The notes under the pieces: generated by a model
What the model saw: the letters and a program-made list of their open reading frames with translations, nothing else
Told to the model about the DNA's origin: nothing
Databases searched by the model: none
Program-made: the position numbers and the translations under genes
From: Chelativorans sp.
GTDB lineage: Bacteria; Pseudomonadota; Alphaproteobacteria; Rhizobiales; Rhizobiaceae
DNA length: 64,000 nucleotides
Reading direction: 5' to 3'
Assembly (NCBI RefSeq): GCF_031180965.1
Contig: NZ_JAPSLH010000005.1
Span: 1-64,000 of the forward strand
In this document: positions 1 through 64,000 of the stretch, piece by piece
Position numbering within the stretch: position 1 is the first letter of the stretch
Layout: every line of letters starts with the position of its first letter

Positions 1-137
1 CGACCGGGTGCCCGACGTCGTCGCCGGCGCCGACCCCCGCCCCCCCCCCCCCGGGGGGCCCCGGGCCGGGGGCGCGCCCCGCCCCCCCGGCGGCGAGGCG
101 CGCCCCCGGGGGGCGTTTTATACACCCCCTCCCGCGC
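1..137. other. low-complexity, probably low-quality sequence end
   Basis: This stretch is dominated by runs of C and G (runs of 7 to 12 identical bases) unlike anything else in the window. The frame of the downstream TPP enzyme stays open through it but gives proline/glycine/arginine-rich sequence with no family resemblance. I read it as a degraded contig end rather than biology. Confidence 0.7.
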
Positions 138-1289
138 TTGGTGGTGGGGCACGCCACGCCGGGCGCGGAGCGCCCGCCGGCAATTGCCCCGACGCGCTAT
201 GGCCCGCCGCGGCCGGAGGCGGTGGCGGCCGCGGCCGACCTTCTTGCAAAGGCGAAATCGCCTCTCGTCATTTCGCAGAGCCCGGAGCTGGGCGATGGCT
301 TCGAGCCGTTCGCCGGTTTCGTCGATCGCTATGCCCTGCCGGTGGTGGAGTTCTGGTCGCCGCGCCAGGCCCTGCCGACGAGCCACCCCATGCATGTCGG
401 CCGGGAGCCCACGGCCTGGGTCAAGGACGCCGACGTGATCCTGGTGCTCAACGCCATGGTGCCCTGGATCGCCGACCATGTGGAGCTAAAGGAAGGCTGC
501 AAGGTCATCGCCGTCGGGCCGGATCCGCAATTCCGCTCCGTGCCGATGCGCAGCTTCGAGCTCGACATCTCGCTCGGCGGCGGTACGAAAGAGGCGATAA
601 CCGCACTCGCCGCCGCCATGGCGGAGCGCGTGCCGGAGAGCGAGCCCTTTGCCGAGCGGCGCGAGCGCGCAGCCCGCGCCAAGGCCGAGCTTGCGGCCGC
701 CGTGGAAAAGCGGGTGGCAATGGGCAGCGGCTCGCCTATGAGCCCCGCCTATGTCAGTCACTGCATCAACCAGATCGTGGACGAGCGCACCTCGATTTTC
801 AACGAGCTCGGCATCGACCCGTCGGTGATGGCCTTCGACTCCCCGCGCAATTTCTTCTCCTCCCCGCTTTCGGGCGGGCTCGGCTGGGGCGTGCCGGCGG
901 CGCTGGGCGCACAGCTTGCCGACCGCCACCGGCAGGTGATCGTGACGGTAGGGGACGGCTCCTATATGTTCGCCAATCCCGTCGCCTGCCATCAGACTGC
1001 GGCGGCCCTGAAGCTCCCGCTCCTCACCATCGTCTTCAACAACGGTATCTGGAACGCGGTGCGCCGCTCGACCCTCTATATGTATCCGGACGGGCGCTCG
1101 GCTGCGGCCAATGTCATGCCGATCACCGCGCTCGACCCGTCGCCGGATTATGCGGCGGTGGCGCGCGCCCATGGCGCCCATGCGGAGCGCGTGGAGAATG
1201 GCGCCGACCTGCCGGCAGCACTCGAACGCGCTCTGAACGCAACGAGAAGCGGTCAGCAGGCGCTCCTGGAGGTCATGGTCTCCTATTGA
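138..1289 (+). CDS. thiamine-pyrophosphate-requiring enzyme, 5'-truncated (acetolactate synthase / benzoylformate decarboxylase superfamily)
   Basis: This is the C-terminal two thirds of a TPP-dependent decarboxylase/ligase-like enzyme. The central domain starts near the first reliable codon (segment AAADLLAKAKSPLVIS). The TPP/Mg-binding motif is present as VGDGSYMFAN followed about 30 residues later by NN (FNNGIWNAV). Full-length relatives have about 550 residues, so the PYR domain carrying the catalytic Glu is missing beyond, or garbled in, the poor sequence at the window start; the TTG at 138 is only the first possible start in the open frame. The stop is 13 bases before a 2-hydroxyacid dehydrogenase gene, suggesting one operon. 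In that context a 2-keto-acid decarboxylase of the benzoylformate type is the likeliest role, but a general acetolactate-synthase-like activity cannot be excluded. Confidence 0.8.
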   Translation: MVVGHATPGAERPPAIAPTRYGPPRPEAVAAAADLLAKAKSPLVISQSPELGDGFEPFAGFVDRYALPVVEFWSPRQALPTSHPMHVGREPTAWVKDADVILVLNAMVPWIADHVELKEGCKVIAVGPDPQFRSVPMRSFELDISLGGGTKEAITALAAAMAERVPESEPFAERRERAARAKAELAAAVEKRVAMGSGSPMSPAYVSHCINQIVDERTSIFNELGIDPSVMAFDSPRNFFSSPLSGGLGWGVPAALGAQLADRHRQVIVTVGDGSYMFANPVACHQTAAALKLPLLTIVFNNGIWNAVRRSTLYMYPDGRSAAANVMPITALDPSPDYAAVARAHGAHAERVENGADLPAALERALNATRSGQQALLEVMVSY

Positions 1290-1302
1290 TGGGCTGGGAA
1301 AG

Positions 1303-2589
1303 ATGCCGGGCGGTGGCGACACTCAGGATCTGAAGCTGGAAGGCAGGCTTGCCTCGCTGCGCCGGCGCTATCCGTCCATTGACGACCTTGAACGGCGCGC
1401 CAGGCGCCGCATCCCGCATTTCGCCTATGAATTCATCCAGGGCGGGGCGGGCGACGAGAGCGGCCTGACCCGCAACCGCGCGGCGCTGAGGGGCATCGAG
1501 GTGGTGCCCCGTTACGGCATGGACGTGTCGAAGGTCGACACCACCGTGGAGCTCTTCGGCAGGCGCTACGCGGCACCCATCGGCATTTCGCCCATCGGCT
1601 TCGACGGGCTGATGTGGCCGGGCGCCACGCAGCGCTTCGCGCGGGCCGCACAGGCCAGCAACATCCCCTATCTGGTCGGCACGCTCGCCACCGCCACGAT
1701 CGAGAAAGTGGCGGAGTGGGCTCCCGACGTCACCTGGTTCCAGCTCTATCCCCTGCCGGCGGATGATCATCGCGTAAGCTTCGACCTTGCCGCGCGGGCC
1801 GAGGCGGCGGGTGCGAAGGTGCTGGTCGCCACGCTCGATGTGCCGGTCCGGGTGAAGCGTCCACGCGACCTGCGCAACGGCTTCGTGATACCTTTCCGCA
1901 TGTCGCCGAAGCACGTGCTCGATGCGCTGCTCGCCGTGCCTTGGTTGTTCGCGCTTGCCAGAGAGGGCATGCCCCGCTTCGCCAACATCGAGCGCTACTC
2001 CGGTTCGGACGGCGACGCCGGGCCACGCTTTGTTCAGCAGCATGTGGGCGGCGGCTTCACTTGGGAGGCGCTGGCGAGGGTCCGCGACAAGTGGCCGCGG
2101 CCGATGCTGGTGAAGGGCGTGATGCATCCGGATGACGCCGAGCGCGCGATGCAGCTCGGCATGGACGGCGTGATCGTGTCGAACCACGGCGGCCGTCAGT
2201 TCGATGCCGCGCCCGCGAGCATCGACGTTCTGCCGCATATCGCCCGTACTGTCGGCAAGCGCGGCACGGTGATGCTCGACAGCGGCGTGACTTCGGGCGT
2301 CGATATGCTGCGGGCGATCGCTTGCGGCGCCCAGGGCACCTTTGCCGGGCGTGCCTTCATGCTGGGGCTTGCGGCCTTGGGCGACCATGGCGCCACGCAT
2401 GTCGCCCGGGCGTTTGTCGAGGAGTTCGGCTCGGCGCTCGGCCAGAGCGGCATCACGGATGTCGCGACCGCGCGGCGGGCGCCGGTGCGGCATCCCACGG
2501 CCTGGACTAAGGCGGATTTCGAGCGTTGGAACGAATGGGTTGGGGACGACCAGACCTCGGGCGCGTTGCGCGCAGCGTCCGCCGCATGA
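1303..2589 (+). CDS. FMN-dependent alpha-hydroxy-acid dehydrogenase (lactate/mandelate dehydrogenase family)
   Basis: A 428-residue member of the FMN-dependent 2-hydroxyacid oxidase/dehydrogenase family, which oxidises L-2-hydroxy acids to 2-keto acids and usually passes electrons to the quinone pool or to oxygen. The family signature with the active-site His and Arg appears as SNHGGRQFD near residue 290, followed by the FMN phosphate-binding segment DSGVTSGVD and GAQGTFAGRA. The N-terminal FAYEFIQGGAGDE segment is also typical. Length matches LldD, MdlB and relatives. The gene lies between a TPP enzyme and an FAD-linked D-hydroxyacid dehydrogenase, so it probably supplies the keto acid to the decarboxylase. 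The exact substrate (lactate, glycolate, mandelate-like) cannot be read from the sequence. Confidence 0.9.
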   Translation: MPGGGDTQDLKLEGRLASLRRRYPSIDDLERRARRRIPHFAYEFIQGGAGDESGLTRNRAALRGIEVVPRYGMDVSKVDTTVELFGRRYAAPIGISPIGFDGLMWPGATQRFARAAQASNIPYLVGTLATATIEKVAEWAPDVTWFQLYPLPADDHRVSFDLAARAEAAGAKVLVATLDVPVRVKRPRDLRNGFVIPFRMSPKHVLDALLAVPWLFALAREGMPRFANIERYSGSDGDAGPRFVQQHVGGGFTWEALARVRDKWPRPMLVKGVMHPDDAERAMQLGMDGVIVSNHGGRQFDAAPASIDVLPHIARTVGKRGTVMLDSGVTSGVDMLRAIACGAQGTFAGRAFMLGLAALGDHGATHVARAFVEEFGSALGQSGITDVATARRAPVRHPTAWTKADFERWNEWVGDDQTSGALRAASAA

Positions 2590-2611
2590 GCTTGCGAGCG
2601 GGAGGGGGAGA

Positions 2612-3994
2612 ATGATCGCCGGTCAAATCGAGCAGGCAATCGCCAGCCTGAAACTCCATTTCGGCGAGCGCCTTTCCACGGCCGTGGCCGTGCGCGAGCA
2701 TCACGGCCACGACATGTCGCGCCAGCCGCTGCGGCTTCCCGACGCCGTCGTCTTCGCCGAAAGCGAGGAGGATGTGGCGCGCGTGGTCGCCGCCTGCTTC
2801 GAGTTCGGCGTGCCGGTCACGCCATTTGCGGCCGGATCCTCTATGGAGGGGCACACGATCCCCCTCAAGGGCGGCATCTCGCTCGACCTCACTCGCATGA
2901 ACCGCATCATCGAAATCCACGAGGAGGATTTCGATGCCGTCGTCGAGGCTGGCGTGACGCGCAAGCAGCTGAACGCCCATCTGCGCGACAAGGGCCTGTT
3001 CTTCCCGATCGATCCCGGCGCCGACGCCTCGCTCGGCGGCATGGCCTCAACCCGGGCGAGCGGCACGACCGCCGTCCGCTACGGCACCATGCGCGAGAAC
3101 GTGCTGGCGCTGCGCGTCGTCACGCCTACGGGCAAGATCGTCACCACCGGGCGGCGGACGAAAAAGTCGTCCACCGGCTACGATCTGACGAAGCTTTTCG
3201 TCGGCGCGGAAGGGACGCTCGGCGTCATCACCGAGGTGACGGTGCGGCTCTATCCCATCCCCGAGACGATCGCTTCCGCCGTCTGCACCTTCGACACGAT
3301 GCGTGAGGCGGTGGAGGCGGTCATCGCCACCATCCAGAGCGGCATTCCCATTGCGCGCATCGAGTTTCTCGACGAGGTGGCGGTGGATGCGGCCAATCTG
3401 CACAGCGGCCTCTCGCTCAAGCGCGCGCCGACGCTCTTCCTGGAATTCCACGGCACCCCGCGGTGGGTGGAGGAGCAAGCGGCCACGATGCGCGCCATCG
3501 CCGATGAGTACGGCGGTTCGGATTTCGCCTGGTCCACCTTGACGGAAGACCGCGAGAGGCTCTGGAAGGCGCGCCACGAGACGATCTATGCCAACCAGAC
3601 GCTCCGGCCCGGCTGCAAGGCCTATACTACCGATGTCTGCGTGCCCATTTCGCGGCTCGCAGATGCCGTACTGGCCGCGCGCGCCGACCTCGACACTTCC
3701 TTCATTACCGGCAAGATCATCGGCCATGTGGGCGACGGCAATTTCCATGTCGGCTATCTGATCAAGCCGGAAATACCGGAGGAACTGGCCGAAGCCGAAA
3801 GGCTCGCCGAGCGGCTCTATCAGCGCACGCTGGACATGGGCGGCACCTTCAGCGGCGAGCATGGCATCGGCATTTCAAAGCTCAAATATCTGCGCCGGGA
3901 GCATGGCGACGCCGTGGACCTCATGAATGCCGTGAAGGCCGCCTTCGACCCCAAGGGCATCATGAACCCCGGCAAGCTTGGGCAGGCGGGGTAG
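2612..3994 (+). CDS. FAD-linked oxidase (GlcD / D-lactate dehydrogenase family)
   Basis: A 460-residue VAO-fold flavoprotein that oxidises D-2-hydroxy acids. The FAD-binding segment is visible as PFAAGSSMEGHT and GADASLGGMASTRASGT. The C-terminal half has the family motifs HVGDGNFHVG and GEHGIG (residues about 370-425) that carry metal- and substrate-binding His and Glu. The open frame extends 90 codons upstream into the preceding gene, but the ATG used here has an excellent ribosome-binding site (GGAGGGGGAGA) and yields the normal family length. With the FMN enzyme immediately upstream, the pair would cover both stereoisomers of a 2-hydroxy acid. The stop is only 8 bases from the end of the convergent acyl-CoA dehydrogenase gene. 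Confidence 0.9.
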   Translation: MIAGQIEQAIASLKLHFGERLSTAVAVREHHGHDMSRQPLRLPDAVVFAESEEDVARVVAACFEFGVPVTPFAAGSSMEGHTIPLKGGISLDLTRMNRIIEIHEEDFDAVVEAGVTRKQLNAHLRDKGLFFPIDPGADASLGGMASTRASGTTAVRYGTMRENVLALRVVTPTGKIVTTGRRTKKSSTGYDLTKLFVGAEGTLGVITEVTVRLYPIPETIASAVCTFDTMREAVEAVIATIQSGIPIARIEFLDEVAVDAANLHSGLSLKRAPTLFLEFHGTPRWVEEQAATMRAIADEYGGSDFAWSTLTEDRERLWKARHETIYANQTLRPGCKAYTTDVCVPISRLADAVLAARADLDTSFITGKIIGHVGDGNFHVGYLIKPEIPEELAEAERLAERLYQRTLDMGGTFSGEHGIGISKLKYLRREHGDAVDLMNAVKAAFDPKGIMNPGKLGQAG

Positions 3995-4002
3995 GGGGAT
4001 TC

Positions 4003-5205
4003 CTACCGAAGCAAGGTCCGCGCAATGATCTCCAGCTGAATCTCATTGCTGCCGCCGAAAATGCTCTGCGAGCGCGAGTTGAAGTAGAGCGCGGAGGCGA
4101 CCTTCCGCTCCTCCTCGATCTCCGGTTCTTCGGGCAGCTCGTGCAGCGGGCGGTGCTCTTCCCAGCGCAGCGCGTCGCGGCCGAGGATAGAGGCGGCAAG
4201 CTCGGCGATCGCCTGGCGGATGCGGCTGCGCAGGATCTTCATGGTGGAGGAAGGCACCGAGCCCGGATTGCCGCCGGCCTGCACCTTGGACATCGCCGTC
4301 AGTTCCAGCATGTCATTGGCGTCGATGTCCGTTGCGATCTCTGCGAATCGGACGGCGAAGACGGGATCGTCGATCATGCGCCGCCCGTCGGGCAGCGGTT
4401 CCGACGCAAGCTTGAGCAGGCGCGAATGGAGCGCGCGGAGCGCGCCGCCCGCAAAGGAGCCGCCGCGCTCGAATTCGAGCAGGTACTTTGCGATCTCCCA
4501 GCCCTGACCTTCCTCGCCCACGCGATCGGCCACGGGAACTCGCACATCGTCGAAGAAGACCTGGTTGAACTCATGCGTGCCGCAGATGGAGCGGATCGGA
4601 CGGATCGAAATGCCGGGGAGCGAAAGGTCGATGAGCAGGAAGGTGATCCCTTCCTGCTTCTTGCCCGTGTCGCTGGTGCGCACCAGCGCGAACATGCGCG
4701 TGGAATGGTGCGCGAGCGTGGACCAGATCTTGCTGCCGTTCACGACATAGTGGTCGCCGTCGCGCATGGCTTTCGTCTTGAGCGAGGCGAGGTCCGAGCC
4801 CGAGCCGGGCTCCGAATAGCCCTGCGCCCAAAGATCCTCGCCCGAAAGGATGCGCGGGAGATAGAAGCGCTTCTGCTCCTCCGTCCCGTAGCGCATGAGG
4901 ACCGGCGCGATCATCTTGATGCTGGCGCCGCGGAAATTGGGCTCGCCGGCGCGCTCGCACTCCTGGTCGAAGATGTAGCGCTGGGCGAGCGTCCAGCCGG
5001 GGCCGCCATGCTCCTTCGGCCAGGCGGGGGCCGCCCAGCCCTTTTTAGCCACCTTGGCCTGCCACTTCCGGCCGACCTCGGGATAGGCGACGAAGCTCGG
5101 ATTGAGCCGCTCGGCGCGTCTGAGATCATGGTCGAGCTCCGCCTCCAGGAAGGCGCGGACCTCGTCCCGGAAGGCGATTTCCTCTTGCGTCAGGAGCAGG
5201 TCCAT
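4003..5205 (-). CDS. acyl-CoA dehydrogenase, probable subunit of a heteromeric enzyme (distal gene)
   Basis: A 400-residue acyl-CoA dehydrogenase-family flavoprotein. Family features include the N-terminal helical region with PAWPKEHGGPGW, the FAD/substrate segment GYSEPGSGSDLASLKT and a C-terminal helix. The ATG at 5205 is preceded by GGAG and starts 16 bases after the partner gene's stop; the longer upstream frame overlaps that partner. The position where ordinary acyl-CoA dehydrogenases have the catalytic Glu (YEGT) reads IFGGSNEIQ, so that Glu is absent. This is typical of two-subunit acyl-CoA dehydrogenases, in which one chain provides the base. It is the last gene of the hydroxycinnamate operon, so a hydrocinnamoyl-CoA (for example dihydroferuloyl-CoA) substrate is plausible. 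Confidence 0.88.
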   Translation of the reverse strand: MDLLLTQEEIAFRDEVRAFLEAELDHDLRRAERLNPSFVAYPEVGRKWQAKVAKKGWAAPAWPKEHGGPGWTLAQRYIFDQECERAGEPNFRGASIKMIAPVLMRYGTEEQKRFYLPRILSGEDLWAQGYSEPGSGSDLASLKTKAMRDGDHYVVNGSKIWSTLAHHSTRMFALVRTSDTGKKQEGITFLLIDLSLPGISIRPIRSICGTHEFNQVFFDDVRVPVADRVGEEGQGWEIAKYLLEFERGGSFAGGALRALHSRLLKLASEPLPDGRRMIDDPVFAVRFAEIATDIDANDMLELTAMSKVQAGGNPGSVPSSTMKILRSRIRQAIAELAASILGRDALRWEEHRPLHELPEEPEIEEERKVASALYFNSRSQSIFGGSNEIQLEIIARTLLR

Positions 5206-5221
5206 CGTCACTCCGTAGCGG

Positions 5222-6385
5222 TCAGTACGCTTCGGGTTCGCGCAGCAGACCGCCTGCAAGCACCGCCGGGTCGCGGACAATCGCGCCATAGCGGGCCAGG
5301 TGCTCGGCCGTGCTGCCGAAACTGTTCTCGAAGGCGTAGAGCCTGCGGAACCACGAGCCGACCGGCATCTCCTCGGAATAGCCCATCGCGCCGTGCAGTT
5401 GGATAGCCTCCTGCGCCACATGCCGTGAGGCACGGCCGACCTTCGCCTTGGCCCCTGAGACGGCGCGGATGCGGATGGTCCGCGGAGCATCCACGCTGAG
5501 CGTGGCGAGAAGCGCGCTCGCCCGCGCCTCCTCACATTTTACCGCCATCTCGGCCATGCGGTGCTGCAGCGCCTGGAAATTGGCCAGCGGCTGCCCGAAC
5601 TGCACGCGCTGTTTCGTATAGGTGATGGTCGCCGCGAGCAGCGCGTCCATGCAACCGACCGCATCGGCCGCGAGCGCCGCCGTCGCCCGGTCATAGGCGG
5701 CCTCGATCTCGGGTAAGACTCCGCCGCGCGCGGAGACCAGATCCTGTTCGTCCACGCGGACACTATCGAGCATGAGGTCGCATGCGCGGCTTCCATCAAC
5801 GAGCCGAACGGTTTTCCGCGCCAGACCTTCCGCGCCGGCTGGCAGCAGGAAGAGGGCGATCTCGTTATCGAGTCGGGCGGTGACTAGGAATGTATCGGAC
5901 GAGGCGCCGCCGAGCACGAGGGCTTTTCGGCCGTAGAGACGATAACCGTTGCCGTCCCGCACCGCCTGCGTAGCGATGCAGCCGAGATCGCTGCCGGTCT
6001 CGCGCTCCATATGGGCGAGTGCCGGCCGCGACATCCCCGCAATCAGCGGTGTCAGCACGCGCTCGCGCTGCTCGGCCGAGCCCACTCGCTCGAGCAATCC
6101 ACCGGCGAGGACAACGGAGGCGAGGAAGGGCTCGGTCACCAGCGCCTTTCCCATCTCCTCCATCAGAAGTGAGATCTCGACTGGGCCGCAGCCGAGCCCG
6201 CCATTTTCCTCCGCGAAGGGAAGGGCGAGCCAGCCCAGCTCCGCAAAGCCGCGCCAGACCTCCTCGTCCATCCCCGCCTCGCTGGCGATAATTTGCCGCC
6301 GGAACTCGAAGCTGGAGACTTCCGAAAGAAAGCGCGCGGCGCTTTCCTTCAGCATGAGCTGCTCCGGCGAATAGTTCAGGTCCAT
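5222..6385 (-). CDS. acyl-CoA dehydrogenase, probable partner subunit
   Basis: A 387-residue acyl-CoA dehydrogenase. It begins MDLNYSPEQLMLKES, contains HMERETGSDLG in the FAD region and ends with the LHGAMGYSEEMPVGSWFRR segment found in family members. The C-terminal motif reads YAFENSFGST instead of the usual YEGTSE, a form seen in the smaller partners of heteromeric acyl-CoA dehydrogenases. The next gene starts 16 bases downstream, so the two chains are probably made together and assemble. The likely reaction in this operon is alpha,beta-desaturation of an aryl-propanoyl-CoA to the cinnamoyl-CoA used by the hydratase-lyases. A role in ordinary fatty-acid beta-oxidation cannot be ruled out. 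Confidence 0.87.
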   Translation of the reverse strand: MDLNYSPEQLMLKESAARFLSEVSSFEFRRQIIASEAGMDEEVWRGFAELGWLALPFAEENGGLGCGPVEISLLMEEMGKALVTEPFLASVVLAGGLLERVGSAEQRERVLTPLIAGMSRPALAHMERETGSDLGCIATQAVRDGNGYRLYGRKALVLGGASSDTFLVTARLDNEIALFLLPAGAEGLARKTVRLVDGSRACDLMLDSVRVDEQDLVSARGGVLPEIEAAYDRATAALAADAVGCMDALLAATITYTKQRVQFGQPLANFQALQHRMAEMAVKCEEARASALLATLSVDAPRTIRIRAVSGAKAKVGRASRHVAQEAIQLHGAMGYSEEMPVGSWFRRLYAFENSFGSTAEHLARYGAIVRDPAVLAGGLLREPEAY

Positions 6386-6414
6386 GGCGGCTATTCGGCT
6401 CGGTTCGCGCGAGA

Positions 6415-7275
6415 TTAGGAATCGCCCTCGCGTTTATAGGTGCCGTGGCCGGGGCGGTAGGTCTTTTCGTCAAGGAACTGCGCCAGGCCCTTCTCGCGGC
6501 CGCGCTCCTTGTCGACAAAGGTTGTCTGGTCCGCCTTGGCCGTAAGATATTCGGCCGCTTCCTCCCAGCGCATCTCGCGGGCGAATTTGTAGGCCATGCG
6601 CGCCTGCCGCAGCACCGTCGGGTTCTTTTCAAGCAGAACGCGGGCGACCTCCACCGTGCGCTCGCGCAGGCGGTCCGCCGGCACCGCCTCGTTCACGAGC
6701 CCGAGCTGCTCGGCGACCTTGCCGTTGAACTTCTCGCCGGTCATCACATAGTAGAGCGCCTTGCGGTCGTTCATCAGCGTCGAGATCGCCTTAGAGACGA
6801 CGCCGCCGGGGATCACGCCCCAGTTGATCTCGGAAAGGCCGAAGACCGCATCTTCCGAAGCGATGGCGAGGTCGCAGCAGATGAGCGGCGTGAAGGCGCC
6901 GCCGAAGCACCAGCCATTCACCATGGCGATGGTCGGCTTGGAATAGTGGATCAGCGTCCGCCATTGCCAGGCGCGGTTGGCGCGGTACGCCCGCATGCGC
7001 TCCACATCCGAGACATTGTCAGTGGCGCGGAAGAAGTCTTTTAGGTCCATGCCGGCGGAAAAGGCCTCGCCCTCGCCGGTGAGCACGACGACGCCGCAGC
7101 GGTCGTCGATCTCCAGCGCGTCGAGCACCCGGTTCATGTCCTCGGCCATGGCGACGCTCATGGCATTGCGCTTGTCCGGCCTGTTGAGCTTCACCCACGC
7201 GATGCCGTCCTCGAACTCGACCCGGACCGTCTCGCCGCCGGGAACGGGGCGGCCCTCCGTGATTGCCGTCGACAT
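6415..7275 (-). CDS. ferB: p-hydroxycinnamoyl-CoA hydratase-lyase (feruloyl-CoA hydratase/lyase), copy 1
   Basis: A 286-residue crotonase-fold enzyme that hydrates feruloyl-CoA or p-coumaroyl-CoA and cleaves it to acetyl-CoA and vanillin or 4-hydroxybenzaldehyde. It resembles the Pseudomonas hydroxycinnamoyl-CoA hydratase-lyase along its whole length. Landmarks are SAGMDLKDFF (residues 73-82), VNGWCFGGAF (119-128) and FGLSEINWG with the catalytic Glu149. By memory-based alignment to the P. fluorescens enzyme, the positions that contact the phenolic ring are Thr129 (Ser there) and Thr245 (Tyr239 there), so ring recognition may differ. It sits between the aldehyde dehydrogenase (11 bases upstream) and the acyl-CoA dehydrogenase pair. 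The symbol follows the Sphingobium ferulate genes by similarity of context. Confidence 0.88.
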   Translation of the reverse strand: MSTAITEGRPVPGGETVRVEFEDGIAWVKLNRPDKRNAMSVAMAEDMNRVLDALEIDDRCGVVVLTGEGEAFSAGMDLKDFFRATDNVSDVERMRAYRANRAWQWRTLIHYSKPTIAMVNGWCFGGAFTPLICCDLAIASEDAVFGLSEINWGVIPGGVVSKAISTLMNDRKALYYVMTGEKFNGKVAEQLGLVNEAVPADRLRERTVEVARVLLEKNPTVLRQARMAYKFAREMRWEEAAEYLTAKADQTTFVDKERGREKGLAQFLDEKTYRPGHGTYKREGDS

Positions 7276-7286
7276 GGGACTCTCCT

Positions 7287-8732
7287 CTAGGATTGGCTGA
7301 TCATCTTGGTGGTAAGATAGGCTTCCATCCCCTCGACCCCGCCTTCGCTGCCGTAGCCGCTCTGCTTGACGCCGCCGAAGGGCGTCTCGGTCATGGAGAT
7401 GGCCGCATTGTTGACGCCGACCATGCCGGCCTCGAGCGCCTCGCTGACGGCGGCGGCCGTGCGGCTGGATGAGGTGAAGGCATAGGAGGCAAGGCCGTAG
7501 GGCAGGCGGTTCGCCTGCTCGATTGCCTCCTCGAAGGAGGAGAAGCGCGCGGTCACCGCAACCGGGCCGAATGGCTCCTCGTTCATGATGATCGCGTCCT
7601 CCGGCACGTTGGCGAGCACCGTGGGCCTATAGAAATAGCCACGATTGAGTGTCCGCTCGCCGCCGGTGCGCAGCTCCGCCCCGCGCTCCACGGCATCTGC
7701 CACCATGCGCTCCATGGTGGCAACTCGCCGTCCGTTGGCAAGCGGCCCCATCTGGCTCAACTCGTCCAGCCCGTCGCCGATGCGGATTTCCGCCGCCGCC
7801 CTTGCAAACCCGTCGACGAAGCGGTCGTGCACACTTTCATGAACGACGAAGCGTGTCGGTGAAATGCAGACCTGGCCCGAATTGCGGTACTTGGCCTGGA
7901 CCATGGTACGGATGGCGGCGTCAATGTCCGCATCCTCGAAGATGAGGACAGGAGCGTGGCCGCCGAGCTCCATCGTCGTGCGCTTCACGCCATGCTTTGC
8001 CGCAAGGCCCGCTAGATGCTGCCCGACGGCGATTGAGCCCGTGAAGGTGATCTTACGGATACCGTCGGCGGCGATGAGATGCTCGGATACGTCCGAAGGG
8101 CGACCATGGACGACATTGAGCACGCCCTTGGGCAGGCCGGCATCGTCGAGCGCGCGGGCGATCTCCAGCACCGTCGACGGCGTCTCCTCCGACGGCTTGA
8201 TGACCATCGTGCAGCCCGAGGCGAGCGCAGCCGAGATTTTCCGCGCCGGGATGATGCCGGGGAAGTTCCAGGGAGTGAAGCCGGCCACCGGGCCAACCGG
8301 CTCCTTCACCACAAGCCAGCGCACGCCCGGAATACGCGAGGGCACCACGCGGCCATAGGCGCGCCGGCCCTCATCCGCCGTCCAGTCGAAGATGTCGGCG
8401 GCGATCAGGAACTCCTGGCGCGCCTCCGCGATCACCTTGCCCTGGTCCATGGTCAGCCGCGGCGCGAGCTGCTCCACGCGCTCGCGCAGCAGATCGGCGG
8501 CCTTGCGCAGGATTTTCGCCCGGTCGTAGGCCGGTGTCGTTCGCCAAGTCTTGAACGCGCGCTCCGCGGCTGCCACCGCGCGGTCCAGATCCTCGGCGGT
8601 GGCGTGGGGGAGGGCGGCGATCGCCTCGCCCGTCGCAGGGTTGATCACGTCCTCGGTGACCCGTCCCTCGGCGCCAATCCACTCGGCATCGATGAAAAGC
8701 TTGATTTCGCCATAGGATGGGCTCTGCGCCAT
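7287..8732 (-). CDS. NAD(P)-dependent aldehyde dehydrogenase (probable vanillin/aromatic aldehyde dehydrogenase)
   Basis: A 481-residue aldehyde dehydrogenase. The catalytic Cys lies in NSGQVCISPTRF and the general-base Glu in MELGGHAPV. The cofactor-binding segment FTGSIAVGQ and the C-terminal PFGGVKQSGYGSEGG are also present. By sequence alone it belongs to the succinate-semialdehyde dehydrogenase-like subgroup. It lies between the acyl-CoA synthetase and the first hydratase-lyase in the same operon, which argues that it oxidises the aldehyde they release (vanillin to vanillate, or 4-hydroxybenzaldehyde to 4-hydroxybenzoate). That substrate is inferred from context, not from a diagnostic residue. 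Confidence 0.87.
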   Translation of the reverse strand: MAQSPSYGEIKLFIDAEWIGAEGRVTEDVINPATGEAIAALPHATAEDLDRAVAAAERAFKTWRTTPAYDRAKILRKAADLLRERVEQLAPRLTMDQGKVIAEARQEFLIAADIFDWTADEGRRAYGRVVPSRIPGVRWLVVKEPVGPVAGFTPWNFPGIIPARKISAALASGCTMVIKPSEETPSTVLEIARALDDAGLPKGVLNVVHGRPSDVSEHLIAADGIRKITFTGSIAVGQHLAGLAAKHGVKRTTMELGGHAPVLIFEDADIDAAIRTMVQAKYRNSGQVCISPTRFVVHESVHDRFVDGFARAAAEIRIGDGLDELSQMGPLANGRRVATMERMVADAVERGAELRTGGERTLNRGYFYRPTVLANVPEDAIIMNEEPFGPVAVTARFSSFEEAIEQANRLPYGLASYAFTSSSRTAAAVSEALEAGMVGVNNAAISMTETPFGGVKQSGYGSEGGVEGMEAYLTTKMISQS

Positions 8733-8768
8733 GACTTTCCTCCCTGAAGACCGCGGGTGCGGCGAATT

Positions 8769-10898
8769 TCAGCCGATCACGAAAAGCGCGTCGAGCGCGG
8801 CCGCTCCCTCGCCTTCGGCGTGGACGATGAGCGGGTTGATGTCGACCTCGGCGATCTGTGGATTGGCCCGCATCAGCGCGCCGAGCTTCACGACCACATC
8901 GGCGATCGCCTCGAGGTCGCGTGCCTTCTGCCCGCGGAACGGCCCCAGAAGCGTTGCCGCCTTGAGCTTGCCGATCTCGGCAATGGCCCGTTTGCGGCTG
9001 ATGTCGGCGGGAAGCAGGCGGACATCCGCCAGCGCCTCGATCCAGACGCCGCCGAGGCCGACCAGCACGACCGGTCCCCATTGCGGGTCCCGCTTGGCGC
9101 CGACGACCATCTCCAGGCCTGGCTTTGCCATCTGCTCCACCAGCACACCTTCGAGCGCCAGGCCGCGACGCGCTTTGGCGATGCCCGCATGGAGCCTGTC
9201 CCAGGCCTGCCGGAGCTTTGCCTCGTCTGCTATCCCGACGATCACTCCGCCCACGTCACTCTTGTGCGCCAGTTCGGCGGCCTGCGCCTTGAGGACGATC
9301 GGATAACCGACGCGGGCGGCGACGGACGCCGCCTCATCCACAGAGCGGGCAAGCCCGCCCTCGGGCGTGGCGATACCGAGATCGCGCAGGATACCTTTGC
9401 CGATATGCTCGGAAACCGTGCCCTTGGCCGCTGGCACGTTCTGATAGGGCGCGCCTTCCGGCGCTCGGTCCACGGCGGCCGCCAGCGCATCGGCATAGCC
9501 CGCGATTGCGGCCATGGCCCGCATGGCCCGCTCCGGCGAACGGAAGAAGGGTATGCGGCTCTCGCGCACCGCCTTCATGAAGTCGGGATCGAGAGGGTAC
9601 TCGTCGCCGACAATGCAGAGGATCACCGGCTTTTCCGCCGTCTCCGCCACCGGCAGGATGGCGTCCGATTTTGCGACCTGCATCTTTGGCGATCCGCCGG
9701 CATGGGCGAGAAGCACGAGGCCCACATTGGGGTCCTTCAAGATTGCCGCCGTGGAGGTGCCGAAGATACCGGGATTGGCGAAGCCGGTGGTGCCGATATC
9801 GAAGGGGTTGTCCACATGCACATAAGGAGGCACCAGCCCCTGCAGCTCCGCATGCACCTCCGGTGAAAGCTCCGCGATCGGCAGCCCGATGCGCTCGCAG
9901 AAATCGAAGCACAGGCCGCGGATCGCCCCGGAATTGGTGACGATCCCGGCCTGGCCCGGAACGGGCTTCGGGTAGCGCGCGAGGATCGCCAAGACGTCGA
10001 ACAGTTCGTCGGTGGTCTCGACCAGCACGACGGCTTCGTTGCGCGCGGCCGTCTGCATCACCGCATGGTCGCCCGCAAGCGCACCGGTGTGAGACTGGGC
10101 CGCCTTCTTGCCGCGCTCGCTGGAGCCGGGATGGAGCATCACGATGGGCTTGCCGAGATCGCGCGCGCGGCGGGCGACGCGCAGGAACTTCTGCGGATCG
10201 CGGATCTGCTCGACATAGACCGCGACGACCGCGTTGTCGGGGTCCTCGATCAGGTACTCGACGAAATCCTCCGCGCGCAGCACGGCCTCGTTGCCCGTGG
10301 CGATCACCTGAGAGACCGAGAGCTCGCGCGCATGCATTGCAAAGCGGATATTGGCGGCCGTGGCGCCGCTCTGGGCGACAATGGCGATGCGCCCGGGCCT
10401 GCCCGCCTCGCGCAGGTCGACGGGCTCGAAGGTGAGCGGGATGCCCTCGACATAATTGGTGTAGCCCATACAATTGGGTCCGAGCAGCGCAATTCCAGCC
10501 TCGCGGCAGATCGCGGCAAGCTCGTCCTGCTTCTTGCGTCCCTCGTCGCCCGCCTCGGCAAAGCCCGACGTATAGACGATGATGCTGCCGACCCCCCGGT
10601 CGATCGCCGCCAGCACGGATTCGCGGATGGCCGGCTGCGGCACGATCAGGATGATCGTGTCGATCCCATGCGGCAGGTCGGCAATGGACTTCACGCAAGG
10701 GCGACCGCGGATCTCCTCGCGCGAGCGGCTGACGAGGTGGATCTCGCCGCGATAGCCGAACAGTTCGAGATTGGCGAGCACGCCGCCGCCGATGGAAGTC
10801 GGCTCCGGCTGCGCGCCCACAATGGCGACCGAGCGCGGCCGCAGCAGGCGGTCGAGATCGAAGCGGGTCTGCGCAGGCGGACGCGGCCCCTCAGCCAC
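8769..10898 (-). CDS. ferA: feruloyl-CoA synthetase, NDP-forming acyl-CoA synthetase type (FerA-like)
   Basis: A 709-residue one-chain NDP-forming acyl-CoA synthetase that would activate the hydroxycinnamic acid with CoA and ATP. The N-terminal CoA-binding Rossmann domain starts at RPRSVAIVGAQPEP. The middle part has GPNCMGYTN and the phospho-histidine loop AQSHTGALAG. The C-terminal ATP-grasp domain has YPIVLKAQAAELAHKSDVGG. I start it at a GTG with the site GGAGGGG, overlapping the upstream hydratase-lyase stop by 8 bases, which indicates translational coupling; an in-frame start 21 codons earlier would lie inside that gene. Ferulate degradation in Sphingobium SYK-6 uses this synthetase class rather than the AMP-forming type. 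The precise acid is inferred from the flanking lyase genes. Confidence 0.85.
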   Translation of the reverse strand: MAEGPRPPAQTRFDLDRLLRPRSVAIVGAQPEPTSIGGGVLANLELFGYRGEIHLVSRSREEIRGRPCVKSIADLPHGIDTIILIVPQPAIRESVLAAIDRGVGSIIVYTSGFAEAGDEGRKKQDELAAICREAGIALLGPNCMGYTNYVEGIPLTFEPVDLREAGRPGRIAIVAQSGATAANIRFAMHARELSVSQVIATGNEAVLRAEDFVEYLIEDPDNAVVAVYVEQIRDPQKFLRVARRARDLGKPIVMLHPGSSERGKKAAQSHTGALAGDHAVMQTAARNEAVVLVETTDELFDVLAILARYPKPVPGQAGIVTNSGAIRGLCFDFCERIGLPIAELSPEVHAELQGLVPPYVHVDNPFDIGTTGFANPGIFGTSTAAILKDPNVGLVLLAHAGGSPKMQVAKSDAILPVAETAEKPVILCIVGDEYPLDPDFMKAVRESRIPFFRSPERAMRAMAAIAGYADALAAAVDRAPEGAPYQNVPAAKGTVSEHIGKGILRDLGIATPEGGLARSVDEAASVAARVGYPIVLKAQAAELAHKSDVGGVIVGIADEAKLRQAWDRLHAGIAKARRGLALEGVLVEQMAKPGLEMVVGAKRDPQWGPVVLVGLGGVWIEALADVRLLPADISRKRAIAEIGKLKAATLLGPFRGQKARDLEAIADVVVKLGALMRANPQIAEVDINPLIVHAEGEGAAALDALFVIG

Positions 10899-11739
10899 GG
10901 CGATACCCCTCCAGTCCCGGACGGAAGGATTTTTCGTCCAGGAATTGCGACATGCCGACATTGCGCCCGTTTTCCGGGTCGCGGAATTCCGTTTGGTCCG
11001 ACTTCGCCATGAGATATTCTGCCGCCTGGTCCCAGCTAAGGTCGGCGGTGAAGCGGCAAGCGGTCTTGGCCTGGCGCAACACGAAGGGGTTTTTGCCCAT
11101 CAAGGTTTTGGCGAGCTCGCGCGTCGCCTCCCGAAGGTCGTCGCGCGGCACGGCCTTGTTCACCAGCTTCAACTCGGCAGCCTTGCGCCCGTCGAAGGTC
11201 TCGCCTGTCATGATGTAGTACATGGCGTCGCGGAAGCTCATCACCTGAAGCACCGCTTTGGTGACGACGCCTGCCGGGATGATGCCCCAATTGATCTCCG
11301 ACAAGCCAAAGGTGGCGTCCTCCGCCGCGACGGCGAGATCGGAGCCCACGAGGAACTGGAAGGCGCCGCCGAAGCACCAGCCGTTGACCATGGAGATGGT
11401 GGGCTTGGGATAGTACATCATCCGCCGCCATTGCCAGGCGGCATTGGCGCGGAAGAGCCGCTCGCGCTGGATCGGCGGCACCCCGTCCTGGGCGCGGAAG
11501 TACTCCTTGAGGTCCATGCCGGCCGAGAAGGAATCGCCCGAGCCGGTGACCACCATCACCTTGCAGCGCTCGTCCTCCTCCAGCGCGTCCATGATCGCGT
11601 TCATTTCCCAGACGATCCCGGGATTGATCGCATTGCGGCGCTGCGGGCGATTGAGCGAGACCCAGGCGATGCCGTCCTCGAATTCGACGCTGACATTCTC
11701 GCCCCATGGCGAAGGCTTGGACGCGTTCTCTTGCTGCAT
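10891..11739 (-). CDS. ferB2: p-hydroxycinnamoyl-CoA hydratase-lyase paralogue, copy 2
   Basis: A 282-residue crotonase-fold enzyme, closely similar to the copy four kilobases downstream and to the Pseudomonas feruloyl-CoA hydratase-lyase. It has SAGMDLKEYF, MVNGWCFGGAF and FGLSEINWG with catalytic Glu148. The ATG at 11739 has a good site (GGGAGA); the open frame extends 30 codons upstream without one. Compared with copy 1, the segment after the oxyanion-hole glycine reads AFQFL rather than AFTPL, and the position matching Tyr239 of the Pseudomonas enzyme is Met244. The two copies therefore differ exactly where the aromatic ring should bind. It is the first gene of the operon and overlaps the synthetase gene by 8 bases. 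Confidence 0.87.
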   Translation of the reverse strand: MQQENASKPSPWGENVSVEFEDGIAWVSLNRPQRRNAINPGIVWEMNAIMDALEEDERCKVMVVTGSGDSFSAGMDLKEYFRAQDGVPPIQRERLFRANAAWQWRRMMYYPKPTISMVNGWCFGGAFQFLVGSDLAVAAEDATFGLSEINWGIIPAGVVTKAVLQVMSFRDAMYYIMTGETFDGRKAAELKLVNKAVPRDDLREATRELAKTLMGKNPFVLRQAKTACRFTADLSWDQAAEYLMAKSDQTEFRDPENGRNVGMSQFLDEKSFRPGLEGYRRG

Positions 11740-11761
11740 GGTCGTCTCCCGATTTCCGTCA

Positions 11762-11790
11762 CGCGTATCAGGGAGCCATATATATGTCAA
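11762..11790 (-). promoter_or_regulatory. candidate sigma-70 promoter of the hydroxycinnamate operon with an overlapping palindrome
   Basis: On the minus strand TTGACA (11790-11785) is followed after 17 bases by TACGCG, a weak -10, then by the first gene about 20 bases on. The -35 overlaps GTCAGGTTGAC, a 4-3-4 inverted repeat (11786-11796), which could be a repressor or activator site. Confidence 0.4.
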
Positions 11791-11825
11791 CCTGACGAGC
11801 TGCTCCGGCGTAGGTGAACGAGCCA

Positions 11826-12620
11826 TCACGAGACACGCGCGATCTCCTCATAGAGTGCCTGAAGGCCGCGCCGATCGGTCACGCCAAGCTTGTGGTAGGC
11901 GCGCTGCCGGTATGTAACGATGCTGCTCAAGGCGAGCCCCACTTCCTGGGAAATCTCTTTTTGTGTGCGGCCCACCAGCAGCCCTGCGGATATCTCGGCC
12001 TCGCGGCGGCTCAGGGAAAACCCCGCCTCGAGCAGCTGCCTCGCCACGTCCTTCAACGGCGGGTGAAGCCGTGCCGGCATGCCGCCATCCGCGAGCGAGA
12101 CGTGCTTGGCGAGTGCCGCCATCAGCAGGGGGGAGGCAGCTTCCAAGCGGGACACTTGCTCCTCGGTGAAGGGGCCGCTCTGCCGGGCGCGGTAGGCGCT
12201 TGCGAACAGGCGCGGCACGCCCACGCTGTAGACGGTAAGCCGCTCCAGCACCTGGGCGCGCTCATAGCAGGCGCGCCGGTACTCCGGGTCGGTGACGCCG
12301 TTCCAGGCCTGCCGCACCACATGCACCGTGCTCCGTCCGAGCTCGGCAGCAAGCATTCGTCGGGTGATCCTGTCGCGCTGCCAATAGCGCTGCGCATAGT
12401 CCAGGGAGGCCGTTTCGGCGAAATCCGGGATGTTCGGGTGGGTGCCGCCGGAAAACAGGTACCGCAGCTTTCCGTCATGGGCGACCTGGAAGGCCGAGCA
12501 GAGGTCGTTCCCCGTTAGATGCTGCAAGCTGAGCTGAAAGCGGCTGGGGAAAGCAGGACCGCCGGCCGATAGGACAAGATCGGAGAGAGCCCCGATGGTG
12601 GCGTGGTCAAGCTCGCACAT
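11826..12620 (-). CDS. LuxR-family transcriptional regulator
   Basis: A 264-residue regulator with a C-terminal LuxR/FixJ-type helix-turn-helix. The DNA-binding region runs LSRREAEISAGLLVGRTQKEISQEVGL followed by SIVTYRQRAYHKLGV, near residues 198-245. The N-terminal 190 residues show no domain I can name and no receiver-domain Asp motif, so it is probably a one-component sensor. I chose the ATG giving MCELDHATIG; the frame extends 21 codons further without a clear ribosome site. It ends just upstream of the hydroxycinnamate operon promoter and is divergent from a VOC-fold gene, making it a candidate regulator of one or both. Confidence 0.8.
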   Translation of the reverse strand: MCELDHATIGALSDLVLSAGGPAFPSRFQLSLQHLTGNDLCSAFQVAHDGKLRYLFSGGTHPNIPDFAETASLDYAQRYWQRDRITRRMLAAELGRSTVHVVRQAWNGVTDPEYRRACYERAQVLERLTVYSVGVPRLFASAYRARQSGPFTEEQVSRLEAASPLLMAALAKHVSLADGGMPARLHPPLKDVARQLLEAGFSLSRREAEISAGLLVGRTQKEISQEVGLALSSIVTYRQRAYHKLGVTDRRGLQALYEEIARVS

Positions 12621-12662
12621 GGCGCTGACTCTGGGGCTGGATGCTGACGCCCGTGATGCTCT

Positions 12663-12730
12663 GTCCCCCCGATGAGGGGACAAGGCGGCGGGACCGATTG
12701 GCTATCATTCCCATCATCAGCAAGAATGAT
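12663..12730. promoter_or_regulatory. inverted repeats in the luxR-type / VOC divergent promoter region
   Basis: Two inverted repeats lie between the divergent genes: GTCCCC-N7-GGGGAC (12663-12681) and ATCATTC-N13-GAATGAT (12704-12730). The second reaches to within 17 bases of the VOC gene start. LuxR-type regulators usually bind such dyads, so these are operator candidates; no binding is shown. Confidence 0.45.
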
Positions 12731-12747
12731 GTGATGGAGGAATTGCC

Positions 12748-13284
12748 ATGGTTCCCGCGCCAAAGATCAAGGGCCTGTACCACTTCTCGTATCCCTGCCG
12801 GGACGGCGAGGAGACGCGGAAATTCTACGAGGACCTGCTGGGCCTGCCGCTGGTCAACTGCATGACGTCCGATCGTGTGCCGAGCACGGGCGAGGAAAAG
12901 CCCTACGCCCACTTCTTCTTCGAGATGGCGGACGGCTCCTATATGGCCTTCTTCGATCTCGGCGAGAACGTCATGCCGCTGCCCTCGCCCAATACGCCCA
13001 ACTGGGTGCAGCATTTTGCGATGGAAGTGGGTTCGGTCGAGGAGGTGCTTCAAATGAAGCAGCGGCTGAATGAAGCCGGCGTGAAGACGACGGATGTCAT
13101 CGATCACGAATTCATCAACTCGATCTACTTCTTTGACCCGAATGGCCTGCGGCTCGAGATCACGGCCCGCACCGAGGAGCCCGGCTATCTGGAGAAGGCG
13201 AAGGCTGAGGCCCACGAGCAGATGAACGCCTGGACCGGGAAGAAGGCCGATATGTTGGCGCGCAAAGGCGCCAACGCGGCATAA
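12748..13284 (+). CDS. VOC-superfamily protein (glyoxalase/extradiol-dioxygenase fold)
   Basis: A 178-residue vicinal-oxygen-chelate fold protein. It opens with the typical KIKGLYHFSYPCRDGEETRKFYEDLLGLPLV repeat, spelled over residues 6-36 with a candidate metal ligand His12. The second module has WVQHFAMEV and ends at DPNGLRLEITAR with candidate ligand Glu near residue 139. Such proteins include lactoylglutathione lyases, extradiol dioxygenases and isomerases, and the residues do not decide which. The ribosome site GGAGGAATTGCC is strong. The gene is divergent from a LuxR-type regulator at the edge of the aromatic-acid operon, and a terminator hairpin follows, so it appears to be a single-gene transcript. 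Confidence 0.82.
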   Translation: MVPAPKIKGLYHFSYPCRDGEETRKFYEDLLGLPLVNCMTSDRVPSTGEEKPYAHFFFEMADGSYMAFFDLGENVMPLPSPNTPNWVQHFAMEVGSVEEVLQMKQRLNEAGVKTTDVIDHEFINSIYFFDPNGLRLEITARTEEPGYLEKAKAEAHEQMNAWTGKKADMLARKGANAA

Positions 13285-13308
13285 GTTCAGCGCACTATTC
13301 TTTATTGA

Positions 13309-13338
13309 GGCAGCGTCGTATGTCGGCGCTGCCTTTTT
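13309..13338 (+). terminator. rho-independent terminator after the VOC gene
   Basis: Stem GGCAGCG / CGCTGCC with an 11-base loop, followed by five T residues, 25 bases past the stop codon. Confidence 0.75.
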
Positions 13339-13416
13339 GCTGCAGTGGGGAAAGCTCGGGCCAGTTCGCGAAGGCGCTCCTATTGTTGGGGTTGGACCGG
13401 GCAGAGCCATATCAAG

Positions 13417-14643
13417 TCAATCCACCAGCAACCTCTGCTCCCGGCTCCAGCCGATCACCTTGCCGATGCAGGTTTTCAGCAGTTCCGGCTGGCCCAGATA
13501 GTAGTGGGTCGCGTGCGGGATCGTGAGGTATTCCTTGTTTGGCGTCGCGAGCGCCGCCGCGATGATGCGGTTATGCGTTGCAGGCACCGCCTCGTCGGCA
13601 TTGTTCTCGATCTGCAGCACCGGCGTTTTGCGGATAAGCGCCGCATTCTTCGGCCCCTTGGCGTTGGAAAGGTCATAGCTCCACTGACTGAGCCATGATC
13701 GGAGGGTTGAGAAGCGGGCGAGCCCGACCGGCCCCACATTCACCGTGCGCGGGTCGCCCATATAGCTGATGCCGGGCTTGCGGTCGTTCGCATCGATCGC
13801 AGTGTCGAACCAGCGCACGTCGCACATAGTGCGATGGACCACGAAAGCGCGCTCCTGCTCGTATGAGCCGCGCCGGCGCAGCTCCGCCAGCATGTCGAGG
13901 CACCAGTTGGTGATCTTCCGGTTGCGTGCGATCTGTGCCGCTCGGAAGCGCGCCACGAACTCGGGCGCATAGGGCGGCTGCGCAGGGCACTCGGTCGAAT
14001 AGATGTCGAGCTCGGGGTCGCGGATATCCGGGTTGAGCTCATCGAGTACGGAAGGGTCGAGCCACTCGGTTAGCGTCTCAGCGCGCGACAGATGCGCGGC
14101 GATGAAGATCACGCCATCCGCGGGTTTCAGGCTGGCCTCCACAAGATTCGCCTCGTCGCCGGCGGGCGTGTGCGTGATGGTGGGGCTCTCCGCTTGCGCC
14201 TGGTAGAAGAGCGAGAGCGAGCCGCCGCCCGACCAGCCGACAAGCACCACGCGCTCATATTTCAGCTCCTCCCGCGCGTAATCGATCCATTTGCCGAGAT
14301 CGATCGCGACCTTCTCCATGATCAGCGCACTGTCGTTCTTGGGGTAGCGGCTCTGGGCGCAGAGCACATGCAGCCCAGCGTCGGCAAGGGCCGTCGGCAT
14401 CGGCAGGAGGTGCAGCGTCGATGTCGGATGCATGAAGACATAGACGGTCGAGGAGGGCGCGGCACCCCGCAGCAACTGCCCCTCCAGGTTTACCTTCCCG
14501 GAATTTCCTGCAAAGCCGTAGGTTTCGGCATAGCGCGCCGTATCCGGAAACGAGATGATCAGCGGTATCCGCTGCCACTCGGTCTTGTTCGTCGCAAGCA
14601 CCTGTGCGTCACTCCAACTGGTTGGCGCGGTCCACTTCTTCAA
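13417..14643 (-). CDS. alpha/beta-hydrolase family protein
   Basis: A 408-residue alpha/beta hydrolase. The nucleophile elbow reads GWSGGGS (near residue 140). A catalytic His is likely in PHATHYYLGQPE near the C-terminus, and an acid is plausible around IENNADEAVP. There is no ATG in the first 70 codons after the preceding gene. I therefore start it at a TTG whose bases overlap the TGA stop of the IclR gene (TTGA), which implies translational coupling; the first residues read KKWTAPTSWSD. It is the last gene of a monooxygenase-regulator-hydrolase operon and may hydrolyse an ester, a ring-cleavage product or a similar aromatic-pathway intermediate. The substrate is unknown. Confidence 0.8.
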   Translation of the reverse strand: MKKWTAPTSWSDAQVLATNKTEWQRIPLIISFPDTARYAETYGFAGNSGKVNLEGQLLRGAAPSSTVYVFMHPTSTLHLLPMPTALADAGLHVLCAQSRYPKNDSALIMEKVAIDLGKWIDYAREELKYERVVLVGWSGGGSLSLFYQAQAESPTITHTPAGDEANLVEASLKPADGVIFIAAHLSRAETLTEWLDPSVLDELNPDIRDPELDIYSTECPAQPPYAPEFVARFRAAQIARNRKITNWCLDMLAELRRRGSYEQERAFVVHRTMCDVRWFDTAIDANDRKPGISYMGDPRTVNVGPVGLARFSTLRSWLSQWSYDLSNAKGPKNAALIRKTPVLQIENNADEAVPATHNRIIAAALATPNKEYLTIPHATHYYLGQPELLKTCIGKVIGWSREQRLLVD

Positions 14644-15425
14644 GCCGCATCGGCGCCGTGGGCGAGCTTGCGCGAGATTTGCTCGGCCGCCTGACGGGTC
14701 TGCATGGCCGCCGCGCCCTGTGGATCGAGATTGATTTCGTTCTTCATGCCGAGAAGCGTGATCGTGGCCGCGATCTCGCTGGCGAAGTCGAAGATGGGCG
14801 AGCAGATCGAGGCAAAGCCGGCATTGAGCTGGCTGTCGGAAAAGGCGAGCCGGCGCTGGCGGATCAGCGGCAGGCTTTCCTCCGCCCGCTGCCGCAGGAC
14901 CGGGTCGACCGGCTTCTCGCGCTCCAGCACATGTTCGACCGCGGCCTGGGACTTGTAGGCGAGGAACACCCGGCCTGTGGCCGCCTGGTAGAGTGGCAGC
15001 ACATAGCCGACACGGATGGAGACGAGCACCTCCACGGTGCTGTCGACTTTCGAGATGATGACCGGTCCGCGGTTGCCCCACACGGAGAGGAAGACGAGCA
15101 GGCCCGTGGCGGACTGGAGTTCGTCCATGACGGGACGGGCAAGCTGGACCACGTCGAGCTGGCGCAATGCCGCAGCGCCGAGCTGCAGCGCATAGGGGCC
15201 GAGACCATAGCGCATCGTCGCCGGATCCTGCTCGACGAGACCGAGCCGGGCAAAGCTGACCATATAGAGATGCGCCTTGCTGGCGGGCATTTCCGCAAGT
15301 TCGGCGATCATGCCGAGCGGCAGCTTGCCGCTGGCGCGCTCCAGCACGCGGATCAGGCGGAAGCCGACATCGATCGACTGGATGTGCCGCTGCGTGCGGG
15401 TGCGCTCCTCGACCGCCTTATCCAT
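14640..15425 (-). CDS. IclR-family transcriptional regulator
   Basis: A 261-residue IclR-type regulator: an N-terminal winged helix (HIQSIDVGFRLIRVLERA, then IAELAEMPASKAHLYMVSF) and a C-terminal effector domain with YQAATGRVFLAY. IclR proteins bind small acids and control aromatic or carboxylic acid genes. The start ATGGATAA overlaps the last bases of the monooxygenase gene upstream by 8 bases, and its stop overlaps the hydrolase start. It is thus translated within the operon it probably controls. The longer upstream frame is antisense-type noise, because it overlaps the monooxygenase gene in another frame. Confidence 0.9.
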   Translation of the reverse strand: MDKAVEERTRTQRHIQSIDVGFRLIRVLERASGKLPLGMIAELAEMPASKAHLYMVSFARLGLVEQDPATMRYGLGPYALQLGAAALRQLDVVQLARPVMDELQSATGLLVFLSVWGNRGPVIISKVDSTVEVLVSIRVGYVLPLYQAATGRVFLAYKSQAAVEHVLEREKPVDPVLRQRAEESLPLIRQRRLAFSDSQLNAGFASICSPIFDFASEIAATITLLGMKNEINLDPQGAAAMQTRQAAEQISRKLAHGADAA

Positions 15426-16656
15426 GCGAGGCGGCGCCTGCGACGGGCGCTCCCATGCCGTTCCTGCCGCTGAGAGGCACAGTAGTGGCGTCATATGTGA
15501 ACAGCCACTCGTAGCGCTGTCGTACCTTGCTCTCCTCCCATTCCGAATTGACGTAGGCCTCTGCGAGCACGGGATCCTTGAGCGCCGGGTTGTGAAAGCG
15601 CCCGAGATTGGCTTCCGCCCCCCGTACGATGCGGGAGGTACGGTCGTTGCGCGCTCCCTCATAGGCCGCGAACGCCTCCTCATACTCGTCTCCGTGCTCG
15701 CCGAAGGCACGGCCGAGCACGAAGCCGTCCTCGATCGCCATGACAGCTCCCTGGGCCAGGAAAGGCAGGGTGGGGTGGCAGGCATCGCCAAGAAGCGTCG
15801 CGCGCCCCTTGCTCCACCGCTCCATCGGCGGCCGCAGCATGAGCGCCCACTTGTACGGCGTATCGATACTCTTGATGAGCGTATGGACGTCCTCGTGCCA
15901 GCCGGGATAATCGGAGAGGCATTCCTCGACCGTCCCCGCGACAGACCAGGATTCCACCTGCCAGTTGCTGCGCTCGACGACGGAGACATAGTTCATCAGT
16001 TCGCCGCGGCGGAGCAGATAGTGAATCACATGCCCGCCCGGTCCGATCCAGTTTGTGCCGACCGGCCGCAAGAGATGCTTCGGCAGCCTCCCGGCGGGGA
16101 TCACCCCCCGCCACGCCACGATCCCGGTGAATTTCGGCTCATCCCGGCCGAACAACGCCTCGCGGATTTTCGAATGGACCCCGTCCGCCCCAACCACCAC
16201 ATCGGTACGGGCGGCCGATCCGTCCGCGAAGCGCAGCGTCACCCCGTTCCCATCCTGCTCCATGCCGACGCACCGCTTGCCGAGCCTGATCGCGTCCGGC
16301 CTGATGCGGCGGATGCCGAGCGCCAACGCCTGATGCAGGTCGTTGCGGTGGATGGTGATGTAGGGAAAACCGTAGCGCTCAATCGACAGTGGTCCAAGAT
16401 CGAACAGCTTCCAGGTCTGGCCGGTGTTCCACAGGCGGATTTCCTTGCCGCCCGCCTCGCTGGCGACGGCCATGATCTCCTTTTCCAGACCGAGCGCGAA
16501 CAGGATGCGCGTCCCGTTCGCGCTCACCTGTACGCCAGCCCCCACTTCGCGCAGTTCCGGCGCCTGCTCGAAAACTTCGACCTCATGGCCATGGCGCAGA
16601 AGCGAAAGCGCCGCCGTCAAGCCGCCGATGCCGCCCCCTACGATGGAAATATGCAT
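15418..16656 (-). CDS. FAD-dependent monooxygenase (salicylate / 6-hydroxynicotinate hydroxylase type)
   Basis: A 412-residue class A flavoprotein hydroxylase that would hydroxylate an aromatic or heteroaromatic acid with NAD(P)H and oxygen. The N-terminal FAD-binding GxGxxG reads VGGGIGGLTAA at residues 6-16. The middle motif is VVGADGVHSKIR, and the second FAD motif is ATLLGDACHPTLPFLAQGA (GD near residue 300). The start at 16656 puts the FAD motif right at the N-terminus as in the family; an upstream extension of 19 codons is possible but lacks support. It opens an operon with an IclR regulator and a hydrolase and is divergent from a TctABC-type uptake system, so that transporter may bring in its substrate. 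Confidence 0.88.
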   Translation of the reverse strand: MHISIVGGGIGGLTAALSLLRHGHEVEVFEQAPELREVGAGVQVSANGTRILFALGLEKEIMAVASEAGGKEIRLWNTGQTWKLFDLGPLSIERYGFPYITIHRNDLHQALALGIRRIRPDAIRLGKRCVGMEQDGNGVTLRFADGSAARTDVVVGADGVHSKIREALFGRDEPKFTGIVAWRGVIPAGRLPKHLLRPVGTNWIGPGGHVIHYLLRRGELMNYVSVVERSNWQVESWSVAGTVEECLSDYPGWHEDVHTLIKSIDTPYKWALMLRPPMERWSKGRATLLGDACHPTLPFLAQGAVMAIEDGFVLGRAFGEHGDEYEEAFAAYEGARNDRTSRIVRGAEANLGRFHNPALKDPVLAEAYVNSEWEESKVRQRYEWLFTYDATTVPLSGRNGMGAPVAGAASHG

Positions 16657-16683
16657 GCCGCCGCCTCTGCTGAGATTGGCTGG

Positions 16684-16713
16684 ATAATCGATCCGTCTAA
16701 GCGCCAGTGTCAA
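16684..16713 (-). promoter_or_regulatory. candidate promoter of the monooxygenase operon
   Basis: Minus-strand TTGACA (16713-16708), an 18-base spacer and GATTAT (16689-16684), about 28 bases upstream of the monooxygenase ATG. Confidence 0.45.
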
Positions 16714-16831
16714 CCATTTTTCGATATCGTATAATTCCGTTTGCTAAAAACCAATTTTCGCGCAATCCTAGGCGGGCGTCTTTTCCGTTGGGCATCGCAA
16801 CTGATGCGGCGCCAGGGCAAGCAGGGATGCA

Positions 16832-16860
16832 TTGACTTTTGATATCCGGTGCCCTGATAT
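16832..16860 (+). promoter_or_regulatory. candidate promoter of the tripartite transporter operon
   Basis: TTGACT (16832-16837), a 17-base spacer and TGATAT (16855-16860). It leaves a leader of roughly 195 bases before the TctB gene. Confidence 0.42.
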
Positions 16861-17064
16861 TAGGCAACCGAAGGAAATGCGGGTGAAGGCCGGACGAGCT
16901 TCGAAAGGGGAGGAGCGCCAGAGCGGAATAGGCAGGAGCGCACCCATGATTCAATTTCATCAAATCGGGTTGCGTGAAGTTGAACCGCGGGGACGGCACA
17001 ACGGAAGCTGAATAGGGGGTGCGCTGCTGGCGCCGGCGCGAGAAGAAAGATTCGGGAGGAACCG

Positions 17065-17514
17065 ATGATATCGATCAAAAGTCCACAGGATTTCGGCGCG
17101 GGCGTCCTGTTTATCCTGATAGGTGCGATCGGGATCTTGACGGGTCAGGATCTCGCCTTCGGATCGGCACGCAGCATGGGACCGGGGTTCTTCCCGACAA
17201 TCATCTGTGCGCTCATCATCCTCATTGGCCTGATTGTCGCAGGCAAGGCGCTGGTCGTAGAGGGCCCCGCCATTGAGCGAATCCAGTTCCGCCCGATATT
17301 CTTCCTGATTGTCGCAATTGCGGCCTTCGGCTTCCTCATCAGCAAGGTCGGGGTCGTCATTTCCGCCATATTGATGATCGTTCTTGCCGCTTACGCGCGT
17401 CGCGAGAAGGTCAATATTCTCGAGACCCTCATCTTCGCCGCGGCAACCGCATTCTTCATCGTGCTGATCTTCGTCTACGCGCTGGAGCAGCCCATGCCGG
17501 TCTGGTGGTGGTAG
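17065..17514 (+). CDS. tctB: tripartite tricarboxylate transporter, small membrane subunit TctB
   Basis: A 149-residue membrane protein with four hydrophobic segments and the N-terminal motif around SARSMGPGFFPTI typical of TctB. TctB pairs with the large TctA subunit to move a carboxylate across the inner membrane by secondary transport. A GGGAGG ribosome site precedes the ATG. TctA follows after three bases. Confidence 0.88.
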   Translation: MISIKSPQDFGAGVLFILIGAIGILTGQDLAFGSARSMGPGFFPTIICALIILIGLIVAGKALVVEGPAIERIQFRPIFFLIVAIAAFGFLISKVGVVISAILMIVLAAYARREKVNILETLIFAAATAFFIVLIFVYALEQPMPVWWW

Positions 17515-17517
17515 CCG

Positions 17518-19023
17518 ATGGAAGTTTTCGAACATCTCGCAACCGGTTTTCTGGCTGCAGGCTCGCTGCAGAACCTGATGTTCTGCTTCATCGGCGTCCT
17601 CTTGGGCACCCTGATAGGCGTCCTGCCCGGCATCGGCCCGATTCCGGCGCTGGCGATCCTGCTGCCGATCACCTTCGGGCTTGACCCGCTATCGGCCCTC
17701 ATCATGCTCGCCGGCATCTATTACGGCGCCCAGTATGGCGGTTCGACCACGTCGATCCTGGTCAACATGCCGGGCGAGGCCTCCTCGGTCGTCACTTGCA
17801 TCGACGGGCATCAGATGGCCAAGCGCGGGCGCGCGGGCGCGGCGCTGGCGATCGCCGCCGTGGGGTCGTTCTTTGCCGGAACGATTGGCACGATCTTCAT
17901 CGCCGCCTTCGGGCCGCCGCTGTCCGCCATCGCGCAGCAATTCACCTCGCCTGACTATTTCGCCCTCATGCTGCTCGGCCTGATCATGGCCGTGGTGCTG
18001 GCGCACGGCGCGGTGCTGAAGGCGATCGCGATGGTGCTGATCGGGCTGCTTCTGGGCCTGGTGGGCACCGACATCAACACCGGCCTGACCCGCTATACTT
18101 TCGGCATTTCCGGGCTCTGGGAGGGGATAGAGTTCCTCCCGCTCGTGCTTGGCCTTTTCGGCATCGTAGAGATCATCCGCAACCTCGAGAACCCGCCGCC
18201 TCCACGCGAGCCCATCAACACCAAATTCCGCGACCTCATGCCCAACCGGCAGGAGATCAGGGAGGCCTATCCGGCGGCGATCCGAGGCACGGGCCTTGGG
18301 TCGATCCTTGGCATCCTGCCCGGCGGCGGGGCAGTTCTGGCGGCTTTTGCCAGTTACACGCTGGAGAAGAAGATCTCGCGCAAGCCCGCCAAATTCGGCT
18401 CCGGTGCGGTCGAGGGTGTGGCCGGGCCGGAGGCGGCGAACAACGCTGCCGCGCAGACTTCCTTCATTCCGCTGCTCACGCTCGGCATCCCATCCAATCC
18501 GGTTATGGCGATCATGATGGGCGCCATGATCATTCAGGGCATCCAGCCCGGCGCGGCGGTGATGACAACGCGCCCCGACCTTTTCTGGGGCATGGTCGCC
18601 TCCATGTGGATCGGCAATCTGATGCTGGTCATCATCAATCTGCCGCTGATCGGCATGTGGGTCAGGTTGCTGTCGGTTCCCTACCGGCTGCTCTACCCAG
18701 CAATCCTTCTGTTCTGCGCCATCGGCGTTTATTCAACCAGCACCGAGCCCTTCATGATGGTGCTGATGATCGTGTTCCTGATCTTCGGCTACATCCTTTT
18801 GAAGCTCGGCTGCGAGCCTGCGCCGCTCGTCCTCGGCTTCATTCTCGGACCGCTCATGGAAGAGAATTTGCGCCGCTCGCTGGTGATATCGCGCGGCGAT
18901 CCGATGGTGTTCCTCGAGCGCCCGATCTCGGCCTGCCTGCTCGTGGCGGCCGTGCTGATGATCATGCTGATCATATTCCCGCAGTTCAGAAAGAAACGCG
19001 AGGAGGCGTTCCAGGAGGAATAA
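17518..19023 (+). CDS. tctA: tripartite tricarboxylate transporter, large permease subunit TctA
   Basis: A 501-residue polytopic membrane protein with about twelve hydrophobic segments. Family motifs include GVLPGIGPIPALAILLPITFG near residue 35, the YGGSTTSILVNMPGE segment near residue 75 and a second GSILGILPGGGAVLAAF near residue 260. It forms the ion-coupled translocation channel of TTT-family carboxylate importers. Together with TctB and the downstream binding proteins it forms a complete system. The neighbouring divergent monooxygenase operon suggests an aromatic or other organic acid as cargo, but TTT substrates cannot be read from TctA. Confidence 0.93.
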   Translation: MEVFEHLATGFLAAGSLQNLMFCFIGVLLGTLIGVLPGIGPIPALAILLPITFGLDPLSALIMLAGIYYGAQYGGSTTSILVNMPGEASSVVTCIDGHQMAKRGRAGAALAIAAVGSFFAGTIGTIFIAAFGPPLSAIAQQFTSPDYFALMLLGLIMAVVLAHGAVLKAIAMVLIGLLLGLVGTDINTGLTRYTFGISGLWEGIEFLPLVLGLFGIVEIIRNLENPPPPREPINTKFRDLMPNRQEIREAYPAAIRGTGLGSILGILPGGGAVLAAFASYTLEKKISRKPAKFGSGAVEGVAGPEAANNAAAQTSFIPLLTLGIPSNPVMAIMMGAMIIQGIQPGAAVMTTRPDLFWGMVASMWIGNLMLVIINLPLIGMWVRLLSVPYRLLYPAILLFCAIGVYSTSTEPFMMVLMIVFLIFGYILLKLGCEPAPLVLGFILGPLMEENLRRSLVISRGDPMVFLERPISACLLVAAVLMIMLIIFPQFRKKREEAFQEE

Positions 19024-19058
19024 GCGCCAATTCGCAAACAGACAAAGTGGAGGAGCCA

Positions 19059-20042
19059 ATGTTTGCCAATCTTCTGAAACCTACCCGCCGAGCGCTTCTG
19101 GCGCTCGCCGCCGCGGCCGCACTCTCGCCGAGCCTGGCATCTGCCCAGACGGATTATCCCAACAAGACGATCACCTTCATCTGCGCGTTCCCCGCCGGCA
19201 GCGGCGCGGACGTGCTGGTGCGCTATTTCGCGGAGCGGGTCTCCAAGGTGGCGGGGCAGACCATCATCGTCGAGAACAAGCCGGGCGCCAACGGCAACAT
19301 CGCCGCGGAATATACCGCGCGTGCCAAGCCGGACGGCTATACGGTCTATGTCCACGCGGGCAATTCCACGGCCGCGAATATGTGGCTGTTCAAGAAGCCG
19401 CCCATCGACGTCGCCAAGGACCTGCGCGGCGTGCAGTTCATCAACAAGCAGCCCTTCATGATCGCGGTGCGCAAGGACTCGCCGGTCAGGGACATCAACG
19501 ACCTGACGGCCCTCATCAAGGAGAAGGGCGGTGACGCCTCCTACGCGACCACCGCCACCTCCGGAAAGGTGCTCGGTGCAGTCTATTTGCAGCTCGCCGG
19601 CCTTCAGGCCGTGGAGGTGCCTTATTCGACCGGGCCGGACGCGCTCAACGACATCATGAGCGGCGCCCTCGATTTCGCCGTGCTCGATCCCGTGTTCGCC
19701 CTCAGCCAGCAGCGCGAGGGAAGTATCCGCATCCTCGCGGTGAGCTCGCCGGAACGCATGAAGTCCACCCCCGACATCCCGACGATGAAGGAATACGGCG
19801 TCAACATCGACCAACTCGGCTGGTGGGGCGTCTTCGTTCCCACGGGAACCCCCGACGATGTCGTCAACAAGCTGAACGCTTTGTTCCGCGAAGTGCTCGA
19901 AACTCCGGAGACCGAGAAGTTCCTGAACGGCTTTGGTGGCGACGTTTTCATCGGCACGCCGGAGGAGGTGCAGGACCTTCTGGTCAAAACCGTGGAGCAG
20001 TGGCGCGGCTATGTGGAGCTGGCGAAAATCCCGCAGAACTGA
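19059..20042 (+). CDS. tctC: TctC-type periplasmic binding protein (Bug family), copy 1
   Basis: A 327-residue binding receptor with a Sec signal peptide (Arg-Arg, then LLALAAAAALSPSLASAQ). The mature part has the Bug-family features TITFICAFPAGSGADVLVRYFA and VVENKPGA (as IIVENKPGANGNIAAEYTA), and a C-terminal GWWGVFVPTGTPDDVV. I start at the ATG preceded by GTGGAGGAGCC; the longer open frame overlaps TctA. A second, highly similar copy follows 103 bases later, so the system has two receptors for one permease. Confidence 0.9.
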   Translation: MFANLLKPTRRALLALAAAAALSPSLASAQTDYPNKTITFICAFPAGSGADVLVRYFAERVSKVAGQTIIVENKPGANGNIAAEYTARAKPDGYTVYVHAGNSTAANMWLFKKPPIDVAKDLRGVQFINKQPFMIAVRKDSPVRDINDLTALIKEKGGDASYATTATSGKVLGAVYLQLAGLQAVEVPYSTGPDALNDIMSGALDFAVLDPVFALSQQREGSIRILAVSSPERMKSTPDIPTMKEYGVNIDQLGWWGVFVPTGTPDDVVNKLNALFREVLETPETEKFLNGFGGDVFIGTPEEVQDLLVKTVEQWRGYVELAKIPQN

Positions 20043-20145
20043 CGCAAGCGCAGGCGAATCGGCGGACTCATCGCCGATCCATTTCGGAAACAGCCGGCCG
20101 TCAGAATGGGCGGCCGTCGAGGAAAAGCCCAAGCAGGAGTAGAAA

Positions 20146-21132
20146 ATGAAAAGACTGTTGAATGGTTCGCTGAGGATGGCTGCGGCAGGCCTCCTCTTCG
20201 GCGCGGCGCAACTGCTGCCTGCGCAAGCTATCGCCCAGGACGACTATCCTAGCCAGACCATCCACTTCATCTGCGCCTTCCCGCCCGGAAGCGGTGCCGA
20301 TGTCCTCGTTCGCTATTTCGCGGACAAGGTGAGCAAGGTGGCCGGGCAAACGGTCGTCGTGGAGAACAAGCCCGGCGCCATGAGCAACATCGCGGCCGAA
20401 TACACAGTGCGCGCCAAGCCCGACGGCTACACCATGTTCGTTCATTCCGGCAACTCCATTGCCGGAAACATGCATATCCTGAAGAACCCGCCCTTCGACG
20501 TGGCGAAGGACTTGCGCACTGTCGCGACGATCAACAAGCAGGCCTTCATGATCACGGTCCGCAAGGACAGTCCCTACCAGAACCTCCAGCAGCTCACCGA
20601 GGCAATGAAGGAGAAGGGGGAGAACGGCAGCTATGCCGTCAACGCCACATCCGGAAGGGTGCTCGCCGAGCAGTATAAGCAGCTCGCCGGTCTCGATACC
20701 GTGGCAGTGCAGTACAAGTCCTCGGCCGATTCGCTCAACGACATGATGAGCGGCGCTGTGGATTTCGGCGCTCACGACCCTGTATTTGCCCTCGGCCAGA
20801 TCCGCGAGGGCCGCTGGAGGGCGCTGGCGATCGGCTCGGGTGAGCGCATGAAGGGAGTCCCCGATGTTCCGACTTTCAAGGAGCAGGGCATCAATATCGA
20901 CCAGCTCGGCTGGTGGGGCGTGATGGTGCCGGCCGGAACGCCGGACGAGATCGCCAATAAGATCAATGGCTGGTTCAATGAGGTCCTGGCCCAGCCGGAC
21001 ACCCAGAAGTTCCTGGCGGATCAAGGCGGCGACCCCTTCGTCTCCACGCCCGAAGAGGCCCAGGCGCTCATGGAGCGCACCGTCGAGGAGTGGGAGACCC
21101 TGGTGGAAATCGCACAAATCCCGCAGCAATAA
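20146..21132 (+). CDS. tctC2: TctC-type periplasmic binding protein (Bug family), copy 2
   Basis: A 328-residue Bug-family receptor with a signal peptide ending near AQAIAQD. It matches the preceding copy almost residue for residue in the signature segments (FICAFPPGSGADVLVRYFAD, VENKPGA, QLGWWGVMVPAGTPDE). Differences cluster in the ligand-facing loop after the VENKPGA motif (HSGNSIAGNMHILKNPP against HAGNSTAANMWLFKKPP). It is the last gene of the transporter operon and is followed by a strong terminator. Tandem receptors normally widen or tune the substrate range. Confidence 0.9.
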   Translation: MKRLLNGSLRMAAAGLLFGAAQLLPAQAIAQDDYPSQTIHFICAFPPGSGADVLVRYFADKVSKVAGQTVVVENKPGAMSNIAAEYTVRAKPDGYTMFVHSGNSIAGNMHILKNPPFDVAKDLRTVATINKQAFMITVRKDSPYQNLQQLTEAMKEKGENGSYAVNATSGRVLAEQYKQLAGLDTVAVQYKSSADSLNDMMSGAVDFGAHDPVFALGQIREGRWRALAIGSGERMKGVPDVPTFKEQGINIDQLGWWGVMVPAGTPDEIANKINGWFNEVLAQPDTQKFLADQGGDPFVSTPEEAQALMERTVEEWETLVEIAQIPQQ

Positions 21133-21155
21133 GCCGCAAAGCTCGCCTTCCATGA

Positions 21156-21181
21156 ACGCCGGCGCTCAGCGCCGGCGTTTT
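21156..21181 (+). terminator. rho-independent terminator of the tripartite transporter operon
   Basis: Perfect 10-base stem ACGCCGGCGC / GCGCCGGCGT with a TCA loop, running into TTTT. Confidence 0.85.
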
Positions 21182-21284
21182 CGCGCGAGGAGGGGTGCGA
21201 CGTCAGCGCGCTGGAAAATTCCCCGCGCCTGCCCCATTATTCCCTGACATGTTCCGGCTGATGTCGGGGGCGATGGAGGGAGCG

Positions 21285-22721
21285 GTGGAATTCGATCCGG
21301 TCTTGCTCGCGCGCATCCAATTCGCCTTCACGATATCCTTCCACATCATATTCCCCGCCTTCACCATCGGCTTGTCCGCGTTCATCGCCGTCCTTTTGTG
21401 GCTTTGGCTGCGGACCAAGAACGAAAAATTCCACCGGCTCGCGCGCTTTTGGACGAAGATATTCGCCGTCTCCTTCGCGATGGGCGTCGTGTCGGGGATC
21501 GTGCTCAGCTACCAGTTCGGCACGAACTGGAGCCGCTTTGCCGAATTCAGCGGCAATGTCATTGGGCCGCTGATGGGCTATGAGGTTTTGACCGCCTTCT
21601 ACCTGGAGGCGACGTTCCTCGGCATCATGCTGTTCGGCTGGAACCGCTTCCCGCCCTGGCTTATAGCCCTGTCTGCCACCCTGGTGGCGATCGGGACCTC
21701 CATGAGCGCGTTCTGGATCCTTGCGGCGAACAGCTGGATGCAGACGCCGGCCGGCCATGAGATAAGGGACGGCATCGCTTATCCGGTCGACTGGCTCAGG
21801 ATCATCTTCAACCCGAGCTTTCCATACCGTTTTGCCCATATGCTGAACGCGGCCTATCTGACGACGGCCGTCGTGGTGCTCGCCGTGGGCGCGCGCTATC
21901 TCCTCGCTGGCCGGCACCCGGAGGAAAGCCGCACCATGCTGCGGATGGCGGTTGGCATGATCGCCGTCTCGGCGCCGCTTCAACTCGTCATCGGCGACCA
22001 GCACGGGCTCAACACGCTGGAGCACCAGCCGGTGAAGGTTGCGGCCATGGAGGGACATTGGAACGGGCGCGATCCGGCCTCCCTTGTCCTCTTCGGCATC
22101 CCCGACGAGGAGGCGCGCGCCAACCGGTTCGAGGTCGCCATCCCGCATCTCGGCTCGCTGATCCTCACCCATGACTGGGAGGGCACCTATCAGGGCCTAA
22201 CGGATTTTCCGGAGGACCAGTGGCCGCCCGTCCTGAATGTCTTCTTCGCCTTCCGCATCATGGTGGGGATCGGCCTTCTCCTGATCGCAGTGGGGTTCCT
22301 GGGCCTTTATCTGTGGTGGCGCGGCAGGCTGTTTGAGCCGGGTCTCTTCCTGCGCTTCACATCCTTTATGTGGCCGCTCGGCTTCATCGCCATTCTCGCC
22401 GGCTGGTTCGTGACTGAGCAGGGACGGCAGCCCTGGCTCGTCTACGGGCATCTGCGCACGGCCGACGGCATTTCGCCGGTGCCGGGGGCGAGCGTCGCGA
22501 GCACGCTGGCGCTCTTCGTGTTCATCTACGGCATCGTGTTCACTACCGGCATCTACTATATCAATCGTCTGATCAATCGCGGGCCTCAGGGCCAGGCGAC
22601 GGCGGGCGCCGGCGGCTTGCCCAACCGGCCGCTATCTGCCGCCGAGGAGGCGGCCCGCGAAGCGACCGGACGGCCAGTCGGCCAAGGGCCCGGCAAACCG
22701 CTGAGGGCACCGGAGGGATGA
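21285..22721 (+). CDS. cioA: cytochrome bd-type quinol oxidase subunit I (cyanide-insensitive CioA type)
   Basis: A 478-residue subunit I of a bd-type terminal oxidase, which oxidises ubiquinol and reduces oxygen without pumping protons. I start at a GTG giving VEFDPVLLARIQFAFT, the usual N-terminus of the family, preceded by GGAGGGA; in-frame ATGs lie 3, 8 and 12 codons upstream. The heme ligand His is in SFHIIFPAFTIG. Other family segments are GNVIGPLMGYE and EQGRQPWLVYGHLRT. The region between the quinol-site segment and the next helix is short, as in the CioA subgroup. The gene overlaps subunit II by four bases. No cydDC assembly genes are adjacent. Confidence 0.9.
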   Translation: MEFDPVLLARIQFAFTISFHIIFPAFTIGLSAFIAVLLWLWLRTKNEKFHRLARFWTKIFAVSFAMGVVSGIVLSYQFGTNWSRFAEFSGNVIGPLMGYEVLTAFYLEATFLGIMLFGWNRFPPWLIALSATLVAIGTSMSAFWILAANSWMQTPAGHEIRDGIAYPVDWLRIIFNPSFPYRFAHMLNAAYLTTAVVVLAVGARYLLAGRHPEESRTMLRMAVGMIAVSAPLQLVIGDQHGLNTLEHQPVKVAAMEGHWNGRDPASLVLFGIPDEEARANRFEVAIPHLGSLILTHDWEGTYQGLTDFPEDQWPPVLNVFFAFRIMVGIGLLLIAVGFLGLYLWWRGRLFEPGLFLRFTSFMWPLGFIAILAGWFVTEQGRQPWLVYGHLRTADGISPVPGASVASTLALFVFIYGIVFTTGIYYINRLINRGPQGQATAGAGGLPNRPLSAAEEAAREATGRPVGQGPGKPLRAPEG

Positions 22722-23731
22722 CTGCGATGGAATGGTATCTCCCCGTCATCTGGGCCGGGCTGATCGGCACCGCGGTCGCCATGTATGTCATCCTCGATGG
22801 CTTCGATCTCGGCCTCGGCATCCTCTTTCCCTTCACACGGAAGGAGGAGGATCGTGACCTGATGATGAATTCCGTCGCGCCCTTCTGGGACGGCAACGAG
22901 ACCTGGCTGGTTCTGGGTGGTGCTGGCCTTTGGGTTGCCTTTCCGACGGCTTATGCGGTCATCATGCCCGCGTTCTATCTGCCCGTCATAGGCATGCTGC
23001 TGGCCCTCGTGCTCAGGGGCGTCTCCTTCGAGTTCCGCTGGGTCGCCAAGCCCTCGCACCGGACCTGGGATATCGCCTTTGCTGGCGGCTCGACGGTGGC
23101 GGCATTCCTGCAAGGGGTGATCCTCGGGGGATTGCTGCAGGGCATTCCCGTCACCGAACGGCAATATGCCGGCGGCGCCTTCGACTGGTTTACGCCCTTC
23201 TCCATCTTTGTCGGCTTTGCGGTGGTGGCCGGCTACGGGCTCCTTGGTGCGACTTGGCTCATAATGCGGACGGAAGGCCCGGTGCAGGTTTTTGCCCGCC
23301 GCGCCGCCTCCAAGCTGCTTTTCGCCGTGCTGGCCGCGATGGCGGTGGTCAGCCTCTGGACGCCACTTGCCCTCGACCGGATCGCCGAGCGCTGGTTCAG
23401 CCTGCCCAATTTCTATTTCCTCTGGCCGGTGCCGCTGGCGGCCGCGTTTGTCGCCTATCGCGTTTGGCGCGCGCTGAAGGAGGGCAATGAAACGCTGCCT
23501 TTCGTCGGTACCATCATCCTTTTCCTCCTCGGCTACGCTGGCCTCGTCATTTCCAACGCGCCCTACCTGGTGCCGCCGCACCTGACCTTCTGGGACACCG
23601 CGGCCGCTCCTGCGTCGCAGATTTTCTTTCTGGTCGGCACGGTTTTCCTTCTGCCGCTCGTCATCGGCTATACCGTCTTTGTCTACTGGATGTTCAGGGG
23701 CAAGCTGGCGCCGGGGCAGGGCTATCACTAG
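22718..23731 (+). CDS. cioB: cytochrome bd-type quinol oxidase subunit II
   Basis: A 337-residue membrane subunit II with about eight hydrophobic segments. The N-terminal YVILDGFDLGLGILFPF and the WDGNETWLVLGGAGLWVAFP segment are diagnostic of CydB/CioB. Its ATGA start overlaps the stop of subunit I, so the two are translationally coupled. I see no small CydX-like gene in the 32 bases before the next convergent gene. Confidence 0.93.
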   Translation: MTAMEWYLPVIWAGLIGTAVAMYVILDGFDLGLGILFPFTRKEEDRDLMMNSVAPFWDGNETWLVLGGAGLWVAFPTAYAVIMPAFYLPVIGMLLALVLRGVSFEFRWVAKPSHRTWDIAFAGGSTVAAFLQGVILGGLLQGIPVTERQYAGGAFDWFTPFSIFVGFAVVAGYGLLGATWLIMRTEGPVQVFARRAASKLLFAVLAAMAVVSLWTPLALDRIAERWFSLPNFYFLWPVPLAAAFVAYRVWRALKEGNETLPFVGTIILFLLGYAGLVISNAPYLVPPHLTFWDTAAAPASQIFFLVGTVFLLPLVIGYTVFVYWMFRGKLAPGQGYH

Positions 23732-23763
23732 GGACGTCCGGCAGTCGCAACGACCGCTCGTGA

Positions 23764-25386
23764 TTACGCCTGCATGATGAAGTCCGCGCATCGGTCGCCC
23801 AGCATCATGGCCGGCGCGTTGGTGTTACCGGCATTGATGTTGGGCACCGCCGACATGTCGCAGACGCGCAGCCGCGAAACGCCCCGCACCCGCATCCGCG
23901 CGTCGAGCACTGCCATCGGGTCGCCATCCGCGCCCATGCGGCAGGTCCCGGCGGGGTGGTAATTCGTCTTCACGAAGCGGCGGCAATGGGCTTTTAGCGC
24001 CTCGTCGTCGTTGAACTTGGACGGGTCGGGCACCGCCAGGCCCTCGATCTTGTCTGAAAGCGGCCGCGTCTGGAACGCGCGCATGAAGAAGCGCTGGCCC
24101 TCGACCATCTCCCGCATGTCCTCATCCTCCTTGAGAAGGTTGGGGCAGACGAGCGGCATGTCGTCCGGATTGCCCGAACGCAGCCGGACATGGCCGCGCG
24201 ACTTCGGCTTCACCACGACGGTCGTCACCGTGAGCCCGAACGTGTTCTTCACCAGAGTCAGCACATCGCGGTCGAGATAGACGATCGGCACGCAGAAGGC
24301 CTGGATCGTCGGTTCCGCGTCGGGGTTCGTCGGGTTGACGAAGCCGCCAGCCTCGACGCCGGCCGATGTGATCGGCCCGGAACCGAAAAGCTTGAACTGG
24401 AGGCCGTTGCGGATCATGCGCCAGCCTTCGCCCTGGCGGAAATAGCCATAGGGCCCGTTGGCATTAGCGATGATCGGGACTTCCGGATGGTCGATCAGGT
24501 TTTCGCCCACCCCCGGCAAATCGACCTCGCAGCGGATGCCGTGCTGCTTCAGCTGGTCGGCAGGTCCGATGCCGGACAGCATCAGGATCTTGGGTGTGAT
24601 AAGGGCGCCGGCTGCGACGATGATTTCGCTCCGCGCCCGCGCCTCGAACTCCCGGCCGGATGCATCGCGGTAAAGGACGCCGACGGCTTGGCCATTCTCG
24701 ATTTTGATGTGCGCCACCGGAGCGTTGAGCTTGACGGTAAGCTTTGGATCGTCCTTCAGCGGCTCGATGAAGGCGTAGGCTGCGCTGCTTCGCTTCCCGC
24801 GCCGGTTCATGAATTGATAGAAGCCGACGCCGCGCTGCGAGGGGCCGTTGAAATCGTGATTGAACGGCTCACCCAGCGCCTGCACGCTCTGCACGAACCA
24901 GCGGGAGAAGTCGTCGATATAGCCGGGATCGGAGACGAGCAGCGGCCCATCGGCGCCGTGATACTCGTTGTGGAGGCGGTTGTTGCCTTCCATGCGCTTG
25001 AAGTGGTGCAGCACGGCCGGCCAGCTCCAGTCGGCGCCGTCATTGTTGCCGCGCAGAATCTCGTCCCATTCGTTGTAATCCGAAGGCCGGCCGCGCATAT
25101 AGACCTGCGCGTTGACGGACGAGCCGCCGCCCAGCACGTTGGCTTGCGGGATGTCGTGCTGGCGCCCGCCCAGGTGCTCCTGCGCCACTGTCGTGTGGTA
25201 ACGCATGAACTTGCTGCCGTTGATCATCTTGAAGATGCCGGGCGGCATGTCGAGCAGGGGATGGCGGTGGGAATGCCCCGCCTCTAGCAGCAGCACGCGG
25301 TGGCCGCCATCCTTCACAAGCCGGGCAGCCGCCACGCAGCCGGCCGAGCCGCCGCCCACGACGATGAAATCATACTCCTCCCGCAA
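23764..25386 (-). CDS. GMC-family FAD oxidoreductase (choline/alcohol dehydrogenase type)
   Basis: A 540-residue glucose-methanol-choline oxidoreductase. The N-terminal dinucleotide fold is [19 protein letters not shown]. The first GMC signature appears as [25 protein letters not shown], and the C-terminal catalytic region has [11 protein letters not shown], where the His is the likely base, followed by [15 protein letters not shown]. It oxidises an alcohol or sugar alcohol. Twenty bases separate it from the upstream GntR regulator, so the two are co-transcribed leftward, away from the sugar transport operon. The substrate is probably a polyol or sugar in that pathway, which is an inference from context. 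Confidence 0.9.
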
Positions 25387-25406
25387 ACTGTCCTCCTTGT
25401 GCTCGC

Positions 25407-26144
25407 CTATCCCGGCTCGAACGTGCCCCGCACGTATTCCCAGGCGGCGTTGAGATGGGCATTCAGCGCCTTTTCCGCGCCGTCGGGATCGCGCTCCACT
25501 ACCGCGTTGCAGATCTCCCGATGGCTCAGAAAATTCACCCGGTTGCGCTCCGGCGAGCGGGGCATCCTCTTCCAGTGCGGGGCAAGCCAGGTGGTGAACG
25601 CCTTGTGCAACGAGGGGAAGACCGGATTGCGCGGGATGCCGTAGAAGACGGCATGAAAGGCGACGTCGGTAGCATAAAAGCGCTCCGAATCCGTCAGCGC
25701 CTCCTGGTTTGCCTGTAACGCGTCGCGGAGTGCTGCGATATCCTCCTTGCGGGCGTGGAGTGCTGCATTGCGCACCAGCGCGGCTTCCAGAAAGATGCGC
25801 GTATCGTAGAGGTTCTTCACACCGTCCGGATCGCTCAGAAGATGCGCGACCATGCCCCCCACGGCAGTCAGCGCCGTGTCGAAGCCGGGCTTGCGCACCA
25901 CGGGCCGGAAGCGCGGCCGGCTCTCGATCAGCCCGCGACTGGCGAGCGCCGCGATCGCCTCGCGCACCACCGTGCGGCTGATGCCGAACTCGACCATCAG
26001 GTCGCGCTCAGCGGGCAAGTGGCTGCCATCGCGCAGCTTGCCGGAGAGGATCTGCGCCTCGATTTCGGAGACGACGAAATCCGCGGCGCGTGAGGGTGGG
26101 GCAGGCGGCGCCTTCAAGTCCGATCCCGTGAGTTCTCCGTGCAT
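25407..26144 (-). CDS. GntR-family (FadR subfamily) transcriptional regulator
   Basis: A 245-residue regulator with an N-terminal winged helix (LPAERDLMVEFGISRTVVREAIAALASRGLIESRPR) and an all-helical FCD effector domain. The FCD metal-ligand pattern is plausible, with Asp and His residues around DTRIFLEAALVRNAAL and FHAVFYG. Such proteins sense sugar acids and carboxylates. It is divergent from a YtfQ-type binding-protein gene, and the gap contains two related dyads matching the FadR-subfamily operator form (TGGTnnnACCA), so it very probably represses both directions. Confidence 0.9.
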   Translation of the reverse strand: MHGELTGSDLKAPPAPPSRAADFVVSEIEAQILSGKLRDGSHLPAERDLMVEFGISRTVVREAIAALASRGLIESRPRFRPVVRKPGFDTALTAVGGMVAHLLSDPDGVKNLYDTRIFLEAALVRNAALHARKEDIAALRDALQANQEALTDSERFYATDVAFHAVFYGIPRNPVFPSLHKAFTTWLAPHWKRMPRSPERNRVNFLSHREICNAVVERDPDGAEKALNAHLNAAWEYVRGTFEPG

Positions 26145-26175
26145 TCTCCGCCCGCCATCCGCGTCAGATTTCCCG

Positions 26176-26190
26176 TTTAGTCATACCAAA
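26176..26190. promoter_or_regulatory. GntR operator candidate 1
   Basis: TTTAGTCATACCAAA, an imperfect dyad 31 bases upstream of the gntR start. It is identical to operator 2 except for one half-site position. Confidence 0.6.
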
Positions 26191-26293
26191 ATGGACCAGC
26201 TCTTCAAGCCGTGAGCGCCCCTACCGGACAAAAGTGCCGTTCCTGCACGTTCGCGATTGACATGCCTGCCATTTCGCGATTGCATTTAGGCAG

Positions 26294-26310
26294 GTTTGGT
26301 CATACCAAAC
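26294..26310. promoter_or_regulatory. GntR operator candidate 2 (perfect 17-bp palindrome)
   Basis: GTTTGGTCATACCAAAC is a perfect 7-3-7 palindrome about 80 bases upstream of the YtfQ-type gene. It contains the FadR-subfamily core TGGT-CAT-ACCA. Confidence 0.72.
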
Positions 26311-26391
26311 TTGTGGAGGATTTGGGTTCGCCCAAAAAGGGCCTTGGGCCCGAAACGGTGGCTTGTGCTATCATCTAGTGGAGGAAAATCG

Positions 26392-27372
26392 ATGAAGCGT
26401 CGCATCTTCTTGTCATCCATCGCGACCGTTGCCCTTCTGGGCAGTGCCCTCGCGCCGGCCCTGGCTCAAGGCCTGCCGCCGCTCGAGCAGAAGGACCGCT
26501 ACAAGGTCGGCTTCGCTCAGACGGAGAGCAACAACCCCTGGCGTATCGCAGAGACGAAGAGCTTTCAGGATGTCGCCGGAAGCTGCAACTGGGATCTCGT
26601 CTACACCGACGCCGCCGGCTCCGCTGCCAAGCAGGTCTCCGACGTAGAGTCGATGATCGCCCAGGGCGTCGACGCGATCTTCCTGGCCCCGCGCGAGGAG
26701 AAGCCGCTGGTTCCTGCCGTCATGCGCGCCAAGGCCGCCGGCATTCCGGTCTTCCTCGTCGACCGCAGCGTCGATCCGGCCGTCGCTAAGGCGGGGCAGG
26801 ATTATGTGACCTTCCTCGGTTCCGACTTCGTCGATCAGGGCAAGCGGGCCGCCGAATGGCTGATCGAGAATTTCAAGGGCGACAAGGGCGTCATTATCGA
26901 GCTCGAAGGCACGACCGGCTCCTCGCCCGCCAATGACCGCAAGAAGGGCTTTGACGAGCGCATTGCGCAGGACGATCGCTTCGAGATCGTCGCCTCGCAA
27001 TCCGGCGATTTCGCCCGCGATGCCGGCCGGCAGGTGACGGAGACGCTGCTCCAGGCCCATCCGGATATGAACGTCATTTACGCGCACAATGATGAGATGG
27101 CCATTGGCGCCATCCAGGCGCTGGAAGTGGCGGGCAAGAAGCCCGGCGAGGATGTCACCATCGTCTCCATAGACGGCACCCGCGACGCGCTGCAGGCCAT
27201 CATCGACGGCAAGATGGGCGTGACAGTGGAATCGAGCCCGTTCTTCGGCCCGCTGGCCTGCGATACGCTGAAGCGCTACGCGGCGGGCGAAGAGATCGAG
27301 CCCTGGGTGAAGGTGGAGGACCGCATTTTCACCAAGGAGAACGCGGCCGAGCATATCGACGAGGCGTACTGA
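26392..27372 (+). CDS. ytfQ: YtfQ-type periplasmic sugar-binding protein (galactofuranose-like ABC importer)
   Basis: A 326-residue periplasmic binding protein of the ribose/galactofuranose class. A signal peptide (MKRRIFLSSIATVALLGSA) ends near ALAQG. The mature protein begins with KVGFAQTESNNPWRIAETKSF and contains VDRSVDP and HNDEMAIGAIQALE, characteristic of YtfQ. It delivers a furanose sugar to the downstream ATPase and two permeases, in the same order as Escherichia coli ytfQRT-yjfF. The ATG chosen has GGAGG nine bases upstream. A GntR palindrome lies in its promoter, and a terminator-like hairpin after the stop should make this receptor more abundant than the rest of the operon. Confidence 0.88.
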   Translation: MKRRIFLSSIATVALLGSALAPALAQGLPPLEQKDRYKVGFAQTESNNPWRIAETKSFQDVAGSCNWDLVYTDAAGSAAKQVSDVESMIAQGVDAIFLAPREEKPLVPAVMRAKAAGIPVFLVDRSVDPAVAKAGQDYVTFLGSDFVDQGKRAAEWLIENFKGDKGVIIELEGTTGSSPANDRKKGFDERIAQDDRFEIVASQSGDFARDAGRQVTETLLQAHPDMNVIYAHNDEMAIGAIQALEVAGKKPGEDVTIVSIDGTRDALQAIIDGKMGVTVESSPFFGPLACDTLKRYAAGEEIEPWVKVEDRIFTKENAAEHIDEAY

Positions 27373-27385
27373 CATCGCCTCGTGA

Positions 27386-27424
27386 CGCGGCGGAGCCCCG
27401 CGGGGGAGGCTCCGCCGCGCTTTT
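27386..27424 (+). terminator. intra-operon terminator/attenuator hairpin after the binding protein gene
   Basis: A 12-base stem CGCGGCGGAGCC / GGCTCCGCCGCG with a 10-base loop, followed by C and TTTT. It lies in the 68-base gap before the ATPase gene and probably terminates part of the transcripts. Confidence 0.7.
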
Positions 27425-27440
27425 CCCCGGGATCGACGCG

Positions 27441-28964
27441 ATGACGACACCGCTCCTGCGCATGACGGGCATCAGCAAGGCCTTCAATGGCGTGCCTGCA
27501 CTCGCGCGCGCGGAACTCGCGGTCGATCGCGGCGAGGTGCATGCGATTGTCGGGCAGAATGGGGCGGGCAAGTCGACGCTGATCAAGATCCTGACCGGCG
27601 TCTACCAGCGCGACGAGGGGGAGATCGCGTTCGACGGTGCGCCGTCGACGATCGCGAGCCCGCGCGAGGCGCAGGAGCGGGGCGTCAGCACGATCTACCA
27701 GGAGCTGAACCTCGTTCCCCTGCGCAGCGTCACGGAAAATGTCGTGCTCGGCTACGAGCCGCGAACGCGCTGGGGCACCATCGACTGGCGCGGCGCGCAC
27801 CGGCGCACGGGGGAAATCCTCTCGCGCTTCGGCGTCGACATCGACGTGAAGGCGCCGCTCGCGACCTACCCGACCGCCATCCAGCAGCTCGTCGCCATCG
27901 CCCGCGCGGTGTCGCTCAATGCAAAGCTCGTCATCATGGATGAGCCGACTTCCTCGCTCGACGAGCGGGAGGTGGAAGTGCTCTTCGGGGTGATCCGCGA
28001 GTTGAAGAATTCCGGCACGTCCATTCTCTATGTGAGCCATTTCCTCGACGAGCTTTTCGAGATCTGCGACCGCGTGACGATCATGCGCGACGGCCGCACC
28101 GTGGGCGTGGCGAATATCGCCGAGACCACCAAGCTCGATCTCATCGCCGCCATGCTCGGCCGCAGCGCGGCGGAAATCCAGACCGCCGGCATGACCGAGC
28201 TTGCCGCCACCGGCGACCGCTCCGGCGAGCTTCTTCTCGAAGCGGAGGGCGTCGCCACCAACCGCCGGCTGCGCAATTTGAGCCTCAAAGTAAGGCGAGG
28301 GGAGATCGTGGGGCTTGCCGGACTCCTGGGCTCCGGCCGCACCGAGGCCGCCCGCGCCATCTTCGGCTGCGACAAGCCCACTGCCGGCCGCGTCGCCATG
28401 AAGGGCACCGCGATAGACTGTCCGCGCACGGCGATTTCGCGCGGCATCGGCTATTTGACCGAGGACCGCAAGGCCGAAGGCATCGTGCCGGAGCTGTCCG
28501 TGCGCGAGAACATGACGCTGGCTTTATTGCCGCAGCTTTCCCGCATGGGCCTGGTCGACAAGGCCAGGGAGCGGGAGATCGTCGAGCGGTTCATCCGCTC
28601 GCTCGGTATCAAGGCCGCGCATATGGACCAGAAGGTGAGCGAGCTATCCGGCGGAAACCAGCAGAAGGTGCTGCTCGGCCGCTGGCTGGCGATCCAGCCC
28701 GCCCTGCTCATCCTGGACGAGCCGACGCGCGGGGTGGATGTGGGCGCCAAGCTGGAAATCCAGGCCATCATCCGCCGCTATGTGGACGAGGGCTGCGGCG
28801 TAATCCTCATCTCCTCCGAGTTCCAGGAATTGATCGAGGGCGCGGATGAGATCGTCGTCCTCCAGGAGGGGGAGTCGGTGCGCACCGTCTCCAACCCCGG
28901 GGTCACCGAGGACATGCTGGTCCATGCCATTGCGCAGCCGAAGGCCAAGGAGGTGGACGCATGA
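27441..28964 (+). CDS. ytfR: sugar ABC transporter ATPase with two nucleotide-binding domains (YtfR-type)
   Basis: A 507-residue fused ATPase of the monosaccharide class. The first domain has Walker [10 protein letters not shown], a degenerate signature around [14 protein letters not shown] and Walker [13 protein letters not shown]. The second domain has an altered Walker A (GLLGSGRTE), a full signature [14 protein letters not shown] and Walker [13 protein letters not shown]. Such uneven domains are normal for this class. It energises the two permeases downstream; its stop overlaps the first by four bases (ATGA). Confidence 0.92.
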
Positions 28965-29959
28965 GCAGGGAGCGTTCGTCGGCCGAGCGCGGCGTTCTCC
29001 TTCAGAACCCGCTTTCAGGCATCAGCCTGCGCCGTCATGGCGGGCTGATCGCGCTGGCGCTGCTCCTCCTCTTCAACATCGTCTTCACGCGCAACTTCCT
29101 CCACATGCAGACGCTCTTCGTGAACGTCTCGCAGGTGGCGACCATCGCCATCGTCGCCGTCGGCATGACGCTGGTGATCGCCACGAGGGGCGTGGACCTC
29201 TCGGTCGGCGCCGTCATGGCGCTTGCGGGCGCGCTGGCGCCGCTGATCTTCATGTCATCCTTCGGGCGGGCGAATCCCGGACTGGGGGTGGCGCTTGCCA
29301 TCATCGTGCCGCTTCTGGTGGCGGCAGCCTGCGGCCTCTTCAATGGCGTGCTGGTCGCCTTCCTGAATGTGCAGCCCATCATCGCCACGCTCATCCTCTT
29401 CATTTCCGGGCGCGGCATTGCGCTGGTGCTCACCAACGGCAACCTCCAGACCTTTTCCAATCCGATCTTCAGCTTCCTCGGCACGGGCCGGATCCTCGGG
29501 CTGCCCTTCCAGGGTTGGCTGGCGCTCGCCATCGCGCTCTTCTTCGCCTGGCTCGTCGCGCGCACCCTCTATGGCCGGTACCTGCTTGCCGTCGGCGGCA
29601 ACGAAACGGCGGCCGGACTCGCCGGCGTTCCGGTTCGCACCGTCAAGATCGCCACCTATGTGATTTCCGCCAGCCTTGCCGGCTTGGCGGGCCTCATCGT
29701 GGTTGCCATCAACTCGGCCTCCGACGCCGCCCGCATCGGCAATCTGATGGAGCTCGACGCCATCGCCGCGGCCGTGGTGGGCGGGGCCGTGCTTTCGGGC
29801 GGAAGGGCGCCGATCCTGGGCGCCATCTTCGGCGCCGTCTTCATCCAGCTCGTGCGCTACACGCTGCTCGCCAACGGTTTTTCGGACGAGGTGGCGCTGA
29901 TCATCAAGGCGGCGATCATCGTCTTTGCCGTCTATCTGCAGCAGGCGAGCAGGGAGTAG
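28961..29959 (+). CDS. ytfT: sugar ABC transporter permease (YtfT-type)
   Basis: A 332-residue inner-membrane permease of the ribose/galactofuranose class, with eight to ten hydrophobic segments. The class motif [26 protein letters not shown] lies near residue 65. The segment [17 protein letters not shown] in the second half is the ATPase-contact region. It overlaps the ATPase gene and is followed after three bases by a second, different permease, so the channel is probably a heterodimer. Confidence 0.91.
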
Positions 29960-29962
29960 GGG

Positions 29963-30964
29963 ATGCTGGGCGACGCATTCGACCTCCGCACCTATACGCG
30001 CCAGCTCGGCCGCTCCAGCACCATCACCGTGTGGATCGCGCTTCTCTGCCTCATTCTGTTCGGCCTCCTGCGCTACGACAATTTCGGCAGCACCTATAAC
30101 ATCGGCTCCTTCCTCAACTACAACTCCATGTTCATCCTGATCTCGGTCGGCATGTGCTTCGTCATCATGACCGGCGGGATCGACCTCTCCGTGGGCTCGG
30201 TCGCGGCGTTCGCCAGCGTAGTCGCGGCGCTCCTCAGCCCCCACGGCCTGTGGGTGGCGCTGCCCGGCGGCATTCTCGCCGGCATGGCCTTCGGCGCGGT
30301 GAATGCCTTCATCATCCTCGTGATGCGGGTGCCGCCCTTCATGGCCACACTTGCCACGATGCTCGCGGCCAAGGGTTGCGCGCTGGTGCTTTCCGGCAAG
30401 CAGACGGTCTCCGTCTCCTGGGAAAGCAATTTCACCACGCTCGGGATGAGCAGTGCTTTCGGTATCCTGCCGTGGACGATCCTTGTGACCGCCATCGTCG
30501 TCGTCGCCGCGTGGATCGTTCTGGAGAAAACCTCGCTGGGCCGCACGGTTCTGGCCGTCGGCGGCAGCCCGGATGCTGCGCATCTGATGGGCTTGAAGAC
30601 CGGGCGCGCCATCGCCTTCGTTTATCTCTTCAGCGGCGCCTGCGCCGGGCTTGCGGGCGTCTTCCTCGCTTCCGGCTATGGCGCCGGCCAGCCGCTGGAA
30701 GGCGTCGGGTGGGAACTGGCAGCCATCGCTTCCGTGGTGGTCGGCGGAACGCTGCTCACCGGCGGGCTCGGCTCGATCCCGGCCACGGTCGCCGGCGCGC
30801 TGCTCTTCGGCCTCGTGTTCAACATCCTCAATTTCGAGAACGGCCGCGGCACGATCAGCCTCAGCGCCTACTGGCAATCCGTCATCCGCGGCGGGCTCCT
30901 GCTTCTCGTCATCCTCCTCCAGGCGCGCGTGCAGAGCCTAGGCGTCCGCAGCAAAACCTCCTGA
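29963..30964 (+). CDS. yjfF: sugar ABC transporter permease (YjfF-type)
   Basis: A 333-residue permease, similar in class to its neighbour but distinct in sequence. It has [26 protein letters not shown] near residue 60 and [20 protein letters not shown] as the coupling segment. It completes the four-gene YtfQRT-YjfF-type importer. The next gene, an enolase-superfamily enzyme, starts 16 bases downstream, so transport and catabolism appear to be in one transcript. Confidence 0.91.
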
Positions 30965-30980
30965 TCTGAAAGGCCCGAAC

Positions 30981-32084
30981 TTGTTCCCGCAACTCAAGAT
31001 CCGCGATGTCTCCGCCCGACTCTTCCGCGTTCCGCTGGACGAGGTGCTGTCGGACGCCAAGCATGGCGACCACACGCACTTCGAGCTGGTGACCGTCACG
31101 ATCCGGCTTGCGGACGGTTCCGAGGGCACCGGCTATACCTATACGGGCGGCAGAGGCGGACATGCGATCCTTGCGATGGTGGAGCACGATCTCGCGCCTT
31201 TCCTGCTGGGGCGGGATGCGAGCGAGATCGGCGAGATCTATGACGAGATGCAGTGGCACCTGCACTATGTCGGGCGAGGGGGGATCGCCTCCTTCGCCAT
31301 CTCCGCCGTGGACATCGCGCTCTGGGACCTGAAGGGCAGGCGCGAGGGCAGGCCGCTGTGGCAGATGGCCGGCGGCGCGGGGAAGAACGCGCGCTGCTAT
31401 CGCGGCGGGGTCGACCTCAACTTCTCGCTTGAGAAGCTCGTCGAGAGCGTCGGGCGCTATCTCGAGCAAGGCTTCGATGCCGTGAAGATCAAGGTCGGGC
31501 GGCCGGCGCTTGCGGACGATGTCCGCCGCGTTGCGGCCGTGCGCGAGCGGATCGGGCCCGACGCCACCTTCATGGTCGACGCGAACTATGCGTTGACGGT
31601 GGAACAGGCGATTGAGGCGGCGAAAGCATTTAGCGATTTCGACCTGCTCTGGTTCGAGGAGCCGACCATCCCCGACGACTATGCCGGTTATGGCAGGATC
31701 GCGGCGGCCACCGGCATGCCGCTCGCCATGGGCGAGAACCTGCACATCATCCATGAATTCGAACATGCGCGCGAGCATTCCGCGCTGTCCTACATCCAGC
31801 CGGACGCCTCGAACTGCGGCGGCATCACCGGCTGGTTACGGGCAGCGCGGCTCTTTCCGGACATCCCCATCTGCAGCCACGGCATGCAGGAACTGCATGT
31901 GAGCCTCGTCGCGGCGCAGCCGAATGCCGGCTGGGTCGAGGTGCACAGCTTTCCGATCGACCGCTACACCAAGCGTCCGCTTATGCGCGAAGGCGGTTGT
32001 GCCGTCGCGCCGGATGCGCCGGGCACCGGCGTTGAGTTCAACTGGCAGATGCTTGAGGAGGCGCACGATTCGCCAACGCGCTGA
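30981..32084 (+). CDS. enolase-superfamily sugar-acid dehydratase or racemase (mandelate racemase/muconate lactonizing group)
   Basis: A 367-residue enolase-superfamily enzyme. Metal ligands are Asp200 (VDAN), Glu226 (EEP) and Glu252 (GEN). The catalytic residues match the mandelate racemase subgroup: Lys169-x-Lys171 in KIKVG on one side and an Asp275-His300 dyad (CSHGMQELH) on the other. That subgroup holds acid-sugar dehydratases and epimerases. The only usable start is a TTG following GAAAGG. It is the first metabolic gene behind the furanose importer. The substrate is probably a sugar acid, but its identity cannot be read from these residues. Confidence 0.85.
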
Positions 32085-32149
32085 CCGATTGCCGTCCATC
32101 GGAATATACGTCAATCTTCCGCGACGCATCCGGAAGCGCGAGTGGAACA

Positions 32150-33664
32150 TTGGATAGGGCAAAGACAAGCGTGCGGCTCTCGACTGCGAGTCTTTCCTTG
32201 ATTTTCGGCCGTGCGGCTGTGCCCCGCTATGACCGTGCCGGGTTAAGGCCGGGGATCCTGCATTTCGGTGTCGGCAATTTTCACCGCGCGCATCAGGCGC
32301 TCTATATCGACGACCTCTTCAATGGCGGCCGCGACCTCGATTGGGCCATTCTTGGTGCCGGCGTGCGGGAGGCGGACGAACAGATGCGGCGGCGCCTGGC
32401 GGATCAGGATTTTTTGACCACAGTCGTCGAGCAGGAGGCGGATCGCAGTTCGGCGCGCATCACAGGCTCGATGATCGGCTTCCTTCCGCCGGGCGACATC
32501 GCCGCAATCGTGGGGGCGCTGGCCGATCCGGCGATCCGCGTCGTCTCGATGACCATCACGGAAGGCGGCTACTTCCTCGATCCGGCCTCGGGCCGGTTCG
32601 ATCCCGGCCATCCGGAGATCGTTGCCGACGGAGCCGATCCGGAAAGCCCAAGGACGGTGTTCGGCCTCATCATCGCCGGGCTCAAGCGCCGGCGCGCCGA
32701 AGGGACTGCTCCTTTCACCGTCATGTCCTGCGACAACCTCCGGCACAATGGAAGCGTGACGCGCGACGCGGTCGTCGGACTTGCCCGGCTCTCCGATCCG
32801 GCATTTGCCGCCTGGATCGAGGAGAGCGTTGCCTTTCCGAACAGCATGGTCGACCGGATTACGCCTGCCACGGGCGATCGCGAAAGGCGCGCTTTGGAGG
32901 AGGAATTCGGCATCGTCGACGGCTGGCCGGTCTTCTGCGAAAGCTATCGCCAATGGGTGCTGGAGGACAATTTTCCTGCGGGACGTCCGGCGCTCGAACA
33001 AGTCGGCGTCGAGTTCGTGCAGGACGTGGCGCCGTTCGAGACCATGAAGATCCGCATCCTCAATGGCGGGCATTCGCTGCTCGCCTATGCCGCCGCGCTG
33101 CTCGATGTCCGCTTTGTCCACGAGGCGATGGCTAATCCGCTCCTCCACGCATTTCTGCGCAAGGTCGAACAGGATGAGATCATTCCTGTCGTGCCGCCTG
33201 TCCCAGGCACGGACCTTCTAAGCTATTTCCGCCGCGTCGAAGAACGGTTCGCAAACCCGAAGATTGCCGACACGGCTCAGCGCCTCTGTTACGACGGCTC
33301 CAACAAGCTGCCGAAATTCATCCTGCCCACCATATCCGACCGGCTGGAAAAAGGTCTCGACGCCACCGGGCTTGCCCTGGAGGTGGCGCTCTGGTGCCGG
33401 TATTGCTTCGGCACGACCGAGAGCGGCGTCCCCATCGCGCCCAACGACCCCAACTGGCACAGGCTGCAGGCGGCGGCTGAAACCGCAAGGAGCGAGCCCG
33501 CCGCCTGGCTCGCCTTGACGGATATCTTCGGCGATCTCGGCCTCTGCGAGCCGTTTCGAAAAAGCTTCGGAGAGGCGTTGAATATGCTTTGGCGAGATGG
33601 CACGGAACGCACGCTGCAGCGCTATGTGGGCGATTCTGTTCCGAAGGCCACCGTATATGCCTGA
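32150..33664 (+). CDS. mannitol dehydrogenase-family oxidoreductase (polyol or fructuronate/tagaturonate dehydrogenase)
   Basis: A 504-residue long-chain polyol dehydrogenase. The N-terminal NAD-binding region has GILHFGVGNFHRAHQALYIDDL. The middle region has MSCDNLRHNG and the substrate-binding FPNSMVDRITP. The catalytic Lys lies in NGGHSLLAYAAAL-type sequence preceded by MKIRILNGGHS. It interconverts a ketose or keto-uronate and the corresponding polyol or aldonate. With an altronate-dehydratase-like gene further down, fructuronate or tagaturonate reduction is attractive, though mannitol- or arabinitol-type activity is equally compatible. The start is a TTG; a GTG seven codons downstream is an alternative. 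Confidence 0.85.
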   Translation: MDRAKTSVRLSTASLSLIFGRAAVPRYDRAGLRPGILHFGVGNFHRAHQALYIDDLFNGGRDLDWAILGAGVREADEQMRRRLADQDFLTTVVEQEADRSSARITGSMIGFLPPGDIAAIVGALADPAIRVVSMTITEGGYFLDPASGRFDPGHPEIVADGADPESPRTVFGLIIAGLKRRRAEGTAPFTVMSCDNLRHNGSVTRDAVVGLARLSDPAFAAWIEESVAFPNSMVDRITPATGDRERRALEEEFGIVDGWPVFCESYRQWVLEDNFPAGRPALEQVGVEFVQDVAPFETMKIRILNGGHSLLAYAAALLDVRFVHEAMANPLLHAFLRKVEQDEIIPVVPPVPGTDLLSYFRRVEERFANPKIADTAQRLCYDGSNKLPKFILPTISDRLEKGLDATGLALEVALWCRYCFGTTESGVPIAPNDPNWHRLQAAAETARSEPAAWLALTDIFGDLGLCEPFRKSFGEALNMLWRDGTERTLQRYVGDSVPKATVYA

Positions 33665-34334
33665 TCTTGTTATTTTCGATTGTGACGGCGTGCTGGTCGA
33701 CAGCGAGCCCATTTCCATCGGCGTGCTCCTCGAAGTGATTGGGGAGGCGGGGGTTTCCATCGATGAAGAAACGGCCTATCGGCGTTTCCTCGGGCGTTCG
33801 ATGGCGTCCATCATCGGCACTGTGCAGGAGGAGTTCGGTCTGGCCGTCACCGACGAGCATCTCGCCGAGATGCGCGCGCGGCTCTACGAGCGCTTCCGGC
33901 GGGAACTCAAACCCATTTCGAATGTCGGCTGGGCGATCGACAATATCGGTGTCCCCTGCTGTGTGGCCTCATCCAGCCAGCCGGAGCGCATCCGCCTCTC
34001 GCTTTCGGTCACCGGCCTCTTGGAAAAGCTGGAGCCGCGCATTTTCAGCTCGACAATGGTCAAGAACGGAAAGCCTGCGCCGGATCTTTTTCTCCACGCG
34101 GCACGGACAATGGGGGTCGCGCCTTCCGGCTGCGTAGTCATCGAGGACAGCACCGCCGGCATCGAGGCGGCCAAGCGGGCGGGCATGCGCGTCCTCGCCT
34201 TTGTCGGCGGCTCGCACGCGCCGCGCTGCGCATTACGCGAGGCGGTCTCGGCGCTCGATCCGGACCTGGTTTTCGACGACATGCGGCAACTGCCGAAACT
34301 GATCGCCTCCCTCGACACCCCGCAAAAAGCCTAG
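33657..34334 (+). CDS. HAD-superfamily hydrolase (sugar phosphatase / beta-phosphoglucomutase-like)
   Basis: A 225-residue HAD subfamily IA protein. Motif I is FDCDGVLVDSEP with the nucleophile Asp and acid Asp. Motif II is the Ser in ASSSQPERI, motif III the Lys in VKNGKPAPDLFL and motif IV VIEDSTAGIEAAKRAG. It would dephosphorylate or isomerise a sugar phosphate or polyol phosphate. The ATG overlaps the end of the dehydrogenase gene by 8 bases (ATGCCTGA), so the two are coupled; in rhizobia such HAD genes often sit beside polyol dehydrogenases. Confidence 0.87.
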   Translation: MPDLVIFDCDGVLVDSEPISIGVLLEVIGEAGVSIDEETAYRRFLGRSMASIIGTVQEEFGLAVTDEHLAEMRARLYERFRRELKPISNVGWAIDNIGVPCCVASSSQPERIRLSLSVTGLLEKLEPRIFSSTMVKNGKPAPDLFLHAARTMGVAPSGCVVIEDSTAGIEAAKRAGMRVLAFVGGSHAPRCALREAVSALDPDLVFDDMRQLPKLIASLDTPQKA

Positions 34335-34371
34335 GCGGATGCGCAGCGGAGATGCCGGGGAGGGGCAGGCA

Positions 34372-36897
34372 ATGACGTCATGTTCCGGCGACCTGCGCGT
34401 AAACATCCCTGCCGGCGGATCCATTCGCTATTGGCGGATCTCCGATACGGTGGAGCGACGCTATGATGTCGAAGACCGGCCGATGCAAGGCCGAATGGAT
34501 GCGCAATTCTTCCTTGCCTCCCACAAGAACTTCATTCCCCATGAATATCCCTGCCGGACCGAATTTGCGCGCCAGCACCGCGGTCGGCGCCCGCGGCCGG
34601 TTGCAGAATTCTCCACCTCGCGCTGGTGGCTGCCCTTCGGTTCGGACCGCGTGGACCTTTCCGGCTTCTGGTTCCGGGCGACCCATCTCGCCGCCTGGGC
34701 AGAGACCGTCATAGAGGCGGAGGCCGCAGGCCCGGCGCGGCTTAGCCTTGCGACCTGCGGCGGCGCCATCTTGTTCGTGAATGACGCCGAAGCGGGCTTC
34801 CTGGCCGCCTATAAGCGCAATCTGGAGACCCGGGAGGAATTCCAAATCGAGCTTTGCGAGGGGGCAAACCGCATCCGGGTCTATTTCGATGATCTGGCCG
34901 AGCGCGATGCCCGTTTCTATTTCCAACTTGACTACATTTCCGGTCCTGCCGCGGAGATAGCTCTACCGGTTCCTATCCGTTCAGAGATCGCGCAGGCGCT
35001 GGAGCGCATCGCGGAGGGAATGCATTTCGAGCGTCCGTCCTATTTCTCCGAAGAAGTGGCGCTTGCCCTGCCGCAACCCGCGCCGGAAGATCTGCGGGTG
35101 GAACTCGAGATCAACGACGACTTTCTCTCGCCCGAGCCCCTCAGGCTTGTCCTCACGCTTCCTCGCGGCGCGGATCGTCTCGTGCTTGGACGGGTGGAGG
35201 AGCTTCCTTCCGACTTCCGCCATTATCGCTTCACGTTGAGATGTGGCGACTTTGCCGTCTCTCGCACGCTGGCCGTCGAGATCTGTGATGCCGACCGGCA
35301 GGGCGCGCCGCCCCCTTCCTTGGCCGAGCGGATTGAAGAGGCGATCCGCCATGTCGCCGAACAATCCGAGAGCGACACGGTGCGGGCCTTTGCTCGGCTG
35401 GCGGCTGGACAGGGCGGCGACGAAACGGACCGCATGATCGCCGCCGCCCTTCCGTCTATCGAGGACTGCCACGACTGTTCCGATTTCATGCTGGTGCCGC
35501 TTTTGTGGGCACGCATCGCCTGGGGGGGCGCGATCGGCGCTTCCTTGCGCGACCGCATCGACCGAGCCATTCTCGGCTACCGCTATTGGCTGGATGAGCC
35601 CGGCAACGACGTCCAGTGGTACTTCAGCGAAAACCACGCGCTTCTCTTCCATACGGCAGGGTATCTCGCCGGGCATTTGTTTCCCGACGCGGTGTTCCGC
35701 CGCTCCGGCAGGAGCGGCCGGGAGCAGGCGGAGATCAACCTCGCGCGCGTGCGGGCCTGGCTCGATCACTTCGAGAGATGGAGCATGGCGGAGTGGAACT
35801 CCGCGCCCTATTTCCCGATCGACTTCAAAGGATTGGCGGCGCTTCACGCCTTGGCTCCGGACGCGGATGTCCGCCGCCGCGCGGGGGCGGCGATGCTCGC
35901 CCTCCTGCGGATTGTCGCGCGTTCTTGCCATCACGGCTTGGTCACGGCATCGCAGGGCCGCTCCTATGAGCATAGCCTGATCCCCAGCCGATCGCTGGAG
36001 CTTTCCGGCATTGCAAGGCTGCTCTGGAGCCACGGCTGGTTTGGACGGCGCTTCCATGCACTTCCGCTCATTGCCGTCTGCATTCGCGACCACGGGCTGG
36101 CGGTGCCCGAGGACCTTGCTGCTGTTGCTGCCTTTGATGGCCCGGAGGCGCAGGAATGGTGCTTCGCCCAGGGCGAGAACCACATGGCGAAGCTCTATCA
36201 CTACAAGACGCGGCACTATGCGATCGGCTCCGTGGCAGCCTATCGACCGGGCGCATGGGGGTATCAAGAAACCGTTCTCCATCTCCGCCTCGGGCAGGTG
36301 CCGGAGGCGCAGGTCTGGATCAATCATCCGGGCGAAGTCATCCAGTTCGGCTATGGCCGCCCCTCCTATTGGGGCGGCTGCGGAGCCTTGCCAAGAGTGC
36401 ACCAATACCGCGCGCTGGCGCTTCTCGATTTCGACATCCACGAAGGCCAGCCGGATTTCACCCATGCCTGGCTCCCGCAGCAGGCCTTCGACGCTATCGA
36501 GGTGAATGGCAGGGTCATAGCGGCTCAAAGCGGTGAGGCATTGCTGCTCATGGTGGGCAACGCCGATTTCGAGCAAGTTATGGCCGGCCCGACCGCGGGG
36601 ATTGAAGTGCGGCTTCCCGGACGCAAGGGCTGCTGGCTGGTCCGGCTTTCCGATGTTGGAACGGAAGGGAGCCTTGCTGCATTTCTGGCCCGCTTCTCCG
36701 CAATGAAAGCGGAAACGGGGGGTGATATGATTGTCATCAATGATCCGGATTATGGGCCGGTTACCTGCGAGGCTAGCGGCTTGATTCGCGCCGAAGGTCG
36801 CATCCTCGATCCTCGGCTCTGGTCGATAGAAGGCGAGGCCCGTCTTCTGAAAGCAGGCGGGCTCGGCTATGCTGACGGGAGCAGGATGGGCGTGTAG
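34372..36897 (+). CDS. large protein of unknown family, possible carbohydrate-active enzyme with beta-sandwich plus alpha/alpha-toroid layout
   Basis: An 841-residue protein that I do not recognise. No signal peptide or membrane segment is visible, so it should be cytoplasmic. Residues 80-200 look like a beta-rich carbohydrate-binding-like domain (CGGAILFVNDAEAG is the turn seen in jelly-roll modules). From about 315 to 600 the sequence is helical with repeated Trp, Tyr and His motifs: WYFSENHALLFHTAGYLAG (416-434), EWNSAPYFPIDFKGL (474-488) and GRSYEHS (529-535). A second ENH (602-604) precedes YHYKTRHYAIGS (609-620), and a beta-rich C-terminal part has NHPGE and SYWGG. This layout resembles six-hairpin glycosidases and heparinase-like lyases. 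The start ATG has GGGGAGGGG upstream. It lies between a HAD phosphatase and a second sugar importer. Confidence 0.75.
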   Translation: MTSCSGDLRVNIPAGGSIRYWRISDTVERRYDVEDRPMQGRMDAQFFLASHKNFIPHEYPCRTEFARQHRGRRPRPVAEFSTSRWWLPFGSDRVDLSGFWFRATHLAAWAETVIEAEAAGPARLSLATCGGAILFVNDAEAGFLAAYKRNLETREEFQIELCEGANRIRVYFDDLAERDARFYFQLDYISGPAAEIALPVPIRSEIAQALERIAEGMHFERPSYFSEEVALALPQPAPEDLRVELEINDDFLSPEPLRLVLTLPRGADRLVLGRVEELPSDFRHYRFTLRCGDFAVSRTLAVEICDADRQGAPPPSLAERIEEAIRHVAEQSESDTVRAFARLAAGQGGDETDRMIAAALPSIEDCHDCSDFMLVPLLWARIAWGGAIGASLRDRIDRAILGYRYWLDEPGNDVQWYFSENHALLFHTAGYLAGHLFPDAVFRRSGRSGREQAEINLARVRAWLDHFERWSMAEWNSAPYFPIDFKGLAALHALAPDADVRRRAGAAMLALLRIVARSCHHGLVTASQGRSYEHSLIPSRSLELSGIARLLWSHGWFGRRFHALPLIAVCIRDHGLAVPEDLAAVAAFDGPEAQEWCFAQGENHMAKLYHYKTRHYAIGSVAAYRPGAWGYQETVLHLRLGQVPEAQVWINHPGEVIQFGYGRPSYWGGCGALPRVHQYRALALLDFDIHEGQPDFTHAWLPQQAFDAIEVNGRVIAAQSGEALLLMVGNADFEQVMAGPTAGIEVRLPGRKGCWLVRLSDVGTEGSLAAFLARFSAMKAETGGDMIVINDPDYGPVTCEASGLIRAEGRILDPRLWSIEGEARLLKAGGLGYADGSRMGV

Positions 36898-36965
36898 CGG
36901 ATTTCGGCGATGTCGCGAGGAGCGGCGTCTGTTCCGACGGTATTGCAACAAAGGGAGGATAGTTG

Positions 36966-38243
36966 ATGTCCAGGAAGACCATGATACTGGCCGCGCTTGC
37001 CGCCGGCATTTCCATAAGCAGCGTCGCTTATGCGCAGGAGCCGGTGGAACTCCGTTTCATGTGGTATTCCGACGGCAATGAAGGCGAGGTGATGGCCGAT
37101 CTGCTGGACCGGTTCCAGCAGGAAAATCCTGACATCAAGGTTGTGCTCGACAATGTCGCCTATGCCGTCGTCCGCGACCAGCTTCCGACGCAGCTCGAGG
37201 CCGGCCAGGGACCGGATCTGGCACGCGTGACGACGCTCAAGGATCACGCCGCCCATTGGCTCGATCTGCGCGATCTCGTCCAGGACGCCTCCTATTGGGA
37301 GCAGAATTTCGGCCCGTATCTGGATTGGATGCGGCCTGAAGGCAGCGACATTATCCCTGGCTACATGACCCAGCTCACGGTCACCGGCCCGTTCGTCAAC
37401 CGCACCCTGTTCGAGCAGGCGGGCGTGGAACTCCCGGGTGAAGGCGCCACTTGGGACGACTGGGCTGCTGCCGTGAAAAAAGTGGCCGAGAGCCAGCAGG
37501 TCCCGATCCCGCTCGCCATGGACCGTTCCGGCCACCGTTTTGCCGGCCCTGCGGTCTCCATGGGCGCGAAATTCATCGGCGAGAATGGTGCTCCCGCCGT
37601 CATCGACGACGGTTTCAAGGCGATGGCCGAGCGCGTCGCACGCTGGCACGAGGACGGCACCATGTCGCCCGAAATTTGGGGCGGGGTCTCCGGCGCCACC
37701 TATCGCGGCGCCAACGAGGAATTCGCCAATGCCGAAGTGGTGATGTATTTCTCGGGCTCCTGGCAGATCAGCCAGTTCGCCGAGACGATCGGCGACGCCT
37801 TCGATTGGGCAGCCGTGCCCAACCCATGCGGCCCGGAGGCCTGCACGGGCCTGCCCGGGGGCGCAGGGGTGGTTGGCATCAAATACACGCAGCATCCGGA
37901 ACAGGTCGCGCGCCTCATGGACTGGCTCGCGAGCGAGCCGGTGCTCAAGGAATTCTACGAGCGCACGCTGTTCCTTCCCGGCCATGTGGGCCTGACGAAA
38001 GCCGGCCTTGACTATCAGTCCGACAATCCAAGCGTGAAGGAGTCGCTCGACACCTTCGTGAAGGAGGTCGGAAACTTGGCGCCGCTCGCCAACCGTCTAC
38101 CCGCGTGGCAGTGGGCGAATGTCAGCTATGCCGCCATCATCACCCGGCTCGGTCAGGTGGTCGCGGGCGAGATGTCCCTGGAGGATGCCTATCAGCGCAT
38201 CCAGGAGGATATCGACCAGCAGGTCGCCGAGGCGAAGCGCTAA
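36966..38243 (+). CDS. extracellular solute-binding protein (family 1), sugar ABC importer
   Basis: A 425-residue family 1 binding protein. A signal peptide ends at SVAYAQ, then VELRFMWYSDGNEGEVMADLLDRFQQENPDIKV, the typical opening of oligosaccharide-binding proteins. Family features continue with PDLARV, GAVFPVNRT-like sequence (as GPFVNRTLFEQAGVELP) and SGSWQISQF. The ATG has GGGAGG seven bases upstream. It is the receptor for the two permeases and ATPase downstream, but a palindromic repeat element separates it from the first permease. The cargo is probably an oligosaccharide or glycoside that feeds the unknown 841-residue protein. Confidence 0.9.
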   Translation: MSRKTMILAALAAGISISSVAYAQEPVELRFMWYSDGNEGEVMADLLDRFQQENPDIKVVLDNVAYAVVRDQLPTQLEAGQGPDLARVTTLKDHAAHWLDLRDLVQDASYWEQNFGPYLDWMRPEGSDIIPGYMTQLTVTGPFVNRTLFEQAGVELPGEGATWDDWAAAVKKVAESQQVPIPLAMDRSGHRFAGPAVSMGAKFIGENGAPAVIDDGFKAMAERVARWHEDGTMSPEIWGGVSGATYRGANEEFANAEVVMYFSGSWQISQFAETIGDAFDWAAVPNPCGPEACTGLPGGAGVVGIKYTQHPEQVARLMDWLASEPVLKEFYERTLFLPGHVGLTKAGLDYQSDNPSVKESLDTFVKEVGNLAPLANRLPAWQWANVSYAAIITRLGQVVAGEMSLEDAYQRIQEDIDQQVAEAKR

Positions 38244-38546
38244 GTACCTGCAGGCGAGTAAGATCTTGCGATTTCGGCAGCTGTCCCGCCCTGCGTTGCC
38301 CGCCTCTGCCCTGCCGGGCATCTCCCCCGCAAAGGGGGAGATCGGCCGACGCAAACGGTTTCGCTTCTCGGCAGCCTCGCAAGAGCGGCGGCATGCCCGC
38401 CGCCGGCGTAATCTCCCCCTTTGCGGGGGAGATCGGCGGCAGCCCAGAGGGGGGCGCGAAGGGGTGCTCCCTTTCCTGTGTAGGCGATCGCCGCTAGCGG
38501 TTCTTCGCTGCGGCTGGCGACTCCGTCGACCGGGCGAAGGACAGCC
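38244..38546 (+). repeat. intergenic region with two palindromic repeat units (Mesorhizobium-like CTCCCCC/GGGGGAG element)
   Basis: The 303-base gap holds two copies of the hairpin ATCTCCCCC-N5-GGGGGAGAT, at 38320-38342 and 38411-38433. The loops are GCAAA and TTTGC, so one copy is the reverse complement of the other, and both are followed by CGGC. This is the general form of palindromic repeats scattered through Mesorhizobium-type genomes. It sits inside an ABC transporter operon, where it may act on mRNA stability or reduce permease expression relative to the receptor. No gene is evident in the gap. Confidence 0.72.
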
Positions 38547-39574
38547 ATGACGGTCGAAAGCAGCTCCGAGGCTGCCGTCTCGTCCCGCATCGCCGGCATT
38601 CTCCTCGCGCCCCTGCGCTGGGCGATGGGCCTCATCGACCTGCCGATGAGCTGGGTTCAGCGCCGCCTCGGCACAGGCGGTGTGGTCGCCGCCATGCTGG
38701 CGCCGAACATGCTGATCTTCGGCGTCTTCGTTCTCTTCCCGATGTTCCTGAACGTGCTCTACTCCTTCACAGGAGGGGGAGCCCTGTTCCTCGAGAGCCG
38801 CGTCTTCGTCGGCACGGAGCAGTACGAAACGCTCCTCGATTGCCGCACCTACCTCGATCCGGCAAGCTGCCGCGAGGACCGTTTCTGGCGCGCTGCCGGA
38901 AACACCGCCTTTTTCGTGATCGTCCAGGTGGTGCTGCTTGTACTGGTTTCGCTCATCACCGCATTGGTGCTCAACCGCGAGATGCGCGCGCGCGGCTTCT
39001 GGCGCGCCGTATTCTTCTTCCCGGTCCTGCTTTCGCCGGTCGTGGTGGCGCTGATCTGGAAATGGATCCTCCAGCGCAACGGCCTGCTCAATGCCGCGCT
39101 GGCGCAAGTCGGCGTCGAGCCCGTGCTATGGCTCGTCGACCGCAACTGGGCGATGTTCTGGGCCATCTTCCTTTCCATCTGGGCGCATCTCGGCTTCTAT
39201 ACGCTGATCCTGCTCGCCGGCCTGCAGGCCATTCCCGCCGATCTCTACGAGGCGGCGGAGATGGACGGCACGCCCCGCTCGCGGGTGCTCGCGCGCATCA
39301 CCCTGCCTCTGCTCTGGCCAAGCCTCGTCGTCGTCATCCTGCTTGCGCTCATCCGCGCCGTGCAGGTCTTCGATGAGGTTTTTGTCCTGACCGGCGGCGG
39401 TCCCGGCAGCGCGACGCTCTTCCTCGTCCAGTATATTTACGAGACCGGCCTTGCCCAGCAGGTGCGCAATCTCGGTCTCGCCTCCGCCGCTTCCATCCTG
39501 ATGGCGCTGGTTCTCGTCGTGCTGACGCTGATCCAGCTTTCCGCCACCGCCTGGCGGGAGAGGAGGGAGAAGCG

Positions 39575-39578
<4 letters not shown>
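38547..39578 (+). CDS. sugar ABC transporter permease (MalF/UgpA type)
   Basis: A 343-residue permease with six main hydrophobic segments after a 50-residue N-terminal extension. The ATPase-coupling EAA loop reads YEAAEMDGTPRSRVLARITLPLLWP near residue 235. It pairs with the second permease, which starts within its stop codon (GTGA overlap). Confidence 0.9.
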
Positions 39579-40624
<1,046 letters not shown>

Positions 40625-40632
40625 GGCGTCGC

Positions 40633-41712
40633 ATGAGCCATCTCGAACTGAAGAATGTGAGCAAGTCCTTCGGCAGGGTGGACGTGCTGCACGACATCGA
40701 TCTGGAGGTGATGGACCGGGAGTTCGTGGTCTTCGTCGGGCCGTCCGGCTGCGGAAAGTCGACCCTGCTGCGCATCATTGCCGGCCTGGAAAAGGTCACC
40801 TCAGGCGAGGTGGTGCTCGATGGGAAGGTGGTGAACAATGTTGCCGCCGCCGACCGGGGGCTTGCCATGGTCTTCCAATCCTACGCGCTCTACCCGCATA
40901 TGAGCGTGCGCCAGAACCTGTCCTTCGGGCTGGAGAACACCAGTACGCCGAGGGCGGAGATCGATGCCCGCGTCGGCGAGATCGCGCGGATGCTGCGCAT
41001 CGAGGAGCTCCTGCACCGCACGCCGCGCCAGCTTTCCGGAGGCCAGAGGCAGCGTGTCGCCATCGGCCGTGCGATGGTGCGCCGTCCAGGCATTTTTCTC
41101 CTCGACGAGCCGCTCTCCAATCTCGACGCCGAGCTCCGCGTTACTATGCGCGCCGAGCTCGCCGCGCTCCACAAGCGGCTCGAAGCGACGATGATCTACG
41201 TCACCCACGATCAGACCGAGGCGATGACACTTGCGGACCGGATCGTGGTCCTGCGTGACGGTCGTGTCGAGCAGATCGGCACTCCACTCGACCTCTACAA
41301 CCGTCCCGCCAACCGTTTTGTGGCGGGCTTCATCGGCGCGCCGCACATGAATTTTCTCGAGGGGCGTTTCGTCGTTGGTGAAGGAAATTCGGCGGAGGTC
41401 GAGCTCGATGGCGGCCACAGGCTCACACTTCCTATTTCTGTGAGACCGGCAGGCGAGCCGGTAATGGTAGGCATAAGGCCTCACCATATCGGCCTGGATG
41501 CAGTGGGGGCGGGCATCCCGGCCGCCGTCACGCTGGTGGAGGCGCTGGGCCCGGAAACGATCGTACATGCGGAGGCTGCCGGGCACCGCATCATTGCAGC
41601 CTTGGCCGGTCAGAGGAGAATCGCGGTGGGCGAGACCATCTCCTTGTTCTTCGACCCGCAGCATCTGCATGCGTTCGACAGCGAAGGCAGACGGCTCCCG
41701 GAAGGCGCCTAG
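40633..41712 (+). CDS. sugar ABC transporter ATPase (UgpC/MsmX type)
   Basis: A 359-residue ATPase. Walker A is GPSGCGKST, the Q-loop [12 protein letters not shown], the signature [14 protein letters not shown], Walker [13 protein letters not shown] and the H-loop THDQ. After about residue 235 the TOBE/regulatory domain follows. The ATG eight bases past the permease stop begins [14 protein letters not shown], the usual N-terminus; the track of open frame further upstream overlaps the permease. It powers the family 1 importer of this locus. Confidence 0.93.
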
Positions 41713-41821
41713 GGCTCTCCAGGTAAAACAACTTGACAATGCCGTGGACTTCCCCGCGCCGCAGTCTTAAATCAGGACCGGTGTTCGAGCCGCCTTGTGA
41801 CGGCTCTGCTTGAGGAAAACC

Positions 41822-43354
41822 ATGAACGACCTGTCCGGGCGTCCGCCCTTTCTTCGCCTGTCCGATGAGGACAATGTCGCCGTCGCCGTGCGTACGCTCG
41901 ACCCCGGCACTCCGCTCGCCGGCTCGGTGATCACCGCAAAGCGCATCCCCTTCGGGCACAAGGTGGCGCTTCAGCCGGTCGCTCCCGGCGAGGCGATCCG
42001 AAAATTTGGCCAGATCATCGGCTTTGCGAAGGTGCCGATCGCGCCGGGCGAATGGGTCCACGAGCACAATCTGGAAATGCGCGATTTCGAGCGCGACTAC
42101 CGCTTTTGCGAGGATGCCCGCCCCGTGAACGTGCTTCCGCCCGAGGAGCAGGCGACCTTTGAGGGCTATCGCCGCTCCAATGGCCGGGTCGGTACGCGCA
42201 ACTATATCGGCATCCTGACCAGCGTGAACTGCTCGGCCTCCGTTGCCCGCTTCATCGCCGAGGCGGCAAACCGGTCCGGCCTGCTCGACGACTACCCGGA
42301 TGTCGACGGCGTGGTGGCCTTCACCCACGGCACCGGCTGCGGCATGGCGGGAAAGGGCGAGGGTTTTGACATCCTGAAGCGCACGCAATGGGGCTATGCG
42401 GCAAACCCCAATCTCGGCGGCGTGCTGATGGTGGGCCTCGGCTGCGAGGTCTTCCAGATCGCTCGGCTGAAGGAACTCTACGGGATCGAGGAGGGCGATG
42501 CTTTTCGCTCCTTCACCATTCAGGATTCCGGCGGCACCCGGCGCGCCATCGAGGCGGGCATCGAGGTGGTCAAGGATATGCTCCCGGCTGTAGCCTCCGC
42601 TAAGCGTGAGACGGTACCCGCATCGGAGATTAAGCTCGCCCTGCAATGCGGCGGCTCCGATGGCTATTCCGGCATCACGGCCAATCCGGCGCTTGGTGTC
42701 GCCGCCGACATACTGGTGCAGAACGGCGGCACGGCGGTGCTTTCCGAGACGCCGGAGATCTACGGCGCCGAACATCTTCTGACACGCCGGGCCATCGATC
42801 GCGCGGTCGGCGAGAAGCTGGTCGAGCGCATCCGCTGGTGGGAGGAATATACCGAGCGCAACAGGGGCGAGATGAACAACAACCCCTCGCCGGGCAACAA
42901 GGCGGGCGGCCTCACCACCATCCTGGAAAAATCCCTCGGCGCTGCTGCAAAGGGCGGCTCAACGCCGCTAACCGCCGTCTATGAATATGCCGAGCCGATC
43001 ACGGAGAAGGGCTTCGTCTTCATGGACACGCCGGGCTATGATCCGGTCTCTGCCACCGGCCAGGTCGCGGGCGGCTGCAACGTGCTCTGCTTCACCACGG
43101 GCCGAGGCTCGGCCTATGGCTGCAAGCCTACCCCCTCCATAAAGCTCGCCACGAACACGCAAATCTACGAGCGTATGATCGAGGACATGGACATCAACTG
43201 CGGCGATATCCTGGAAGGCGTATCGCTGCAGGAGAAGGGCCGCGAGATCTTCGACGAGGTGCTGGCCGTCGCTTCCGGCAAGCGCAGCAAGTCCGAACTG
43301 CTGGGTTATGGCGACAACGAGTTCGTGCCCTGGCAGATCGGCGCCGTGATGTGA
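41822..43354 (+). CDS. uxaA: altronate/galactarate-type dehydratase (UxaA family)
   Basis: A 510-residue UxaA-family dehydratase. The N-terminal SAF domain (FLRLSDEDNVAVAVRTL to about residue 95) is followed by the catalytic part with RSNGRVGTRNYIGI, THGTGCGM and LQCGGSDGYSGITANPALG. The C-terminal half has GCNVLCFTTGRGSAYGCKPTPSIKLATN. It dehydrates altronate or a related sugar acid to a 2-keto-3-deoxy acid. In this locus it would act after the mannitol dehydrogenase-family enzyme if that reduces tagaturonate, although UxaA relatives with other sugar-acid substrates are known. A 109-base gap separates it from the ATPase gene; transcription still appears continuous. Confidence 0.85.
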   Translation: MNDLSGRPPFLRLSDEDNVAVAVRTLDPGTPLAGSVITAKRIPFGHKVALQPVAPGEAIRKFGQIIGFAKVPIAPGEWVHEHNLEMRDFERDYRFCEDARPVNVLPPEEQATFEGYRRSNGRVGTRNYIGILTSVNCSASVARFIAEAANRSGLLDDYPDVDGVVAFTHGTGCGMAGKGEGFDILKRTQWGYAANPNLGGVLMVGLGCEVFQIARLKELYGIEEGDAFRSFTIQDSGGTRRAIEAGIEVVKDMLPAVASAKRETVPASEIKLALQCGGSDGYSGITANPALGVAADILVQNGGTAVLSETPEIYGAEHLLTRRAIDRAVGEKLVERIRWWEEYTERNRGEMNNNPSPGNKAGGLTTILEKSLGAAAKGGSTPLTAVYEYAEPITEKGFVFMDTPGYDPVSATGQVAGGCNVLCFTTGRGSAYGCKPTPSIKLATNTQIYERMIEDMDINCGDILEGVSLQEKGREIFDEVLAVASGKRSKSELLGYGDNEFVPWQIGAVM

Positions 43355-43359
43355 CTTCT

Positions 43360-43398
43360 CCGTCACCTGGAAGCCGCGCTGCGGCTTCCAGGTGACGG
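43360..43398. terminator. long perfect hairpin between convergent genes
   Basis: An 18-base perfect stem (CCGTCACCTGGAAGCCGC and its complement) with a GCT loop fills the 50-base gap between uxaA and mtnA. Neither side has a clear T run, so it may be a bidirectional terminator, an mRNA 3'-end stabiliser or a repeat unit. Confidence 0.5.
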
Positions 43399-43404
43399 AA
43401 CAAA

Positions 43405-44511
43405 TTACGCCGCCGCCTTCGCTCTCTCTGGAAAGAGCTCAAGCAGACCCTCTGCCGAAGCCTCCGCAATCCCCCGCTCCGTGATGAGCCCGGTCACGAG
43501 TCTTGCCGGCGTCACGTCGAAGGCTGGGTTGGCGGCGGGTGTCGCATCGGGCGAAATCCGCACCTGCGTGATCTGCCCGTCCTTCGTCCGGCCCCAGACG
43601 AGCGAGACTTCGTCGGCCGAGCGTTCCTCGATGGGGATTTCCTTCACGCCGTCGCGCACCGTCCAATCGATCGTCGGCGAGGGCAGGGCGACGTAGAAGG
43701 GCACGCCGTTGTCCTTTGCGGCGAGCGCCTTCAGATAGGTGCCGATCTTGTTGCAGACGTCACCATTGGCGGTGGTGCGGTCGGTGCCGACGATCACCAT
43801 GTCCACCATGCCGTGCTGCATGAGATGTCCGCCGGCATTGTCGACGATCAGCGTGTGCGGCACGCCGTGTCCCGCCATCTCCCAGGAGGTGAGATGGGCG
43901 CCCTGGTTGCGCGGCCGCGTTTCGTCCACATAGACATGGACGGGGATCTTTTCCTCTGTGGCCAGATAGATGGGCGAGGTGGCGGTGCCGTAATCCACCG
44001 TCGCAAGCCACCCGGCATTGCAGTGGGTGAGGATGTTGACCGGCTCGCCTGGTTTCTTGCGGCGCGCGATCTCCTTGATGATCTCCAGCCCATGCCCGCC
44101 GATCGCGCGATTCAGCTCCACGTCCTCGTCGGCGATCTCCGCCGCGCGGGCATAAGCCGCAGCCGCACGCTCGCCTTCGGGCAGGGGGCGAAGCGTCTCA
44201 CGCATAGCATCCAGTGCCCAGCGCAGATTGATCGCGGTGGGGCGCGTGGCGTGCAGGTCTTTCCACACCGCATCGAGCGCGGCGTCGGATGGATCTTCCC
44301 GCATGCGGATGGCCACGCCATAGGCCGCCGTCACGCCTATCAACGGCGCGCCGCGCACCCACATGTCGCGTATGGCGGTGGCGATGCCTTCCACCGTGCG
44401 GATATTCTCCACGCGGAAGTCATGCGGCAGCCAGCGCTGGTCGATGACGTCCACCGACCAGCCGTCCTCGTTGACCCAGATGGTGCGGTAGTGCTTGCCT
44501 GCGACCTTCAT
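43405..44511 (-). CDS. mtnA: S-methyl-5-thioribose-1-phosphate isomerase
   Basis: A 368-residue MtnA, which converts 5-methylthioribose-1-phosphate to 5-methylthioribulose-1-phosphate. The catalytic Cys164 lies in [11 protein letters not shown] and the catalytic Asp244 in [19 protein letters not shown], matching Cys160 and Asp240 of the Bacillus enzyme. The N-terminal [16 protein letters not shown] is also family-typical, and the length is normal. It follows the mtnK gene by 21 bases on the same strand. None of the later oxidative salvage genes (mtnB, mtnC/mtnW/X, mtnD) is nearby; a RhaD-type aldolase is instead found in the same locus. Confidence 0.94.
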
Positions 44512-44532
44512 TCTTCTTCTCCTTGCGGGGGC

Positions 44533-45792
44533 TCAAAGGCCCTTGTCGAGCGACTGCGCCAGGTGGTTGATCTCCGCGAGCGAGTGGATATGCCGGCGGT
44601 TCACGGCGATATGCCGCCCGAATTTCAGCGCGGCTCCCTCGCAGGATGCCCTCGAGCCTGTGTCCTCGATGGTTTCGAAATCGGCATTGTGGGCAAGGCC
44701 CAGGATGCGCCGGTGGATCTCCACCCCGGCAAAGCCCAGCATGTCCGTCCAGACCTCATGGATGAGATGGGAAAGCGCCTGCTCGGCGCCGAGTGTGTCG
44801 CCCTGGTCCTCATAAAGGCTGCGGTGATACAGCATGCCCGTGCGCTCCGTGCGCCAGAGGCGGGCGAATTCCGCCCGGAATACCGCCCAGGTCTCCTCGA
44901 TCACCTGCAACAGATAGGCGCGCATCGCCTCGCGGGAACCCTGCTCCTCGTGTCCACGCTGGGAGAAGAAGGCCATCCAATAGTTGGCGAGCAGCATGCC
45001 CACATCGAAGGCGATCGGCCCGTAAAAGGCGAACTCGGGGTCGATGACGCGTGTATCGCCGTCGGTCACCATCACCGAACCCGTGTGCAGGTCGCCATGC
45101 ACCAGCGTCTCGGCTTTGGCGGCGAAGAGGTGCTTCAGCTTCTGCGCCTCCACCTTGAGGTTGCGGTCCGCGCGCAGCTCCGCCACCAGCGGATCGAGCT
45201 CCGGCGTATGCCGGTTCATGGGCGCGGCGAAATAGGGGTCGGTGAAGACCAGGTTTTCCGTGATGTCGCAGAGCTCGGTATTGTCCGCGAAGAGCGCCAG
45301 GTCCGCCTTCCGCTCGCGTGTGGGCATGTGAAGGTCGGAGCCGCGGAAGAGCGTGCGCGCCATGAACAGGCCGAGGTCTTCGGCGATCCTCGGCAGTTGC
45401 CGGCCTTGGATCAGCGCCCGCCGCAGGATGATGTGCGGCGAGAGATACTCCATCGCGATCAGCGCCTGGCTTTCGTCGAAATGATAGATGGCGGGCACCG
45501 AGCCCGGCGCGCGCTTCTCCTGCCTCGTCAGCGCATGATATTCGAAGAAGGAGCGCTTGAGCGGCAGCGGCCAGCTGTCGCCGACGAGCCGCACATAGGG
45601 AAGCGCCTGCTTCACGACGACCGCTGCTTTCTCCCCCTCCACGATGAAGACCAGGTTGAGGTTTCCATCGCCCACCTCGCGCACTTTCCAGGCGGATGGC
45701 TGCCCGCCCACGCGTTCCGCAACCGCGGCAACGGGCCCAAGCCTCTGCGGCAAGGTCTCGACGGTCAGGGCTTGGAACGTGCTCCCGTGCAT
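44533..45792 (-). CDS. mtnK: S-methyl-5-thioribose kinase
   Basis: A 419-residue sugar kinase of the protein-kinase-like fold, phosphorylating 5-methylthioribose at C1. The nucleotide region has GDGNLNLVFIV with VVVKQALPYVR. The catalytic loop is HGDLHTGSVMVT (residues 232-243) and the metal motif is IDPEFAFYGP (Asp251, Glu253). I start at the second ATG, which has GGAGG at good spacing; an ATG four codons earlier sits directly on a GAGGAGG sequence and is less likely. It is transcribed with mtnA, divergent from an ABC importer, and an operator-like site shared with the SorC regulator gene lies in the gap. Confidence 0.92.
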   Translation of the reverse strand: MHGSTFQALTVETLPQRLGPVAAVAERVGGQPSAWKVREVGDGNLNLVFIVEGEKAAVVVKQALPYVRLVGDSWPLPLKRSFFEYHALTRQEKRAPGSVPAIYHFDESQALIAMEYLSPHIILRRALIQGRQLPRIAEDLGLFMARTLFRGSDLHMPTRERKADLALFADNTELCDITENLVFTDPYFAAPMNRHTPELDPLVAELRADRNLKVEAQKLKHLFAAKAETLVHGDLHTGSVMVTDGDTRVIDPEFAFYGPIAFDVGMLLANYWMAFFSQRGHEEQGSREAMRAYLLQVIEETWAVFRAEFARLWRTERTGMLYHRSLYEDQGDTLGAEQALSHLIHEVWTDMLGFAGVEIHRRILGLAHNADFETIEDTGSRASCEGAALKFGRHIAVNRRHIHSLAEINHLAQSLDKGL

Positions 45793-45840
45793 TGCTTCCT
45801 CCATCCTCCTCGACCTTCCCGCGCTAGGCTATCAAGCGGC

Positions 45841-45866
45841 TTGTCATTTTTCAATGGTGTTGACAA
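45841..45866. promoter_or_regulatory. operator/promoter region between mtnK and the ABC importer
   Basis: TTGTCA (45841-45846) and TGACAA (45861-45866) form an inverted repeat with centres 20 bases apart. The 17-mer at 45841-45857 matches the SorC-gene operator at 13 of 17 positions. TTGACA (45860-45865) could also be a -35 for the ABC operon, which puts the dyad over the promoter. Confidence 0.6.
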
Positions 45867-45904
45867 ATGCTCGGCTCCTGCTAGCGTCATGAGGGGAGGA
45901 ATTC

Positions 45905-47479
45905 ATGGCAGAGGGCGCCATCTTCCGCATTGCGGGGTTGCGAAAGTCGTTTGGGCCGAACGAGGTCCTGCGCGGCATCTCGCTTGAATTGAGGGCCGGC
46001 GAGGTCACCGTCCTCATGGGCGCCAACGGCGCCGGCAAGTCCACCCTGGTGAAGATCATGAGCGGCATCCACGCGGCCGATCGCGGCGTGATGATGCTGG
46101 GCGAGAATCCTTTCCTGCCCGCCTCTCCCGCCGAGGCAATGCGCGCCGGCGTGGTAACCGTGCACCAGAACATCGATGACGGTGTGGTGGGCGCGCTCGA
46201 CGTCGCCACCAATCTGGTGCTCGACCAGCTGAACGGCGCCGGCCGCGGGGTTTTCTTCAATCCGCGCCGGGTTCGGCGGGAGGCTCAAGAGGTGGCGAGC
46301 CGAATGGGCCTGCGCCTCGATCTTGCCGCCGACGTGACCGAACTGCCGCTTGCCGACCGGCAGATGGTGGCGATCGCCCGCGCCATGGCGCATGAGCCGA
46401 AGGTCATGATCCTCGACGAGCCCACCTCCTCGCTGTCGGCCAACGAGGCGACGCGCCTCTTCGAGCTGATTGACCGCCTGCGCGCACGCGGCGTCGCCAT
46501 CCTCTACATTTCCCACCGCATGTCCGACATCCGCCGGATCGCCGACCGCATCGTCAGCCTCCGCGACGGGCAGATCGCCGGCTTGTTCGAGCAGAAGCCG
46601 CTCGATTATGAGGGCGCGGTGGACGCGATGCTGGGCCGCAGCCTGGGGAAAAGCGGCGTTGCCGCTCGGGCCGCCACTCGGCCCGTTTTCTTCGCCGAGG
46701 ACCTGCAGATCGCGCCGGGCAGCCGGCCCTTCGCGCTCTCGCTCGGCGCGGGCGAGGTGGTGGCCGTCACTGGCCTTGTCGGCGTGGGCAAGACGCAGCT
46801 TGCCGAGACGCTTTACGGCATCCATGCCCCCCTTGCCGGAACCATGCGGCTCGACGGCAGCCCCTATGCGCCGGGGAGCCCCGCGGAGGCGATCGCGCGC
46901 GGCGTTTTCCTTGTCGCGAAGGATCGTGCGCGCACCGGCATCGTGCCGGACTTCAACCTCTACGAAAACATGAGCCTGCCTTTCCTGCCGCGCTTTTCGC
47001 ATCTTGGCGTTGCGCGCCGGCGGGCGGAGCGGGCGACAGCACGCGAGCAGATCAGGAATTTGCGCATCGTCTGCCGCTCCGAGCGGGACGACCTTTCCAC
47101 TCTGTCGGGCGGCAACCAACAGAAGGTCGCTGTCGCGCGCTGGCTGTCGCAGCCCTCGCGCATGCTCATTCTGGACGAGCCGTTCCAGGGCGTCGACATC
47201 GCCGCGCGGCACGACATCGCGGCCAAGTTGCGGGAAAGCGCTGCCGACCGCGCCACCCTCCTCTTCCTCACGGAACTGGACGAAGCGCTGGAGACCGCCG
47301 ACCGCATTCTCGTGATGTCCGAGCATACGATCGTCGGCGAGCACCGCACTGCCGAGATTGACATGGAGCGGCTTCTTGCTGACGTGGCGGGCGGCGTTGG
47401 CCCCGGCCTTGCGGTTGCGGGTGGGAAAGGCCGCCACGTAGATCACATGGAAGCAGAGAGTGTGAATGATGGACGGTGA
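45905..47479 (+). CDS. sugar ABC transporter ATPase, two domains (monosaccharide class; probable methylthioribose/deoxypentose importer)
   Basis: A 524-residue fused ATPase. The first domain has Walker A GANGAGKST and Walker B VMILDEPTSSLS; its signature is degenerate around ELPLADRQMVAIARA. The second domain has Walker A-like GLVGVGKTQ, the signature [14 protein letters not shown] and Walker B LILDEPFQGVD. Unlike the furanose ATPase in this window, the second Walker A keeps the Lys (GVGKTQ), so both sites may bind ATP well. It is the first gene of the importer operon divergent from mtnKA and overlaps the permease gene by 14 bases. Confidence 0.9.
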   Translation: MAEGAIFRIAGLRKSFGPNEVLRGISLELRAGEVTVLMGANGAGKSTLVKIMSGIHAADRGVMMLGENPFLPASPAEAMRAGVVTVHQNIDDGVVGALDVATNLVLDQLNGAGRGVFFNPRRVRREAQEVASRMGLRLDLAADVTELPLADRQMVAIARAMAHEPKVMILDEPTSSLSANEATRLFELIDRLRARGVAILYISHRMSDIRRIADRIVSLRDGQIAGLFEQKPLDYEGAVDAMLGRSLGKSGVAARAATRPVFFAEDLQIAPGSRPFALSLGAGEVVAVTGLVGVGKTQLAETLYGIHAPLAGTMRLDGSPYAPGSPAEAIARGVFLVAKDRARTGIVPDFNLYENMSLPFLPRFSHLGVARRRAERATAREQIRNLRIVCRSERDDLSTLSGGNQQKVAVARWLSQPSRMLILDEPFQGVDIAARHDIAAKLRESAADRATLLFLTELDEALETADRILVMSEHTIVGEHRTAEIDMERLLADVAGGVGPGLAVAGGKGRHVDHMEAESVNDGR

Positions 47480-48524
47480 TCTGGCCGGAAAGACCGCGGC
47501 GAAACTGGAAGCCCCAGTGCAGGGCCGCCTTTCCGCCCGCGAGCTTGCGATCCGCTACGGGTTTCTCGTCCTGCTCGTGGGGCTCATCGTCTTCTTCTCG
47601 CTTGCGACGCGAGGCTTCACATCGCCGCAAGCCGCGGTGTTCATCCTTCAGTCCGTCTCCATCACCGGCATTCTGGCGCTCGGCGTCACCGCCACCATGG
47701 TGGTGGGCGGCTTCGACCTTTCCATCGGATCCATCGCCACCAGCGCCATGATGGCGGCGGCCTATGTGATGGTGGTGATGGAGCAGAATGCGCTGGTCGC
47801 CGTTGTGGTTTGCCTCGCCATCGGCGCGTTGGTCGGCCTCATCAACGGCCTCATCATCTGCTATATGCGCGTGCCGGATCTTCTGGCCACGCTCGGCATG
47901 ATGTTCCTGCTCATCGGCCTGCAGCGCATCCCGACGGAGGGCCGCTCCATCGCCGCCGGCATGACGATGCCGGACGGCTCGACCGCCGCCGGCACTTTCA
48001 GCGCCAATTTCCTCGCGCTCGGCCGGCACCGCTTCGATTTCTTCATCCCTGATCTGGTGCCGGCTTCGGTCGTGGTGCTGATCGTGCTTGCCGTCCTGAT
48101 TTGGTTCTTTCTCGAATACACGCGCTTCGGCCGCATGATGTATGCGGTCGGCTCGAACGCCCGCGCCGCCGAGTTCGCCGGCGCGCCGGTGAGGGCCTAC
48201 AAGATCTGGGCCTATGTCATCTCGGGCGTCTTCGCCTCCATTGGCGGTATCCTGCTTGCCGCCCGGCTGGGCCGCGGTGACATCGCCTCGGGGAATAATC
48301 TTCTGCTCGACGCCGTCGCCGCGGCATTGATCGGTTTCGCGGTGCTCGGCGCGGCAAAACCAAATGCTTTCGGCACGGCCGTGGGGGCGCTATTCGTGGG
48401 CGTGCTGCTGCAGGGCCTCACCATGATGAACGTGCCCTACTACACGCAGGATTTCGTCAAGGGGGCGGTGCTCGTCATCGCGCTTGTCTTCACCTTCTCG
48501 CTTCTCGGCCGCAAGGGCCGGTAG
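47466..48524 (+). CDS. sugar ABC transporter permease (monosaccharide class)
   Basis: A 352-residue permease with about ten hydrophobic segments. The class motif ALGVTATMVVGGFDLSIGSIATSAMM lies near residue 75, and the coupling segment NARAAEFAGAPVRAYKIWAYV near residue 235. Two adjacent ATG codons are possible starts. Only one permease gene is present, so the channel is probably a homodimer, unlike the two-permease importer earlier in the window. Confidence 0.9.
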   Translation: MMDGDLAGKTAAKLEAPVQGRLSARELAIRYGFLVLLVGLIVFFSLATRGFTSPQAAVFILQSVSITGILALGVTATMVVGGFDLSIGSIATSAMMAAAYVMVVMEQNALVAVVVCLAIGALVGLINGLIICYMRVPDLLATLGMMFLLIGLQRIPTEGRSIAAGMTMPDGSTAAGTFSANFLALGRHRFDFFIPDLVPASVVVLIVLAVLIWFFLEYTRFGRMMYAVGSNARAAEFAGAPVRAYKIWAYVISGVFASIGGILLAARLGRGDIASGNNLLLDAVAAALIGFAVLGAAKPNAFGTAVGALFVGVLLQGLTMMNVPYYTQDFVKGAVLVIALVFTFSLLGRKGR

Positions 48525-48555
48525 TGGAAAAGAATCCGATCAACAGGAGGAGAGC

Positions 48556-49608
48556 ATGATTTTTACGCGTAGAGTTCTGGGCAAGCTGGGGCTTGCGCTG
48601 TTGGGCACGAGTGTCCTTGCGCCCATGGCGGCGGCGCAGGAAAAGCCGGCGCCTTTCGACAACCCGGGCGAAGTCGAGATCGCGCTGGTGCGCTATCTTT
48701 CGACCGGCGACTTCTTCCAGGCCTATCTTTCCGGCGTCGAGGCCCAGGCCAAGGCGCTCGGGGTGAACCTGCGCGTCTTTGACAGCCGCCAGGACGCCGC
48801 GCTCCAGGCCGACATGGTGGACCAGGCGATCGCCCTCGGCGTCGACGGCATCGTCATTCAGCATGGCCTGACCGAATCCATGAAGGAGGCGGCCCAGCGC
48901 GCGGTGGACGCCGGCATCAAGGTCGTGGCCTTCGACGTGAATGTCGAGAACGAAGCCATCCCGCAGATCGAGCAGTCAGACCGCGATCTTGCGCGGCTCG
49001 CACTGGAGCAGGCCATCAAGGACAATGGCGAGAGCTGGAAGGCGGCCTACGTCTACGTTGCCGGCATCGCCCCGCTCGACCGCCGCGACGAGACCTGGCG
49101 GCAGTTCAAGGAGAAATACCCGGGCATCGAGGAAGTGGCGCAGTTCGGCACGCTCGACAACCCGATCGCCAACTCCGTCGCTAACCAGGCCCGCTCGGTG
49201 CTTTCGGCCAACCCGGACATCCAGGTGGTCTTCGCCCCCTATGATGAATTCGCGAAGGGGGTGAAGATCGCCGTTGACGAGGCCGGCCTGTCGAGCGGCA
49301 TCAAGATTTACTCCGCCGACATCTCGACCGCCGACATTGCCGCCATGCGCGAGCCGGGCAGCGCCTGGGCGGCCACCGCTGCCACCAACCCGGCCGTGGT
49401 GGGCGAGGTTTCCGTGCGCGCGCTCGCCATGCTGCTCGCCGGCGAAGACCCCGGCAAGAGCGTCATCGTCCCGCCGACCCTGATCACGCAGCAGCAGCTC
49501 AACGATGAGGACATCAAGAATATGGAGGAGCTGTCTCAGAAGCTGCCGCAGTTCGCCCATGCCGATGTTGCGGTTCCCGCCTGGATGCCGCTCCCGCCGC
49601 GCGACTGA
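48556..49608 (+). CDS. periplasmic sugar-binding protein (ribose-binding-like), probable methylthioribose/deoxypentose receptor
   Basis: A 350-residue binding protein of the ribose-binding class with a signal peptide ending near PMAAAQ. The mature part has VEIALVRYLSTGDFFQAYLSGVEAQAKALG and the repeated VDGIVIQHG and VFAPYDEFAKG segments of the two lobes. The ATG follows CAGGAGGAGAGC. It ends the importer operon and is followed by a strong terminator. Pairing with mtnK and mtnA points to a free pentose-like ligand such as 5-methylthioribose or 5-deoxyribose, which is inferred from context only. Confidence 0.88.
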   Translation: MIFTRRVLGKLGLALLGTSVLAPMAAAQEKPAPFDNPGEVEIALVRYLSTGDFFQAYLSGVEAQAKALGVNLRVFDSRQDAALQADMVDQAIALGVDGIVIQHGLTESMKEAAQRAVDAGIKVVAFDVNVENEAIPQIEQSDRDLARLALEQAIKDNGESWKAAYVYVAGIAPLDRRDETWRQFKEKYPGIEEVAQFGTLDNPIANSVANQARSVLSANPDIQVVFAPYDEFAKGVKIAVDEAGLSSGIKIYSADISTADIAAMREPGSAWAATAATNPAVVGEVSVRALAMLLAGEDPGKSVIVPPTLITQQQLNDEDIKNMEELSQKLPQFAHADVAVPAWMPLPPRD

Positions 49609-49631
49609 TACGCCCAGCATGAAATGAAAAG

Positions 49632-49661
49632 GGGCGGCTCTCGAGCCGCCCTTTCTTTTCC
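49632..49661 (+). terminator. rho-independent terminator of the importer operon
   Basis: Eight-base stem GGGCGGCT / AGCCGCCC with a CTCG loop, followed by TTTCTTTTCC, 23 bases after the binding-protein stop. Confidence 0.8.
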
Positions 49662-49731
49662 GTCCGAGACCATCGCCGCTGAGGGAGCGGAGCAGCCGCG
49701 AGCCGGAATGACGGTCGGATACGCAGCCTCG

Positions 49732-51783
49732 CTACCTCAGCGCGGCCGCGATATTCCCACCGTCCACCGTGGTCACATCCGCGGTGGTCCGCTCCGCGAG
49801 GGCCTGGTGCAGGAAGGCCTGCGCCACATCCTCAGCGCGCACTTCGAGGCCGAGCAGGTTGCCCCCCATATATTCCTTCTCCGAAAGGCCGCGGGCCTTG
49901 GCGCGGCTGGCGATCATCTCGTCGGTCAAAAGCCCGGAGCGGATGCGATCTGCATTCACTGCATTGGAACGGATGCCGAGCGCGCCGTAGTCGACGGCAT
50001 ATTGCCGCGACAGGAACAGGGTCGCCGCTTTGGGCAGGCCGTAGGCCCCAAAATTCGGCCCCGGATTGACCGCCTGCTTGGAGGTGTTGAAGAGCAGCAC
50101 TCCGCCCGTCTTCTGCATCTGGAAGATGCGGACGGCATTCTGCGCGACGCTCTGATGGGCAAAGAAGTTTAGCTCAAAGCTTTTCCGCAATGTTGCGTCG
50201 TCCAACTCGCCGATGCGGCCCTGCCAGGCCGCTCCCGCATTGGGGATCACGATGTCGACGCCGCCAAATGTCTCCACCGCCTTATCGAACGCGGCGCGCA
50301 CATCCGCCGGGTTGGTCACGTCAGCGCCGACACCGGTGGAGTTGTTGCCGGCCTCCTTGGCGGCGGCCTTGGCCTTCTCCGCGTCGACATCGACCACCAC
50401 CACATGCGCGCCCTGGCTTGCGAAGAGCTTCGCCGTCGCCGCGCCGATTGCGCCCGCCCCGCCAGTGACCAGCATCACCTGGCCGGAAAGCGGCTTCGGC
50501 TTGTTGGAAGCGAGCTTCGCCTGCTCCAGCGACCAGTATTCCAGCTCGAACAGGTCAGAGAGCGCAAGCGGGTGGAAGGAGCCCACGGCTTCGGCGCCCG
50601 TCACCGCCTCGATAAGCATCTCGCCCACATCGGCGGCGATTTTTGCTTCCTTCAGGCTGCGGCCATGGCCAAAGAGGCCGAGGCCCCGCACCAGGGTCAG
50701 CCGCGGCATCGGATCGAGCATGGTGCGCTTCACGTCATCGCGCGCATCATTCGTCTCGAAGTACCTGCGATACCGAGCCGAGAACTCCGCGACTTGGTTG
50801 CGGATAACGGTCGCATATTCGTCCAGCTTGCCTGCCTGGGGCGCCGGCAGAACCATCGGCCCGGTCTTGATGCGAATGGAAAGGTCGGGCGTCGAGACGC
50901 CGCGCTTCGCCAATTCTTCCGCCGTCTCGGCATTCACATAGTCGAGGATTTTCGGCGAGGTGCGGAAGTCCGAGATCATGCGGTCGAAGCGGCCCTCGCC
51001 ATGGTCCACCGCTACCGCGCCGCGCAGGTAGGGTGCAATCTCCTGCGGCTTGGCCAGCGAAGCGGGGAGGGCGACCGCCTTGAAGGGATTTCCCTTCTTC
51101 GCGACGAACTCCTCGGCCAGGGTTACGAACTCGATCATGAGATCGTACGCCTTCTTCGCGTCCTCCGCGAAAGTGAAGATGCCGTGCTTGTCGAGGATGA
51201 GGCCGTCAACGCTGGGATCGGCGTCGTAGATGTCGGCCGCCGCCTTGGCGAGATCGAAGCCCGGCTTGATATAGGGCACGAAGCCCAGCCGCCTGCCGAA
51301 GACCTCGCGGCAGAGCGCCTCGCTCTCCTTCTGATCGACCAGCGCCAGGATGGCGGTGGAGTGGGTGTGGTCGACGAATTTGTGCGGCAGAAAGGCGTGC
51401 AGCAGCGTTTCGATGGAGGGGTTGGGCGCATACGGATCGATCAGGTTCGCCCGCTGCATTGCCACCATCGCCTCATCGGAAAGCGACGGCAGCTTCCGAG
51501 CAGCGAGCAGTGCCTCCATCTTCACAGCCGGCAGGCCGGCCGGTTCGATCACGGCCATGTCCCAGCCGCTGCCCTTGACGCAAAGCACGTCCCATTCCTG
51601 CCCGAGAATGTCCGTGGCTTTGGTCTTGAGCGAGGTATTGCCGCCCCCATGCAGCACCAGCCGCGGCTCGCCGCCCAGAAGCCGGGTCGTGTAGACCCTT
51701 AGCGCCAGGTCGCGTGAAACGCCTTTGGCGGCATAGTCGTTGACGAGCTTTTCGGCTTCGCTGTCGTTCCAGAGATTCTGCAT
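49732..51783 (-). CDS. bifunctional class II aldolase / short-chain dehydrogenase (RhaD type)
   Basis: A 683-residue two-domain protein. Residues about 1-400 form a class II aldolase/epimerase domain with LHGGGNTS (45-51) and metal-binding His in VDHTHST (139, 141) and DKHG (200). After a linker, a short-chain dehydrogenase follows with TGGAGAIG (440-447), PNAGA and Tyr581-x3-Lys585 with Ser568. Related proteins act as rhamnulose-1-phosphate aldolase/lactaldehyde dehydrogenase in rhizobia. No rhaI, rhaK or rhaU gene is near. The SorC gene lies 37 bases upstream on the same strand, and mtnK and mtnA are in the same locus. I therefore infer cleavage of 5-methylthioribulose-1-phosphate or 5-deoxyribulose-1-phosphate to DHAP and an aldehyde, which the second domain would oxidise or reduce. 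Confidence 0.87.
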   Translation of the reverse strand: MQNLWNDSEAEKLVNDYAAKGVSRDLALRVYTTRLLGGEPRLVLHGGGNTSLKTKATDILGQEWDVLCVKGSGWDMAVIEPAGLPAVKMEALLAARKLPSLSDEAMVAMQRANLIDPYAPNPSIETLLHAFLPHKFVDHTHSTAILALVDQKESEALCREVFGRRLGFVPYIKPGFDLAKAAADIYDADPSVDGLILDKHGIFTFAEDAKKAYDLMIEFVTLAEEFVAKKGNPFKAVALPASLAKPQEIAPYLRGAVAVDHGEGRFDRMISDFRTSPKILDYVNAETAEELAKRGVSTPDLSIRIKTGPMVLPAPQAGKLDEYATVIRNQVAEFSARYRRYFETNDARDDVKRTMLDPMPRLTLVRGLGLFGHGRSLKEAKIAADVGEMLIEAVTGAEAVGSFHPLALSDLFELEYWSLEQAKLASNKPKPLSGQVMLVTGGAGAIGAATAKLFASQGAHVVVVDVDAEKAKAAAKEAGNNSTGVGADVTNPADVRAAFDKAVETFGGVDIVIPNAGAAWQGRIGELDDATLRKSFELNFFAHQSVAQNAVRIFQMQKTGGVLLFNTSKQAVNPGPNFGAYGLPKAATLFLSRQYAVDYGALGIRSNAVNADRIRSGLLTDEMIASRAKARGLSEKEYMGGNLLGLEVRAEDVAQAFLHQALAERTTADVTTVDGGNIAAALR

Positions 51784-51820
51784 CGTCTTCCTGTCTGCTT
51801 GGTCTTGGCCGGAACGGCCG

Positions 51821-52798
51821 TTATGCAGTTGCCCGGGCGGGCTCGGGTTCAAGGGTGCTGGCCCGCTCGAGCAGGCGCTCCGCCATGCGCGCGGTCAGCA
51901 CGAGATGGGTGAAGAAGCGCCCGTTGATCGCCGCCAGAAGCGGCTCGAATTTCTCATCTTCCTGCACCACCATCAGTCGCCGTGGGATGGCGCGGATGGC
52001 GTCGAAGTCGGCCGAGATCATGCGGCGGTTGTAATCGCATTCGAGAAGCGCGCCGTCGGCGGCGATCACCTGCCCCGCTATTACGCCGACGCCGCCCATC
52101 TGCTTGATCCTGGCAAGTTCCTTCAGGCTCAGCGCGCCGCATTTGACGACATGGCTGTCCTCGTCCAGCGTGCCGACCGTGAAGAGCGCCAGATCGCAGG
52201 AACTGATCCCGTCGAGCTGCTCGTGGATCACGGGCTCCTCCCGCAGTTCCCGCGCCAGCCGCTCCGAAGTCAGCACAAGCGGCGCATAGAAATTGAGGCC
52301 TTTCGCATTGAGCCGCCGCGCGATCTCCATGGTGCATTGGTCCGGGCGGTACGAATAGGGCGAGCCGAGATTGCCGCATAGCTCCACAACGGTGACACCC
52401 TGGCGGTCCGCATAGGACATCGCGTCGGCAATTGCGTAGACGGTGCGGCCCCAGGCCACGCCGACCCGGTCCCCGTTGCGCACCATTTCGAGGAAAACGC
52501 TCGCGGCCAGGGCCGGGATTTCCGCGGCCGGGTCATGGGCAAGGCCGTCCTCGCTCACCAGCCAGACGGTATCGAGCCCGAAGGCGTCCTCGACGCGCCG
52601 CGCCATCATGTCGTTGCGGAAAAGGTCTGTCGATGTGGAAATGGTGACGATGCCCGCCTCGCGGGCCCGGCGCAGGTAAAGGGCTACGGAAGCCCGCGAG
52701 ATATTGAGGCGCCGCGCCACCTCGTCCTGCCGAAGCCCATGGGTATAGTAGAGCCAAGCGGCCTTGTGCACGATCTGATCTGCCGGACGAAGTGCCAT
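51821..52798 (-). CDS. SorC/DeoR-family sugar-responsive transcriptional regulator
   Basis: A 325-residue regulator of the SorC type. The N-terminal helix-turn-helix is GLRQDEVARRLNISRASVALYLRRAREAGIV (residues 21-51). The effector-binding domain has VGVAWGRTVYAIADAM and VVELCGNLG, and later GVGVIAGQ, features that bind phosphorylated sugars in this family. It is the first gene of a two-gene operon with the RhaD-type aldolase. A perfect TTGAC-N4-GTCAA dyad overlaps its own -35 region, and a near copy lies between mtnK and the ABC importer. It is therefore the likely controller of the whole locus, with a sugar 1-phosphate as a reasonable inducer. Confidence 0.88.
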   Translation of the reverse strand: MALRPADQIVHKAAWLYYTHGLRQDEVARRLNISRASVALYLRRAREAGIVTISTSTDLFRNDMMARRVEDAFGLDTVWLVSEDGLAHDPAAEIPALAASVFLEMVRNGDRVGVAWGRTVYAIADAMSYADRQGVTVVELCGNLGSPYSYRPDQCTMEIARRLNAKGLNFYAPLVLTSERLARELREEPVIHEQLDGISSCDLALFTVGTLDEDSHVVKCGALSLKELARIKQMGGVGVIAGQVIAADGALLECDYNRRMISADFDAIRAIPRRLMVVQEDEKFEPLLAAINGRFFTHLVLTARMAERLLERASTLEPEPARATA

Positions 52799-52827
52799 GT
52801 TCTCCTCCGGCTAGACATTATTCATGT

Positions 52828-52844
52828 GCATTGACAAAAGTCAA
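52828..52844 (-). promoter_or_regulatory. operator of the sorC-type gene overlapping its -35
   Basis: Minus-strand TTGACTTTTGTCAATGC contains the perfect dyad TTGAC-TTTT-GTCAA. TTGACT with ATAATG 17 bases later forms a promoter for the regulator gene, so binding here would repress it. Confidence 0.65.
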
Positions 52845-52898
52845 TCAACGCACGCCGCAGACACGCGGCCGCGGATGGCCGAGCCATGGCAGGCCCAC

Positions 52899-52934
52899 AA
52901 AAGAAAAAAGGCTGAAGCGGGAAGCTTCAGCCTT
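52899..52934 (-). terminator. rho-independent terminator after the lipoprotein gene
   Basis: Minus-strand stem AAGGCTGAAGC / GCTTCAGCCTT with a 5-base loop, followed by a long T-rich run (the A-rich stretch seen on the plus strand). Confidence 0.87.
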
Positions 52935-52977
52935 CCGTCCCAGGCGCGCCCGTTATGGCTGCCTCTTTCAGATCCGC

Positions 52978-53244
52978 TCAGTAGCCGCGGGGGCAGGCGG
53001 CGGTGTAGCGGCGGCCATACTGGTCGCGGTAGACGCACTGGCTGCTTCCCTCGGCCGCGCGGCCGACCAGGGCACCGGCGATCGCGCCAACCGCGCCGCC
53101 GACGATCGCGCCTTCAACCTCGTTGCCCGCCACGGCCGCGCCGACCGCGGCGCCGCCGAGACCGCCAATGGCCGCGCCCTGCTGGGTGGGAGTGCAGGCG
53201 GCGGCGGCGAGAAGTAACGGAACCATAACAATGAGCTTCTTCAT
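52978..53244 (-). CDS. small glycine-zipper lipoprotein (YMGG/17-kDa antigen-like)
   Basis: An 88-residue lipoprotein. The N-terminus is a short signal with a lipobox ending AAAAC (Cys17 would be lipidated). The mature part is a glycine zipper with GxxxG-type spacing (GGLGGAAVGAAVAG and AIVGGAVGAIAGALVG, residues about 27-63), then a short basic tail with two Cys residues. Glycine-zipper lipoproteins sit in the outer membrane and may form small oligomers. The start ATG has GGAGAG upstream; the longer frame has no signal sequence. Confidence 0.82.
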   Translation of the reverse strand: MKKLIVMVPLLLAAAACTPTQQGAAIGGLGGAAVGAAVAGNEVEGAIVGGAVGAIAGALVGRAAEGSSQCVYRDQYGRRYTAACPRGY

Positions 53245-53559
53245 GGGACTCTCCAAGATGGCGTTGCACCCGCAACAATTCGCAAAACGGCGATTCGTTC
53301 CGGGGCAGACTGAACGGGCTCGAAGGTCCACTCTCCTGTCTCCTCCGTCAAGTGCCGGATCGTTGCCGCCGGTCATGCCAGTTGATGCGGGTCCAAGGAC
53401 TTCCAACAGGCCCGGGAACACGTCCGGCCTCCGTCCGGAAGGCGGTCTCGTCCCGGCACATCAGCATTGCTCGCTGCCGTGTTCCTGTGGCAAAGAGCGG
53501 CGTAAGATGCCGGCCCGAACCCCCGCAAGCGCGTGGCGAGGCCGCACGCAAGGGCGCCC
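53245..53559. other. 315-base divergent intergenic region
   Basis: It separates the lipoprotein gene from the BacA-type transporter gene. The only structure I see is a small dyad GTTGC-ACCC-GCAAC at 53263-53276, just upstream of the lipoprotein start. No convincing promoter pair, small RNA or coding sequence is visible. Confidence 0.4.
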
Positions 53560-54837
53560 ATGTTCGTATCCTTCTTTCCCCAGCCGAAGCTCTTCTTCAC
53601 GTCCGCAATCGCCTGGAGCCTCCTGGCGGTTTTCTTCTGGTATTTCGGCGGTGCTCAGCTCGGTGCGGCGGTCGGCCTGCCGCCGCTGGGGCCCGGACAG
53701 CAGCCGCCTATCGGGGTGGAGGTCTTCTGGTCGGCGCCGTTCCTGTGGTTCTACATCTACTTCACCCTCGCCGTTCTGCTCTTTTACGCCTTCTGGAGCT
53801 GGTATTCGCCGCATCCCTGGCAGAGATGGTCAATCCTGGGTTCCGCCCTCATCATCTTTGTCGTCTATTTCCAGGTGCAGGTGAGTGTCGCCGTCAACAA
53901 CTGGTACGGCCCCTTCTGGGACTACGTTCAGGGGATCCTGTCCAAGACGGTGACCACGTCCTCCGGCGAGTTCTACAGCCGGGTCGGCAGCTTCGCGGGC
54001 CTTGCGCTGGTCGGCATGAATGTTGCGGTGCTCAACGCCTTCTTCGTCAGCCACTGGATATTCCGCTGGCGCAACGCCATGAACGATTTCTACATGTCCT
54101 ATTGGGACCGTGTGCGCGGGATCGAGGGAGCGTCTCAGCGCGTCCAGGAAGATACGATGCGCTTCTCGCAGATCATGGAGGGGCTGGGCGTCGCCTTCAT
54201 CGATTCCATAATGACGCTCATCGCCTTCATGCCTGTCCTGGTGGCGCTCTCGGCCAATGTGGGCGAGATGCCGCTCGTAGGCACGATTCCGCACCCGCTC
54301 GTCTTTGCCGCGCTTTTCTGGTCGGCGCTGGGGACGGTGGCGCTGGTCATCGCCGGTTATAAGCTGCCGGGGCTGCAATTCCGCAACCAGCGCGTCGAGG
54401 CCGCCTACCGCAAGGAACTCGTCTATGGCGAGGATGATGCGACGAGGGCGGAGCCCGTCAAGGTGCGTGAGTTGTTCGACAATGTCCGGAAAAACTACTT
54501 CCGGCTCTACTTCCACTACGTCTATTTCAACGTCGTCCGGTACACCTACATCCAGGCGAACGGCATCTTCTCGCTGCTCATCCTGGGCCCATCCATCGTC
54601 GCCGGAACGATCACGCTCGGTCTGTTCAACCAGATCAGCTTCGCCTTCACCCAGGTGACCGGCTCTTTCCAGTTCCTTGTGAATTCCTGGTCGACGATCG
54701 TGGAGCTTCTTTCGGTCCACAAGCGCCTGCAGGCATTCGAGGCGAGCATCAGGGGCGAGCCGCTGCCTGACATCGACCAGCACTATCTGGCGCGTGAGCA
54801 GGCGGGGCTGGAGCCCGAGGACCAGCCCGCGGCTTGA
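53560..54837 (+). CDS. bacA: SbmA/BacA-family peptide transporter
   Basis: A 425-residue inner-membrane protein that imports antimicrobial peptides such as Bac7 and, in rhizobia, nodule-specific cysteine-rich peptides. The start [13 protein letters not shown] is the family N-terminus. About eight hydrophobic segments follow, with the conserved [38 protein letters not shown] and [27 protein letters not shown] segments. The length matches BacA rather than the longer ATPase-containing relatives. The ATG has AAGGG upstream. BacA is essential for symbiosis with some legumes but also occurs in non-symbionts, so it does not prove a symbiotic lifestyle. Confidence 0.92.
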
Positions 54838-54883
54838 GCGCAAAGCTTTGGCGAACGGCCCGGCGCCTGCGTGATCGCGGGCG

Positions 54884-55855
54884 CTAACCTTTCGGGGCGG
54901 AGCGCTCCGTCTCGTCCAGATATTGCCGGTAGCTGACGCAGCGCACCTCGGCGCGCCCGCAGACTTCCTCGGCAAAGCGCTCCAGCGCCTGCCAGTAGGC
55001 GCCGTTGTTCATCAGCGTGAAATGGAAGCCAAGCTGCAGTGGGACGCGCTCGCTGGAATATTCCCGCTCGAAGGCGGCAAGGAAGGCGTTGAAGGCCCGG
55101 TCTGCGAAAAGTTCCGCCTCGCTCGGCCGCTCCAGGCCGCCCGAATGGCGGACATAAAGATTATAGTCCATGGCGATGATGCGTTTTTCCGCCGGTCCCT
55201 CGGGGATGAGCGGCAGCGAAAAGCGGGCGAGGTCTCCTTTCGTTGCGGGCTTTGCCGGGCCGCGGGAGACGGTGCTCGCATCATAGCGGAAACCCTCCCG
55301 GGCAAGCGCCTCGTAAAGCCTGTCGCTGACGGCAAGATAGGGCGCGCGGAAGCCGGTTACCTCGCCTTCCGCAAAGGCCCGCCACCCGGCGGGCTCGCCT
55401 TCGAGCCCGTTGATCCTCCATGCATCGCGCAGGATCGTGCGGAACTGCCGGAATTCGTCCTGCCAGTCGGAGACGCGCCAGGCGCTGCCGTCGAAATGGC
55501 CGCAGCCGTGATTGGCGATCTCGTGCCCTTCCTGGCGCGCCGACCAGATCTGGCCGAGCCGGAGCCGCACATCCTCGCGCGAGAAGCCGTAGTCGACATT
55601 GGATCGCCCCGCCTTCACGCCGGGCGCCTTGTAGGCCTGGCGGGTCTCGGGCGAGAGCAGGTAGACGCAGGATAGGAAATAGGTGAAGCGCGCGCCGGTC
55701 CGCGCCGCCAGCGCACGGCTCCTCTGCCACTGCTCGATGAAGGAAGCGCCGTCGAAGGAGATGATCACATATTGCGGCGGGCGGTCGGCCGCATGGGAGA
55801 AGGCGCAAGGCAGAAGGAGAAGCGCGAGTGCAAAAAGGCGCAAGAGAAATGACAT
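54884..55855 (-). CDS. secreted polysaccharide deacetylase (NodB/CE4-like)
   Basis: A 323-residue protein with a signal peptide (LLRLFALALLLLPCAFSHAA). The deacetylase features are ISFDGAS (catalytic/metal Asp near residue 35), the metal-binding H-x3-H in NHGCGHF near residue 115, and RAPYLAVSD near residue 170. Near the C-terminus, LGFHFTLMNNGAYW supplies a further conserved His. It should deacetylate a polysaccharide or act on a related amide in the periplasm. It is a single gene convergent with bacA. Confidence 0.85.
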   Translation of the reverse strand: MSFLLRLFALALLLLPCAFSHAADRPPQYVIISFDGASFIEQWQRSRALAARTGARFTYFLSCVYLLSPETRQAYKAPGVKAGRSNVDYGFSREDVRLRLGQIWSARQEGHEIANHGCGHFDGSAWRVSDWQDEFRQFRTILRDAWRINGLEGEPAGWRAFAEGEVTGFRAPYLAVSDRLYEALAREGFRYDASTVSRGPAKPATKGDLARFSLPLIPEGPAEKRIIAMDYNLYVRHSGGLERPSEAELFADRAFNAFLAAFEREYSSERVPLQLGFHFTLMNNGAYWQALERFAEEVCGRAEVRCVSYRQYLDETERSAPKG

Positions 55856-56013
55856 GCAGAATCACCGAACAAACCCCGGCGCCTCCTATGCAGCAATTAT
55901 GGCGCGGGCGGGACCTGTGGCGGGTGCGGTAGAATTGATAAAAGCGCTTGAGGCGGGAGGGCCGATAGCCGCCGAGCCCGACCGTGCCCGCATCTGAACA
56001 TGGAGGAAACTGC

Positions 56014-56346
56014 ATGGACACAGCCAAACGCCCCACCATCGCCCGTATCTGGCGCGGCCGGACCACGCGTGAGCGCGCCGACGAATATGAGGCCTACAAT
56101 TACGAAGCGGGGATCAAGCCGCTGATTGAGAAGGCGCTGGGCGTCCAGACCTTTCGCGAGGACCGCGAGAACGAGACCGAGTTTGTGACCATCTCCTATT
56201 GGGAGAGCGTCGAGGCGATGAGCGTCTTCGCCGGCGAGGATCCCACCAGGATCCATCACCTGGAGCGCGATCCCGAGTTCCTGATAGAATTGCCGAGGGA
56301 GGTGCAGATATTAAGATTGCTGACCAGCCACGGCGTCACCGGCTGA
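56014..56346 (+). CDS. small protein with ABM-like dimeric alpha/beta-barrel fold
   Basis: A 110-residue protein with features of the antibiotic-biosynthesis-monooxygenase-like barrel: a central beta strand ARIWRGRT, a helix with Tyr-rich ERADEYEAYNYEAGI, and TEFVTISYWESVEAMSVFAGED. These small proteins may be oxygenases or simple ligand-binding dimers, and no catalytic residue is evident here. The start follows TGGAGGAAACTGC. It has no operon partner. Confidence 0.72.
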   Translation: MDTAKRPTIARIWRGRTTRERADEYEAYNYEAGIKPLIEKALGVQTFREDRENETEFVTISYWESVEAMSVFAGEDPTRIHHLERDPEFLIELPREVQILRLLTSHGVTG

Positions 56347-56496
56347 ACCCTGTTGTGCCGCCGTCCCCGGCAAAACCCGTGCCGACACGCGCAAACAGCT
56401 GCATGAGGTAGAAAGACCGGATTTCGCCACTTCCATGCGCGTGAAATTCCGTTAAAAGCCGGGGCGGGGCCGCCGGCGGCCAAGAACAGGTTATAA

Positions 56497-57165
56497 ATGT
56501 CCGACGACAGTTTCATCCGCGAAGTCAACGAAGAGCTTCGCCAGGACAAGATGAAAGCGCTGGGGGTCCGCTACGGGCCACTGGCGCTTGGCCTTGCCGT
56601 CCTGATCGTGCTCGCGACCGCGGGCTATGTCGCCTATAATCACTGGACGACCTCGCGCGCCAATGCGTCGGGCGATCGCTTCGCACAGGCGCTCGAGCTT
56701 GCCGAGGAAGGCGACAATGGCGAGGCGCTGGAGATCCTGAAGGAGCTGGAAGCCTCCGGCTACGGCGCCTACCCGATGCTGGCGCGGCTGCGCACCGCCA
56801 CGGCGCTTGCCGACAGCGGCGATGCCCAAGGCGCTGTCGCCAAGTTCGACGAGGTGGCCAATGACAGCTCCGCGCCGGGCGCGATCCGCGACGTTGCCCG
56901 CCTCCGCGCCGCGCTGCTCCTGGTCGACCATGGCACCTACGCGGATGTGGCGGCACGCGTGGAGACGCTGACCGGCGAGGGCAATCCCATGCGCCACACG
57001 GCGCGCGAGGCGCTGGCCCTTGCCGCCTGGAAGGAGGGCAACCGGGAGAATGCGCTCGCCCTTTTCGGCCAGATCATCAACGACGAGCAGGCGCCGGCGA
57101 CCGCGAAGGAACGCGCGGAGATGATGTCCGACCTCATCACCGCCACCACCGCCGAGTCCGGATAG
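56497..57165 (+). CDS. membrane-anchored TPR protein (YfgM-like)
   Basis: A 222-residue protein with one membrane segment (residues about 26-47, PLALGLAVLIVLATAGYVAYN) and helical repeats of tetratricopeptide type in the remainder, exposed to the periplasm. YfgM-type proteins assist envelope protein folding. The gene lies three bases upstream of der, the same pairing as yfgM and der in other proteobacteria, but the bamB gene usually between them is not here. Confidence 0.83.
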   Translation: MSDDSFIREVNEELRQDKMKALGVRYGPLALGLAVLIVLATAGYVAYNHWTTSRANASGDRFAQALELAEEGDNGEALEILKELEASGYGAYPMLARLRTATALADSGDAQGAVAKFDEVANDSSAPGAIRDVARLRAALLLVDHGTYADVAARVETLTGEGNPMRHTAREALALAAWKEGNRENALALFGQIINDEQAPATAKERAEMMSDLITATTAESG

Positions 57166-57168
57166 ACC

Positions 57169-58587
57169 ATGACCTTCAAGGTCGCCATTGTCGGCCGGCC
57201 CAATGTCGGAAAATCGACCCTGTTCAACCGGCTGGTGGGGCGGCGCATCGCCCTCGTCGACGATACGCCGGGGGTGACCCGCGACCGGCGGGTGCATCCG
57301 GCCCGCCTGATGGATCTTCGTTTCGACGTGATCGATACGGCGGGTTTCGAGGCCGCCGCCGCGGCGACGCTTGCCGGCCGCATGCGGGCGCAGACGGAAA
57401 CTGCGATCGATGAGGCCGACCTCGTCCTTTTCGTCATCGATGCGCGCGCCGGCCTCATGCCGGATGACGAGAATTTTGCCGAGGTGGTCCGGCGCAAGGG
57501 CAAGCCGGTGGTCCTGGTCGCCAACAAGACCGATGTGCGCGGCACGGATGCCGGCGTGCTGGAGGCATTCAACCTCGGGCTCGGCGAGCCCATCGGAATA
57601 TCGGCCGAACACGGCCAGGGCATGGTGGAACTGCGCGGTGCCATTGCCGAAATTGCGGGCGAGGCGGCGGAGCCCGAGCCGGAGCCGACCCAGCCGGAAC
57701 CTGGTGCCGCGCTCGTTGGTGACGACATCGACCCTGACGAGGAGCCCGCCTACGATTCGACCAAGCCGATCCGCGTCGCCGTTGTCGGCCGGCCGAATGT
57801 CGGCAAGTCGACCCTGATCAACGCCCTGGTCGGGGAGGAGCGGATGCTGACCGGGCCGGAAGCCGGCATCACGCGGGATTCGATCTCCGTCGACTGGATC
57901 TGGCGCGGGCGCGAGATAAAACTGTTCGATACGGCCGGCATGCGGCGCAAGGCCCGTGTTCAGGAAAAGCTGGAGAAGCTCTCGGTCGGCGAGACTCTGC
58001 GCGCCGTTCGCTTCGCCGAGGTGGTGATCGTCGTCCTCGACGCCACCATGCCCTTCGAGAAGCAGGACCTGCAGATCGCCGACCTCATCATCCGCGAGGG
58101 TAGGGCGCCCGTCATTGCCTTCAACAAGTGGGACCTGGTCGAGAATCGCCAGGAGACGCTGGCGGGACTCCGGGAAAAGACCGAGCGCCTTCTGCCGCAG
58201 GCGCGCGGCCTGCGCGCTGTGCCGATCTCGGCGGAAACGGGCCGCGGGCTCGATCAATTGATGGAGGCCGCGGTCGGCACCCATGCGGTCTGGAACCGCC
58301 GGGTGCCCACCGGCCCGCTGAACCGCTGGCTGGAAGGCGCAACCGCCCAGCACCCGCCGCCCGCCGTCGCCGGCAGGCGGCTGAAGGTAAAGTATATGAC
58401 GCAGATCAAGACGCGTCCGCCCGGTTTCGTCCTCTCCTGCTCCCGCCCCGAAGCGGTGCCTCAATCCTATGTACGCTACCTCATCAACGGGCTGCGCGAG
58501 GCCTTTGATATCTACGGGGTGCCGATCAGGATCCTGCTGCGCGCATCCGAAAACCCTTATGCCGGGAAGGCAAAAAAACGGGGCTGA
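57169..58587 (+). CDS. der: ribosome assembly GTPase Der (EngA)
   Basis: A 472-residue GTPase with two tandem G domains and a KH-like C-terminal domain, essential for 50S ribosome assembly. The first domain has GRPNVGKST (P-loop), DTPGVTRD and NKTD; the second has [17 protein letters not shown] and NKWD. The linker between the G domains (residues about 165-200) is unusually acidic and proline-rich ([12 protein letters not shown] and DDIDPDEEP). The C-terminal domain ends with [11 protein letters not shown]. Confidence 0.96.
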
Positions 58588-58610
58588 GCGCCGGCTGGCC
58601 GGCGCGCTTT
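58588..58610 (+). terminator. rho-independent terminator after der
   Basis: Eight-base stem GCGCCGGC / GCCGGCGC with a tiny loop, followed by GCTTT. Confidence 0.55.
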
Positions 58611-58711
58611 GTCACCCGGATTACTTCAACTTTTCCGAAAATCCTCCCCTCCGTTAACTCGCGATCAAGGTTAACGAATTAATCTTCCGGCGTGGCGTTT
58701 TTCCATGTCGA

Positions 58712-59908
58712 GTGAGGGTTGGGGTGCTTGCTTCAGGTGTAAAGCGGCGGATTGCCGCGTCCGGTTGGCGTCTCCCGTCTGTTCAGGGACGCTCTCATCT
58801 TCCCTCTTTATTTTTGGGGGTCTGCGTATGGATGGGCTTTCCGACCGCGGTCGCCTACCAGGACATGGTGAGCCTCGTCGCGGGCCAGGACAGGCAAACT
58901 CGCTGGACGGCGGTACTGGAGCGCTCGGTGGCCGGCTCCATCCATCAGGCGGAGATGCCCTTCGCCAATCCCGACGCGCCATCGGCAATCTCCGGCGCGG
59001 GATTGAGCGCTCCGGGCATCGGCGAGGTCGCTTTCCGGACCAAGGGGAAATCCGCAAACGGATCCGATGAGGAGAACATCAACCGCGCGGGGAAGAGGCC
59101 GCGCCTCGTCAAGACGCTGCCGATGGCGCCGCCGCGGCTGTTCAACGCCGGGACGATCTTCGAGAAGACGAGCAGGCTCGTCGAGCCCTCTCCAATGGGC
59201 GAGATGCTGATGGCTTTCGCCAAGCCCGAGATCAAGGGCAAGGAAGTGCAGATCGCCTCGACTTTCTACGTCAAGCAGCAGCGGAAGGACCCCGGCCTGC
59301 CGACCGTGATTGCCGAACTCGTCAACAACGACAAGGCCGACGTGCTCGCAACCGCCTATGCGCCGCCCGAGCCGGACTATGCCAAGGCCTCGCCCTTCGC
59401 CAGCATCCTGCGCGACCAGGAGGCTGGCCGCTTCATCCCGCCGGTTCCTCCGACCGATCACCCCTGGGCGCGCCAGCCGCTTCCCGCGGAGGTCTTTTCT
59501 GCGCGCGAGCAGCAGTGCCTCGCGGCGGGCATCTATTTCGAGGCCCGCGGCGAGCCTGTCCGTGGCCAGGCCGCTGTCGCGCAGGTGATCCTGAACCGGG
59601 TGCGCAATCCCGCCTATCCGAACAGCATCTGCGGGGTCGTCTATCAGAACCAGAAGTGGCGCAACCGCTGCCAGTTTTCCTTTGCCTGCGACGGCATAAA
59701 GGACCGTGTAGCGAGCAAGGGGCACTGGCGCATTGCCGAGGAGGTCGCCATGGCAGTCACCGCCGGAAAGATCTGGCTGGACGAGGTCGGTTCCTCTACC
59801 CATTACCACGCGACCTATGTGCGCCCGCGCTGGGCGCGCTTCATGGAGCGCACCAAGAAGATCGGCCAGCACATCTTCTACCGCACCCATGGCGGCGGCT
59901 GGAATTGA
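58712..59908 (+). CDS. SleB-family cell-wall hydrolase
   Basis: A 398-residue protein with a C-terminal SleB-type hydrolase domain: ECLAAGIYFEARGEP-like sequence (as QQCLAAGIYFEARGEPVRGQAAVAQVILNRVRN), SICGVVYQ and CQFSFACDG, and THYHATYVRPRW. This domain is a lysozyme-like amidase/transglycosylase fold that acts on peptidoglycan. An uncleaved or cleaved signal-like segment (LPSLFLGVCVWMGFPTAVAY, residues 31-50) follows a basic N-terminus. The first 250 residues are low in recognisable domains. The start is a GTG; the exact start is uncertain. The upstream gap contains GTTAAC twice, 17 bases apart. Confidence 0.85.
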   Translation: MRVGVLASGVKRRIAASGWRLPSVQGRSHLPSLFLGVCVWMGFPTAVAYQDMVSLVAGQDRQTRWTAVLERSVAGSIHQAEMPFANPDAPSAISGAGLSAPGIGEVAFRTKGKSANGSDEENINRAGKRPRLVKTLPMAPPRLFNAGTIFEKTSRLVEPSPMGEMLMAFAKPEIKGKEVQIASTFYVKQQRKDPGLPTVIAELVNNDKADVLATAYAPPEPDYAKASPFASILRDQEAGRFIPPVPPTDHPWARQPLPAEVFSAREQQCLAAGIYFEARGEPVRGQAAVAQVILNRVRNPAYPNSICGVVYQNQKWRNRCQFSFACDGIKDRVASKGHWRIAEEVAMAVTAGKIWLDEVGSSTHYHATYVRPRWARFMERTKKIGQHIFYRTHGGGWN

Positions 59909-60049
59909 CGGGCGGCAAGCCTCCTTGCGGCAAAAACCGCTCGATTCCCGCACTGCCGGGCGCCCGGCCGGCGAAGACGCTTTGTCGCACCAAAGCAAGC
60001 TGCTGATATCATAGCCGAAATGTGCCCTCCCGAATGCCTGTGGCCCAGC

Positions 60050-60078
60050 TTGACTGCCGCAGGCCCTCTCACTATGTT
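60050..60078 (+). promoter_or_regulatory. candidate promoter of the F0 ATP synthase operon
   Basis: TTGACT (60050-60055), a 17-base spacer and TATGTT (60073-60078), about 55 bases upstream of the atpI start. Confidence 0.5.
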
Positions 60079-60132
60079 GCGCGCGACTTCAAGGCGGGTA
60101 TCCGTCGGCCGGCAACCGGCGTGGAGGCTCTG

Positions 60133-60489
60133 ATGGCCAGTCAGGAAGAGCCGGACGATCTGGACAAGCGGCGGCGGGATCTCGAGGCGGCCCTGGCGGC
60201 ACGACGGCCGGCAGAGCCGGGCGGCGAGGGCCCCGGGACGGGCGGCAAGGGCGATTTTGCGAATGCGCTGAGGCTTTCCAGCGAGTTCATCGCCGGTGTC
60301 CTGGTCGGAGCGGGTCTGGGCTGGTTCATCGACCGGATCGCCGGCACCTCGCCTTGGGGACTGATCATCTTCCTGCTCCTCGGTTTCGGGGCGGGAATTC
60401 TCAATGTCCTGCGTTCGGCGGGACTCGTTGCAGAATTCGGATCGAAGGCGCCGAAAAAGGGCGACACCGGTCCGCAGGGAAAGAACTAG
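60133..60489 (+). CDS. atpI: ATP synthase-associated protein I
   Basis: A 118-residue AtpI protein with a charged N-terminus and two membrane segments (FIAGVLVGAGLGWFIDRIAG and LIIFLLLGFGAGILNVLR). AtpI helps assemble the c-ring. The ATG follows GGAGG. It heads the F0 operon, as in other alphaproteobacteria. Confidence 0.88.
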   Translation: MASQEEPDDLDKRRRDLEAALAARRPAEPGGEGPGTGGKGDFANALRLSSEFIAGVLVGAGLGWFIDRIAGTSPWGLIIFLLLGFGAGILNVLRSAGLVAEFGSKAPKKGDTGPQGKN

Positions 60490-60522
60490 GCGTCAGCCGG
60501 TATCGAGGACGAGGGGATTGAA

Positions 60523-61272
60523 GTGGCGACAGACCCGATCCATCAGTTTCAGATCTCCCGACTGATCCCGATCGAAATCGGCGGCCTCGACTTTTCCTTC
60601 ACCAATGCCTCGGCCTTCATGGTGGCGACGGTGGTCGCCGCCGGCGCCTTCCTCTATCTTACGACGTCCAGCCGCGGCCTCGTTCCGGGCCGGCTCCAGT
60701 CCGTGTCGGAGATGTCCTACGAGTTCATCGCATCGATGCTGCGCGATGCGGCGGGCAGTCATGGGATGCGCTTCTTCCCCTTCGTCTTTTCGCTGTTCAT
60801 GTTCGTCCTTGTGGCGAACCTGTTCGGCATGGTGCCCTATTTCTTCACGGTCACAAGCCACATCATCGTCACCTTTGCGCTGGCGCTGCTCGTCATCGGC
60901 ACCGTCATCGTCTACGGCTTCTGGAAGCACGGCTTCGGCTTCCTGAGGCTCTTCGTGCCGCAAGGCGTGCCGGCCGTGCTCATCCCGCTCGTCGTGGCGA
61001 TCGAGGTTGTCTCCTTCCTCTCGCGGCCGATCAGCCTCTCCGTCCGTCTCTTCGCAAACATGCTGGCGGGCCACATCACGCTCAAGGTCTTCGCCGGCTT
61101 CGTCACCTCGCTCAGCGCCCTCGGCGTTGCCGGCGTGGCGGGCGCGGTGCTGCCGCTTGCCATGACCGTGGCGCTGACCGGTCTCGAATTTCTGGTGGCC
61201 TTCCTGCAGGCCTATGTCTTCGCGGTTCTGACCTGCATGTATCTGAACGACGCTATCCACCCCGGCCACTAG
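60523..61272 (+). CDS. atpB: ATP synthase F0 subunit a
   Basis: A 249-residue membrane subunit a, which forms the proton half-channels of ATP synthase. The essential Arg lies in the [13 protein letters not shown] segment (near residue 185). Other conserved parts are [20 protein letters not shown] and the C-terminal [22 protein letters not shown]. Translation starts at a GTG preceded by GAGGGG. Confidence 0.96.
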
Positions 61273-61335
61273 GAAGTTTTTCGGCGGCTCTCCGTCGGAC
61301 CTAACCAGAAATCCAGTTCCACAAGGAGTTACAAG

Positions 61336-61560
61336 ATGGACGTAGAAGCAGCACAGGCAATCGGCGCGGGCATCGCCTGCCTTGGCATGGGCGGCGCCGG
61401 TATCGGCCTCGGCCATATCTTCGGCAACTATCTGGCGGGCGCGCTGCGCAACCCGTCGGCTGCCGACAGCCAGTTCGGCCGCCTGATCTTCGGCTTCGCC
61501 GTGACCGAGGCGCTCGGCATCTTCTCGCTGCTGGTCGCGCTGCTCCTCCTCTTCACCTAA
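61336..61560 (+). CDS. atpE: ATP synthase F0 subunit c
   Basis: A 74-residue two-helix c-subunit. The first helix has the glycine-rich [17 protein letters not shown] and the second carries the proton-binding Glu in [11 protein letters not shown]. The short loop RNPS links them. A strong AAGGAG ribosome site fits the high c-subunit stoichiometry. Confidence 0.97.
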
Positions 61561-61627
61561 GCGAAGCATCGCCTATTGAACCGGCCGCGCCCGCGCGGCC
61601 GGCTTCGTCGATCTGAAGGGAGAGGCC

Positions 61628-62206
61628 ATGTTCGTGGCATCGGCATTCGCACAGGAGGCGGCGGACCACGCCGCCGGCGAGACTCATACGGAGACGGGAG
61701 CGGAAGGCGGCCATGGCGGCGGCTTTCCTCCCTTCCTGGTGGAGACCTATCCTTCGCAGCTCCTGTGGCTGGCGATCACTTTCGGCCTTTTCTACCTCTT
61801 CCTGAAGAAGGTCGTGCTGCCGCGCATCGGCAGCATCCTGGAGGTGCGGCGCGATCGCATCGCCCAGGATCTCGATCAGGCGGCGCGGATGAAGGAAGAG
61901 GCCGACGCGGCGGTCGCGGCCTACGAGCAGGAGCTCGCTGAGGCCCGCAAGAAGGCGTCGGCGATCGCCCAGGAGGCACGCGACGCGGCCAAGGCCGAGG
62001 CCGAAGCCGAGAGGCGCCGGGTCGAGGCAGGGTTGGAAAGCAAGCTGGCGGAGGCCGAGCAGCGCATCTCAGCGATCAAGAGCTCCGCCTTGAGCGATGT
62101 CGGCGCGATCGCCGAGGAAACGGCCGCAACCATCATACGGGAACTCATCGGCGCCGATGTCGACAGGGCGTCCCTGGAGGCCGCGGTGAAGGCCTCGCGG
62201 CAATAG
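61628..62206 (+). CDS. atpF': ATP synthase F0 subunit b'
   Basis: A 192-residue b' subunit. An Ala/His/Gly-rich N-terminus precedes a single membrane segment ([21 protein letters not shown]), and a long charged coiled coil continues to the C-terminus. Together with the following b subunit it makes the heterodimeric peripheral stalk found in alphaproteobacteria. It is slightly longer than the next gene's product, as usual for b'. Confidence 0.94.
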
Positions 62207-62215
62207 GAGAGGCGC

Positions 62216-62695
62216 ATGGACGCGACATTCTGGGCGCTTATCGCGCTGATCATCTTTCTCGGCATCCTCGTCTATATGAAGGTGCCGGCCATGCTGGCGG
62301 GCTCTCTCGACCAGCGCGCCGAGCGTATCCGCAACGAGCTCGAGGAAGCGCGCCGTCTGCGCGAGGAAGCGCAGCAGCTCTTGGCCGAATATCAGCGCAA
62401 GCGCCGCGAGGCGGAGCAGGAGGCGAAGGATCTCGTCGATGCCGCCAAGCGCGAGGCGAAGCTGATCGTCGCAGACGCGAAGGCCAAGACCGAGGAATAT
62501 GTCGCCCGCCGCACTGTGCTGGCCGAGCAGAAGATCGCCCAGGCCGAGCGGGATGCGGTGAACGAGGTGCGCGCACGGGCCGTCGATCTCGCCATCGTGG
62601 CGGCAAACAGGCTGCTCGCCGAGAAGGTCGATTCGAAGACCGGGGCCGAGCTCTTCAACCAATCGCTCAGTGAAGTGAAGTCGAAGCTGAACTGA
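62216..62695 (+). CDS. atpF: ATP synthase F0 subunit b
   Basis: A 159-residue b subunit. The membrane segment (FWALIALIIFLGILVYMKVPAML) opens the protein and is followed by a coiled coil rich in Glu, Arg and Ala. The stalk partner b' ends nine bases upstream. A terminator hairpin closes the F0 operon; the F1 genes are elsewhere. Confidence 0.95.
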   Translation: MDATFWALIALIIFLGILVYMKVPAMLAGSLDQRAERIRNELEEARRLREEAQQLLAEYQRKRREAEQEAKDLVDAAKREAKLIVADAKAKTEEYVARRTVLAEQKIAQAERDAVNEVRARAVDLAIVAANRLLAEKVDSKTGAELFNQSLSEVKSKLN

Positions 62696-62720
62696 GCCGT
62701 TCCGCCAGCGCTGGTTCAAG

Positions 62721-62748
62721 AATGCCGCCGTTTCGGCGGCATTTCTTT
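62721..62748 (+). terminator. rho-independent terminator of the F0 operon
   Basis: Perfect 10-base stem AATGCCGCCG / CGGCGGCATT with a TTT loop, followed by TTCTTT. Confidence 0.88.
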
Positions 62749-62767
62749 GACTGGCGCCCGCAGCCGA

Positions 62768-63508
62768 TCAGGCAGCGAGCAGTTCCGGTGCGTCGTAGGG
62801 CACGTCGATCAGGCGGCAGAGGTCCTGCAGGCACTCCTCGTAGACGGGCGCCAGATTGCTGAAGGCAAAGCCGATCTGGCCCAGCACCTCCATGCAGAGC
62901 AGGCCGTAAAGCCGCATCCAGCAGGACAGGAAGACGTAGCACGCCTCGGGCGGAAGCACGCCGCCGATCCTTTCCGAATAGGCCTGGAGCTGCTCGGCAA
63001 GCAGCGGGTCCATATCCTCAAGGCTCGGGATCGGGAAGCGCTTCGACCGCCAGATCGCGACGAACTCCTCCAGGAAGACCTGGCCGAAGGCCTGTCCGGT
63101 CTGGCTCACCACGCTCGTGCACTGTTCGGGAGAAGCGCGGCTTGCAAAGAGGCAGCCGAACTCGGCCGGGTGGGTGATGGCCCATTCCCGCAATGCGCGG
63201 GATATGGCGAGCAGCCGGCAGCCCGGCGCCTCGGCGCCGCTCCTGTCGCGTGCCGACTTCAGCGTCTCGACCAGCTCGCAATAAAAGTCGTTGCGCAGCG
63301 CGTCGAGAAGCTCACCCTGGCTGGGATAGTAGCGGTAGAGCGCCGGTCCGCTCACGCCCATGCGCCTGGCGACCGCGTTCACAGTCACCGCCGGCACGCC
63401 GAGCGTGACAAGCAGCTCGCGGGCATTGCCGCGGATCTCCGCCATTGTGGCTTCCCGGAGCTTTTCTCTGCGGCCGGGCTTCGCGGCGCCGGCGGAATTT
63501 TCGGTCAT
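62768..63508 (-). CDS. TetR/AcrR-family transcriptional regulator
   Basis: A 246-residue TetR-type regulator. The DNA-binding domain runs from about residue 18, with the helix-turn-helix VTVNAVARRMGVSGPALYRYYPSQGELLDAL (residues 41-71). The C-terminal ligand domain is of the WHG/TetR_C type, with CWMRLYGLLCMEVLGQIG. I use the ATG; a GTG three codons earlier is an alternative. The upstream region holds a repeated ATATAAC (63526-63532 and 63545-63551), a possible operator. The regulated genes are not evident; neighbours are housekeeping. Confidence 0.88.
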   Translation of the reverse strand: MTENSAGAAKPGRREKLREATMAEIRGNARELLVTLGVPAVTVNAVARRMGVSGPALYRYYPSQGELLDALRNDFYCELVETLKSARDRSGAEAPGCRLLAISRALREWAITHPAEFGCLFASRASPEQCTSVVSQTGQAFGQVFLEEFVAIWRSKRFPIPSLEDMDPLLAEQLQAYSERIGGVLPPEACYVFLSCWMRLYGLLCMEVLGQIGFAFSNLAPVYEECLQDLCRLIDVPYDAPELLAA

Positions 63509-63613
63509 GACAGGCACTTAAAGGGATATAACATAGGTTAGACTATATAACGACGGCATGCGGCGCAAGCAGAGCGCCGTCAGCCCGCCATCGGCCTTGC
63601 CACGGATATGCGA

Positions 63614-64000
63614 TCACTCGGCGGGAATGGGCAGTTCCTCGACGGGGCTACCCTCGTCAAGCGAGGGCTTGAAGGGCGAGAAGCTCATGCGGTGCAGCCG
63701 CACCACGGGCCCGTGCGCGAGAATGGCCGAGCGGTGCCGCTCGGTCGCATAGCCAACATGACTGTCGAAGCCGTAATGCGGCATGAGGGTGCCGGTGCGC
63801 ACCATCATCCTGTCGCGCACCACCTTGGCGACGATGGAGGCGGCGGCGATCGATTGCGAGCGCTGGTCGCCCTTGATCACCGCGCGGCACGGGCAGGGGA
63901 GGCCGGGCGGTATGTCGCGCCCGTCGGCGAGCGCATAGGCCGGACGCAGGCACAGGCCGTCGAGGGCCCGGCGCATGGCTTCGAGGCTCGCCTTCAGGAT
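63614..64000 (-). CDS. rnhB: ribonuclease HII, C-terminal part (gene runs off the window)
   Basis: The last 129 residues of RNase HII, which removes ribonucleotides from DNA. The family segment [27 protein letters not shown] carries the third catalytic Asp and is followed by [21 protein letters not shown]. The frame stays open to the window edge on the minus strand, so the N-terminal part with the first catalytic Asp-Glu lies beyond it. Position next to the F0 operon is common in rhizobia. Confidence 0.9.

Follow-up and report, generated by a model that had tools for sequence, protein, structure and literature searches.

Both 5-methylthioribose (MTR) and 5-deoxyribose derive from by-products of S-adenosylmethionine use. 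The DHAP shunt, composed of MtnK, MtnA and the aldolase Ald2 with MtnN or MtnP, is known from E. coli ATCC 25922, R. rubrum and R. palustris, and for the aldehyde-processing step in R. palustris the available extract names only a putative alcohol dehydrogenase (PMC5893883). Equally, the salvage of 5-deoxyribose by DrdK, DrdI and DrdA has been described, with putative sugar transporter genes in some of the clusters and with an aldolase, DrdA, that is termed fuculose-1-phosphate-aldolase-like, no dehydrogenase fusion being mentioned in the extract at hand (PMC6079011). RhaEW, a rhamnulose-1-phosphate aldolase joined to a lactaldehyde dehydrogenase, requires NAD+ for net cleavage, giving DHAP and lactate (PMC3870299, in extract). 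MTR is excreted by E. coli and certain other organisms that lack MtnK (PMC6302742, in extract), and the bacterial uptake of MTR and its means appear little described in the literature.

A compact cluster of seven genes in a soil bacterium, Chelativorans sp., most likely imports MTR or 5-deoxyribose and splits the sugar. The window analysed is the whole stretch of 64,000 nucleotides at the start of contig NZ_JAPSLH010000005.1. With a probability of roughly 0.78, the cluster serves the scavenging, probably under SorC control, of free MTR and probably of 5-deoxyribose by a variant of the DHAP shunt with an aldolase fused to a short-chain dehydrogenase (SDR). Gene coordinates were taken from the list of open reading frames with start codons checked, and reading frames, profile scores and motif alignments bear out the earlier note, with seven intact genes at the positions and in the families that it had given. 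Equally, the profile search agrees with its observation that mtnB, mtnC and mtnD are missing among the seven genes.

The genes mtnA (43405-44511, minus strand, 368 aa) and mtnK (44533-45804, minus strand, 423 aa) lie on the same strand 21 bp apart. MtnK, a 5-methylthioribose kinase by TIGR01767 (503.8 bits, curated cut-off 275), and MtnA, by TIGR00512 (430.3 bits, curated cut-off 279) an isomerase of 5-methylthioribose-1-phosphate and probably also of 5-deoxyribose-1-phosphate, both reach the level expected of the kinase and isomerase of the DHAP shunt. MtnK was aligned with the solved structure 2pyw (residues 10-414) and the methylthioribose kinase 2olc, MtnA with the solved structures 1t9k (residues 15-351) and 6a34; kinase and isomerase motifs are conserved, which upholds the assertion of the earlier note that both enzymes retain their catalytic residues.

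Three divergently oriented genes on the plus strand encode an ABC ATPase of the monosaccharide class with two ABC domains (45905-47479, 524 aa; PF00005 in two stretches), a permease (47466-48524, 352 aa; PF02653, 146.2 bits) and a periplasmic binding protein (48556-49608, 350 aa; PF13407), predicted from Foldseek and phmmer to bind methylthioribose or a 5-deoxypentose. An importer of the CUT2 type consists of an ATPase with two ABC domains, a PF02653 permease and a Peripla_BP_4 binding protein. The domain search found precisely this composition, as had been proposed from the sequence; the best NCBIfam matches of the ATPase (AraG, YtfR and RbsA) and of the permease (ribose permease) each stay below their cut-offs. 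For the binding protein, the best Foldseek match is 4ry8, the solved 5-methylthioribose transporter solute binding protein TLET_1677 from Thermotoga lettingae (E 8.6e-34, 38% identity, TM 0.80/0.87), and phmmer gave E 1.6e-67 for 4ry8 versus 8.3e-17 for the best ribose binder. By sequence and fold the binding protein is thus closest to an MTR binder, well ahead of ribose binders, and binding of MTR is predicted; since identity is only 38%, its ligand preference may differ from that of 4ry8.

The class II aldolase/SDR fusion (49732-51783, minus strand, 683 aa; PF00596 plus PF00106/PF13561) belongs over its full length to the family NF006192, with 1112.8 bits against a cut-off of 639 across profile positions 1-685. 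The longest open frame of 706 aa from position 51852 overlaps sorC, and homologues support the start at 51783. Residues E125, H141 and H200 as well as N539, Y581 and K585 of the SDR part are invariant across 29 aligned aldolases, H139 is nearly so, and the predicted structure has a pLDDT of 87.0. No significant similarity to the aldolase of the E. coli locus L195, taken as Ald2 by its position between mtnK and yjhU, was found (blastp E 0.73 over 37 aa); the PF00596 domain is common to both, with the fusion outside the FucA-like Ald2 family. The fusion is predicted to cleave 5-methylthioribulose-1-phosphate or 5-deoxyribulose-1-phosphate and to process the aldehyde, its substrate choice and the oxidation of the aldehyde being assigned by inference. 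Going by the rhamnose enzyme RhaEW, oxidation of the aldehyde to (methylthio)acetate or acetate is probable, rather than reduction. NF006192 also includes a clade whose context is that of a different sugar or a polyol (L180, L182, L202 and L203), with which the unlinked members L150 and L153 group in the tree. The substrate thus does not follow from membership of the family, which was rejected as a sure marker of MTR use. An aldolase-MtnA fusion, suggested by long open frames in two genomes (G182 and G158), was equally discarded, as gaps of 51 and 69 bp separate the two genes and the long frame preceding the aldolase differs from that of mtnA.

The gene of a SorC-family regulator (51821-52798, minus strand, 325 aa) lies 37 bp upstream of the aldolase gene in the same orientation and, like the aldolase fusion, had been recognised in the earlier reading. 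Its sugar-binding domain passes the PF04198 cut-off with 167.4 bits, the N-terminal helix-turn-helix yields weak matches near or under the cut-offs, and identity to YjhU/MtnR of E. coli, taken from locus L195, is 31% over 310 residues. In the divergent promoter region between mtnK and the importer, an operator-like inverted repeat (45845-45869, assigned to neither strand) holds two overlapping matches, with one mismatch each, to GTCAA-N5-TTGACAAATG, a pattern derived from the sites of relatives, where 0.01 matches are expected. The form GTCAA-N4/5-TTGAC occurs in 67 of 68 divergent mtnK/importer gaps, the window being the exception, and a form with N4-6 in all 16 tested importer loci of other families. 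Upstream of sorC, the perfect inverted repeat TTGACAAAAGTCAA (52831-52844, likewise strandless), a conserved and possible operator, is the sole mismatch-free match within the 64 kb; with up to one mismatch allowed, three matches against 0.67 expected are not significant alone. TTGAC-N4-GTC is present in 67 of 68 sorC upstream regions, including the window. The complete form TTGAC-N4-GTCAA is limited to 14 of the 68, and no operator was found to recur as an exact copy at the two promoters. Both promoter regions thus carry conserved inverted repeats built from the same TTGAC and GTCAA half-sites in opposite order. These shared half-sites, described here as a new observation, suggest one regulon at the level of sequence, and because of the opposite order a single regulator for both sites is not certain. 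For E. coli YjhU/MtnR the candidate site is CAAAT-N9-ATTTG (PMC12632272, in extract), and similar outer arms, CAAAT...ATTTG, flank the sites of several other families.

The remainder of the host genome is consistent with import. A profile search of the whole genome gave no match to the ARD/MtnD family, and of the four PF00596 matches genome-wide, two are the locus fusion and a RhaD-type fusion and the other two, over matched stretches of 178 and 182 aa, fall short of the MtnB model TIGR03328; the MtnB plus MtnD pair of universal methionine salvage was therefore not found in this genome, which answers the suggestion of the earlier note to look for mtnB and mtnD elsewhere. The single PF00016 match, on another contig, is over the 280 residues scanned closest to OiaX (314.6 of 700 bits, against 98.2 of 513.6 bits for MtnW), and on this part of the protein methionine salvage via a RuBisCO-like protein was provisionally rejected. 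Neither an MTA phosphorylase nor an MTA nucleosidase was found in the host genome. As mtnD, a domain conforming to the MtnB model and both MTA-cleaving enzymes are lacking, free methylthioribose probably comes from outside the cell, and together with the 4ry8 match this supports the previously proposed import of the free sugar.

Conservation was assessed among 80 named relatives kept by one scan and in a sample of 297 genomes of the order. All seven genes are present in 67 of the 80 kept loci, in line with the predicted co-occurrence of importer and aldolase with mtnKA. The isomerase gene mtnA was found in 36 of 38 genomes with the aldolase family versus 149 of 259 without (Fisher p 1.6e-6), within 10 kb of the aldolase in 26 of the 38; twelve show no mtnA within that distance, two of which are without any mtnA match. 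Of 13 genomes sampled from the family of the window, 8 score above the cut-offs for all three of mtnK, mtnA and aldolase, and the other 5 for none of them. MTA phosphorylase is missing in 20 of 21 genomes with aldolase and mtnK and present in 15 of 17 with aldolase but no mtnK (p 1.3e-7), in some of the latter within the same gene neighbourhood, so that two feeds meet at MtnA and the aldolase; it is also present in 32 of 52 mtnK-bearing genomes without the locus-type aldolase. MTA nucleosidase occurs in none of the 21 genomes. Since mtnD (8 of 297 genomes, p 0.60) and MtnN (17 of 297, p 0.14) are rare in the sample, their absence in the host says little. An Ald2-like class II aldolase stands in place of the fusion in three importer-mtnKA loci (L156, L158 and L159), a candidate functional replacement by sequence, and S. 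meliloti (L194, L199) combines importer, mtnKA and SorC with no aldolase nearby. Related loci in other families also encode a split transketolase together with a RuBisCO-like protein, which may form another branch of the pathway; Ensifer sp. PDNC004 (L196) has this pair. In Mesorhizobium, an extra conserved gene between aldolase and importer was rejected, as the inserts vary among the 20 loci looked at; a D-alanine-D-alanine-ligase-like frame in many, TPR-like proteins and others were recognised by eye.

Other readings of the locus can be weighed against these data. It is rather unlikely that 5-deoxyribose, or another 5-modified ribose, is the main natural substrate with MTR secondary and the machinery otherwise unchanged: DrdK is described as accepting both sugars (PMC6079011) and shunt-bearing E. 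coli as growing on 5-deoxyribose (PMC10986504, both in extract), but the best match of the binding protein is one titled as MTR-binding, with ribose binders further off. To a similar degree it is doubtful that the SDR half is a reductase which, in the manner of the DHAP shunts already described, yields 2-(methylthio)ethanol or ethanol. SDR enzymes are generally reversible, which speaks for such a reductase. Extracts on E. coli and R. palustris equally report the formation of 2-(methylthio)ethanol (PMC10986504; PMC5893883), against which stands RhaEW, a protein of the same architecture that oxidises lactaldehyde to lactate with NAD+ (PMC3870299, in extract).

Quite improbable is an internal source, by which the cluster would dispose of MTR or 5-deoxyribose set free inside the cell by a purine nucleoside phosphorylase or a so far unrecognised nucleosidase acting on MTA or 5'-deoxyadenosine, with the importer retrieving leaked sugar. 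The host genome does have two purine nucleoside phosphorylases and one AMP nucleosidase, and in other lineages this aldolase family is supplied by MtnP; yet MTAP and MtnN are missing in 8 of 8 sampled locus-bearing genomes of the window's family, and a phosphorylase would yield the 1-phosphate, leaving MtnK without work. A role of the aldolase in rhamnose use, or on another ketose phosphate, with mtnKA as a chance neighbour, is hardly credible, notwithstanding the enzyme's RhaD-type architecture, its 32% identity to the host's own RhaD along the full length and its relatives in a polyol-like locus. The host has a separate rhamnose locus whose own aldolase fusion (at C50) passes TIGR02632 with 1087.9, the locus fusion stays below that RhaD/RhaEW model (490.6, cut-off 567.75), the tree separates the two types at 100/100, and no rhamnose isomerase is among the seven genes. 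Rhamnose use, already doubted in the earlier note, was consequently judged very unlikely, and the linkage to mtnA repeated in several family groups and the conserved promoter sites equally oppose a chance neighbourhood.

In the preferred reading, scavenging by a DHAP-shunt variant, the binding protein would capture the sugar and the ABC importer would bring it in, as homology suggests, after which MtnK would phosphorylate it at C1 and MtnA would convert the 1-phosphate to the ketose 1-phosphate, activities expected from their families. Cleavage by the aldolase half would release DHAP together with 2-(methylthio)acetaldehyde, or with acetaldehyde where 5-deoxyribose is the sugar. The SDR half, located on the same polypeptide, would by analogy convert aldehyde and NAD+ to (methylthio)acetate or acetate, an oxidation that may pull cleavage forward as in RhaEW. 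SorC would sit on the inverted repeats, which by eye overlap probable -35 elements of both units, until relieved by the sugar or sugar phosphate, and the cell would gain triose phosphate, not methionine, from the sugar. More tentatively, and with somewhat less than even odds, the locus represents an oxidative form of the DHAP shunt, supplied solely from outside the cell, in which one polypeptide cleaves and oxidises to (methylthio)acetate and NADH and the importer-kinase-isomerase cassette is a module for lineage-specific endings. These would be the aldolase/SDR fusion, an Ald2-like aldolase or, additionally, a split transketolase with a RuBisCO-like protein, by which the ketose phosphate might be isomerised and methanethiol expelled in a reaction of the phosphoketolase type. 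If such an oxidative shunt operates, microbes would pass MTR among themselves as a source of carbon and energy. From the locus emerge a probable importer, a probable regulator together with its sites and a probable aldolase from a family with a generic name, and also a candidate for the aldehyde-processing step.

Compared with the DHAP shunt, the locus shares kinase, isomerase, class II aldolase domain and, with E. coli YjhU/MtnR, the PF04198 domain of the regulator, and, as in the shunt, neither MtnB nor MtnD was found. It differs in that no MtnN or MtnP was found in the host genome, in having an ABC importer instead of the one putative permease of E. coli, and in the probable oxidation of an aldehyde that the published shunts reduce (PMC10986504; PMC5893883, in extract). 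The RhaD-type fusion, not significantly similar to the E. coli aldolase by blastp, is by its sequence the predicted stand-in for the free-standing Ald2. With RhaEW/RhaD the fusion has its domain architecture in common (PMC3870299, in extract), and it differs by its score under the rhamnose model cut-off, its separate clade and its other neighbours. With DrdK/DrdI/DrdA the locus has the three-step logic in common (PMC6079011, in extract), and TLET_1677, a Thermotoga protein, is the best match of its binding protein by structure as well as by sequence.

Seven intact genes occupy positions 43405-52798 of the window, on contig C52 of a 4.37 Mb genome in 64 contigs, and open reading frames, checked start codons, family scores and domains confirm the place and families that the earlier note had given them. 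The genes mtnA and mtnK form the left part and run leftward, the three importer genes (ABC ATPase, permease, binding protein) run rightward from a 100-bp gap in common with mtnK, and sorC, encoding a SorC-family regulator, and the gene of an aldolase fused to a short-chain dehydrogenase (SDR) run leftward at the right end. Alignments with solved methylthioribose kinases, for MtnK, and with solved methylthioribose-1-phosphate isomerases, for MtnA, extend over almost the full length and conserve HGDLHTGS and DPEF(A/S)FYGP in MtnK and THCNAG and NGDxxNKIGTY in MtnA, which we take to be the catalytic stretches. The adjoining stretch, 36963-43354, contains a second ABC importer, recognised by eye and made up of a binding protein, two permeases and an ATPase, as well as a galactarate-dehydratase-like gene (TIGR03248 417.5 bits, below the cut-off of 730.85).

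Among solved sequences, the binding protein is closest to 4ry8 (E 1.6e-67), whose title opens 'Crystal structure of 5-methylthioribose transporter solute binding protein TLET_1677 from Thermotoga lettingae', followed by 5ulb (1.7e-39), with ribose binders at 8.3e-17 and weaker. A structure model built on a 21-sequence alignment (pLDDT 87.9) equally led Foldseek to rank 4ry8 first among PDB entries (E 8.6e-34, 38% identity, TM 0.80/0.87), the first ribose-binding protein following at 1.5e-19. An FF pair, APLDxRD, xDEFAKG and YSxD are among the stretches common to the binding protein and 4ry8 in alignment, positions such as presumably line the pocket of the ribose-binding protein.

The fusion, 90% identical to its Chelativorans petroleitrophicus counterpart and so probably from a Chelativorans-like organism, scores 1112.8 with the aldolase/SDR family model NF006192 (cut-off 639) and 490.6 with the rhamnose model TIGR02632, below the cut-off of 567.75. 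A second fusion of the genome, on contig C50, scores 1087.9 with TIGR02632 and 444.5 with NF006192, and the reading frames around it encode, by eye, a rhamnose isomerase, a DeoR regulator, a binding protein, an ATPase, permeases and a kinase. With rhamnose thus having a separate locus of its own, it is an unlikely substrate for the window's genes, as had been proposed. In a tree of 38 rows, 36 including the window's aldolase split from two RhaD (rhamnulose-1-phosphate aldolase) rows with support 100/100; 25 rows are labelled as mtn-linked, seven are without such a label, and one clade unites four members of polyol-like loci with two unlinked rows. These four loci (L180, L182, L202, L203) carry the NF006192-type aldolase beside an SDR gene and further genes of sugar or polyol type, with an FGGY kinase and SorC at L180 and L182, glycerol-phosphate-dehydrogenase-like genes at L180, L202 and L203 and other ABC genes at L202 and L203; this clade perhaps acts on another, possibly polyol-derived, substrate. 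Over 29 aligned sequences the aldolase half has E125, H141 and H200 invariant and H139 nearly so, and the SDR half has N539, Y581 and K585 invariant. Foldseek matches the first half to a Thermoplasma class II aldolase domain, 3m4r, and the second to SDR enzymes.

The association of these genes, for which a genome survey had been suggested, recurs among relatives. In the best 80 of 469 contig stretches encoding relatives, sorC adjoins the aldolase gene in 80/80, mtnK occurs in 71 and mtnA in 72, and the seven-gene set is complete in 67. Six of the remaining 13 end at a contig edge; one (L068) lacks the permease alone under the length rule (two pieces), three carry mtnKA without importer, and two have only sorC and the aldolase gene within reach. 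A further stretch, a MAG contig, holds sorC, aldolase and mtnA, with mtnK and importer absent. In a 297-genome sample of the order, the aldolase family exceeds its cut-off in 38 genomes, mtnK in 73 and mtnA in 185; mtnA is found in 36/38 aldolase-positive versus 149/259 aldolase-negative genomes (p 1.6e-6) and mtnK in 21/38 versus 52/259 (p 2.2e-5), p values that overstate independence as the genomes are related. Aldolase and mtnA lie less than 10 kb apart in 26 of the 38, a linkage recurring in nine family groups (f1, f6, f16, f21, f22, f31, f34, f44, f51); two of the remaining 12 genomes (G047, G290) give no mtnA match and several carry the two genes on separate contigs. Elsewhere, two S. 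meliloti pSymB loci hold importer, mtnK, mtnA and SorC with no aldolase nearby, and a Caballeronia sp. M1242 plasmid has mtnK, mtnA and a class II aldolase followed consecutively by ABC importer and dihydroxyacetone kinase genes.

Neither a phosphorylase nor a nucleosidase for methylthioadenosine (MTA) was found in the window's genome, where the three PF01048 matches are two purine nucleoside phosphorylases and an AMP nucleosidase, or in 13 sampled genomes of its family. Among the 21 genomes that combine this aldolase and mtnK, the phosphorylase is absent from 20 and the nucleosidase from all 21; among those with aldolase and no mtnK the phosphorylase is present in 15/17 (p 1.3e-7 for the contrast), and at one locus (L146) mtnP, apt, mtnA and the aldolase gene lie inside 9 kb. 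Therefore two feeds, internal MTA phosphorolysis or MtnK acting on the free sugar, converge on one isomerase and aldolase. Since the genome has MtnK and an importer, and no nucleosidase turned up, uptake accounts most simply for the sugar, in support of the proposal that it enters in free form; 5-methylthioribose is excreted by E. coli (PMC6302742). On the other hand, the phosphorylase is present in 32/52 mtnK-positive genomes without this aldolase and the nucleosidase is rare anyway (17/297), and internal release by an unrecognised nucleosidase is conceivable. The absence of mtnD from all 38 aldolase-positive genomes is uninformative, since only 8/297 possess it (p 0.60).

Candidate operators accompany the locus. 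GTCAA-N4/5-TTGAC occurs in 67/68 mtnK/importer gaps, the sole exception being the window, where 45845-45869 holds two overlapping one-mismatch matches (0.01 expected) to a pattern drawn from relatives' sites. Only two further matches occur in the 1.67 Mb of the 80 loci, one in the mtnK/ATPase gap of L068; a slightly looser N4-6 form turned up in all 16 importer loci tested in other families, against 0/4 for mtnK loci that lack this importer. The sorC upstream region has TTGAC-N4-GTC in 67/68 cases, the window included, with 124 matches in the 1.67 Mb on both strands, and the longer TTGAC-N4-GTCAA in 14/68; the perfect repeat of the window, at 52831-52844, does not reach significance alone. Both kinds of site overlap probable -35 elements by eye and have the half-sites TTGAC and GTCAA in common in reversed order, so a single regulator would be likely, but not certain, to act at both.

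Other endings to the pathway are possible outside the window's family. At 12 loci there, mtnKA-importer or aldolase genes have a split transketolase beside them, with either one part or both present, and nine of the 12 carry a RuBisCO-like protein as well; neither protein exceeds thresholds in the sequence covered for the best 80 of 469 loci, where L053 has a 24% RuBisCO-like match below them. A possible branch would run through isomerisation to 1-methylthio-xylulose-5-phosphate and subsequent thiamine-dependent cleavage that expels methanethiol; combined terms returned no paper on it in the openly licensed literature. The genome's own contig C43 (about 269057) encodes a RuBisCO-like protein; the part scanned comes nearest, under cut-off, to OiaX, the 3-oxo-isoapionate-4-phosphate decarboxylase, hinting at a putative apiose-type catabolism elsewhere in the genome.

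By family assignments and context, the locus would import the sugar, phosphorylate and isomerise it and cleave the product. At L156, L158 and L159, loci from other families, the same importer, mtnK, mtnA and a regulator accompany a single-domain class II aldolase, 42% identical at L156 to the E. coli aldolase of L195. That E. coli enzyme is taken to be Ald2, the aldolase of the DHAP shunt, from its place between mtnK and a K-12-identical YjhU, an arrangement described in PMC12632272. This exchange supports the fusion doing the job of Ald2. In the portions of the openly licensed literature covered, neither a RhaD-type fusion as methylthioribulose-phosphate aldolase nor this importer in rhizobia was found described, and putative sugar transporters beside 5-deoxyribose clusters are already reported (PMC6079011). 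The yjhU gene at L192 and L195, proposed as mtnR, is called DeoR-family in PMC12632272; the L195 product carries PF04198, the sugar-binding domain of SorC-type regulators.

Compared with the known shunt, the fusion lacks significant blastp similarity to E. coli Ald2 (E 0.73), and the SorC regulator has the PF04198 domain in common with YjhU/MtnR at 31% identity; PMC12632272 describes YjhU/MtnR as repressing the shunt and gives CAAAT-N9-ATTTG as a candidate site for it. The shunts described in PMC5893883 and PMC10986504 reduce the aldehyde; the SDR half of the fusion more likely than not oxidises it.
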